Shown: in pieces, positions 1 to 32,395 of the stretch
How the letters are laid out: each line of letters opens with the position of its first letter
How positions within the stretch are numbered: position 1 is the first letter of the stretch
NCBI GenBank assembly: GCA_023264975.1
Contig: JAHFUS010000026.1
Location: forward strand, 17,915 to 50,309
Origin: Actinomycetes bacterium
GTDB lineage: Bacteria; Actinomycetota; Acidimicrobiia; Acidimicrobiales; GCA-2861595
Length of the DNA: 32,395 nucleotides
Direction: 5' to 3'
Program-made: the position numbers and the translations under genes
Notes under the pieces: model-generated
The model's database searches: none
Told to the model about the DNA's origin: nothing
Seen by the model: only the letters and a program-made list of their open reading frames with translations

Positions 1-1
1 C

Positions 2-119
2 CAGCCCCGGCCTCCTCGCCGAAGCGGGGTCCCCATCCCCGCTCGGCGCCGTTCGCGCGCCAGCCCCGGCCTCCTCGCCGAAGCGGGGTCCCCATCCCCG
101 CTCGGCGCCGTTCGCGCGC
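2..119. repeat. Two tandem copies of a 59-bp unit, each with a 7-bp hairpin
   Basis: Positions 2-60 and 61-119 are identical by eye and directly adjacent. Each unit contains the inverted repeat AGCGGGG / CCCCGCT around a 7-base loop (23-29 with 37-43, and 82-88 with 96-102). The array lies just past the trpS stop codon, so it is in the 3' region of the trpS transcript. A terminator role is possible, but there is no T-run. The window starts inside the array, so the true copy number is unknown. Confidence 0.85.
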
Positions 120-131
120 CGGCGCCGGCTG

Positions 132-1115
132 TCAGTGCCGGGGCAGGAGACCGACGGCGTCCCTGGCCCTAGCCAGGGTCACCGAGGCGACCGAGCGGGC
201 CTTGTCGGCCCCCTTGGCCAGGATGGCGTCGGTGGCGGCGGGGTCGGCGGCCAGCTCCCGGTAGCGGGCCTGGATGGGCTCGAGCACGGCGATCAGCGCC
301 TCGGCGGTGGCCTTTTTGAGGTCGCCGTAGCGGCTGTAGTCCTTTGCCACGGCCTCCGGTTCGGTGCCGGTGGCGGCGGCCAGGATGGTGAGGAGGTTGG
401 ACACGCCCGGCTTGGCCTGAGGGTCGAAGCGGACCTCGGTCCCGGTGTCGGTGACGGCCCGCTTCACCTTGCGCTCGATGACCTCGGGCGGGTCGAGCAG
501 CAGGATGGTGCCCGCCATCGACGCCGCGCTGGCCGACATCTTCCTGGTCGGTTCCTGCAGGTCCTTCACCCGGGCCGCGACCTTGGGCACCGTGGCCTCG
601 GGCACCGTGAGCACGTCGCCGTACCGGCTGTTGAAGCGAACGGCCAGGTTGCGGGTGAGCTCCACGTGCTGGCGCTGGTCCTCCCCCACCGGCACCTGGT
701 CGACGTCGTACAGCAGGATGTCGGCCGCCATCAGCACGGGGTAGGTGAACAGCCCGGCCGACACGAACTCCTGGCCGGCCGACTTGTCCTTGAACTGCGT
801 CATCCGGCTCAGCTCGCCGAAGCTGGCCGTGCACTCCAGCAGCCAGGCCAGCTCGGTGTGCTCGGCCACGTCGCTCTGGAGGAACAGGGTGCACCGCTCG
901 GGGTCGAGGCCGGCCGCCATCATGCACAGCGCGCTCTCGGTGACGAGGGCCCGGAGGCGTCCGGGCTCGAAGGCCACGGTAAGGGCATGCAGGTCGACCA
1001 CCAGGAAGTAGGCCTGGTCCTGGTCCTGCTCGTCGACCCAGTGGCGCAGCGCGCCCAGGTAGTTCCCGAGGGTCACCGGACCGGTGGGCTGCAAGCCCGA
1101 GAGCACCGTCGCCAT
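132..1115 (-). CDS. trpS: Tryptophanyl-tRNA synthetase (TrpRS)
   Basis: Cytoplasmic class Ic aminoacyl-tRNA synthetase that charges tRNA-Trp with tryptophan using ATP. The 327-residue product has the usual bacterial length. The N-terminal LSGLQPTG signature is followed by the HIGH-equivalent TLGN (residues 15-18), and the KMSKS-equivalent is KMSAS (192-196). The tryptophan/ATP pocket region around FGELSRMTQFKDK is intact. It is transcribed divergently from scpA. The ATG at 1113-1115 sits 6 bases after a TACCAT box, so the mRNA is probably leaderless. That leaves no room for a T-box or trp leader in front of this gene. Confidence 0.97.
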   Translation of the reverse strand: MATVLSGLQPTGPVTLGNYLGALRHWVDEQDQDQAYFLVVDLHALTVAFEPGRLRALVTESALCMMAAGLDPERCTLFLQSDVAEHTELAWLLECTASFGELSRMTQFKDKSAGQEFVSAGLFTYPVLMAADILLYDVDQVPVGEDQRQHVELTRNLAVRFNSRYGDVLTVPEATVPKVAARVKDLQEPTRKMSASAASMAGTILLLDPPEVIERKVKRAVTDTGTEVRFDPQAKPGVSNLLTILAAATGTEPEAVAKDYSRYGDLKKATAEALIAVLEPIQARYRELAADPAATDAILAKGADKARSVASVTLARARDAVGLLPRH

Positions 1116-1165
1116 CGACCGATGGTATTCGCGGCCCGACCCGCGTCCCCCGGTAATGTCGGCGG
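1116..1165. promoter_or_regulatory. Divergent trpS/scpA promoter region with two leaderless -10 boxes
   Basis: Only 50 bases separate the two start codons. On the plus strand TAATGT (1154-1159) is followed by 6 bases and then the scpA GTG at 1166. On the minus strand TACCAT (plus coordinates 1122-1127) is followed by 6 bases and then the trpS ATG. A start site about 7 bases after each -10 box would place both transcripts at or next to the start codon. No clear Shine-Dalgarno sequence is present for either gene. The -10 assignments are by pattern only. Confidence 0.6.
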
Positions 1166-1972
1166 GTGCCCTACGAGGTCTCCACGCCGGTCTTCGAGGG
1201 CCCCTTCGACCTCCTGCTGCACCTGATCACCCGCCAGCAGGTCGACCTCTACGAGGTGTCGCTCAGCGCCATCGTCGACGCCTACCTGGCCCATGTGGAG
1301 ACCATGGGGGATCTCGACCTCGACGTGGCCACCGAGTTCCTGCTCATCGCCGCCACCCTGATCGAGCTCAAGTCGAGCCGCCTGCTGCCCAACGTCGGCG
1401 ACGGCGACCTCGACGAGGAACTGGCTCTTTGGGAGGAGCGTGATCTGCTCCTCGCCCGCCTCCTCGAGTGCAAGACGTTCAAGGACGCGGCCCGGGCCCT
1501 CGACCGGCTGGCCGACGCGGCCGAGCTGTCCCGGCCCCGGGTGGCGGGAATGGAGGAGCGCTTCTTGTCGCTCGTGCCCGACGTGCTGGCCGGCGTCACG
1601 CCCGAGCACCTGCGCACCGCCCTGCTGCGGGCGCTCACGCCCAAGCCCCCCCCGCCCCGGGTCGACGTCAGCCACGTCAACCTCGTCAAGGCCAGCGTGC
1701 GTGACACGGTCGACGAGTTGGCGTCGTCGCTGCCCGTCACCGGGCCAACAACCTTCCGGCGCCTGACAGCCGGGATCGAGGAGCGCATCCAGGTCATCGT
1801 GCATTTCCTGGCCCTGCTCGAGCTGTACAAGGACGGCCTGGTCGAACTGGAGCAGGCGGCCGCCTTCGGCGAGATGCGGGTCACGTGGGTCGGCCCGGTG
1901 GGTGCGCCGGCGTCGTCGGCCACCCGGGCGGTGGTGGCGGCCATCTCGTCGGCCGAGGAGGGCGAGGGTTGA
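1166..1972 (+). CDS. scpA: Segregation and condensation protein A (ScpA kleisin)
   Basis: Kleisin subunit of the SMC-ScpA-ScpB condensin that compacts and segregates the chromosome. The 268-residue protein begins with the family hallmark FEGPFDLLLHLI (residues 10-21), followed by the acidic N-terminal helical domain and a C-terminal winged-helix domain that contacts the SMC head. The GTG start at 1166 is chosen because the ScpA signature begins within ten residues of it and a -10-like box ends 6 bases upstream. Its stop codon overlaps the scpB start (TGATG at 1970-1974), the usual coupling of these two genes. Confidence 0.96.
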   Translation: MPYEVSTPVFEGPFDLLLHLITRQQVDLYEVSLSAIVDAYLAHVETMGDLDLDVATEFLLIAATLIELKSSRLLPNVGDGDLDEELALWEERDLLLARLLECKTFKDAARALDRLADAAELSRPRVAGMEERFLSLVPDVLAGVTPEHLRTALLRALTPKPPPPRVDVSHVNLVKASVRDTVDELASSLPVTGPTTFRRLTAGIEERIQVIVHFLALLELYKDGLVELEQAAAFGEMRVTWVGPVGAPASSATRAVVAAISSAEEGEG

Positions 1973-2589
1973 TGGACGGGTGGACGGAGTCACCCGGCGC
2001 CATCGACGGCGATGAGCCTGTGGCGGCGCGCTCGGAGGACGCCCGCGCCGTCGAGGCCGTGCTCATGGTGGCGGTCGAGCCGGTCGAGCCGGCCCTCCTG
2101 GCCGAGCTGCTGGAGACCACGCCGGCCCGGGTCGAGGACCTGTGCGCCGGGCTGGCTGCCTCGTACGAGGCCGAGGAACGGGGCTTCGTCCTGGTGCGGG
2201 TCGCCGGCGGCTACCGGTTCCAGAGCGCCCCCGACCTGGCCGCCTACATCGAGCGTTTCGTGCTGGGCGGCCAGTCGGCCCGCCTGTCGGCCGCCGCCCT
2301 GGAGACGCTGGCCATCGTGGCCTACAAGCAGCCGGTGTCGCGGGCGCAACTGGCTGCGATCCGGGGCGTGAACGTCGACGGAGTGGTGCGCACCCTCCAG
2401 CAGCGGGGCTACGTGGCCGAGGTGGCCCGCGACCCCGGCCCCGGCCAGGCGGTGCTCTACGGCACCACCACCTCGTTCCTGGAGAAGCTGGGGCTCGACT
2501 CGGTGGATGACCTGCCTCCCCTTGGCGGGTTCGTGCCCGACGCCGGCGTGGTGGCGACGCTCGAGCAGGGGCTGCGCCCGAACGAATGA
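1972..2589 (+). CDS. scpB: Segregation and condensation protein B (ScpB)
   Basis: Dimeric winged-helix partner of ScpA in the bacterial condensin. From the ATG at 1972 it has 205 residues, normal for ScpB. Visible signatures are VEAVLMVAVEPV near the N-terminus and the core LAIVAYKQPVSRAQLAAIRGV. The frame is open further upstream to a GTG at 1885, but that extension would be a Gly-rich stretch overlapping scpA by 88 bases. The ATG overlapping the scpA stop is far more likely. The gene ends in an ATGA overlap with the rluB start. Confidence 0.95.
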   Translation: MDGWTESPGAIDGDEPVAARSEDARAVEAVLMVAVEPVEPALLAELLETTPARVEDLCAGLAASYEAEERGFVLVRVAGGYRFQSAPDLAAYIERFVLGGQSARLSAAALETLAIVAYKQPVSRAQLAAIRGVNVDGVVRTLQQRGYVAEVARDPGPGQAVLYGTTTSFLEKLGLDSVDDLPPLGGFVPDAGVVATLEQGLRPNE

Positions 2590-3326
2590 GTGGTCCCGGA
2601 GCGCAGCCCGGGGCGCACGAGGGTGAGCGGCTGCAGAAGATCCTGGCCCGCACCGGCTTCGGCAGCCGGCGGGTGTGCGAGATCCTCATCGCCGACGGCC
2701 GGGTACGGGTCAACGGCTCGGTGGCGGACCTGGGCCGGCGGGTCGACGTCGCCCACGACCGGGTCGAGGTCGATGGCGTCCCCATCGGCGTGGCCGAGGG
2801 CCTCGTCTACTACCTGCTCAACAAGCCCCGCGGCGTCGTCACCACCGCCTCCGATCCGCAGGGCCGCCCCATCGTCGTCGACCTCGTGCCGCCGTCGCCC
2901 CGGGTGTTCCCCGTGGGGCGGCTCGACACCGACACCGAGGGCCTCCTCCTGCTCACCAACGACGGCGAGCTGGCCCACAGGATGACCCACCCGTCGTTCG
3001 GCGTCGAGAAGGAGTACCTGGCCGAGGTGGAGGGCACGCCCCCGCCCGCTGCCGTCCGCCGGCTGCGCGAAGGCGTCGAGTTGGACGACGGCCGCACGGC
3101 GCCCGCCAAGGTCGCCCTGGTCCCGCCCAACGTGCTGCGCATCGTCATCCACGAGGGCCGCAACCGCCAGGTGCGGCGTATGTGCGAGGCGGTCGGCCAT
3201 CCGGTGGTGCGCCTCGTGCGCACCCGCGTCGGCGTGCTCGTCGACCGGGCCCTCGGGCCGGGGGAGTGGCGATCGCTCGAGGTGGGCGAGGTGCGCGCCC
3301 TGGAGAGGGCGGTGCGCCCGGCTTGA
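2586..3326 (+). CDS. rluB: 23S rRNA pseudouridine synthase, RsuA/RluB family
   Basis: Isomerises uridine to pseudouridine in rRNA. The 246-residue protein has an N-terminal S4 RNA-binding domain (about residues 14-65, beginning RLQKILARTGFGSRR) and a catalytic domain with GRLDTDTEGLLLLTNDG, in which Asp114 is the expected nucleophile. The C-terminal KEYLAEVEG and EGRNRQVRRM motifs are typical of the family. It lies directly after scpAB with a 4-base overlap, the order seen in many Gram-positive genomes. RluB rather than RsuA is inferred from this neighbourhood. Confidence 0.93.
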   Translation: MSGPGAQPGAHEGERLQKILARTGFGSRRVCEILIADGRVRVNGSVADLGRRVDVAHDRVEVDGVPIGVAEGLVYYLLNKPRGVVTTASDPQGRPIVVDLVPPSPRVFPVGRLDTDTEGLLLLTNDGELAHRMTHPSFGVEKEYLAEVEGTPPPAAVRRLREGVELDDGRTAPAKVALVPPNVLRIVIHEGRNRQVRRMCEAVGHPVVRLVRTRVGVLVDRALGPGEWRSLEVGEVRALERAVRPA

Positions 3327-3374
3327 CGGCGCTCGTCCGGGGCCGGACCGGCGGAGGGGACGGGGCCCGGTCGC

Positions 3375-3380
3375 TAGAGT
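3375..3380 (+). promoter_or_regulatory. Candidate -10 box for aroH
   Basis: TAGAGT lies 8 bases before the aroH ATG at 3389, so the transcript would begin at or within a base or two of the start codon. The 62-base rluB-aroH gap is the first real gap in the plus-strand run, which fits a separate transcription unit. No matching -35 element is obvious. Confidence 0.45.
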
Positions 3381-3388
3381 CGGCTCCG

Positions 3389-3757
3389 ATGCCCGCCACG
3401 GTCCGTGCGCTCCGGGGCGCCACCCGGGTGGACGCCGACACGAGGGAACAGGTCGGCCAGCGCGTGTCCGAGTTGGTGACCGCACTGCTCGAGCGCAACC
3501 AGCTTCTCCCCGACGATCTCATCAGCGCCCTGTTCACCGCCACCGGCGATATCCATTCGATGTTCCCGGCCGAGGCGGCCCGGGGCGCCGGCCTGGGCGA
3601 CGTGCCACTGCTGTGTGCCCAGGAGCTCGACATCGAGGGCAAGCCCGAGAGGTGCATCCGCGTGCTGCTGCACGTCAACACCGACAGGGCGAGGGCGGAA
3701 CTGCACCACGTCTACCTCCGCGGCACGGCGATCCTGCGCGATGACCTTCCCGAGTAG
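3389..3757 (+). CDS. aroH: Chorismate mutase, AroH type
   Basis: Converts chorismate to prephenate, the first step toward tyrosine and phenylalanine. The 122-residue product matches the small trimeric AroH class rather than the helical AroQ class. It starts with VRALRGATRVDADT. The residues equivalent to the Bacillus subtilis active site are all present: Arg9, Cys76, Glu79, Arg91 and Tyr109. The ATG at 3389 puts Arg9 where the family expects it; the open frame extends upstream only as antisense-like Arg/Pro-rich sequence. The product prephenate is the substrate of TyrA, encoded 114 bases downstream. Confidence 0.93.
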   Translation: MPATVRALRGATRVDADTREQVGQRVSELVTALLERNQLLPDDLISALFTATGDIHSMFPAEAARGAGLGDVPLLCAQELDIEGKPERCIRVLLHVNTDRARAELHHVYLRGTAILRDDLPE

Positions 3758-3783
3758 CGCCCGTCCCGATCCGGCGGCGCTGA

Positions 3784-3800
3784 CCCCCGGATTCCGGGGG
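3784..3800. other. Stem-loop in the aroH-tyrA gap
   Basis: CCCCCGG (3784-3790) pairs with CCGGGGG (3794-3800) around the loop ATT, a perfect 7-bp GC stem. There is no T-run, so it is not a classical intrinsic terminator. It could attenuate read-through into tyrA or protect the aroH 3' end. The 114-base gap holds no gene I can support. Confidence 0.4.
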
Positions 3801-3871
3801 CTGCGACCGCCGGAACCGCACAGGCCTGCGTTGCCGCCGCCGGCGGTTGCCGGCATCGTGGGCGCTGGACG

Positions 3872-4933
3872 ATGACGGCGCCGAGGGCGGCCATCGTGGG
3901 GACGGGGCTGATCGGCGCGTCGATCGGGCTGGCGCTGCGGGCCCACGGGTGGCACGTGACCGGCACCGACGCCGACGAGGCGCGGGCCAAGGAGGCCCTG
4001 GCTCACGGGGCGCTCGACGAGGTGGGTGTCGACCCGGTCGCCGACGTGACATTCGTGGCCACGCCCGTGTCGTCGGTGGCGACGCTGGCCCGTGAGGCAC
4101 TGGCGCGGGGCGGCGGCGTGGTCACCGACGTGGGCAGCGTGAAGGGGCCGATCGTGGCTGCGGTGGGGTCGCCCCGTTTCATCGGCGGCCACCCGATGGC
4201 GGGGTCCGAGCAGGACGGGCTCGACGGCGCCCACGCCACGCTGTTCGCCGGCGCCACGTGGGTCCTCACGCCAACCGAGGCCACCGACGCCGAGGCCTAC
4301 GCCCTGGTGCGCTCGGTGGTGGCGACCCTCGGGGCCGAGGTCGTCGCCATCGCGCCGGACCGCCACGATGCGCTGGTGGCGCTCGTGTCCCACGTCCCCC
4401 ATCTGGTGGCCGCCACCCTCATGGGCCTGGCCGCCGACGGGGCCGAGGAGCACGCGCAGCTCCTGCGGCTGGCGGCCGGCGGGTTCCGGGACATGACCCG
4501 CATCGCCGCCGGTCATCCCGGTATCTGGCCCGACATCTGCGCCGAGAACCGCGCGGCCATCGTGGCCGCCCTCGACACCCTGCTGGCCGCCCTGTCCGGC
4601 ATGCGGGGCGTGGTCGACGCCGGCGACCGCAGCGGGCTTCTCACGTCCCTGGAGGCGGCGCGGGCGGCCCGCAGCAACCTGCCCACCGCCGTCGCCCATC
4701 CCGAGGACCTCACCGAGGTGCGGGTGCCGGTGGCCGACCGCCCCGGCGTGCTGGCCGAGGTCACCACCCTGGCCGGCGAGCTGTCCGTCAACATCGTCGA
4801 CCTGGAGATCGCCCACTCGGCCGAGGGCGAGCGGGGTGTGCTCGTGCTGGTGGTCGACACCGGCGACGCCGAGCGCCTCCGCCTGGCGCTGCTGGACCGG
4901 GGCTACCGCCCGTCCACCCGGGGCCTGGCATGA
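3872..4933 (+). CDS. tyrA: Prephenate dehydrogenase with C-terminal ACT domain
   Basis: NAD(P)-dependent oxidative decarboxylation of prephenate to 4-hydroxyphenylpyruvate for tyrosine synthesis. The 353-residue protein opens with the dinucleotide-binding motif GTGLIG (residues 10-15). It carries the family SHVPHLVA segment and ends with an ACT domain from about residue 283 (VRVPVADRPGVLAEV, NIVDLEI). ACT domains usually bind an amino acid, so feedback inhibition by tyrosine is likely by family knowledge. The stop overlaps the aroA start (ATGA at 4930-4933). Confidence 0.95.
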   Translation: MTAPRAAIVGTGLIGASIGLALRAHGWHVTGTDADEARAKEALAHGALDEVGVDPVADVTFVATPVSSVATLAREALARGGGVVTDVGSVKGPIVAAVGSPRFIGGHPMAGSEQDGLDGAHATLFAGATWVLTPTEATDAEAYALVRSVVATLGAEVVAIAPDRHDALVALVSHVPHLVAATLMGLAADGAEEHAQLLRLAAGGFRDMTRIAAGHPGIWPDICAENRAAIVAALDTLLAALSGMRGVVDAGDRSGLLTSLEAARAARSNLPTAVAHPEDLTEVRVPVADRPGVLAEVTTLAGELSVNIVDLEIAHSAEGERGVLVLVVDTGDAERLRLALLDRGYRPSTRGLA

Positions 4934-6228
4934 GTAGCACCCTTGAGGTCGCCGGTGGGCGTCCCCTCCGCGGTCGGTTGCGGGTGCCGGGCGACAAGTC
5001 GATCTCGCATCGGGCCCTCCTGCTGGGCGCCCTGGCCGAGGGGACGTCGCACGTCACCGGCATGGCCGCGGGCGACGACGTGGCCCGCACCGCGGCGGCC
5101 CTTCAGGCCCTCGGCGCGGGCGTGGACTTCGACGTGGTCGACCGGGTGGGCGCGGCCACGGTGTCGGGCGGGCGGCGCCGGCTGCACGCGAGCGCCACGC
5201 CCCTCGAGGTCGCCAACTCGGGCACGAGCATGCGGCTGCTGGCCGGCGTGTGCGCCTCGCTGCCGTGGACCACCACCATCGGTGGCGACGAGTCGCTGAG
5301 CGGTCGGCCCATGGACAGGGTGGCCGTGCCCCTGCGCCGGATGGGTGCGGCCGTGGACGGTGTCGGTGACACGGTCCGCCCGCCGCTCACCGTGCGGGGC
5401 GGCGACCTCCACGGCATCGACTACGTCCTGCCGGTCCCGAGCGCCCAGGTGAAGGGGACCGTGCTGCTGGCCGGCCTCGGGGCGGAGGGCGACACGGTCG
5501 TCCGGGAGTCGGTGCTCACCCGCGCCCACACCGAGGAGATGCTGGCCGCCGTCGGGGGCGACGTGGAGGTGAGCGCCGATCACCTCACCACGCGGGTGCG
5601 GGCGAGCAAGCTGGAGCCGTTCCGGCTCGACGTGGCGGGCGACCCGTCGCAGGCCGCGTTCTGGGTGGTGGCGGCGTGCATCACGCCCGGCAGCGACGTG
5701 GTGATCGAGCGGGTCTACGTCGGCCAGGCCCGCGCCGGGTTCCTCGACGTGCTGCGCCGCATGGGCGCGCTGGTCGACGTGGAGCCGGCGGCGGACGGCA
5801 CGGCTGACATCCGGGCCCGGTACGGGCCGCTCCGGGGAACAGCGGTCGGCGGCGCCGAGGTGGCCGGCCTCATCGACGAGATCCCCGTGCTGGCGGTGGC
5901 GGCGGCACTGGCCGAGGGCCCCACCACATTCGCCGACGCGTCGGAGCTCCGGGTGAAGGAGACGGACCGGGCGGCCGCCCTGGCATCCGAGCTGGCGGCG
6001 CTGGGCATCCCGGTCGAGGAACGCCCCGACGGCCTGGTGGTGCCGGGGGCCATGCGTTTCCGGGGAGGGGCCGTGCGGTCTCACGGCGACCACCGCATGG
6101 CCATGGCCATGGCGGTCGCCGGCATGGCGAGTGACGAGAATGCCGGCGTGGTGCGGATCGAGGGGTGGGACTCGGTCCTCACCAGCTATCCCGGCTTCGA
6201 GGAAGACCTGCAACAGCTGTGCCGGTGA
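4930..6228 (+). CDS. aroA: 3-phosphoshikimate 1-carboxyvinyltransferase (EPSP synthase)
   Basis: Transfers the enolpyruvyl group of PEP to shikimate-3-phosphate, the sixth shikimate step. The 432-residue length is typical. Signatures are the N-terminal GDKSISHRALLLGALAEG, the NSGTSMRLL substrate loop and the C-terminal LRVKETDRAAAL motif, followed by HGDHRMAMAMAVAG. The ATG at 4930 overlaps the tyrA stop. The frame is open further upstream only because it runs through tyrA in another frame. It shares an overlap with cmk, a neighbour of aroA in many bacteria. Confidence 0.96.
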   Translation: MSSTLEVAGGRPLRGRLRVPGDKSISHRALLLGALAEGTSHVTGMAAGDDVARTAAALQALGAGVDFDVVDRVGAATVSGGRRRLHASATPLEVANSGTSMRLLAGVCASLPWTTTIGGDESLSGRPMDRVAVPLRRMGAAVDGVGDTVRPPLTVRGGDLHGIDYVLPVPSAQVKGTVLLAGLGAEGDTVVRESVLTRAHTEEMLAAVGGDVEVSADHLTTRVRASKLEPFRLDVAGDPSQAAFWVVAACITPGSDVVIERVYVGQARAGFLDVLRRMGALVDVEPAADGTADIRARYGPLRGTAVGGAEVAGLIDEIPVLAVAAALAEGPTTFADASELRVKETDRAAALASELAALGIPVEERPDGLVVPGAMRFRGGAVRSHGDHRMAMAMAVAGMASDENAGVVRIEGWDSVLTSYPGFEEDLQQLCR

Positions 6229-6845
6229 TCGCCATCGACGGGCCGGCGGGGTCCGGCAAGTCCACCGTGGCCCGGGCCGTCGCGGCGCGCCTTGGCCTGA
6301 ACCATCTCGACACCGGCGCCATGTACCGGTCGGTGGCGTTCGCCGCCCTTCGCGACGGCATCGACCCGTCCGACGACACCGCCGTCGCCGCCTTGGTCCA
6401 GCGCCTGTCGATCGAGGTCGACGAATGGGTCATCGTCGACGGCGAGGATGCCACCGAGGCCATCCGCGGATCGGCCGTGAGCGTCGCCGTCAGCGCCGTC
6501 GCCCAGAACCAGGCCGTTCGCACCGAGCTGGTGCGCCGCCAGCGGGCGTGGGCGGACGAGCAGGGCGGCGGGGTGATGGAGGGGCGCGACATCGGCAGCG
6601 TCGTGCTCCCCGATGCAGACGTGAAGGTGTACCTCACCGCCTCCGACAGCGAGCGGGCTCGCCGGCGTGCGGGGGAGTCGGGCCAGCCTGGCCACGACGA
6701 AGTCGTCGCCGACCTGGCCCGCCGCGACCAGGTCGACTCGTCCCGCGCCGCCTCGCCCCTCGTCGTGGCGGACGGTGCGGTCGTGCTCGACACCACCGAC
6801 CGCACTGTCGACGAAGTGGTCGACGCCGTGGTGGCCCTCCTGTGA
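6225..6845 (+). CDS. cmk: Cytidylate kinase
   Basis: Phosphorylates CMP and dCMP with ATP. From the GTG at 6225 the protein has 206 residues and starts IAIDGPAGSGKST, with the P-loop in its first 14 residues. DTGAMYRSVAF and MEGRDIGSVVLPDADVKVYLTAS are family signatures, with the CMP-binding region between them. I chose GTG 6225 because it makes the GTGA overlap with the aroA stop seen at other junctions here. An in-frame GTG two codons earlier (6219) is an equally possible start. It ends in a GTGA overlap with the acyltransferase. Confidence 0.94.
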   Translation: MIAIDGPAGSGKSTVARAVAARLGLNHLDTGAMYRSVAFAALRDGIDPSDDTAVAALVQRLSIEVDEWVIVDGEDATEAIRGSAVSVAVSAVAQNQAVRTELVRRQRAWADEQGGGVMEGRDIGSVVLPDADVKVYLTASDSERARRRAGESGQPGHDEVVADLARRDQVDSSRAASPLVVADGAVVLDTTDRTVDEVVDAVVALL

Positions 6846-7531
6846 CCACTTCCGAGCCGGGCGCCGCCGATATCAGCGGGCCGACGATCGGCCAGCGGGT
6901 GTTGTACAAGATCGCCCGCAACTTCCTGGTCATCTTCTCGATGACGTATTGGCGCATGCGCATCGCGGGCAGGGAGCTCGTGCCCGACGGGCCGTTCGTG
7001 CTGGCGCCGGTGCACCGGTCCAACATCGACACGCCGCTGGTTGCCGGGGTCACCGGCCAGAGGCTGCGGTACATGGGCAAGGACTCGATGTGGAAGCACC
7101 GGGCCCCGGCCTGGCTGTTCACCGCCCTGGGCGGGTTCCCGGTGAAGCGGGGCACGGCGGACCGCGCCGCCATGCGCCTGTGCCTCGACGTGCTGGCCGG
7201 CGGCGAGGCGCTCGTGGTATTCCCCGAGGGAGGCAGGCGGTCGGGCCCGGTGATCGGCGAGCTCTCCGAAGGGGCGGCCTACCTCGCCATCCGGGCCGGC
7301 GTGCCCATCGTGCCCGTCGGCATCGGCGGGTCGGAGCGGGCGATGACCAAGGGGTCGTGGAAGATGCGGCCGGTGCGCTGCTCGGTCGTCATCGGCCCGC
7401 CCCTGTACCCGCCGCCCGCGCCCGCAGACGGCAAGCGGGCGCCGCGGCGCACCGTCCACGAGCTCACCGAGCGGCTGCGGGTCGAGATGCAGCGCCTGTT
7501 CGACCAGGCCCAGTCCCGAGCCGGGGCGTGA
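6842..7531 (+). CDS. plsC: 1-acyl-sn-glycerol-3-phosphate acyltransferase (PlsC-like)
   Basis: Membrane-associated acyltransferase expected to acylate lysophosphatidic acid to phosphatidic acid. The 229-residue protein has the catalytic HX4D motif as HRSNID (residues 58-63) and the second signature FPEGGRRSG, with EGGRRS at 129-134. A hydrophobic segment around residues 27-36 (NFLVIFSMTYW) suits membrane attachment. The GTG at 6842 overlaps the cmk stop. cmk-plsC adjacency is widespread in actinobacteria and Firmicutes. Substrate is assigned from family and context only. Confidence 0.88.
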   Translation: MTTSEPGAADISGPTIGQRVLYKIARNFLVIFSMTYWRMRIAGRELVPDGPFVLAPVHRSNIDTPLVAGVTGQRLRYMGKDSMWKHRAPAWLFTALGGFPVKRGTADRAAMRLCLDVLAGGEALVVFPEGGRRSGPVIGELSEGAAYLAIRAGVPIVPVGIGGSERAMTKGSWKMRPVRCSVVIGPPLYPPPAPADGKRAPRRTVHELTERLRVEMQRLFDQAQSRAGA

Positions 7532-7550
7532 GCGAGCCCGCTGGGCGAGC

Positions 7551-8078
7551 GTGGCCCGAGCGGCCCTCCGAGCGGGAAGCACCACTGGTCGATCATCCCA
7601 TGGGAATGGTCGACCACTGAGCGCCTCACTCAGCGATGACACCACCACCGCCCGCCTCGGCATCTACCTCGCCATCGCCTTCGGTGTGCAGCTGGTGTGC
7701 CACCTCCTCGGCGTGGGCCTCGCAGGCGGTGGCGCCCGCATCGAGTGGGTGCACCCGTTCCTGATCGCCCTGTCGGCGGCCCTGGCCTGCGGCGTGCGCC
7801 AGGCCCGCACCCTGCTGCTCGTCGTCACGTTCGTGTTCATGACGCTGGCCAGTTTCCTCGTGGTCATCGCCTTCACCAAGTGGTCGCCGCTCGGCTTCGT
7901 CCTGGCGACGGGACTGATGTTGCTGGCGGCCGCGCAGATGGTGGCGCTGGCGTTCACTGTGCCCGAGGCGGGGCTGGCGGCCGGCGTTCCGGAGCACTGG
8001 CGGACGTGGGCGACGAGCGACTGGCTCCACCTCACGCTCCTGTTGGCCGGTCTGGTGGCCGCCTTCACCGCCGTCTGA
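7551..8078 (+). CDS. Small multi-pass membrane protein of unknown function
   Basis: I do not recognise a family. From GTG 7551 it has 175 residues with a hydrophilic N-terminal about 35. Four or five hydrophobic stretches follow: around LGIYLAIAFGVQLVCHLLGVGLA-like sequence (shown here only as the region 7647-7720), then near HPFLIALSAALACGV, LLLVVTFVFMTLASFLVV, ATGLMLLAAAQMVALAF and LTLLLAGLVAAFTAV. The C-terminus is at the last membrane segment. The start is uncertain: no good ribosome site precedes 7551, and no ATG is in frame before the first membrane segment. The gene converges on ispH. Confidence 0.7.
   Translation: MARAALRAGSTTGRSSHGNGRPLSASLSDDTTTARLGIYLAIAFGVQLVCHLLGVGLAGGGARIEWVHPFLIALSAALACGVRQARTLLLVVTFVFMTLASFLVVIAFTKWSPLGFVLATGLMLLAAAQMVALAFTVPEAGLAAGVPEHWRTWATSDWLHLTLLLAGLVAAFTAV
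7583..7619. other. Long imperfect stem-loop after plsC
   Basis: The arms 7583-7596 and 7606-7619 pair in 12 of 14 positions (core GGTCGA / TCGACC) around the 9-base loop CCCATGGGA. It begins about 50 bases after the plsC stop. If the next gene uses its GTG at 7551, the hairpin lies inside coding sequence. If that gene starts later, it is a plausible end for the scpA-plsC transcript. No T-run follows. Confidence 0.45.
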
Positions 8079-8082
8079 CGCC

Positions 8083-8114
8083 GGCGCGGCGCACGGCGGC
8101 CGGTGGACCGCGCC
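8083..8114. terminator. Candidate bidirectional hairpin between convergent genes
   Basis: GGCGCGG (8083-8089) and CCGCGCC (8108-8114) form a perfect 7-bp stem in the 53-base gap between two genes that converge here. There is no T-run, as is common for actinobacterial 3' ends, so termination is inferred from position. Confidence 0.4.
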
Positions 8115-8131
8115 AATGCCCCAGTGATGGG

Positions 8132-9205
8132 TCAGACGTCGAAGGATGTGATCTGTGCCGGCACCGTGGCGGCCGAGAGCACGTCCAGAACGTCGCTGGC
8201 GGCGAGGGCCCTGTCGTCGGCCAGCGGCGCCGTGGGGTCGGCCGGCACGAAGAGCGATGCGCTCACCGCCAACACGGCAGCCCGCAAGAGGTCGCGCAGC
8301 TCGCGGGGCGGCGGGAAGTACTCGTCCTCGTCGGTGACGGCGACCAGTTCGACGCCGCCGGCCGGCGCAAGTCTCTCGATCACGGCCCGCACCAGCTCCT
8401 CGGGAGCGGACGCGCCCGCGGTGACGCCGACGATGCCGCCGAGGTCGTCCGGCACCTCGTCGGCCCCGTTCACACGGACCACCACCGGGCACACCGTCCG
8501 GGCCACGTTCTCCAACGCCCGGGTGTTCGACGAGTTTGGCGACCCGATGACGACCAGGGCGTCGGCCCTGGTGGCGATGGCCTTCAGCGCTGCCTGGCGG
8601 TTGGTGGTGGCGAAGCACAGGTCGCTGCGGCCGGGCATCCACATCTCGGGGAAGCGCCGGGCGGCGGCGTCGCGGACACCGCTCCAGTCGTCCATGCTCA
8701 ACGTGGTCTGGGCCAGGAAGGCCACGGGCTCGTCGGGGCCCAGTGCCAGGGCGTGCACGTCGGCCTCGGTCTCCACCAGGCGGACGGCGCCGGGCGCCAC
8801 GGCCATCGTGCCCACCGCCTCGTCGTGGCCCTCGTGCCCCACGTAGACGACCGTGTAGCCCTTGCCCGCCCGGACCTTGACCTCGTGGTGGACCTTGGTG
8901 ACGAGGGGGCACACGGCGTCGATCACCACGCCGCCGTGCGCCCTCGCGGCAGCCACCACGTCGGGCGCCGAGCCGTGGGCGCTGAGCATGAGCGGCGCGC
9001 CCTGGGGCACCTCGTCCACGTCGTTCACGAACACCACGCCGAGGCGGCGGAAGCGGTCGACCACGATCTGGTTGTGGACGATCTCGTGGTAGCAGTACAC
9101 GGGCGGGTCGAAGACCCGCACCATCCACGCCAGGGCCTTGATGGCCATCTCCACGCCGGCGCAGAACCCGCGGGGAGCGGCCAGGAGCACCTTGTCGACC
9201 GGCAT
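8132..9205 (-). CDS. ispH: 4-hydroxy-3-methylbut-2-enyl diphosphate reductase (IspH/LytB)
   Basis: Iron-sulfur enzyme of the last MEP-pathway step, making IPP and DMAPP from HMBPP. The 357-residue protein has the three cluster cysteines in their conserved contexts: PRGFCAGV (Cys15), DAVCPLVTKVH (Cys99) and SDLCFATTNRQ (Cys197). HEIVHN (40-45), the AQTTLS threonine and GHDEAVGT with the proton-relay glutamate are also present. It is divergent from the DUF512 gene. A TAGCCT box 7 bases before the ATG suggests a leaderless transcript. Confidence 0.96.
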   Translation of the reverse strand: MPVDKVLLAAPRGFCAGVEMAIKALAWMVRVFDPPVYCYHEIVHNQIVVDRFRRLGVVFVNDVDEVPQGAPLMLSAHGSAPDVVAAARAHGGVVIDAVCPLVTKVHHEVKVRAGKGYTVVYVGHEGHDEAVGTMAVAPGAVRLVETEADVHALALGPDEPVAFLAQTTLSMDDWSGVRDAAARRFPEMWMPGRSDLCFATTNRQAALKAIATRADALVVIGSPNSSNTRALENVARTVCPVVVRVNGADEVPDDLGGIVGVTAGASAPEELVRAVIERLAPAGGVELVAVTDEDEYFPPPRELRDLLRAAVLAVSASLFVPADPTAPLADDRALAASDVLDVLSAATVPAQITSFDV

Positions 9206-9212
9206 GGTTCCC

Positions 9213-9218
9213 AGGCTA
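9213..9218 (-). promoter_or_regulatory. Candidate -10 box for ispH
   Basis: On the minus strand TAGCCT ends 7 bases before the ispH ATG (9203-9205), which would give a leaderless or near-leaderless mRNA. The same hexamer precedes the divergent DUF512 gene. Confidence 0.5.
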
Positions 9219-9319
9219 TGGCCCCTCGCTGGGCGGACCGGTCAGCCGGATGGGACCGCCGTGGTACCGATGGGCGGGCCGCAGCGGGAGGCGGTCCGAG
9301 GAGCTGGAGCCGCGGGCAG

Positions 9320-9325
9320 TAGCCT
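9320..9325 (+). promoter_or_regulatory. Candidate -10 box for the DUF512-der operon
   Basis: TAGCCT ends exactly 6 bases before the ATG at 9332. It is the same hexamer, and nearly the same spacing, as for ispH on the other strand. A leaderless start is the simplest reading. Confidence 0.5.
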
Positions 9326-9331
9326 GGACGC

Positions 9332-10777
9332 ATGTCGCTGCCTCGGGTGGTGGCCGTGGCCGACGGGTCACCGGCCGCCCGGGCCGACCTGCGTCCCGGC
9401 GACGAGATCGTCGCCCTCTCCGGCCAGGTGCCCCGTGATGTCATCCAACTCCAACTGCTCACCGACGAGGCCGACCTCGAACTGGAGGTGAGCCGCGGGG
9501 GACTCGAGTTCACCGTCATCGTGCAGAAGGCGGCGGGCGAGCCCCTCGGCGCCGAGTTGGCGTCGGCCCTGTTCGACAGGGTGCAGACGTGCGACAACCA
9601 CTGCGAGTTCTGCTTCATCCACCAGCTCCCGCCGGGGATGCGCAAGAGCCTCTACCTAAAGGACGACGACTACCGGTTGTCGTTCCTGTACGGCAACTTC
9701 ACCACCCTCACCCGCTTCACCGAGGCCGACCTCGAAAGGGTCGTCACCGAGCGCCTCAGCCCCCTCTACGTGAGCATCCACGCCACCGATCCCGACGTCC
9801 GTGCCCGCATGCTGCGCAACCGGCGTGGCGCCACCAGCCTGCGTTGGCTGCGGGCCCTGCTCGACGCCGGAATCGCCGTGCACGGCCAGGTGGTGGTGTG
9901 CCCCGGCGTGAACGACGGGGCCGTGCTGCACGACACCCTCGCCGGCGTTCTCGACGAGTACCCGGAGCTGGCGAGCGTGGCGGTGGTGCCGCTCGGCGTG
10001 AGCCGGTGGTCGCACGAGTCGGCCATGCGGCCGCATAGGGTCGACGAAGCTGTCGCCGCTGTCGAGGCCGTGCACGAATGGCAGCAGCTCTTCCACCGGG
10101 TGCTCGGCCGGCGTGTCGCCTTCGCGGCCGACGAGTACTACCTCCTGGCCGGCCGGCCCTTCCCCGACGCCGAGGCGTACGAGGGATTCGCCATGCACGA
10201 GGACGGCGTGGGCATGGCTCGCCTGCTGGCCGTGCAGTGGGACGAGCCCGTCACCGGCCTGCCCTCAGCTGCGCCGAGCGTGTCGCCCGGCGGGCCGTCG
10301 ATGTCGGACCGCGGCGGCGCGGCAGTGGCCCGGGGCGGGTTCTTCGCCTGGGTGGACGGTGCGCCGGCCGAGGGTTACCGCGCGCCCCGTGCCCCCGGCC
10401 TTGTCGACCCGTCGCGACGAGCCGTGGACGGCGCGCCCATCGGCGTGCTCACCGGCGCCTACGGGGCCCGTGTGCTGGGCCCGCTGGTCGACGCCCTCGG
10501 GCGCGACGACGTGCGCCTGGTGCCCGTCGACAACCGGTTCTTCGGCGGCAACATCGGTGTCACCGGCCTTCTGGTCGGCGAGGACCTCGCCCGAACCCTG
10601 GCCGACGAGCCCGAGGGACACCGCTATCTGCTCCCCGACGTGTGCCTGTCCGGCGGCGTGTTCCTCGACGGCCTCACGCCGGCCGACCTGCCCCGCCCGG
10701 TCGAGGTCGTGGCGGCCGACGGCCGCTCGCTGCGTCGTGCTCTCGAACTTCGACAGGAAGCAGCGGTGGTGTCATGA
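9332..10777 (+). CDS. DUF512 radical-SAM protein with N-terminal PDZ domain
   Basis: A 481-residue protein of a family widespread in Gram-positive bacteria, with no firmly established reaction. Residues 1-about 65 form a PDZ-like domain (DGSPAARADLRPGDEIVALSG). A cysteine cluster CDNHCEFC follows (Cys87, Cys91, Cys94), fitting a radical-SAM 4Fe-4S site, then LYGNFTTLTRF and LYVSIHATDP. The DUF512 domain occupies the C-terminal half. The stop overlaps the der start, and der adjacency is recurrent for this family. A role near ribosome assembly is therefore only a guess. ATG 9332 is supported by the promoter spacing. Confidence 0.9.
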   Translation: MSLPRVVAVADGSPAARADLRPGDEIVALSGQVPRDVIQLQLLTDEADLELEVSRGGLEFTVIVQKAAGEPLGAELASALFDRVQTCDNHCEFCFIHQLPPGMRKSLYLKDDDYRLSFLYGNFTTLTRFTEADLERVVTERLSPLYVSIHATDPDVRARMLRNRRGATSLRWLRALLDAGIAVHGQVVVCPGVNDGAVLHDTLAGVLDEYPELASVAVVPLGVSRWSHESAMRPHRVDEAVAAVEAVHEWQQLFHRVLGRRVAFAADEYYLLAGRPFPDAEAYEGFAMHEDGVGMARLLAVQWDEPVTGLPSAAPSVSPGGPSMSDRGGAAVARGGFFAWVDGAPAEGYRAPRAPGLVDPSRRAVDGAPIGVLTGAYGARVLGPLVDALGRDDVRLVPVDNRFFGGNIGVTGLLVGEDLARTLADEPEGHRYLLPDVCLSGGVFLDGLTPADLPRPVEVVAADGRSLRRALELRQEAAVVS

Positions 10778-12120
10778 GTGCAGCAACGAAGCCCGTGAAG
10801 GTGGTGACCGCCAAGCCGGTGGTGGCGGTGGTCGGGCGACCCAACGTGGGCAAGTCAACCCTCGTCAACCGCATCATCGGCCGGCGGGAGGCGATCGTGG
10901 AGGAGCGGCCGGGCGTCACCCGCGACCGTAAGCTGCTCGACGCCGAGTGGAGCGGCCGGGAGTTCACCCTCGTAGACACCGGCGGGTGGCTGGCCAACGA
11001 CGACCCTCTCGACCGCCAGGTCAGCGCCCAGGCCGAGCGGGCCATCAAGGAGGCCGACCTGTTGCTGGTGGTCGTCGACGCCGCGGTGGGCGCCACCGAC
11101 GAGGACGAGCGTGTGGCCCGCCTCCTGCGCCGGTCCGGCAAGCCGGCGCTGCTGGTGGCCAACAAGGTCGACTCGCACAACCGCGAGTCCGACGCATGGG
11201 CACTGACCCGCCTGGGCCTGGGCGACCCATGGGTGGTGTCCGCCCTGCACGGGCGGGGCGTCGGTGACCTCCTCGACGCGGTGGTCGGCCTGCTGCCACC
11301 GCTCCCGGAGGTCGACGAGACCGACGACGCCGAGGGTGTCGAGGCCGAGGCGGAGCCGCCCAGCGTCGCCATCGTGGGCCGGCCCAACGTCGGCAAGTCC
11401 ACCCTCTTCAACCGTTTGGTGGGCGACGAGCGCTCGGTCGTGCACGACATGCCGGGCACCACTCGCGACAGTGTCGACACGCTCATCGAGACCGAGATGG
11501 GCCCGCTGCGGCTCATCGACACCGCAGGCATGCGGCGCAAGGCCCGCAACAGCGAGGGCCCCGAGTTCTACTCACTCGTGCGGGCACTGCGAGCCATCGA
11601 CAAGGCTGACGCGGCGGTGCTGGTGATCGACGCGTCCGATGGCATCACGGCGCAGGACCAGAAGTTGGCGGAGCGCATCGACGCCGCGGGCAGCCCCGTG
11701 GTGATCCTGCTCAACAAGTGGGAACTGCTCGACGCCGAGGAGCGCGAGAACGTGCGTGTGGCGCTGGCCGATCGCCTGTCGTTCCTCGGCTACGCCCCGG
11801 TGCTCAAGGTGAGCGCCCGCAGCGGTCTCGGCGTGCACAAGCTGGTGCCCGCCCTCGGCCAGGCCATCGACGCCTACCACCGCCGCATCCCCACGGCCGA
11901 GCTGAACAAGGTCATCCAGGACGCGCAGCTGGCCCACCAGTCGCCCACTGGCAAGGTGCTCTACGCCACCCAGGGCGCCACCGACCCGCCCACGTTCACC
12001 CTCTTCGCCAGCCGGGCGCTGCCCCAGACCTACCTGCGCTACCTCGAGCGCAAGATCCGGGAACACTTCGGATTCGGCCCCACCCCCCTCAAGCTGCGGG
12101 TGCGCCGGCGAGACGGATGA
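10774..12120 (+). CDS. der: Ribosome biogenesis GTPase Der (EngA)
   Basis: Essential tandem-domain GTPase for 50S subunit maturation. The 448-residue protein contains two G domains, each with GRPNVGKST (residues 21-29 and about 202-210). G4 motifs are NKVD and NKWE, and a C-terminal KH-like domain ends KLRVRRRDG. The ATG at 10774 makes an ATGA overlap with the upstream DUF512 gene; a long upstream extension in this frame is out-of-frame DUF512 sequence. A 15-residue lead (rich in Lys, Val and Ala) precedes the first strand. Confidence 0.96.
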   Translation: MSAATKPVKVVTAKPVVAVVGRPNVGKSTLVNRIIGRREAIVEERPGVTRDRKLLDAEWSGREFTLVDTGGWLANDDPLDRQVSAQAERAIKEADLLLVVVDAAVGATDEDERVARLLRRSGKPALLVANKVDSHNRESDAWALTRLGLGDPWVVSALHGRGVGDLLDAVVGLLPPLPEVDETDDAEGVEAEAEPPSVAIVGRPNVGKSTLFNRLVGDERSVVHDMPGTTRDSVDTLIETEMGPLRLIDTAGMRRKARNSEGPEFYSLVRALRAIDKADAAVLVIDASDGITAQDQKLAERIDAAGSPVVILLNKWELLDAEERENVRVALADRLSFLGYAPVLKVSARSGLGVHKLVPALGQAIDAYHRRIPTAELNKVIQDAQLAHQSPTGKVLYATQGATDPPTFTLFASRALPQTYLRYLERKIREHFGFGPTPLKLRVRRRDG

Positions 12121-12240
12121 GCGGCACGGCCGCCCTGCGAGCGTCCTTGCGGACCGCACACTGGTCGGCGTACGGCTGCCGCGCCGGCAACGCCCGGCTG
12201 ACCGGATGCCGCCTCCGTCGGTGGCCAGGCAGCGGGAAAG

Positions 12241-12246
12241 TAGCGT
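12241..12246 (+). promoter_or_regulatory. Candidate -10 box for the phosphatase gene
   Basis: TAGCGT ends 9 bases before the ATG at 12256. It lies at the end of a 135-base gap after der that holds no gene I can support. A start site within about 3 bases of the start codon is expected. Confidence 0.4.
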
Positions 12247-12255
12247 GAATCCGGC

Positions 12256-13341
12256 ATGGTGAACCGACCCGTCCTGCTGGTCGTCGCCGTCGGATGCCTT
12301 GTCGCGGCCGCCGTCTGGGGCCGCTCGGCCCTCCGGCTGGAGCGGGCCCTGCGCCGAATCACCCACAGCGAGGGCGCCACCGGCTCGGGTACCACCGCAG
12401 CACGGCTGGGCTTCCGCAAGGAGGTGCACACGACCGCCCTGTACGTCGTGCTTGCCCTCGGCCTCGGGGTGGCCTCGTTCTCGGAGAAGGCGGAGTTCGA
12501 CCTCCCGCTGTTGCTGCTCGTCGTCCCGGTGGGCATGTCGCTGCGCTACGGGAGCCAGATCCTGGCCGAGGCCCGCCTCACCGAGGAACGGTGGGTGCTG
12601 GAGCGCAGGGCCCAGGAGGTGCTCGACCAGCAGAGCGAGCTCACGCCCATGCGGTGGTCGGCCCGGCTGGCGCCCGACGACCTGCCCGCCATCCAGGGCT
12701 TCGAGGTCGCCCACCTCTACGAGCCCGGCATGGGCGCCATGGCCGGCGACTTCTACGACCTGTTCCCCAACGGTACCTCCCGGCTGGCCGCCGTGATCGG
12801 CGACGTGGCCGGCCACGGCATCGAGCCGTCGATCACCGCCTTCCAGGTGAAGTACCTGCTGCGGGTGTTCCTCACCCAGTACCGCGATCCGGCCCAGGCC
12901 ATCGAGGAGCTCAACGTGGTCCTGTCCGCCCAGGGGCGGCCCGAGGACCTGGTGTCGTTGTGCGCGGTGGTGTTCGACCAGGCTGCTGCCACCCTGCGGT
13001 TCGCGTCGGCCGGGCACCCGCCTGCATGGGTGTGGCACGACGGCGAGGTGAAGCCGCTGCGGGCCACCGGTCCGTTGCTCACCCTCGACCCGCACGGCGC
13101 CTACTTCAGCCGTGAGATCGACCTCGATCCGGGCGACGTCCTGCTCCTCTACACCGACGGCCTCACCGAGGCCCGCTCAGGCGATCAGCTGTTCGGTGAG
13201 GAGCGCATCGCCCAGATCCTGCGACGCGATCCGGGCGAGGAGCTCACCTCCTTGTGCAAGAGCCTGCTCGAAGGAGCGAGGGACTTCGCCTCCGAACCAC
13301 TGAGCGACGACGTGGCCATCCTCGCCATCCGCAGGACCTGA
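12256..13341 (+). CDS. Membrane-anchored PP2C/SpoIIE-type serine phosphatase
   Basis: A PPM-family protein phosphatase like RsbU/SpoIIE, expected to dephosphorylate an anti-sigma-factor antagonist and so tune an alternative sigma factor. The 361-residue protein has an N-terminal hydrophobic helix (VLLVVAVGCLVAAAVWG) and two more around residues 57-100. Metal-site motifs follow: MAGDFYDLF, GDVAGHG, SAGHPP, LLYTDGLTEA and the final LSDDVAILAIRR. No PAS, GAF or response-regulator input domain is visible, so the membrane part may be the sensor. No sigma factor or STAS protein is next to it. It is followed after 4 bases by the carboxylase gene. Confidence 0.88.
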   Translation: MVNRPVLLVVAVGCLVAAAVWGRSALRLERALRRITHSEGATGSGTTAARLGFRKEVHTTALYVVLALGLGVASFSEKAEFDLPLLLLVVPVGMSLRYGSQILAEARLTEERWVLERRAQEVLDQQSELTPMRWSARLAPDDLPAIQGFEVAHLYEPGMGAMAGDFYDLFPNGTSRLAAVIGDVAGHGIEPSITAFQVKYLLRVFLTQYRDPAQAIEELNVVLSAQGRPEDLVSLCAVVFDQAAATLRFASAGHPPAWVWHDGEVKPLRATGPLLTLDPHGAYFSREIDLDPGDVLLLYTDGLTEARSGDQLFGEERIAQILRRDPGEELTSLCKSLLEGARDFASEPLSDDVAILAIRRT

Positions 13342-13345
13342 TCAG

Positions 13346-14890
13346 GTGACGGAGACCGACGCCGGCTCGCCGGATGTGCAGGGCGCAGCGGAGCGGGCGC
13401 TACGGGGCAACCTGGACAAGGGCGCGGCCCGGCTGGCCGAGCAGAACAAGTTGTTCGTGCGCGACCGCATCGCGCTGCTGGTGGACGAGGGATCGTTCGT
13501 GGAGGACGGGCTGCTGGCCAATGCCGTCGCTCCAGGCGGTGACCTCCCGGCCGACGGCGTGGTCACCGGGTGGGGCACGGTCGACGGCCGGCCCGTGTGC
13601 GTCATGGCCAACGACGCCACCGTGAAGGCCGGGTCGTGGGGCGCCCGCACCGTCGAGAAGATGGTGCGCCTCACCGAGTACGCGCTGGCCCACGAGCTGC
13701 CCGTCTTCTATCTGGTCGACTCGGCCGGCGCCCGCATCACCGACCAGGTGGAGCTTTTCCCAGGCCGGCGGGGTGCGGGCCGCATCTTCTACAACCAGGT
13801 CCGCCTGTCCGGGAAGGCGCCCCAGGTCTGCTGCCTGTTCGGCCCGTCGGCCGCCGGCGGCGCCTATGTCCCGTCGTTCTGCGACGTGGTGTTCATGGTG
13901 GAGGGCAACGCTTCCATGTACCTCGGGTCGCCGCGCATGGCAGAGGTGGTGGTGGGTGAGAAGGCCACGCTCGAGGAGATGGGCGGGGCCCGCATGCACG
14001 CCAGTGTCTCGGGCTGTGGCGACAACCTGGCGGCCGACGACGGGGCGGCCATCGAGGCCGCCCGCCGCTGGTTCTCCTACGTGCCGAGCTCGTGGCGGGA
14101 GTCGCCGCCGGCGGCCGAGCCGGCGCCCCCGGCGTCTGAGCTGACGGCGTCGATGATCCCCGAGTCCGAGCGGGCGGGCTACGACATGCACGACGTCATC
14201 GACGCCCTGGTCGACGAGGGGACGCTGTTCGAGATCAAGCCGCTGTGGGCCACCGAGGTGATCGTGGCGCTGGCCCGCATCGACGGGCGGGTGGTGGGCG
14301 TTGTGGCCAACAACCCGGCCCGCAAGGGCGGCGTGCTGTTCGTCGACTCGGCGGACAAGGTGGCCCGATTCGTGTGGTGGTGCGACGCCTTCAACGTCCC
14401 CCTGGTGTTCCTGGCCGACGTCCCCGGCTTCATGATCGGCACGCAGGTCGAGCGCCAGGGGATCATCCGCCACGGGGCCAAGATGGTGAGCGCCGTCGCC
14501 GAGGCCACCGTCCCCAAGATCTCGGTGATCGTGCGCAAGGCCTATGGCGCCGGCCTGTACGCCATGGCTGGGCCGGCGTTCGAGCCCGACGCCTGCATCG
14601 CCCTGCCGTCGGCCAAGATCGCCGTGATGGGCCCGGAGCCGGCCGTGAACGCGGTGTACGCCAACCACATCGCCGCCCTGGGGACGCCCGAGGAGCGCAT
14701 CGCCTTCGTTGCCGCCAAGCGCACCGAGTACGAGGCCGACGTCGACCTGCTGCGCCTGGCGTCGGACCTGGTGATCGACGCAATTGTGCTGCCCGAGGAC
14801 CTGCGGGACGAGCTGATCGCCCGGCTGGCGCTGGCCGAGGGCAAGGACCGCCGCTTCTCCGATCGCCGGCACGGGGTGCCGCCGGTATGA
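13346..14890 (+). CDS. Acyl-CoA carboxylase, carboxyltransferase (beta) subunit
   Basis: Carboxyltransferase that moves CO2 from carboxybiotin to an acyl-CoA, methylcrotonyl-, propionyl- or geranyl-type. The 514-residue length fits. Crotonase-fold signatures are visible: GPSAAGGAYVPSFCD in the first half, then DVPGFMIGTQVERQGIIRHGAKM and KAYGAGLYAMAG in the second. The neighbouring HMG-CoA-lyase-like gene suggests a leucine-degradation (methylcrotonyl-CoA) role, but no biotin carboxylase partner is in the window and substrate cannot be fixed from sequence. GTG 13346 lies 4 bases after the phosphatase stop. Its stop overlaps a 31-codon reading frame (ATGA). Confidence 0.9.
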   Translation: MTETDAGSPDVQGAAERALRGNLDKGAARLAEQNKLFVRDRIALLVDEGSFVEDGLLANAVAPGGDLPADGVVTGWGTVDGRPVCVMANDATVKAGSWGARTVEKMVRLTEYALAHELPVFYLVDSAGARITDQVELFPGRRGAGRIFYNQVRLSGKAPQVCCLFGPSAAGGAYVPSFCDVVFMVEGNASMYLGSPRMAEVVVGEKATLEEMGGARMHASVSGCGDNLAADDGAAIEAARRWFSYVPSSWRESPPAAEPAPPASELTASMIPESERAGYDMHDVIDALVDEGTLFEIKPLWATEVIVALARIDGRVVGVVANNPARKGGVLFVDSADKVARFVWWCDAFNVPLVFLADVPGFMIGTQVERQGIIRHGAKMVSAVAEATVPKISVIVRKAYGAGLYAMAGPAFEPDACIALPSAKIAVMGPEPAVNAVYANHIAALGTPEERIAFVAAKRTEYEADVDLLRLASDLVIDAIVLPEDLRDELIARLALAEGKDRRFSDRRHGVPPV

Positions 14891-14982
14891 CCGTCACGGC
14901 GTTCCCGGTGCGGGAACGCACTCCACAGCGTGAGTTCCCGTACCCAGAAGCGACGGGGCCGATCGGAGCGGACCGGCTTTGA
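14887..14982 (+). CDS. Possible coupled 31-residue small protein
   Basis: A 31-codon frame begins at ATG 14887 in an ATGA overlap with the carboxylase stop and ends at TGA 14980-14982, overlapping the TTG start of the lyase gene (TTGA). It begins MTVTAFPVRERTPQREF and ends IGADRL, with no recognisable domain. The exact fit at both ends matches the coupling used elsewhere in this region, so it may be a translational relay to the TTG start. It could also be a chance frame. It contains a strong hairpin at 14899-14919. Confidence 0.4.
   Translation: MTVTAFPVRERTPQREFPYPEATGPIGADRL
14899..14919. other. Perfect 9-bp hairpin between carboxylase and lyase genes
   Basis: GCGTTCCCG (14899-14907) pairs with CGGGAACGC (14911-14919) across the three-base loop GTG. 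It starts 8 bases after the carboxylase stop. There is no T-run. It may set the relative expression of the two genes, as an mRNA 3'-end stabiliser or weak terminator. Confidence 0.5.
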
Positions 14983-15893
14983 CGGCCTCGCCCGCCCGGG
15001 AGGTCCGGATACGAGAGGTCGGGCCCCGCGACGGCCTGCAGGTCGAGGCCCCTGTACCGGTGGAGGGGCGGGTGCGGTTGGTGGCGGCGCTGGTGGCGGC
15101 CGGCGTCCGCCATGTGGAGGCAGCCGCCTTCGTGTCGCCCACGGCGGTACCGGCGATGGCGGGGGCGGCCGACGTCATGTCAGCGCTGGAGCAGCGCCGT
15201 GACGACGGTGTCACCTACGCCGTGCTCGTCCCCAATGCGGAGGGGGCGCGGCGGGCCACCTGGTGCCACCAGGTCACCTTCACACTGTCGGCGTCGCCCG
15301 GCTACAACGAGCGCAATGTGCACATGAGCATCGACCGGTCGGTCGACGAAGCCGCCACGGCCGTGTCGGTGCTTGCGCCACGGGGTATCCCTGTCGACGC
15401 AGTGGTGTCGTGCGCGTTCGGCTCCCCGTTCGAGGGCGACATCGACCCGGCCGACGTGAACGCACTGGGAGAGCGGCTGCTCGGCGTGGGGGTGACGACG
15501 CTCACATACGCCGACACCACCGGCATGGCCACCCCGCGCCGCATCGCCGACCTGCTTGCCTCCACCGGGCCGGACGTGGGCCTGCACCTCCACGACACCC
15601 GGGGCACGGCGCTTCTCAACGCCTACGCCGCCTACGGCCTTGGTGTCCGCCGCTTCGACACGGCGCTCGGCGGCCTGGGCGGGTCACCGGCCGTGGCCGG
15701 CGAGCCGGGTGGGGCGGGCGGCAACCTGGCCACAGAAGACCTCGTCCACCTGCTCGACGATCTGGGCGTGACGACGGGCATCGACCTTGAGCGGCTCCTC
15801 GACGCCACCAGGCTCGTGGCCGAGCTGGTCCGACACGCAGTGCCGAGCAGGCTGGCGGCGGCCGGGCCCCGCGCCCGCACGTCGCCGGCGTAG
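14979..15893 (+). CDS. HMG-CoA-lyase-like protein with Cys-to-Ser active-site change
   Basis: Member of the DRE-TIM aldolase/lyase superfamily closest to 3-hydroxy-3-methylglutaryl-CoA lyase, which cleaves HMG-CoA to acetoacetate and acetyl-CoA. The 304-residue product has the metal and substrate residues: PRDGLQ (Arg17, Asp18), HLHD (His203, His205) and GNLATED (Asn249). The catalytic-loop motif, normally GLGGCP, reads GLGGSP, placing Ser236 at the conserved cysteine, and the loop is about four residues longer. A second usual cysteine (FGCP) is also Ser (FGSP, Ser149). The TTG start at 14979 overlaps the preceding small frame. Function may differ from classical HMG-CoA lyase. Confidence 0.82.
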   Translation: MTASPAREVRIREVGPRDGLQVEAPVPVEGRVRLVAALVAAGVRHVEAAAFVSPTAVPAMAGAADVMSALEQRRDDGVTYAVLVPNAEGARRATWCHQVTFTLSASPGYNERNVHMSIDRSVDEAATAVSVLAPRGIPVDAVVSCAFGSPFEGDIDPADVNALGERLLGVGVTTLTYADTTGMATPRRIADLLASTGPDVGLHLHDTRGTALLNAYAAYGLGVRRFDTALGGLGGSPAVAGEPGGAGGNLATEDLVHLLDDLGVTTGIDLERLLDATRLVAELVRHAVPSRLAAAGPRARTSPA

Positions 15894-15902
15894 GCGGCGG
15901 CG

Positions 15903-16136
15903 GTGCCGTGGTGCGATGAGTGCAGCCGTTTCCTGACCCCCAACAGCATGGGCGAGGGAGGGGAGTGCCCGGGCTGCGGCCGGGTGCTGGCCGGCGGGGG
16001 GGGATCGGGGGTGGACGGCGAGGCGGTCGACGAGCCCCACGTCCCCTGGCACTTCAAGCTGCTGGTACTGGCGACGATCGTCTACCTCGCCTACCGGGCC
16101 GTGCAGGGCGTCGTCTGGCTGGCCGGGCGCATCTGA
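15903..16136 (+). CDS. Small zinc-ribbon membrane protein
   Basis: A 77-residue protein starting at GTG 15903. The first half has two CxxC pairs (WCDEC near residues 3-6 and CPGC near 22-25) with SRFLTPNS between them, which suits a rubredoxin-like zinc ribbon. A Gly-rich linker follows, then one hydrophobic helix (KLLVLATIVYLAYRAVQG) near the C-terminus. It starts 9 bases after the lyase stop, so co-transcription is likely. Similar short ribbon-plus-helix proteins occur in actinobacteria, but I know of no assigned function. Confidence 0.75.
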   Translation: MPWCDECSRFLTPNSMGEGGECPGCGRVLAGGGGSGVDGEAVDEPHVPWHFKLLVLATIVYLAYRAVQGVVWLAGRI

Positions 16137-16236
16137 GGCGAGCACACGGCAGCGGCGACGTCGGATGACGCCGCAGGTCGACGATGGGCCACGGAGGGAG
16201 GACCGTGCGAACGGACGGTCGGCCGACCCGAGGCGC

Positions 16237-16242
16237 TAGTGT
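16237..16242 (+). promoter_or_regulatory. Candidate -10 box for tRNA-Pro
   Basis: TAGTGT lies 10 bases before the first base of the mature tRNA, allowing a short 5' leader for RNase P. The 116 bases between the upstream coding region and the tRNA show nothing else I can identify. Confidence 0.4.
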
Positions 16243-16252
16243 CCGGGGCGTA

Positions 16253-16330
16253 CGGGCTGTAGCGCAGCTTGGTTAGCGCGCTTGACTGGGGGTCAAGAGG
16301 TCGGGAGTTCAAATCTCCCCAGCCCGACCA
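16253..16330 (+). tRNA. tRNA-Pro (anticodon GGG), CCA encoded
   Basis: A full cloverleaf can be drawn. The acceptor arm CGGGCTG (16253-16259) pairs with CAGCCCG (16320-16326). The D stem is GCGC/GCGC, the anticodon stem CTTGA/TCAAG surrounds the loop CTGGGGG with anticodon GGG at 16288-16290, and the T stem is GGGAG/CTCCC with loop TTCAAAT. The discriminator A is followed by CCA (16328-16330). C1-G72 is the expected proline identity pair. The 3' end is the presumed attachment site of the integrative element that follows. Confidence 0.96.
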
Positions 16331-16340
16331 CAAAGGTGCA

Positions 16341-16531
16341 GGTCAGGGCGTTGCAGGTCGAGAACGATTCTCAGCTTGCAGCGCCTGCACCACATCTGCA
16401 CCACAAGCGGACCGGGTTTTGTTCCCCGGGTGGCGTCGCGCACGGCCGCTGCGCCTCGCAGATCGTCCGGGGTAGCGGTGGGCGCAGTCCCGTTCGGAAC
16501 ATGGCGGGGTCCGTCCCCATGATGGCGGCGA
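16341..16531 (-). pseudogene. Degenerate duplicate of the integrase 3' end
   Basis: About 190 bases align with the 3' end of the intact integrase gene (17351-17539), including the shared start GGTCAGGGCGTTGC with the integrase stop codon and the later stretch AACATGGCGGGGTC. On the minus strand the remnants read LAAIMGTDPAMF and, in another frame, DDLRGAAAVRDA. The intact gene has AAAIMGHDPAMF and GDLRGAAAVLDA. Frames are broken, so it is not functional. It lies between the tRNA and the toxin-antitoxin genes. Confidence 0.8.
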
Positions 16532-16542
16532 GGGTGCTCAAG

Positions 16543-16564
16543 GTACGGAAATGTTCCGTACACT
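16543..16564 (+). promoter_or_regulatory. Palindromic operator overlapping the antitoxin -10 box
   Basis: GTACGGAA (16543-16550) and TTCCGTAC (16554-16561) form a perfect 8-bp inverted repeat around ATG. A TACACT -10 candidate (16559-16564) overlaps its right end and lies 8 bases before the antitoxin ATG. Autorepression by the antitoxin or toxin-antitoxin complex at such a site is typical of this class. Confidence 0.6.
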
Positions 16565-16572
16565 GAACGGTC

Positions 16573-16836
16573 ATGGCCAAGGTTGAGCGGTTGGACGTGC
16601 GGCTGACGCCGGAGGACGACGAGGTCATCCGGCGCGCCGCCAGCGCCGAGGGCCTGAGTGTGAGCGCGTTCGTGGTCACGCACTCCCGGGCCGCGGCCGA
16701 AGAGGTCCTCGCCGATCGGGTGAACTTCTTCCTCGACGCCGAGGCGTGGGACGAGCTTCAGCACCGCCTGAGCGAGGCCCCGAGGCACAAGCCCGGCCTG
16801 GCCAAGCTCCTCGGCGAGCCCGACATCTTCGATTGA
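16573..16836 (+). CDS. DUF1778 (TacA/AtaR-type) antitoxin
   Basis: An 87-residue protein with an N-terminal ribbon-helix-helix-like DNA-binding region (VERLDVRLTPEDDEVIRRAA, then GLSVSAFV) and a C-terminal tail ending FLDAEAWDELQHRLSEAP and ending in Asp, typical of DUF1778 antitoxins whose tail blocks a GNAT toxin. The stop overlaps the toxin's TTG start (TTGA). A palindrome over the promoter suggests autoregulation. As cargo next to the integrase it probably helps keep the element in the chromosome. Confidence 0.9.
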   Translation: MAKVERLDVRLTPEDDEVIRRAASAEGLSVSAFVVTHSRAAAEEVLADRVNFFLDAEAWDELQHRLSEAPRHKPGLAKLLGEPDIFD

Positions 16837-17333
16837 GCTCGGCCGTTCGAAGGCCGGAGCCGATCACCGACGCCCACGACGTCAGCCGGTTCGACTGCGG
16901 CAACGAGACGCTCAACGCCTGGCTCCGCAGCCGGGCTCTGGACAACGAGCGCCGGCGGGCGACCCGAACCTTCGTCGCCACCCGCGATCTCCAGGTCATC
17001 GGGTACTACTCGCTCGCCGTCAGCGCGCTGCATCGACAGGCGGCGACCGGGCGCATCCGCCGCAACATGTCCGAGCCGATCCCGTCGATGCTGCTCGCTC
17101 GGCTCGCGGTTGAAACCAACGCCCAGAGCGAAGGCATCGGCCGTCATCTCCTCCGGGACGCGATGCTGCGGACCCTGCAGGCGGCTGGGATCGCTGGTAT
17201 CCGGATCCTGCTGGTGCACGCCGTCGATGAGCAGGCGAAGGCGTGGTATCGGCAGTTCGACTTCGAGGAGTCGCCGACCGATCCGCTTCAACTGATGCTC
17301 CTGCTCGACGACCTCCGGCGCACGCTGGAGTAG
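16833..17333 (+). CDS. GNAT acetyltransferase toxin (TacT/AtaT-type)
   Basis: Partner toxin of the DUF1778 antitoxin. Family members acetylate the amino group of charged tRNAs and stop translation. From TTG 16833 the protein has 166 residues, with the class features FDCGNETLNAWLRSRA near the N-terminus, an acetyl-CoA loop near SEGIGRHLLRDA, and the C-terminal WYRQFDFEESPTDP with the tyrosine typical of these toxins. The TTG overlapping the antitoxin stop is preferred. The frame opens upstream to 16746, but that would overlap most of the antitoxin C-terminus. The target tRNA is not predictable here. Confidence 0.9.
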   Translation: MSSAVRRPEPITDAHDVSRFDCGNETLNAWLRSRALDNERRRATRTFVATRDLQVIGYYSLAVSALHRQAATGRIRRNMSEPIPSMLLARLAVETNAQSEGIGRHLLRDAMLRTLQAAGIAGIRILLVHAVDEQAKAWYRQFDFEESPTDPLQLMLLLDDLRRTLE

Positions 17334-17352
17334 GCCGCCGGACCCGCTCAGG

Positions 17353-18498
17353 TCAGGGCGTTGCGGGTTGCGAGCGATTCTCGGCTCGCAGCGTCTGGAC
17401 AGCGTCCGCACCGCGTGGGGTTGCCATCTCCGTGGTGCGAGCGGCGTCCAGCACCGCCGCCGCCCCTCGCAGGTCGCCCGGGTAGAGGTGGGCGTACACC
17501 CTGAGGAACATGGCGGGGTCGTGGCCCATGATGGCGGCGGCCGTCGTCACCGGGATGCCCTTCTGCGCCATGAGGGAGGCGCAGGTGTGGCGGAGGATGT
17601 AAGGGGTGAACCACACGGGCAGCCCAGCCGCAGCGGCCGCCGCATCGAGGCGCCGACGGAAGTTGCGCAGCCCGATCGGGCGACCCTGCGGGGTCACGAA
17701 GATCAGCGCCTCGGGGTCGGCCGGCCGGCGCTCAAGTAAGCGGTCGACCTCATCGGCCACGAAGCGGGGGAGCGGCACCACCCGGGCCTGGTGCGTCTTG
17801 CCGTCCGTGGCGACGAGCCGGCCCCGGACCTCGACCAGGCCTTCCTCGACCACCAGCTGGCCGAAGTCGTCGCGGTGGCGGCGCCGGAGGGCGAACGCTT
17901 CGTTCGGGCGGAGGCCGCAGTAGGCCAGGAGGAGCACGAGCTCCCGGTACTCGCCGGCCTCAGCGGCGAGCGCCTCCACTTGGTGAACCGTCAGCGCTTC
18001 CTTGGCCCGGGTGGCGCCCCGGCGCGGGAGCTTCACACCCGCCAGCGGGTTAGTCCGGATGACCCGGGACTCAACGGCACTCGACAGCATCATGCCGAGC
18101 AAGGTCCGGGCCGTGCGCGTTCCCGACTGGCCCAGCCCGTTCTCCCGCAGGATCGCCAGCCACTCCTCCAGGTCGATGCGGCGCAGAGATGCCATGGTGC
18201 GGGTGCCGAGGTGCGCCAGGACGTGAAGGCGCAGGATGCCCTCGTACTGCACGACGGTGTTGGCCGCCCGGTCGCTGTTCTCGATGGTCGGCCACCACCG
18301 GTCGTGCCACTGGGCCAGGGTGATCCTGGCGGCCTCCGGCTCGAACCACTCCCCTCGACGCTTGTCGGTCTCGGTGCTTGCCAGGTACGCCACGGCGTCG
18401 GCCTTGCGGTCGAACGTCGCCGTGCGCTGGGACCCCAAAGGATCGCGGTAGCGGGCCTCCCAACGGCCGGTGCGGGGCGACCTTCGGACTGAGCCCAT
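17353..18498 (-). CDS. int: Tyrosine-family site-specific integrase
   Basis: A 381-residue phage-type integrase that would recombine the element with the tRNA-Pro 3' end. An N-terminal AP2-like arm-binding region (GRWEARYRDPLG) is followed by a SAM-like core-binding domain (about 60-150) and the catalytic domain. Catalytic residues visible are Arg197 (CGLRPNE), Lys234, Arg303 in the box PYILRHT (first His of HxxR replaced by Tyr300, as in many actinobacterial integrases), His326 and Tyr335. Its 3' end faces the tRNA, the usual orientation. The ATG overlaps the stop of the XRE regulator gene by one base, forming an xre-int operon. Confidence 0.95.
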   Translation of the reverse strand: MGSVRRSPRTGRWEARYRDPLGSQRTATFDRKADAVAYLASTETDKRRGEWFEPEAARITLAQWHDRWWPTIENSDRAANTVVQYEGILRLHVLAHLGTRTMASLRRIDLEEWLAILRENGLGQSGTRTARTLLGMMLSSAVESRVIRTNPLAGVKLPRRGATRAKEALTVHQVEALAAEAGEYRELVLLLAYCGLRPNEAFALRRRHRDDFGQLVVEEGLVEVRGRLVATDGKTHQARVVPLPRFVADEVDRLLERRPADPEALIFVTPQGRPIGLRNFRRRLDAAAAAAGLPVWFTPYILRHTCASLMAQKGIPVTTAAAIMGHDPAMFLRVYAHLYPGDLRGAAAVLDAARTTEMATPRGADAVQTLRAENRSQPATP

Positions 18499-19340
18499 CA
18501 GCTCTTCCTCCTCGTAGTCTTCTTCCTGGTTGTAGCCGGCGGGCGGGGCTGGCGACTGGGCGCCCTTGGCACTTCGCCCTCGGCCTCAGCCGCCGTCCCT
18601 GTCGCAGAGTCTGCCGCCGACCCGTGGGGATCGACCACGGCCTGTGCCTCTGGGTCCCACCGCCGAGAGCCGGGCGGCATCCCGAGGTCGTCGACATCGA
18701 CGTCGAGCTGGCTGGCCATGGCCAGCTTGGAGCGGCCTTCGAGATCCTCGAGCTGGTTGGCCAGGGACCGCAGCGAGGTCTGCCAGTGGCCGAGCCCGGT
18801 GAAGGCGTGGCGCACCAGGGCGGCCACCCGCTGGTCGGCCAGCGCGGCGATGCGGTGCTGGGCGTCGGTGAGGCTGCCGGGCACCGTCGCGGCCAGGAAG
18901 GCGTCGAGGCGCCGGCACAGGTCGTACTGCTGGTTCCTGTCGCCGAAGACCAGATCGACGAGCATGGCCACGTTCTCGCCCATGCGGGGGGCATCGGCGA
19001 CAGCCAGTCGGGTGGCAACACCAACGCCGGCGAGCGGCGGCGGGGGCATGAAGAACCACGTGACCGGGCGCTCGTAGCACCGGGCGAAGGCCACGATCTC
19101 GTCGGCGGTGAAGTTGCGCACGAAGCCCCCGGCCACCGACCGCTCGGCCTGGGAGACGCTCGCCTTGGACCACCGCACCCCCAGATAGGGCTCCAGGGCC
19201 TCGGCCGCTTGGTCCTGGGTCCAGCCCTTGATCTCCCGGGCCAGGGCCAGGTTGTAGGCCACCACCTGGTTGGGGGTGAGGCCGACGAAGTGCTTCCGGT
19301 CGCCTCCGGAGTCCTCCGGCTTGGGTTTTTTCCGTACCAC
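18498..19340 (-). CDS. XRE-type helix-turn-helix regulator
   Basis: A 280-residue protein with an HTH near residues 24-75 (LTPNQVVAYNLALAREIKGWTQ, shown in part; SKASVSQAERS is the recognition-helix region). A helical middle section follows, then a basic tail rich in Pro, Arg, Lys and Thr. Its position between the integrase and the divergent excisionase-like gene fits a repressor or switch for the element. GTG 19338-19340 is chosen because GAGGGG lies 7 bases upstream on the minus strand. Four 10-base-spaced GTGTCC boxes begin 4 bases from this start. Confidence 0.85.
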   Translation of the reverse strand: MVRKKPKPEDSGGDRKHFVGLTPNQVVAYNLALAREIKGWTQDQAAEALEPYLGVRWSKASVSQAERSVAGGFVRNFTADEIVAFARCYERPVTWFFMPPPPLAGVGVATRLAVADAPRMGENVAMLVDLVFGDRNQQYDLCRRLDAFLAATVPGSLTDAQHRIAALADQRVAALVRHAFTGLGHWQTSLRSLANQLEDLEGRSKLAMASQLDVDVDDLGMPPGSRRWDPEAQAVVDPHGSAADSATGTAAEAEGEVPRAPSRQPRPPATTRKKTTRRKS

Positions 19341-19343
19341 AGC

Positions 19344-19379
19344 GTGTCCCCTCGTGTCCGCCAGTGTCCCCTGGTGTCC
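19344..19379. promoter_or_regulatory. Array of four GTGTCC boxes at exact 10-base spacing
   Basis: GTGTCC starts at 19344, 19354, 19364 and 19374, with a weaker GTACCA at 19384. All boxes face the same side of the helix. The array occupies the space between the xre start and the divergent excisionase promoter. It fits cooperative binding by an excisionase-like or XRE-like protein. Its inner part also forms the ribosome site of the xre gene, so binding there could block that gene directly. Confidence 0.65.
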
Positions 19380-19407
19380 ATGCGTACCAGCACTACAAAT
19401 CTACCAG

Positions 19408-19436
19408 TTGACGACCGAACCACACCAGCGTAACTT
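19408..19436 (+). promoter_or_regulatory. Sigma-70-type promoter for the excisionase-like gene
   Basis: TTGACG (19408-19413) and TAACTT (19431-19436) are separated by exactly 17 bases. The ATG at 19444 follows the -10 box by 7 bases, so a leaderless transcript is expected. This is the clearest complete promoter in the window. Confidence 0.7.
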
Positions 19437-19443
19437 CGCCGCC

Positions 19444-19797
19444 ATGGCCCGCCGGGCTGCGCCTGCCAGGAACACGCCACCGCCGACTCCAACGGAGCCG
19501 GCGCCGCTACGGCCTGCGCCATCACGGGCGCAGGCCCAGGGCCGCGCGCGGTACTTCACCATCCCCCAGGCGGCCGAGGCCTACCCGGGTGTGCTGACCG
19601 AGCGCCTCATCCGCCGCCTGGTGGCCGAGCGGCGCATCGCCTACAGCTACGCCGGGCGGCGCGTGGTCCTGGCCGAGACCGACATCGAGGCCTACCTCGA
19701 CGCCAACCGCCACGAGCCGCTCCAGGGCCCGTGTGCGCCGTTCGGGGCGAGACGACTCTCCCCGGCACCGAGGTCGGCGCGCTCGCGCCCGGCGTGA
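19444..19797 (+). CDS. xis: Excisionase-like HTH_17 protein (candidate recombination directionality factor)
   Basis: A 117-residue protein with a Pro/Ala-rich, basic N-terminal 40 residues and a MerR-like winged helix (about 44-95: YFTIPQAAEAYPG, ERLIRRLVAERRI, DIEAYLDANR). This domain is common in Xis proteins and helix-turn-helix partners of integrases. ATG 19444 is preferred because it lies 7 bases after a good promoter; an open frame upstream has no support. Divergence from xre-int over a shared control region suits a lysogeny-like switch. It overlaps the next gene in another frame. Confidence 0.75.
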   Translation: MARRAAPARNTPPPTPTEPAPLRPAPSRAQAQGRARYFTIPQAAEAYPGVLTERLIRRLVAERRIAYSYAGRRVVLAETDIEAYLDANRHEPLQGPCAPFGARRLSPAPRSARSRPA

Positions 19798-20456
19798 CGG
19801 ACGGCGCCGGGCGCATCGTGGTCGGGCCGGCCAGCGCCGAGTTGCGCCGGTCACTTCGCCCCATCGAGTGGGTGGTGCTGGAGGACGTGGCCCTCGACGC
19901 CCGCCCTGACGGCGACGGAGCCCTGGTGGCACCCACCAGCGCACGGCGGGTGGCCGAGCGCCTGGGCCTCACGCCCGGTGCGACGGCCGGCGCCCTGGCC
20001 CGGCTCCGCTCGGCCGGCCTCGTAACCCACGCCCGCCAGGCCGGCCCCGCCGGTCGCTTCGGGCTGTCGGCCTACGTGCTCGGACCCGTGCCCGGCGTTG
20101 AGGTGCTTGACGCCGACGATCGCACCTCGCCAGATGTCGCCCCGCCGGACGTGGCTCCACCACCCACGGCTCCACCATGTGTGGTCAAGCCGCACATGGT
20201 GGCAGCGGAGAAGGCGGAGCCGCCGGCGTCATCCGGCGCGAAGCTGACGCGGGCCCGGCGCTTCGCCCAGGCCTCGGCGACGAGCGCACCGGCCCCTGCA
20301 GTGCGGGACCCGGCGTCGGCCAAGGCAGGCGTGGGCCGCACTTCAGCGCCGGACGATCGTCGTCAGCCGACGGGCCGGCCTCCGGCCGCCCAGCTCAGCA
20401 TGCTCGACGCCTTCGCCGACCCTGCGTCCGACACGGCCCCGGACCAACAGCCATGA
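19731..20456 (+). CDS. Winged-helix-like protein of the mobile element, unknown role
   Basis: From GTG 19731 the protein has 241 residues. The middle (about 42-110) resembles a winged helix: RSLRPIEWVVLEDVALDA, SARRVAERLGLTPGATAGALARL, then GLVTHARQ and FGLSAYVL. The C-terminal half is low-complexity (a DVAPPDVAPPPTAPP-like repeat, then basic Ala-rich sequence) and is likely disordered. It sits between the excisionase-like gene and the relaxase, where relaxosome accessory or control proteins often lie; that role is inference. Its start overlaps the preceding gene by 67 bases. The stop makes an ATGA overlap with a Pro/Thr-rich frame. Confidence 0.7.
   Translation: MCAVRGETTLPGTEVGALAPGVTDGAGRIVVGPASAELRRSLRPIEWVVLEDVALDARPDGDGALVAPTSARRVAERLGLTPGATAGALARLRSAGLVTHARQAGPAGRFGLSAYVLGPVPGVEVLDADDRTSPDVAPPDVAPPPTAPPCVVKPHMVAAEKAEPPASSGAKLTRARRFAQASATSAPAPAVRDPASAKAGVGRTSAPDDRRQPTGRPPAAQLSMLDAFADPASDTAPDQQP
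20172..20202. repeat. Perfect 10-bp inverted repeat inside the winged-helix gene
   Basis: CCACCATGTG (20172-20181) and CACATGGTGG (20193-20202) flank an 11-base loop. Just upstream the 9-mer GGCTCCACC occurs twice (20153 and 20168). The cluster is about 420 bases before the relaxase frame, so it is a candidate for part of an oriT or operator, without direct proof. Confidence 0.5.
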
Positions 20457-20674
20457 CCAACTCCGTCCTTCACCCACATCCTCGCCACCACGCCCTCCCA
20501 ATCCCCAACCCCACAACTCCCACCTCCACCCACCTACCACCAACCCCTACTCCCAACTCCACCACTACAACTCCCCCCTCCATCAACCCCTCTCCCACCA
20601 CAACCCCCACCCGTACAGACACTTGCCACCTCTCCGAGGGGGCGGCGCAACCGGCGGCGGCAACGTCATCCTGA
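20453..20674 (+). CDS. Possible Pro/Thr-rich 73-residue protein
   Basis: An ATG at 20453 overlaps the winged-helix gene stop (ATGA) and opens a 73-codon frame ending at 20674. The product would be almost only Pro, Thr, Ser, Asn and His in its middle, with no domain. The DNA underneath is a G-free C-rich tract, so the composition may reflect a nucleic-acid function, with coding incidental. If translated, ribosomes would cover a putative Rho-loading tract, and its stop overlaps a CTG (20671) in the relaxase frame. Confidence 0.3.
   Translation: MTNSVLHPHPRHHALPIPNPTTPTSTHLPPTPTPNSTTTTPPSINPSPTTTPTRTDTCHLSEGAAQPAAATSS
20493..20612 (+). promoter_or_regulatory. 120-base G-free, C-rich tract; candidate Rho-utilisation or relaxase-related site
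   Basis: Counting base by base, 20493-20612 has 76 C, 30 A, 14 T and no G. Three isolated G bases precede it. Such C-rich, G-poor, unstructured RNA is what Rho binds. The opposite strand is G-rich with many GGG runs and could form G-quadruplexes. It lies directly upstream of the relaxase gene. It could be conditional termination control or part of the transfer origin. Confidence 0.55.
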
Positions 20675-23600
20675 CTCTCACAGCGCTGCGCGACCCCGAG
20701 TACCTCATCTCGTCAGTGGCCCTCGGCCTCGACGAGTACTACGCCGGCGTGGGCGAGGCCCCCGGCGTGTGGTCCGGGCGCTTCGCCGCCGAGCTGGGCC
20801 TCGTCGGCGTGGTCGATGCCGACCAGCTCCGGGCCCTGGTCCAGGGCTACGACCCCGTCACCGGCACCAACCTGTTGGCCGGGCGCCCCGAGCGCAGCGT
20901 CAACGCCTTCGACCTCACCTTCTCCGCCCCCAAGGGCCCGTCGGTCCTGTGGAGCCTGGGCAGCCCCGAGACCGCCTCGGTGGTGTCGCGCTGCCACACC
21001 GACGCGGTGGAGACGGCACTGGCCTTCATGGAGGACAAGGCGGCGGTGGCCCGCCAGCAGACCAAGGGCGTGCGCCGGCGTGTCGCCACGTCGGGCTTCG
21101 CGGTGGCCACCTTCGCCCACCGCACCTCCCGGGAGGGCGACCCCCAGCTCCACACGCATTGCCTGGTGGCAAACGTGGTGCGCCGCCCCGACGGCTCTCA
21201 CGTGGCCTTCGACGCCAACCCGCTGCACGACTGGGCCAAGGCGGCCGGGTCGATCTACCAGGCCGAGCTGCAGCGCCTGCTCACCGTGCACCTGGGCGTC
21301 GAGTGGGGACCGGAGCGCAACGGCTGTCGGGAGATTGTGGGCTTCAGCGCCGCCCAACTGCGCGCCTTCTCCAAGCGGACGGTGGCCATCGAAGCCGAGC
21401 TGGAGGCGTCGGGCGCCACCTACGAGAGCGCCGCCCAGCGCATGCGGGCCGACGACGCCGCCTCCATCGCCACCCGCCCTCGCAAGGACCACTCCCTCAC
21501 CCCCACCCTGTTGGCTGAGCGCTGGGAGGCCGAGGGCAAGGCGGTGGGGCTGGAGAGCGCCGTCGCCGTCGAGGCGGCCGTGGTGGGACGGCGGGAACGC
21601 GCTCCCGAGCTCAGCGCCGAGCACATCGTGGCCGGGCTGCTCGACCCGGAGACCGGCCTGTGCGCCAACGACGCCCGCTTCACCGAGGCCAAGGTGGTGG
21701 AGCGCATCTGCGCCGCCTCGGCCGGGCGCCTCACCACCTCCGAGATCCTGGTCCTGGCCGAGCAGCTCCTGGCCTCCGAGCACGTGGTGCGCCTGGTGCC
21801 CGACGAAGGGTCGCGCCGCCGACCTCCCGAGTGGTCCACCGTGGCCCACCGCCAGCTGGAGAACGGCGTGCTCGACCACCTGGACCGCCTGGTGGCCACG
21901 CCGGAGGCCGGCCTCGACGCTTCGGTGGTCGACGCCGCCGTCGCCGCCGAGGGACACCTGGGCGACGACCAGGCCGCCGCCGTGCGGGCGCTGTGCGGCA
22001 ACGGTCCCGCCCTTCGGTCGCTCATCGCCCCGGCCGGGTTCGGCAAGACCACCGCCATCCACGCCGCTGCCGCCGCCTGCACGGCCGCCGGCCGTCCCGT
22101 GCTCGGGGTCGCCACCACCAACCAGGCGGTGGGCGGCCTGCGCTCGGTCGGTCTGGAGGCGGTCACCGTCGCCCGCCTGCGTCTCGACCTGGCCAAGCGT
22201 CCCCTGGCCCCGGGCACCGTGGTCATCCTCGACGAGGTCTCACAGGTGGCCACCAGGGACGCAGCTGTCGTGCTGGAGGCGGTGGTCGCCACCCCCCGGG
22301 CCCAGTTGTGGTGCCTGGGCGATCCCCGGCAGTCCCAGGCGGTGGGCGCCGGCGGCCTGGCCGCTGAGATCTCCCGCCTGGGGACCGACGGCGCCATTGT
22401 GGCCCCCGCCCTGGTGGTCAACCGCCGCCAGCGTGACGCGGTGGACCGGGAAGCCCTGGCCGAGCTGCGGGCGGGCAACGCCCCCGCCAGCCAGACCAAG
22501 CGCAGCGACCACGGCTGGGAGCACGAGGAGGCGACGCCGCTGGCTACCCGGGAAGCCATGGCCGAGGCGGTGGTGGCCGACATCGCCGCCCATGGTCCCG
22601 AGGCGGTGGTGTCGCTGGCCGTCTCCCACGCCGACTGCTCGGATCTGGCCGACCGCATCCGGGCCCGCCTGATCGAGTCCGGGGCCATCGGCGGCGACGC
22701 TATGGCCGGGCCGGGCTGGGGCAGCGGTGCGGAGCGCTCCTATGCGGACGGCGACCGGGTGCTGCTGCACACCAAGCCCCGCATCGAGGGCCTCCACAAC
22801 GGGTCGGTGGGCACGGTGGTGGCCGTTGGGAGCAAGGGCCTGCAGGTGGACTTCGACGACGTGGGTGCGGTCATCCTGCGAGCCGACTTCGTGCAAGGAC
22901 GGCGCCACGACGGCAACCCCAATCTGTCCCACGCCTGGGCCAGGACCATCGACGGTGCCCAGGGTGGGACGTGGGCGGCGGTGCACCTGCTCGGCACTGC
23001 CTCACTCGACGCCTTGTCCGGCTACACCGGCCAGAGCCGGTCGCAGACCCCCACCCACACGTGGAACACCCGCCCGCTGGCGGTGGCCGAGGTGGGCGGG
23101 GTGGTAGCCGACGACCGCAGCGCCGCCGAGGTGGTGCTGGGGGCCCTGAGCCGGGAGCCGGTGACCACCTTCGCCGCCGCCGACGACCCGTGGGTCCTGG
23201 ACCGCCGCCTCGGCGCCGAGCGCGACCAGCACCTGGCCGTGCTTGCCGCCGCCCCGCCCGATCTGCGCACCTCGCTCGGCGTGGCCCGGGCTGCGGCCGA
23301 GCGGTCGGGGCGCCTGGCCGAGCGGGCCGCAGGGGACCTGGAGCGGGCCGAGGAGAACCTGGCCGGCTTCGGGCCGCTGTCGGGCCTACGCCGCTCCGGG
23401 CGCCAGCAACGCAGCGGCGCTGAGCACGCCCTGGCCCGAGCGGCTGAGCGGCTGGAGTCGGTCCGGGTCGAGCGGCGGGCGAGCGAGCACAAGCTGGCTG
23501 AGCTGGAGGCGGGAGAGGCGAAGCGCCTGCGCTTCGAGGCCGACAACGGGTGGCGAGTCGAGCGGGTGCGGGCCATCGACGCCGAGCTCGATCGCCACTG

Positions 23601-24507
23601 GGCCACCGCCACCCTGGCCGCCGTGCGCCAGGACGACCCGTTGGCCTTCGGCATCGACCGCCTGCGTTGTGCCCGGACCGTGGCCGCCGCCGACCTGGCC
23701 GCCTACCGGGCCGGCCTGCCCCCCGACCGCAGCGCGGCTGTCACCGAGGCCACGCGCACGCTGGCGGCCGCCGAGCAGGACCTGCGCAACAGCCGGACCG
23801 AGCTGGTGCAGCGCGGGCAACGCCTCGAGCTGGCCACCGAGCGCCACTGGGGGCGACGGGACAAGCAGGCCGTGGCATTGGCGACGAGGGCTGTGGAGCG
23901 GGCCGAGGTGGCGGTGACGGAGGCCGAGGCCGTCGAGCGGGACGCCCGACGCCGTCTTGACCCTGAGGCGACGAACCAGTTGAGGCGGGAGACGGTGCTG
24001 CGCGCCACCGAGCCGCGGCGGGCGGACCTAACCCAGGCGTTGGCCGAGCTCGACGCCGCCCTCGACGACACCCGTGCACAACGGGTGACCGACCTGTCCG
24101 CAGAGGCGATTGTCCCGGCGCACCTGGCGGCCGTGGTGGGCGACGTGCCCTCCGATCCCGGAGCACGACAGGTGTGGTGCGGGCTGGCCTGTCGCATCGA
24201 GTCCTACCGGGACCGCCATCCCGACGCCCTCGGCCATGAGGCCCATGGGGGAGTGGTGGCCGCCATCGGGCTCCGCCCGGCTGAGCGGTGGATGGACGAT
24301 CCCGAGTGGGACGACCTGGCCGGCCAGCTTCACCACGGCGCCGAGCTGGTGGGTATCGCCGCCCAGGTCGAAGCCACCGGCGCCAGCTACGCCGACGCCC
24401 GCTCGTGGATCGAGGTCCTCGACCACGCCGGCGCACTCCTGGAGGCGCAGGGTCGCACGGCTGACCATGGGCTCGACCAGGACTCGGGCCTGGGCCTGGG
24501 CTGGTAG
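20623..24507 (+). CDS. MobF (TrwC-like) relaxase-helicase
   Basis: Nicks the transfer origin, binds the 5' DNA end and unwinds the strand for conjugation. The 1294-residue frame from TTG 20623 has a TrwC relaxase domain: DEYYAGVGEAPGVW with the tyrosines, VNAFDLTFSAPKGPS, and the metal-site histidines His166, His177 and His179 in PQLHTHCLVAN. A RecD-like helicase follows, with Walker A APAGFGKT (469-476) and Walker B VVILDE (Asp537). The last third (about 880-1190) is a long Arg/Glu/Ala helical region, probably coiled coil. The start is uncertain; TLTAL suggests the protein really begins near 20671 (a CTG). No secretion ATPase or T4SS gene is visible. Confidence 0.93.
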   Translation: MPPLRGGGATGGGNVILTLTALRDPEYLISSVALGLDEYYAGVGEAPGVWSGRFAAELGLVGVVDADQLRALVQGYDPVTGTNLLAGRPERSVNAFDLTFSAPKGPSVLWSLGSPETASVVSRCHTDAVETALAFMEDKAAVARQQTKGVRRRVATSGFAVATFAHRTSREGDPQLHTHCLVANVVRRPDGSHVAFDANPLHDWAKAAGSIYQAELQRLLTVHLGVEWGPERNGCREIVGFSAAQLRAFSKRTVAIEAELEASGATYESAAQRMRADDAASIATRPRKDHSLTPTLLAERWEAEGKAVGLESAVAVEAAVVGRRERAPELSAEHIVAGLLDPETGLCANDARFTEAKVVERICAASAGRLTTSEILVLAEQLLASEHVVRLVPDEGSRRRPPEWSTVAHRQLENGVLDHLDRLVATPEAGLDASVVDAAVAAEGHLGDDQAAAVRALCGNGPALRSLIAPAGFGKTTAIHAAAAACTAAGRPVLGVATTNQAVGGLRSVGLEAVTVARLRLDLAKRPLAPGTVVILDEVSQVATRDAAVVLEAVVATPRAQLWCLGDPRQSQAVGAGGLAAEISRLGTDGAIVAPALVVNRRQRDAVDREALAELRAGNAPASQTKRSDHGWEHEEATPLATREAMAEAVVADIAAHGPEAVVSLAVSHADCSDLADRIRARLIESGAIGGDAMAGPGWGSGAERSYADGDRVLLHTKPRIEGLHNGSVGTVVAVGSKGLQVDFDDVGAVILRADFVQGRRHDGNPNLSHAWARTIDGAQGGTWAAVHLLGTASLDALSGYTGQSRSQTPTHTWNTRPLAVAEVGGVVADDRSAAEVVLGALSREPVTTFAAADDPWVLDRRLGAERDQHLAVLAAAPPDLRTSLGVARAAAERSGRLAERAAGDLERAEENLAGFGPLSGLRRSGRQQRSGAEHALARAAERLESVRVERRASEHKLAELEAGEAKRLRFEADNGWRVERVRAIDAELDRHWATATLAAVRQDDPLAFGIDRLRCARTVAAADLAAYRAGLPPDRSAAVTEATRTLAAAEQDLRNSRTELVQRGQRLELATERHWGRRDKQAVALATRAVERAEVAVTEAEAVERDARRRLDPEATNQLRRETVLRATEPRRADLTQALAELDAALDDTRAQRVTDLSAEAIVPAHLAAVVGDVPSDPGARQVWCGLACRIESYRDRHPDALGHEAHGGVVAAIGLRPAERWMDDPEWDDLAGQLHHGAELVGIAAQVEATGASYADARSWIEVLDHAGALLEAQGRTADHGLDQDSGLGLGW

Positions 24508-24808
24508 GCCCGAACGGAGTCCCGCTGCTCGGCGGATATGTGCGCACGATCTGTGCGAATCGCGTACTTCCCGAAGTCACGTATCGGCAAGCCTGGCGCC
24601 CGCCCGAGCCGCATCGGTGGCGCCCCGTATTCCCAGATCGGTTCGGCGGCGCCGCCGCGACCCGGCTCCCGATTCCGTGTCGGAGGCGCCAACGACCCGG
24701 CATCATCATTAGTTACTTGCCCCTGAAAAAGTCGAGGCAGAAACCCTTGTAGAAAGGGATTCCGATGGCGAGGGTGCTCGCGTTTCGGCCCGAATGTCGT
24801 CATGATGG
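24508..24808. other. Gene-free stretch after the relaxase
   Basis: About 300 bases with no gene I can support. GGCGCC occurs four times (24595, 24619, 24648, 24685), plus the 14-base palindrome CGGCGGCGCCGCCG around 24646. An AT-richer patch follows near 24705-24760 with the short hairpin CCCTT-GTAGA-AAGGG. It may contain the element boundary, but no copy of the tRNA end is present. Confidence 0.4.
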
Positions 24809-24839
24809 CCTCAACCCCTTGTATGAGAAGGAGTTGAGG
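24809..24839. terminator. Stem-loop at the end of the orphan RHS fragment
   Basis: CCTCAAC (24809-24815) pairs with GTTGAGG (24833-24839); after one mismatch CCTT (24817-24820) pairs with AAGG (24828-24831) around a 7-base loop. It overlaps the last codons of the minus-strand RHS fragment. There is no T-run. A nearby smaller hairpin shares the CCCTTGTA...AAGG pattern, so the pair may be a repeated element and not a terminator. Confidence 0.4.
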
Positions 24840-25610
24840 GTGCGCCGGGATAACCCCCGCCGAAGCCGAGGGTCGTGACAGTCAACGCTCCTGCACCGAG
24901 GGCCAGCGCCCCGACCTTCAACGTCGTCGTTGGGTTCCTTGCCACCCACGACGCACCGTCCCCAACGGCTCCGATGAGGGCCCCGCCGCCCTTGACGGCT
25001 GCTTCGACAACACAGGTCGGACCCCAGCAGAGCCCGCTCGGATCGGTTGCGTTCAGCGGGTTTCCCCCCACGTACCCGTACGCCTCCCGGGTCTGCGCCT
25101 CGATCGGGTCCCGCGTAAGGAACTGCCCCGTCCCCGGGTCGTAGTAGCGGGCCCGCAGATACTGGAACCCGGTTTCGGCGTCGGTGTACTCGCCGGCGAA
25201 GCCGAAAGGCTGGGCGGCGGCTGCCCCACCGGTGGACGCCAGCAGCTGGCCGTAGGGATCGTCGGTGTAGGTCGCGGCGACTGCCCCGGTGCTGACGGTC
25301 AGCAGGCCGGTGCCCCCGAGCTGGTCCTGGTGGTCGCCAGCTCACCTCCCCCCGAGGCGATGATGCGCTCCAGCACCATTCCACCGGGACCGGAGACGTA
25401 GCGGGTCGCCAATCCCTCCGGGCCCTCGCTCAGCAGCAGGGGCAGGCCCTGGGAGTGGTCCCAGGTGAAGGCGGTGGTGCCGGCCGGGGTGGTCTTGGCC
25501 ATCCGCAGCCCGGCGCCGTCGTAGGCGTAGGAGTGCGCCATCGGGCCTGTGGGCACGAGGCCGCCGTCGGCCGGCGACGTCGACCACCAGGTGCGCCGCC
25601 CCGGCGGCAT
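24811..25610 (-). pseudogene. Frameshifted orphan RHS C-terminus with its own tail
   Basis: On the minus strand the frame reads SYAYDGAGLRMAKTTPAG, then GGMVLERIIASGGG. The continuation DHQDQLGGTGLLTV is in a different frame, so a single-base shift lies near 25335-25343. After it come the RHS core signatures FQYLRARYYDPGTGQFLTRD, AYGYVGGNPLN and DPSGLCWGPTC. The tail of about 60 residues then differs from the main RHS protein: two Gly/Ala-rich hydrophobic stretches ending PSTPSHTRG. Clear RHS similarity begins near 25545. No start codon or promoter is evident, so it looks like a displaced C-terminal cassette downstream of the full-length gene. Confidence 0.8.
25013..25206. repeat. 194-bp direct repeat, copy in the orphan RHS fragment
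   Basis: Aligns without gaps to 26322-26515 at a constant offset of 1309. By hand I count about 28 mismatches (about 86% identity). It covers the RHS core from FGFAGE through DPSGLCWGP. It is long enough for homologous recombination. Confidence 0.85.
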
Positions 25611-25646
25611 TCACCAACGAGATCAGCTGAACGGCGAGTGCTGGCA

Positions 25647-25901
25647 TCAGGTTGGAGGCGTAAGCCGTTCCTGACCCACACGACGACGCCGTCGCCGCAA
25701 GAGCAACGCTGATCCTCCGAAGGCCGCCCAGAGGACGAGGCCGAGGATGATCAATCGGGGCCGGTCGCCACCCTGTGCCCATGCAATGAGTACGCCGCCG
25801 AGCCCGATAGTCAGCACGGCGAATGCGATCCAAACCTGGGTCTCGAGCTCAGGACACGTCGGAGCATGAAAACCTCGGCGATGACAACGCGGACAGCTCA
25901 T
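25647..25901 (-). CDS. Small two-helix membrane protein; candidate RHS immunity protein
   Basis: From ATG 25899-25901 the protein has 84 residues. The N-terminus MSCPRCHRRGFHAPTCPE has three cysteines and two histidines, suggesting a small metal site. Two hydrophobic segments follow (VWIAFAVLTIGLGGVLIAWA and IILGLVLWAAFGGSALLL) and then a run of arginines. Its start lies a few bases beyond the RHS stop at 25904-25906, on the same strand. That is the position where RHS toxin immunity genes sit. No known family is recognised, and the immunity role is inferred from position and from the hydrophobic RHS tip. Confidence 0.6.
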   Translation of the reverse strand: MSCPRCHRRGFHAPTCPELETQVWIAFAVLTIGLGGVLIAWAQGGDRPRLIILGLVLWAAFGGSALLLRRRRRRVGQERLTPPT

Positions 25902-25903
25902 CG

Positions 25904-28900
25904 TCAGCAACCGCACTCGGGGGACGGAAGGAAGTTGGTGAGGACGTCGCCGGCACCGAACGCGCTACCGATGCGACCGGCCACATCGGCGCTCGCGAGG
26001 TCTCCCGCCATCTTGGCAGCCTTACCGGCTCCAGCCCAGAGAACACCAACACCGAGTCCCATGCCGCCGATCGCTAGGGACTGTGTAACCCTCTTCGACT
26101 TGCACGGCTTGTTGTCGAGTAGTTCCGCGCCCGTAGAGAGGCCGAGGGCTCCAACACCCAGAGCGAGAGACGTGCCGCCGCTCGCCGGCACAGCAGCGAC
26201 CGCAAGCACCATCGCGCCGCCCTGCATGATCCCGACCTTGTGATCGTTCACGTAGCTGACAGCTCTCCCGCCGGTCGTGTCCCAGCCGGCATCGACTGCG
26301 CCAGCGACATCCTCGACGATGCAGGTGGGTCCCCAGCACAGCCCGCTCGGGTCCACCCGGTTGAGCGGGTTCCCCCCGACATACCCATACGCCTCCCGCG
26401 TCGTCGCCTCGATCGGGTCCCTCGTCAGGAACTGCCCCGTCGCCGGGTCGTAGTACCTCGCCCGCAGATACTGGAACCCGGTTTCGGCGTCGGTCCATTC
26501 GCCGGCGAACCCGAAGTCATCGGCGACGGTCGCGCCGCCGCCTCCGAGGGTCACCGTGCTGCCGCCGGCGTTGGCGGTGGTACCGGCGGGCTTGACGGGG
26601 ATGCCGTAGGGGTCGTAGTGGCGGGCGGTCTTGAGCTCGCCGTACTCGTTCGTCACGGCACGTACCGAGCCGAGTTGGTCGCCGTGGTAGAAGTGCCCGA
26701 CCGGCCGGGCGTGCTCGAGCACGAGCCCGATGGCGGTGAGGTCGGCGACGTCGTTGTACACCGCTTCCAGTGTGACAGTCTGGCCGTGGGCGAGCGGTCG
26801 GTCGGCGATCATCGTGACCGGCTGCGCCGTGCCGACGCGGTTGGCCACGGTGCGGTGCTGGGCGCCGGCGACGGTGAACGTCGGGTCGGATGGGCCGAGC
26901 GGGTCGGCGGCGGCGGCGATGATGACGGCGAGATTGCCGACCTCTTCGGTGCCGACCAGCGCTGCGGTGTTGACGGTCGAGCCGGCGAGGGTGGCGTTGG
27001 TGGTGACCGTGGAGATCGGTGCGATCGGGTCGACGTTGCGGTACACGGCGAGGCTCAAGGTCTTGTCGTAGTCGCCGGGCGTGTACACGACGGTCGCGGG
27101 CGGGTCCTTCGCGTCGAGGGGGCTGGCGGTGAGAGTGCGGGACCACACCACCGTCGTGGTCAGGCCGCTGGTGACGCGGGTGACCTCGCTGAAGCCGTCC
27201 GGAGGTACCTGGATGCCACCGACGGTCGGGAACGTCGTAGTGAGGATGGCGACGTCACGCTTGCGATGTGTCGTCGGCATCGTCACCGTCAATGCCGGCG
27301 CCGTCTCCCCCGTGATGGTCAAACCTCCCAGGTAGGAGATGTCGGGGAGTGGATCGACGGCTGCGAGCACCTGGCCGGTGGGGCCGTACAGGAAGTGCCG
27401 TGTCCCGGCGGTGAGCAGCAGCGGCAGGGCGCTGTTGGTTGTCCAGGTGAACGAGGTGGTGACGGCGGGGTCCGAGCCGGGCGGGTCGATGGTCTTGGCG
27501 GTGCGCAGCCCCTCGGCGTCGTAGGTGTAGGTGGCGGTCTGGCCGTTGATGTTGGTCAGCCGGTTCCAGGCGTCGTAGCCGTACGTGGTCGCCGTGGCGC
27601 TCGCCGGGGTGCGTTGTGTCCGGTTGCCCCGCTGGTCGTAGCTGAACCGGATGGGTGCCGGTCGTAGCACCAAGTCGACGGCAGCGAGATTGGCGCTGGT
27701 CGAGTACGTCATGGTCGTCGATCCGGTCGGGCCGAGGCCGACGAGCTTCTGGTCGGCCAGCGCGAGGGCGGTGCTGACGGCGGGGACGGCCTGGGCGTGG
27801 ACCTCGACGCCCGCACCGGCGGTCCAGGTGCCGGTCTTGTTGGCTGCGGTTCCCACTTCGGCGGCCGCGATTACCCGGGTCGACAGTCGGGCGTCGGCCG
27901 TGCGGGACCCGAGGGTCACGGTCGTATCGGCGACGGTGCCGGCGGTGCCGTGGTCCACGATCAGCGGTGCGGTGGGGTCGACCCCCCGGTACAGGGCGGC
28001 ACCGACTGATTTCGGGTAGAGGCCCCCGCCGCTGAAGCGAACCTTTACGACCTGGTCCTGGGTGATCGGCTTGTAGAACACGGTGAGCTTGGTGGTGCCG
28101 GCGGTCTTGGTGGCCAGCTGCACCCACGGCGTGTCCATGGTGGCCGTCTCGGCCGCCGGGGTGGCGACGGCGACGATGGCGATGTCCCCGCTGTCGGCGA
28201 CCATGCCGTAGCTGGTCGTCACCTCGTTGTGGAGCTGGTCGGTGACCGCGAGCGACGCGACCCGTTGGACCGAGGTGCTCTTCTTGGTGAGCTGGTGGGC
28301 GGCGTCGAACTCCTGTGTGCTGCCATCGAGCATGGACACGAGGTTGTCGGCGTCGTCGTATCCGAAGGCCGACTCGTCCACCTGGGTGAGCTGGTCGAGG
28401 GCGTCGTAGCCGAAGTCCTCGGGGCCTTGGAGCCCGGCGACACCGGCGACGGTTTCCTTGGTGACCAGCTGGTTGTCGTTGCGGACGTAGTCGAAGTTCG
28501 CAATCGCAGCGTTGGCGACGCCGTTCAGCCCGCGGTGGTTGATGCTGGTGGTGGCGGCGGCCTCGTCGAAGGTCTGGGTGATAGCGGTGTCGTTCGGGTT
28601 GACCTGGCCGCCTGGGTTTCCGTCGGCGTCGTAGCGGAACGTGAACTCCCGGAACTGCCAGTCCTGGATGCGGACCAGCTGGTTGGCGGCGTTGAACGTG
28701 CGGGTCACGACCCCGGCGGCGACGCCGGGGTAGTCGATCGAGGTGAGGTTGCCGGCCAGGTCGTAGCCGTAGTCGATCCGGTCGTCCTTGTTGTATCGCC
28801 ATTCGCTGGTCATGCGGCCGAGCGAGTCGTAGGTCCAGTAGGTGGTTCCGGAGGCGTCGGTGCGGTACGTGCGGCGGCCGAGTTGGTCGTAGGCGGAGGA

Positions 28901-31252
28901 GCTGCTCACCCCGGAGGTCGACACCAGCTGCCCGGCGGCGTCGTAGGTCATCGTGGTGTTGGTGGCGTCGGGAGCGGTGACGGTCTTGATCCGCCCGACC
29001 AGGTCGCGGGTGTAGGTGGTGGTCCGGTTCAGGGGGTCGGTGTGGCTGTTGCGCCGGCCGAGCGTGTCGTAGCCGTACGAGGTCATTGCCCCGCCGGGGT
29101 CGGTGACTGCGGCGACGCGCCCACCGGGCAGGTAGCCGGTGGCGGTGGTGGAACCGTCGGGGCGGGTGATCTCGATAAGACGGTCGGCGTCGTCGTAGCG
29201 GTTGCGGGTGATCTTGCTCTGAGCGTCGGTGGTCTCAACGACGTTGCCGTTGGCGTCGTACTCGGCCGACGTGGTCGCACCGTCGGGGCGGATCGTGGAG
29301 ATGACCTGCCCCAGCTTGTCGTAGACGACGCCGGTCGTGAAGCTGCCGGGCGTGGCGCCGGGCAGGTTGCCGCGCGGTGAGGTGGTCGTGAGCGGCCAGC
29401 CGACGGTATTGTACGTCGAGGTGGTCTTCGCGCCGGTGGGGACGTCTGCGGTCGCCGGTGCGGTCGAGGAGACCTGGTTCCCCGCGGCGTCGTAAGTGAA
29501 CCTCCACACGTTGCCGTTCGGGTCGGTGACCTGGGTGACGTCTTCGGGCTTGGCTGGGTCGTGGGTGAACGTGGTCTTCGCGGTGGCGGTGACGGCGCCG
29601 GCGCCGTTGAGCAGCGCCCGGCTGATGGTCAGCGGTCGGCCCTGGTCGGTGTAGGTGGTGGTGGTTGCCACACCGGTCGGGTCGGTCACCTTGGTCGGCA
29701 GGTCGAGGGTGTTGTACTCGACAGTCGTGGTTCGACCAAGCGGGTCGGCGACGCTGATGGGGTCACCTTCGCCGTTGTAGTCGGTGGTGGTGGCCTTGCC
29801 GAGCGCGTCGGTCACCTTCGTGATGCCGAGGTGGTTGTAGTCCCGGGCGTAGGAGGTCGTTGCTGGCGTGGCGGAGCCGTAGCCGACGGTTACGGACTTC
29901 AACAGTCCGTACACGTCGTACCGGTGCAGCGTCTTTACCCCGGCCGGGTCGGTCACGATCGTGGCGTCGGCGACGGTGGTGTAGTCGAACAGGTGCACGT
30001 CGCCGGCCTCGTTGGTCTGGCGGATCACCCGTCCCTGCGTGTCGTAGACGTTCACGACGGCCTTGTTGGTCCCGGCGGCGTTGTGGCGCGGGTCGGTGAC
30101 CGACACGATCCGGTTGCTGGCGTCGTAGGCGACGGATGTGACGCCGCCGTTCACGTCGGTGACCGTCGACAGCAGCCCCGCGGGCGTATAGCCGTAGGTG
30201 ACGGTGCGAGCCGGGGTCGACGGATCGGTGATCGTCGTGATGCGGTCGGCGGTCCAGGTGACCTGCAGGCTCCGCCCGGCGCTGTCGGTGATGGCCGCCA
30301 GCTTCCCGGAGGTGTCGTAGGTGAGGCTGGTCTCGTCACCGTCGATGTCCTCGACGTGCGAGAGCTTGCCGGTCGCGTCGAAGCTGAACCGTTCGAACTT
30401 GCCCCGCTCGTACAGCCAACCCCCGCCCGGCACGGCGCTCAGCGTGCCGTACACACGGGGAGGGGCGGTGTATCCGCCGGCACCGTCGGTGTCGAAGAAG
30501 ACCGACGTCCCGGACTCCTGGCGAATCTCCACTCGACCCGTGGCGGTGTCTTCGATCGCTCGCAGGTTCCAGTTGTGCGACCAGCCCGGCCCGAACGCTG
30601 CGCCGGTCTCACCCGAGCGCGCCGACAGATACGTGCGGGTCCACGACAGCGCCGGGGAACGCCCGGCGATCGTGGCGATGTCGGCGTAGGAGTCGTAGAA
30701 GTCGCCGCTGCGGGTCGACACCGGGTCGGCGCAGGCGGTCCAGCACGACTCGCCATGCCGCAGGCCCGGGTTCGGCCCGGCAAGCTCGAAGGCGGCGATC
30801 GCTTCGCAGTCGAGCGAGTTCAGGCCCAACACCTCGGCCGACACCTGCTTTTGCAGGTCGGTACCGAAGTAGTTCCGCAGGTAACCGGCAAAGTTGTACA
30901 CACCGGCGGTCGCAACGGAGAAGGTCGCGGTGAAGGACCAGGTTCGGTAGTGAGGCGATTCCTCGGAGACGTAGTACCAGTCGAAGAGCCCGAGGTCGTC
31001 GGCGAAGTAGCCAGGGCCGGTGAGCTCGACCACCGGGTTCGCCTGAAGGCGGTGGCTGATGAACCACCAGTCCTCTCGCGCCGATCCGAAGATCCGAACT
31101 CGGACCTGCCGGCCGGCCGGCACGTACACGCTGCCGCCGGATCGTTCAGTCGACGTCGAGATCGCTGTCGTCTCCTCGATGGTGCAGGCCGACGCGCTGG
31201 CCGAGGCAGATGACGCACCGTGAATCACTGGCAGGAGTGCTGCGGCCAACAT
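25904..31252 (-). CDS. Large secreted RHS/YD-repeat protein, polymorphic-toxin-like, 5' end truncated
   Basis: The open frame encodes 1782 residues from the first in-frame Met. Order: a hydrophobic leader (MLAAALLPVIHGASSASA), an N-terminal beta-rich region, a DUF6531-like segment (ADPVSTRSGDFYDSYADIAT), many YD repeats, two embedded beta-rich domains (about residues 1000-1200 and 1300-1515), and the RHS core (RARYYDPATGQFLTRD, DPSGLCWGPT near 1635). A Gly/Ala-rich hydrophobic tip of about 140 residues ends SPECGC. The frame stays open upstream with a basic stretch (SPRARRGIHAVAVAVP) that looks like the lost start of the signal peptide, cut by the IS110 remnant. Export and toxin activity are inferred from family. 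Confidence 0.88.
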   Translation of the reverse strand: MLAAALLPVIHGASSASASASACTIEETTAISTSTERSGGSVYVPAGRQVRVRIFGSAREDWWFISHRLQANPVVELTGPGYFADDLGLFDWYYVSEESPHYRTWSFTATFSVATAGVYNFAGYLRNYFGTDLQKQVSAEVLGLNSLDCEAIAAFELAGPNPGLRHGESCWTACADPVSTRSGDFYDSYADIATIAGRSPALSWTRTYLSARSGETGAAFGPGWSHNWNLRAIEDTATGRVEIRQESGTSVFFDTDGAGGYTAPPRVYGTLSAVPGGGWLYERGKFERFSFDATGKLSHVEDIDGDETSLTYDTSGKLAAITDSAGRSLQVTWTADRITTITDPSTPARTVTYGYTPAGLLSTVTDVNGGVTSVAYDASNRIVSVTDPRHNAAGTNKAVVNVYDTQGRVIRQTNEAGDVHLFDYTTVADATIVTDPAGVKTLHRYDVYGLLKSVTVGYGSATPATTSYARDYNHLGITKVTDALGKATTTDYNGEGDPISVADPLGRTTTVEYNTLDLPTKVTDPTGVATTTTYTDQGRPLTISRALLNGAGAVTATAKTTFTHDPAKPEDVTQVTDPNGNVWRFTYDAAGNQVSSTAPATADVPTGAKTTSTYNTVGWPLTTTSPRGNLPGATPGSFTTGVVYDKLGQVISTIRPDGATTSAEYDANGNVVETTDAQSKITRNRYDDADRLIEITRPDGSTTATGYLPGGRVAAVTDPGGAMTSYGYDTLGRRNSHTDPLNRTTTYTRDLVGRIKTVTAPDATNTTMTYDAAGQLVSTSGVSSSSAYDQLGRRTYRTDASGTTYWTYDSLGRMTSEWRYNKDDRIDYGYDLAGNLTSIDYPGVAAGVVTRTFNAANQLVRIQDWQFREFTFRYDADGNPGGQVNPNDTAITQTFDEAAATTSINHRGLNGVANAAIANFDYVRNDNQLVTKETVAGVAGLQGPEDFGYDALDQLTQVDESAFGYDDADNLVSMLDGSTQEFDAAHQLTKKSTSVQRVASLAVTDQLHNEVTTSYGMVADSGDIAIVAVATPAAETATMDTPWVQLATKTAGTTKLTVFYKPITQDQVVKVRFSGGGLYPKSVGAALYRGVDPTAPLIVDHGTAGTVADTTVTLGSRTADARLSTRVIAAAEVGTAANKTGTWTAGAGVEVHAQAVPAVSTALALADQKLVGLGPTGSTTMTYSTSANLAAVDLVLRPAPIRFSYDQRGNRTQRTPASATATTYGYDAWNRLTNINGQTATYTYDAEGLRTAKTIDPPGSDPAVTTSFTWTTNSALPLLLTAGTRHFLYGPTGQVLAAVDPLPDISYLGGLTITGETAPALTVTMPTTHRKRDVAILTTTFPTVGGIQVPPDGFSEVTRVTSGLTTTVVWSRTLTASPLDAKDPPATVVYTPGDYDKTLSLAVYRNVDPIAPISTVTTNATLAGSTVNTAALVGTEEVGNLAVIIAAAADPLGPSDPTFTVAGAQHRTVANRVGTAQPVTMIADRPLAHGQTVTLEAVYNDVADLTAIGLVLEHARPVGHFYHGDQLGSVRAVTNEYGELKTARHYDPYGIPVKPAGTTANAGGSTVTLGGGGATVADDFGFAGEWTDAETGFQYLRARYYDPATGQFLTRDPIEATTREAYGYVGGNPLNRVDPSGLCWGPTCIVEDVAGAVDAGWDTTGGRAVSYVNDHKVGIMQGGAMVLAVAAVPASGGTSLALGVGALGLSTGAELLDNKPCKSKRVTQSLAIGGMGLGVGVLWAGAGKAAKMAGDLASADVAGRIGSAFGAGDVLTNFLPSPECGC
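26322..26515. repeat. 194-bp direct repeat, copy in the full-length RHS gene
   Basis: Partner of 25013-25206, same orientation, no gaps in the alignment. Recombination between the copies would swap the tip of the full-length RHS protein for the orphan tail and delete the candidate immunity gene. Confidence 0.85.
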
Positions 31253-31302
31253 GAGCGGAACCGCTACCGCGACCGCGTGGATGCCTCGCCGAGCCCGGGG
31301 CG

Positions 31303-31959
31303 ACCCGAGAGCTGCGCGAGCTGGTGCGCTACCGGGCCAAACTGGTCAACCTGCGCTCGGGGCTCAAGGCCCAGGTCCACTCCGTGCTGGCCAAGGAGGG
31401 TGTGGCGGTGGGGGTGTCGGACCTGTTCGGGGTGGCCGGCACGCAGCTTTTGGACACCGTGCAGCTGGCCGAGGCCTACAGCGTGCGGGTGGAGTCGCTG
31501 CGAGACATCCTCGAGGTGGTCGAGCGCGAGGTCGCCATGCTGGCCCGGCGCATCGCCGAGTGGCTGGGTGACGACATCGGCTACCACGCCGCGCAGGCCA
31601 TCCCCGGGGTGGGCCCGGTACTTGGGGCGGTGTTCGTGGCCGAGATCGGCGACATCTCCCGCTTCGCCTCCGCCCGCCACCTGTGCTCGTGGGCCGGGCT
31701 GACCCCGACGCACCGCGAGTCCGACACCACCGTGCACCGGGGCCACATCTCCAAGCAGGGATCGCGCCTGGTGCGATGGGCGGCGGTGGAGGCGGTGGCC
31801 CGCCAGCGCGGCGCCACCGCGGTGCGGGCCCACCACCACCGGGTGGCCGAGCGCCGGGGACGCAACATCGGGCGGGTGGCGGCCGCCCGCAAGCTGCTCA
31901 CCCTCGTCTACTACGGCCTGCGCGACGGCGAGATCCGTTGCCTGGGCGAGACGGGGTGA
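31303..31959 (+). pseudogene. IS110-family transposase, N-terminally truncated
   Basis: The frame reads TRELRELVRYRAKLVNLRSG, then the C-terminal transposase_20 domain with AIPGVGPVLGAVFVAEIGD, CSWAGLTPTHRESD and HISKQGSRLVRWAAVEA, ending CLGETG. Full IS110 transposases have about 330-400 residues, with an N-terminal DEDD/RuvC-like catalytic domain; here only about 215 C-terminal residues remain. A GTG at 31324 could start a 211-residue product, but it would lack the catalytic domain. Similarity stops at about 31300, where the RHS signal-peptide region begins on the other strand, so each gene truncates the other. Confidence 0.88.
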
Positions 31960-32395
31960 ACGGACCGGGCGCAGCCCGGCGCGAGCTCGTTGCAGGTCAT
32001 GGCCCCCGCCTTTGGCGGCGAGGCCGAGCAGCTGATTGAGCCCGCCTGGCTGCGGCCGAACGACTCCATGTCGCCCACCCGGCGCGACGAAGGGATGACC
32101 GGCACCCGGTTCCTCGGGCTGCCCTGCCAGCACCGCCTGGCCCTGGAGATCGACCGCAACGCGTCCTGACCGGCCGCACACTGGCCCGACGGACGGCGAC
32201 CGACCGCAACTACGAAGCCCTGACGGGCTTCGACGACCAGTCTGCCGCCGGCAATGACCGGGCCGTCAAGGCTCCCCCTACGTGTGTCCTGAAAGTGGAG
32301 TGATCCCGATGTAGAAGGTCCCGATCACAAAGCGTGCTGTGCCGGTGATGGAGGATGGCCCTCCGGGCTCGCCGATCGGGCGGGGAGCCCAAACC
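31960..32395. other. IS110 downstream region and unassigned sequence
   Basis: No gene I can support. The first about 200 bases resemble the 3' flank of an IS110 element. They contain an unsupported 56-codon frame (31999-32169, starting MAPAFGGEAEQLIEP). Further on, GTGATC (32300-32305) and GATCAC (32323-32328) form a short inverted repeat near GTGTCCTGAAAGTGG, possibly the edge of another mobile element that continues past the window. Confidence 0.4.

Follow-up and report, generated by a model that had tools for sequence, protein, structure and literature searches.

Why should DNA of about 70% GC carry 120 consecutive nucleotides without a single G shortly before a conjugation gene? The window analysed here, a 32,395-nucleotide stretch of a contig from an Actinomycetes bacterium of the order Acidimicrobiales, contains such a tract at 20493–20612, which on the plus strand counts 76 C, 30 A, 14 T and 0 G, exactly as an earlier sequence-only reading of this DNA had reported. 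It sits within a wider G-poor stretch (20466–20612) whose only Gs are at 20484 and 20492. The G content of the window is 36.6%, its second-longest G-free run is 22 nt, and in 200 first-order Markov simulations of the window the longest G-free run had a mean of 19.8 nt and a maximum of 36. The same reading had placed the tract directly before the relaxase gene, which holds in outline, except that 55 nt intervene between tract and relaxase start, and these contain a nic motif and a hairpin that had gone unnoticed in that reading. On the minus strand, the predicted transferred strand (T-strand), the tract becomes a 120-nt C-free, G-rich zone (63% G) that occupies nt 5–124 after the predicted nic; the first ~124 nt of that strand hold a single C, at position 4. 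Searching the tract against plasmids at the nucleotide level gave only chance matches to C-rich sequence, and promoter, terminator and Rfam scans around it found nothing.

The downstream gene (20668–24507, plus strand) encodes a MobF relaxase-helicase of the TrwC/TraI type, in which both a TrwC relaxase domain (PF08751, E = 8.6e-77) and an SF1 helicase domain (AAA_30, 1.4e-32) are present, with a match above cut-off to the MobF model NF041492 (E = 1.1e-68) and a match to TrwC in PDB (7e-31). Its three-His motif, HRTSREGDPQLHTH, is formed by H150, H161 and H163, which are invariant in the subfamily alignment, as are the N-terminal tyrosines Y11 and Y23. The protein thus belongs to the ordinary MobF type, with predicted catalysis. 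We place its start at ~20668–20671 because relatives have a GTG or ATG start there (GTGCTGACC in relatives, ATCCTGACT in the window); the window copy has ATC at 20668–20670, and the longest listed relaxase ORF starts at a TTG at 20623, within the nic motif. Translation of this relaxase may begin at a rare start codon, or its expression may be low. Across the tract and up to the relaxase start runs an overlapping Pro/Thr-rich ORF of 73 codons (20453–20674, plus strand), which has an ATGA overlap with the gene upstream and ends in a TGA at the relaxase start. Short upstream ORFs with a TGA overlapping the relaxase start (A/GTGCTGA) also occur in L189, L010 and L014; this overlap arises partly because a Met-Leu-Thr/Ser start is conserved, and translational coupling of the short ORF to the relaxase is possible.

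The surroundings look like a tRNA-integrated mobile element, from the combination of the MobF gene with a tyrosine integrase (17353–18498, minus strand; PF00589, E = 5.5e-19), an excisionase-like HTH_17 protein (19270–19797, plus strand; PF12728, E = 9.8e-5, under the gathering score) and a tRNA-Pro(ggg) gene (16253–16330, plus strand; ARAGORN), the latter likely being the integration target. A winged-helix DNA-binding protein with a weak MarR_2/HTH_24 match (19731–20456, plus strand) is a conserved upstream neighbour of the nic region. An exact 16-bp direct repeat, CAGGTCAGGGCGTTGC, occurs just past the tRNA gene (16339–16354) and just beyond the integrase end (17349–17364), and is a possible attachment-site remnant. 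The ends of this candidate integrative and mobilizable element were not found, and there were no mating-pair or type IV secretion genes among the ORFs scanned. Adjoining the relaxase is a gene for a 1782-aa Rhs-repeat protein (RHS_repeat, DUF6531; 25904–31252, minus strand), perhaps cargo of the element.

Going by record titles, most of the closest relatives belong to Acidimicrobiia, and a scan of viral contigs with the relaxase alignment found no relatives. The 3.78 Mb draft genome of the host (G000) itself gives 30 tblastn matches to the window relaxase, spread over no fewer than a dozen distinct loci, so that its burden of MobF elements is unusual; in one of these copies (L045, G000:C105) the MobF frame is broken and the match resumes in another frame past an internal stop, so that this copy is apparently decaying. 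Two Acidimicrobiia-like MobF loci, L193 and L203, lie on MAG contigs labelled Acidobacteriota and Bifidobacterium breve, probably reflecting binning or naming errors, or recent transfer.

What lies between the tract and the relaxase gene resembles the transfer origin of plasmid R388, whose nic site is GCGCACCGAAAGGTGCGTATTGTCT/ATAGCC (the slash marks the cut) and requires a purine after the cut (PMC4176350). Read on the minus strand, 20617–20643 gives hairpin-GGTGGC-AAGTGTCT/G, as against hairpin-GGTGCG-TATTGTCT/A in R388, and the window reads hairpin-GAGGTGGC-AAGTGTCT/GTAC. The inverted repeat expected 5' of nic on the predicted cleaved strand is present at 20625–20643 (plus strand GCCACCTC TCC GAGGGGGC, with one mismatch), and it is followed by a putative single-stranded recognition stretch, AAGTGTCT, that leads from hairpin to nic (20617–20624, minus strand), ends in TGTCT and precedes a purine, as TATTGTCT/A does in R388. 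Since layout, TGTCT end and purine all agree with R388, we assign nic to the minus strand, at the junction of the nucleotides complementary to 20617 and 20616 (...AAGTGTCT/GTACGGG...); six of the eight nucleotides 5' of the cut are identical in the alignment to R388 nic (PMC4176350). By this similarity, 20617–20643 appears to be a previously unrecognised MobF nic site of the R388 kind on the minus strand.

Comparison with relatives agrees with this assignment. When the upstream regions of the three closest relaxases, all from the same genome, are aligned, a variable G-poor stretch gives way to a near-invariant block, CAGACACTTGCCACCTCTTCGAGGAGGCGGCGG, and an exact AGACACTTGCCACC occurs at just three sites in the 3.8 Mb host genome, each preceding a member of the window relaxase subfamily. 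On the plus strand, AGACACTT is kept in L002, L003, L012, L189 and others. Within the subfamily the hairpin stem takes eight distinct sequences, in which two pairs vary on both sides and 100% of cells remain paired. More distant relatives have (A/C)AGACA(C/G)(T/G)TGC or something similar, and the inverted repeat that comes after it varies in sequence (GCCACC/GGTGGC, GCACC/GGTGC, GCATCC/GGATGC, GCACG/CGTGC). In the window, in the paralogues L002 and L003 and in distant relatives alike, the tract borders directly on the nic-like motif with its hairpin.

Of 169 nonredundant MobF upstream regions of the order, 71 bear the motif with its hairpin on the coding strand and six on the opposite strand, two of which (L011 and L180) look real; this strict scan, which demands both parts, recovers the motif in fewer than half of MobF loci. 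With the hairpin not required, motif density is 3.8 per kb near relaxase starts vs 0.33 per kb elsewhere; of the motif sites near starts, 30 of 67 adjoin a perfect stem of 5 bp or more, compared with nine of 276 elsewhere (p = 6e-17). Many actinobacterial MobF elements have motif and hairpin at this place, a short way before the relaxase gene. One candidate orphan nic site in the host genome (G000:C2:16306, one mismatch) was dropped, as by eye it had no clear hairpin or bias. A separate group of MobF loci (L026, L027, L039, L040, L061, L067, L130, L153, L166, L176) carries AGACGAGTGCA or AGACGGGTGCA at −85 to −126. No perfect hairpin lies close to these sequences, which may represent a kind of nic that works without an inverted repeat.

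The compositional bias beside nic extends well beyond the window. In 59 relatives, which are not phylogenetically independent, the T-strand is depleted in C and enriched in G over ~140–200 nt after nic and returns to background further out (p ~1e-9). Related elements might have lacked any G-poor bias here; taking nic as zero on the motif strand, C minus G per nucleotide averages 0.17–0.21 in the first three 60-nt bins to the left of nic, with 50–53 of 58 loci positive (p ~1e-9, again over related loci), and falls to about 0 beyond 240 nt from nic and just past the hairpin. At 20-nt resolution, T-strand C frequency is ~0.20–0.24 from nic to nt 140 and rises to ~0.34 by nt 220–240. The bias persists with the three loci of the host genome's own subfamily left out, and a phylum-wide scan under the same frozen rule, in loci mostly outside the order, gave the same sign in 12 of 13 (p = 0.0005). 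Among plasmids, those of M. avium, M. abscessus and Pimelobacter have it on the left flank as well, and it is opposite in C. phocae (L287), which with L022, L073, L098, L123 and L128 makes up the exceptions with little bias or opposite sign. Skew showed no significant relation to background GC.

What these T-strand leaders have in common is scarce C and hence little self-pairing. A strand without C can form no G–C pairs with itself, and the same is true of its G-free complement; the window tract (L001) has a predicted MFE of 0 on both strands. Predicted single-stranded folding of the T-strand is weaker than in control windows from the same locus in 47 of 55 cases (p = 2e-7). A different property of the strand, its capacity to form G-quadruplexes that could bind the coupling protein or block re-annealing, is strong in the window, where 14 GGG runs fall within 150 nt and the G4Hunter score is 1.63. 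There are also precedents, in that TrwB of R388 and TraB of pSVH1 are cited for binding to G4 DNA (PMC8152469), and a quadruplex is predicted in the pIGRK oriT (PMC8152469). However, a canonical G4 motif occurs in the first 150 nt of the T-strand in only eight of 59 loci, L001 included, GGG runs are rarer than in composition-matched shuffles (mean z −0.86), and relatives such as L054, L060 and the T-rich, inverted L192 combine scarce C with few GGG runs or none at all. Quadruplex potential is thus not conserved, the quadruplex-prone element of the sequence-only reading does not carry over from the window to its relatives, and we consider quadruplex formation an unlikely explanation of the zone.

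Alternatively, the bias might be a mutational footprint, left by deamination that strips C from a T-strand repeatedly exposed as single-stranded DNA beside nic. In the leaders C is indeed down (.226 vs.347 in background) and T slightly up (.194 vs.149), but most of the lost C is offset by a gain in G (.432 vs.343), which C-to-T change would not produce, AT is only ~2 points above background, and the window tract is 63% G on the T-strand. Simple deamination is therefore a poor fit, and we regard a mutational origin as improbable.

Six relatives whose nic motif faces the other way relative to the relaxase gene (L180, L192, L193, L197, L200, L206) separate the effects of nic from those of the gene. 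Their T-strand G/C counts over the first 120 nt are 69/9, 48/10, 75/8, 57/26, 63/16 and 67/21, so that the C-poor, G-rich strand is here the relaxase-coding strand, and G and C are close to even over 120 nt on the hairpin side. On the relaxase tree the inverted state needs two changes, and the flip rests on one or two events. Even so, these loci strongly indicate that the bias belongs to nic and the T-strand, and not to the relaxase gene or its mRNA. Of the two functions that the sequence-only reading had offered for the tract, that of a strand-asymmetric part of oriT is supported by these comparisons: the tract directly adjoins nic motif and hairpin, and the bias tracks nic orientation in the inverted loci as well.

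The other function, a Rho-utilisation (rut) site in which C-rich, G-free RNA before the relaxase would bind Rho and stop the transcript unless translated, with the Pro/Thr frame as a translational guard, fares less well. RNA from the plus-strand tract would be an ideal substrate, being C-rich, G-free and unstructured (R-strand MFE 0), but an open frame spans the whole tract, the bias tracks nic and ends ~200–240 nt from it, and C-rich, G-poor RNA is not conserved on the coding strand, the mRNA leader in the inverted loci being G-rich and C-poor. That the bias flips with nic argues against either a rut site or a leader peptide as the general cause, and we find the Rho explanation very improbable in that general role, while a Rho effect may exist in the window element alone. 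An R-loop, in which antisense G-rich RNA displaces the T-strand, was also considered; in forward loci it needs an antisense promoter, and none was seen. Least credible of all is coding constraint from a Pro/Thr-rich leader peptide (20453–20674), which we reject as the cause of the tract in spite of its frame's overlaps with the genes on either side and the similar frames in L002, L003, L010 and L014, since, given the peptide and local codon usage, all 39 codons would be G-free with P = 10^-7.9, the peptide, on whose conservation the earlier reading had partly turned, is not conserved in L010 or L014 and has no family match, and the inverted loci have the same bias with no such frame.

We therefore return to the transfer origin, and think it probable that the tract forms the T-strand flank of the oriT in an integrated MobF element and serves as a zone for strand opening and for loading of the relaxase helicase. 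Our confidence differs between the parts of this proposal: that the anatomy is that of an oriT with a T-strand-specific composition zone we consider very likely, and the helicase-loading step is offered tentatively, at somewhat short of even chances, as base composition by itself does not establish it. In such a scheme the relaxase would recognise the hairpin at 20625–20643 and cut the minus strand at the nic assigned above (20617/20616), releasing a transferred strand that would start with GTAC and continue for 120 nt without C. The first 140–200 nt after nic would be kept unstructured despite the ~70% GC of the DNA, a single-stranded bubble 3' of nic could open and persist over the tract, and a second relaxase molecule could load there as a 5'–3' helicase.

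Several features of known systems bear on these steps. In the F family a second TraI molecule loads in helicase mode 3' of nic (PMC5422253), and the trans-esterase domain can bind only if the DNA just 3' of nic is open as a single-stranded bubble (PMC12117103). Two TraI molecules flank nic in F/R1, and the tract occupies the corresponding 3' side. An AT-rich strand-opening region is typical of oriT, as a usual rather than a defining feature (PMC4853378). The relatives studied here show no such region, AT in the first 150 nt of the T-strand being only 2.3 points over background. In enterobacterial oriTs, AT-richness is thought to aid strand opening; the most economical proposal is that GC-rich elements would hold this zone open through strand composition instead.

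Four known systems are the nearest comparisons. The R388 oriT, with a homologous relaxase (TrwC, MOBF), matches the window in its hairpin, its ~8 nt ending in TGTCT and its purine, but it is intergenic and away from trwC, and its strand 3' of nic is unbiased, at 13 G/16 C in the first 60 nt and 16 G/15 C in the next. That of F/R1 (TraI, MOBF) is mildly C-poor in its first 60 nt (19 G/9 C) and shares the helicase-mode loading and bubble 3' of nic (PMC5422253, PMC12117103), but its bias is short and weak and a C-free tract is absent. The oriT of pIGRK (MobK) has a G-rich stretch with a predicted quadruplex (PMC8152469), but its relaxase is unrelated, resembling tyrosine recombinases, and the G-rich site is short, unlike an extended C-depleted zone that follows the orientation of nic. 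MOBF plasmids of Mycolicibacterium and Mycobacterium are like the window in their MobF relaxase, similar motif and C-rich left flank (M. avium, M. abscessus); for these we found no described reference oriT, as a 2021 survey by oriTDB similarity search found no known oriT in Mycolicibacterium plasmids (PMC8190616). Our search of the open-access literature found no report of skew or strand asymmetry at oriT, and a literature search found no paper on an oriT from Acidimicrobiia. Thus, whereas the relaxase and nic types are already known, we could not find the strand-composition zone described.

If these observations generalize, which we judge about as probable as its opposite, the oriT of MobF elements in GC-rich Actinomycetota would have a new component, a C-depleted T-strand zone of 140–200 nt that starts at nic, replaces the AT-rich melting region in strand opening and helicase loading, and by its sign predicts, on sequence alone, the position of nic, the nicked strand and the direction of transfer. 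Actinobacterial MobF transfer origins appear essentially uncharacterised, and the combination of motif, hairpin and flanking bias offers a route to predicting where nic lies and which way transfer runs across a large group of elements, mycobacterial plasmids included. It also yields a concrete hypothesis, open to testing, on strand opening at oriT where the DNA is not rich in AT, for which the naturally inverted sites are a ready control that separates DNA-level from RNA-level explanations.
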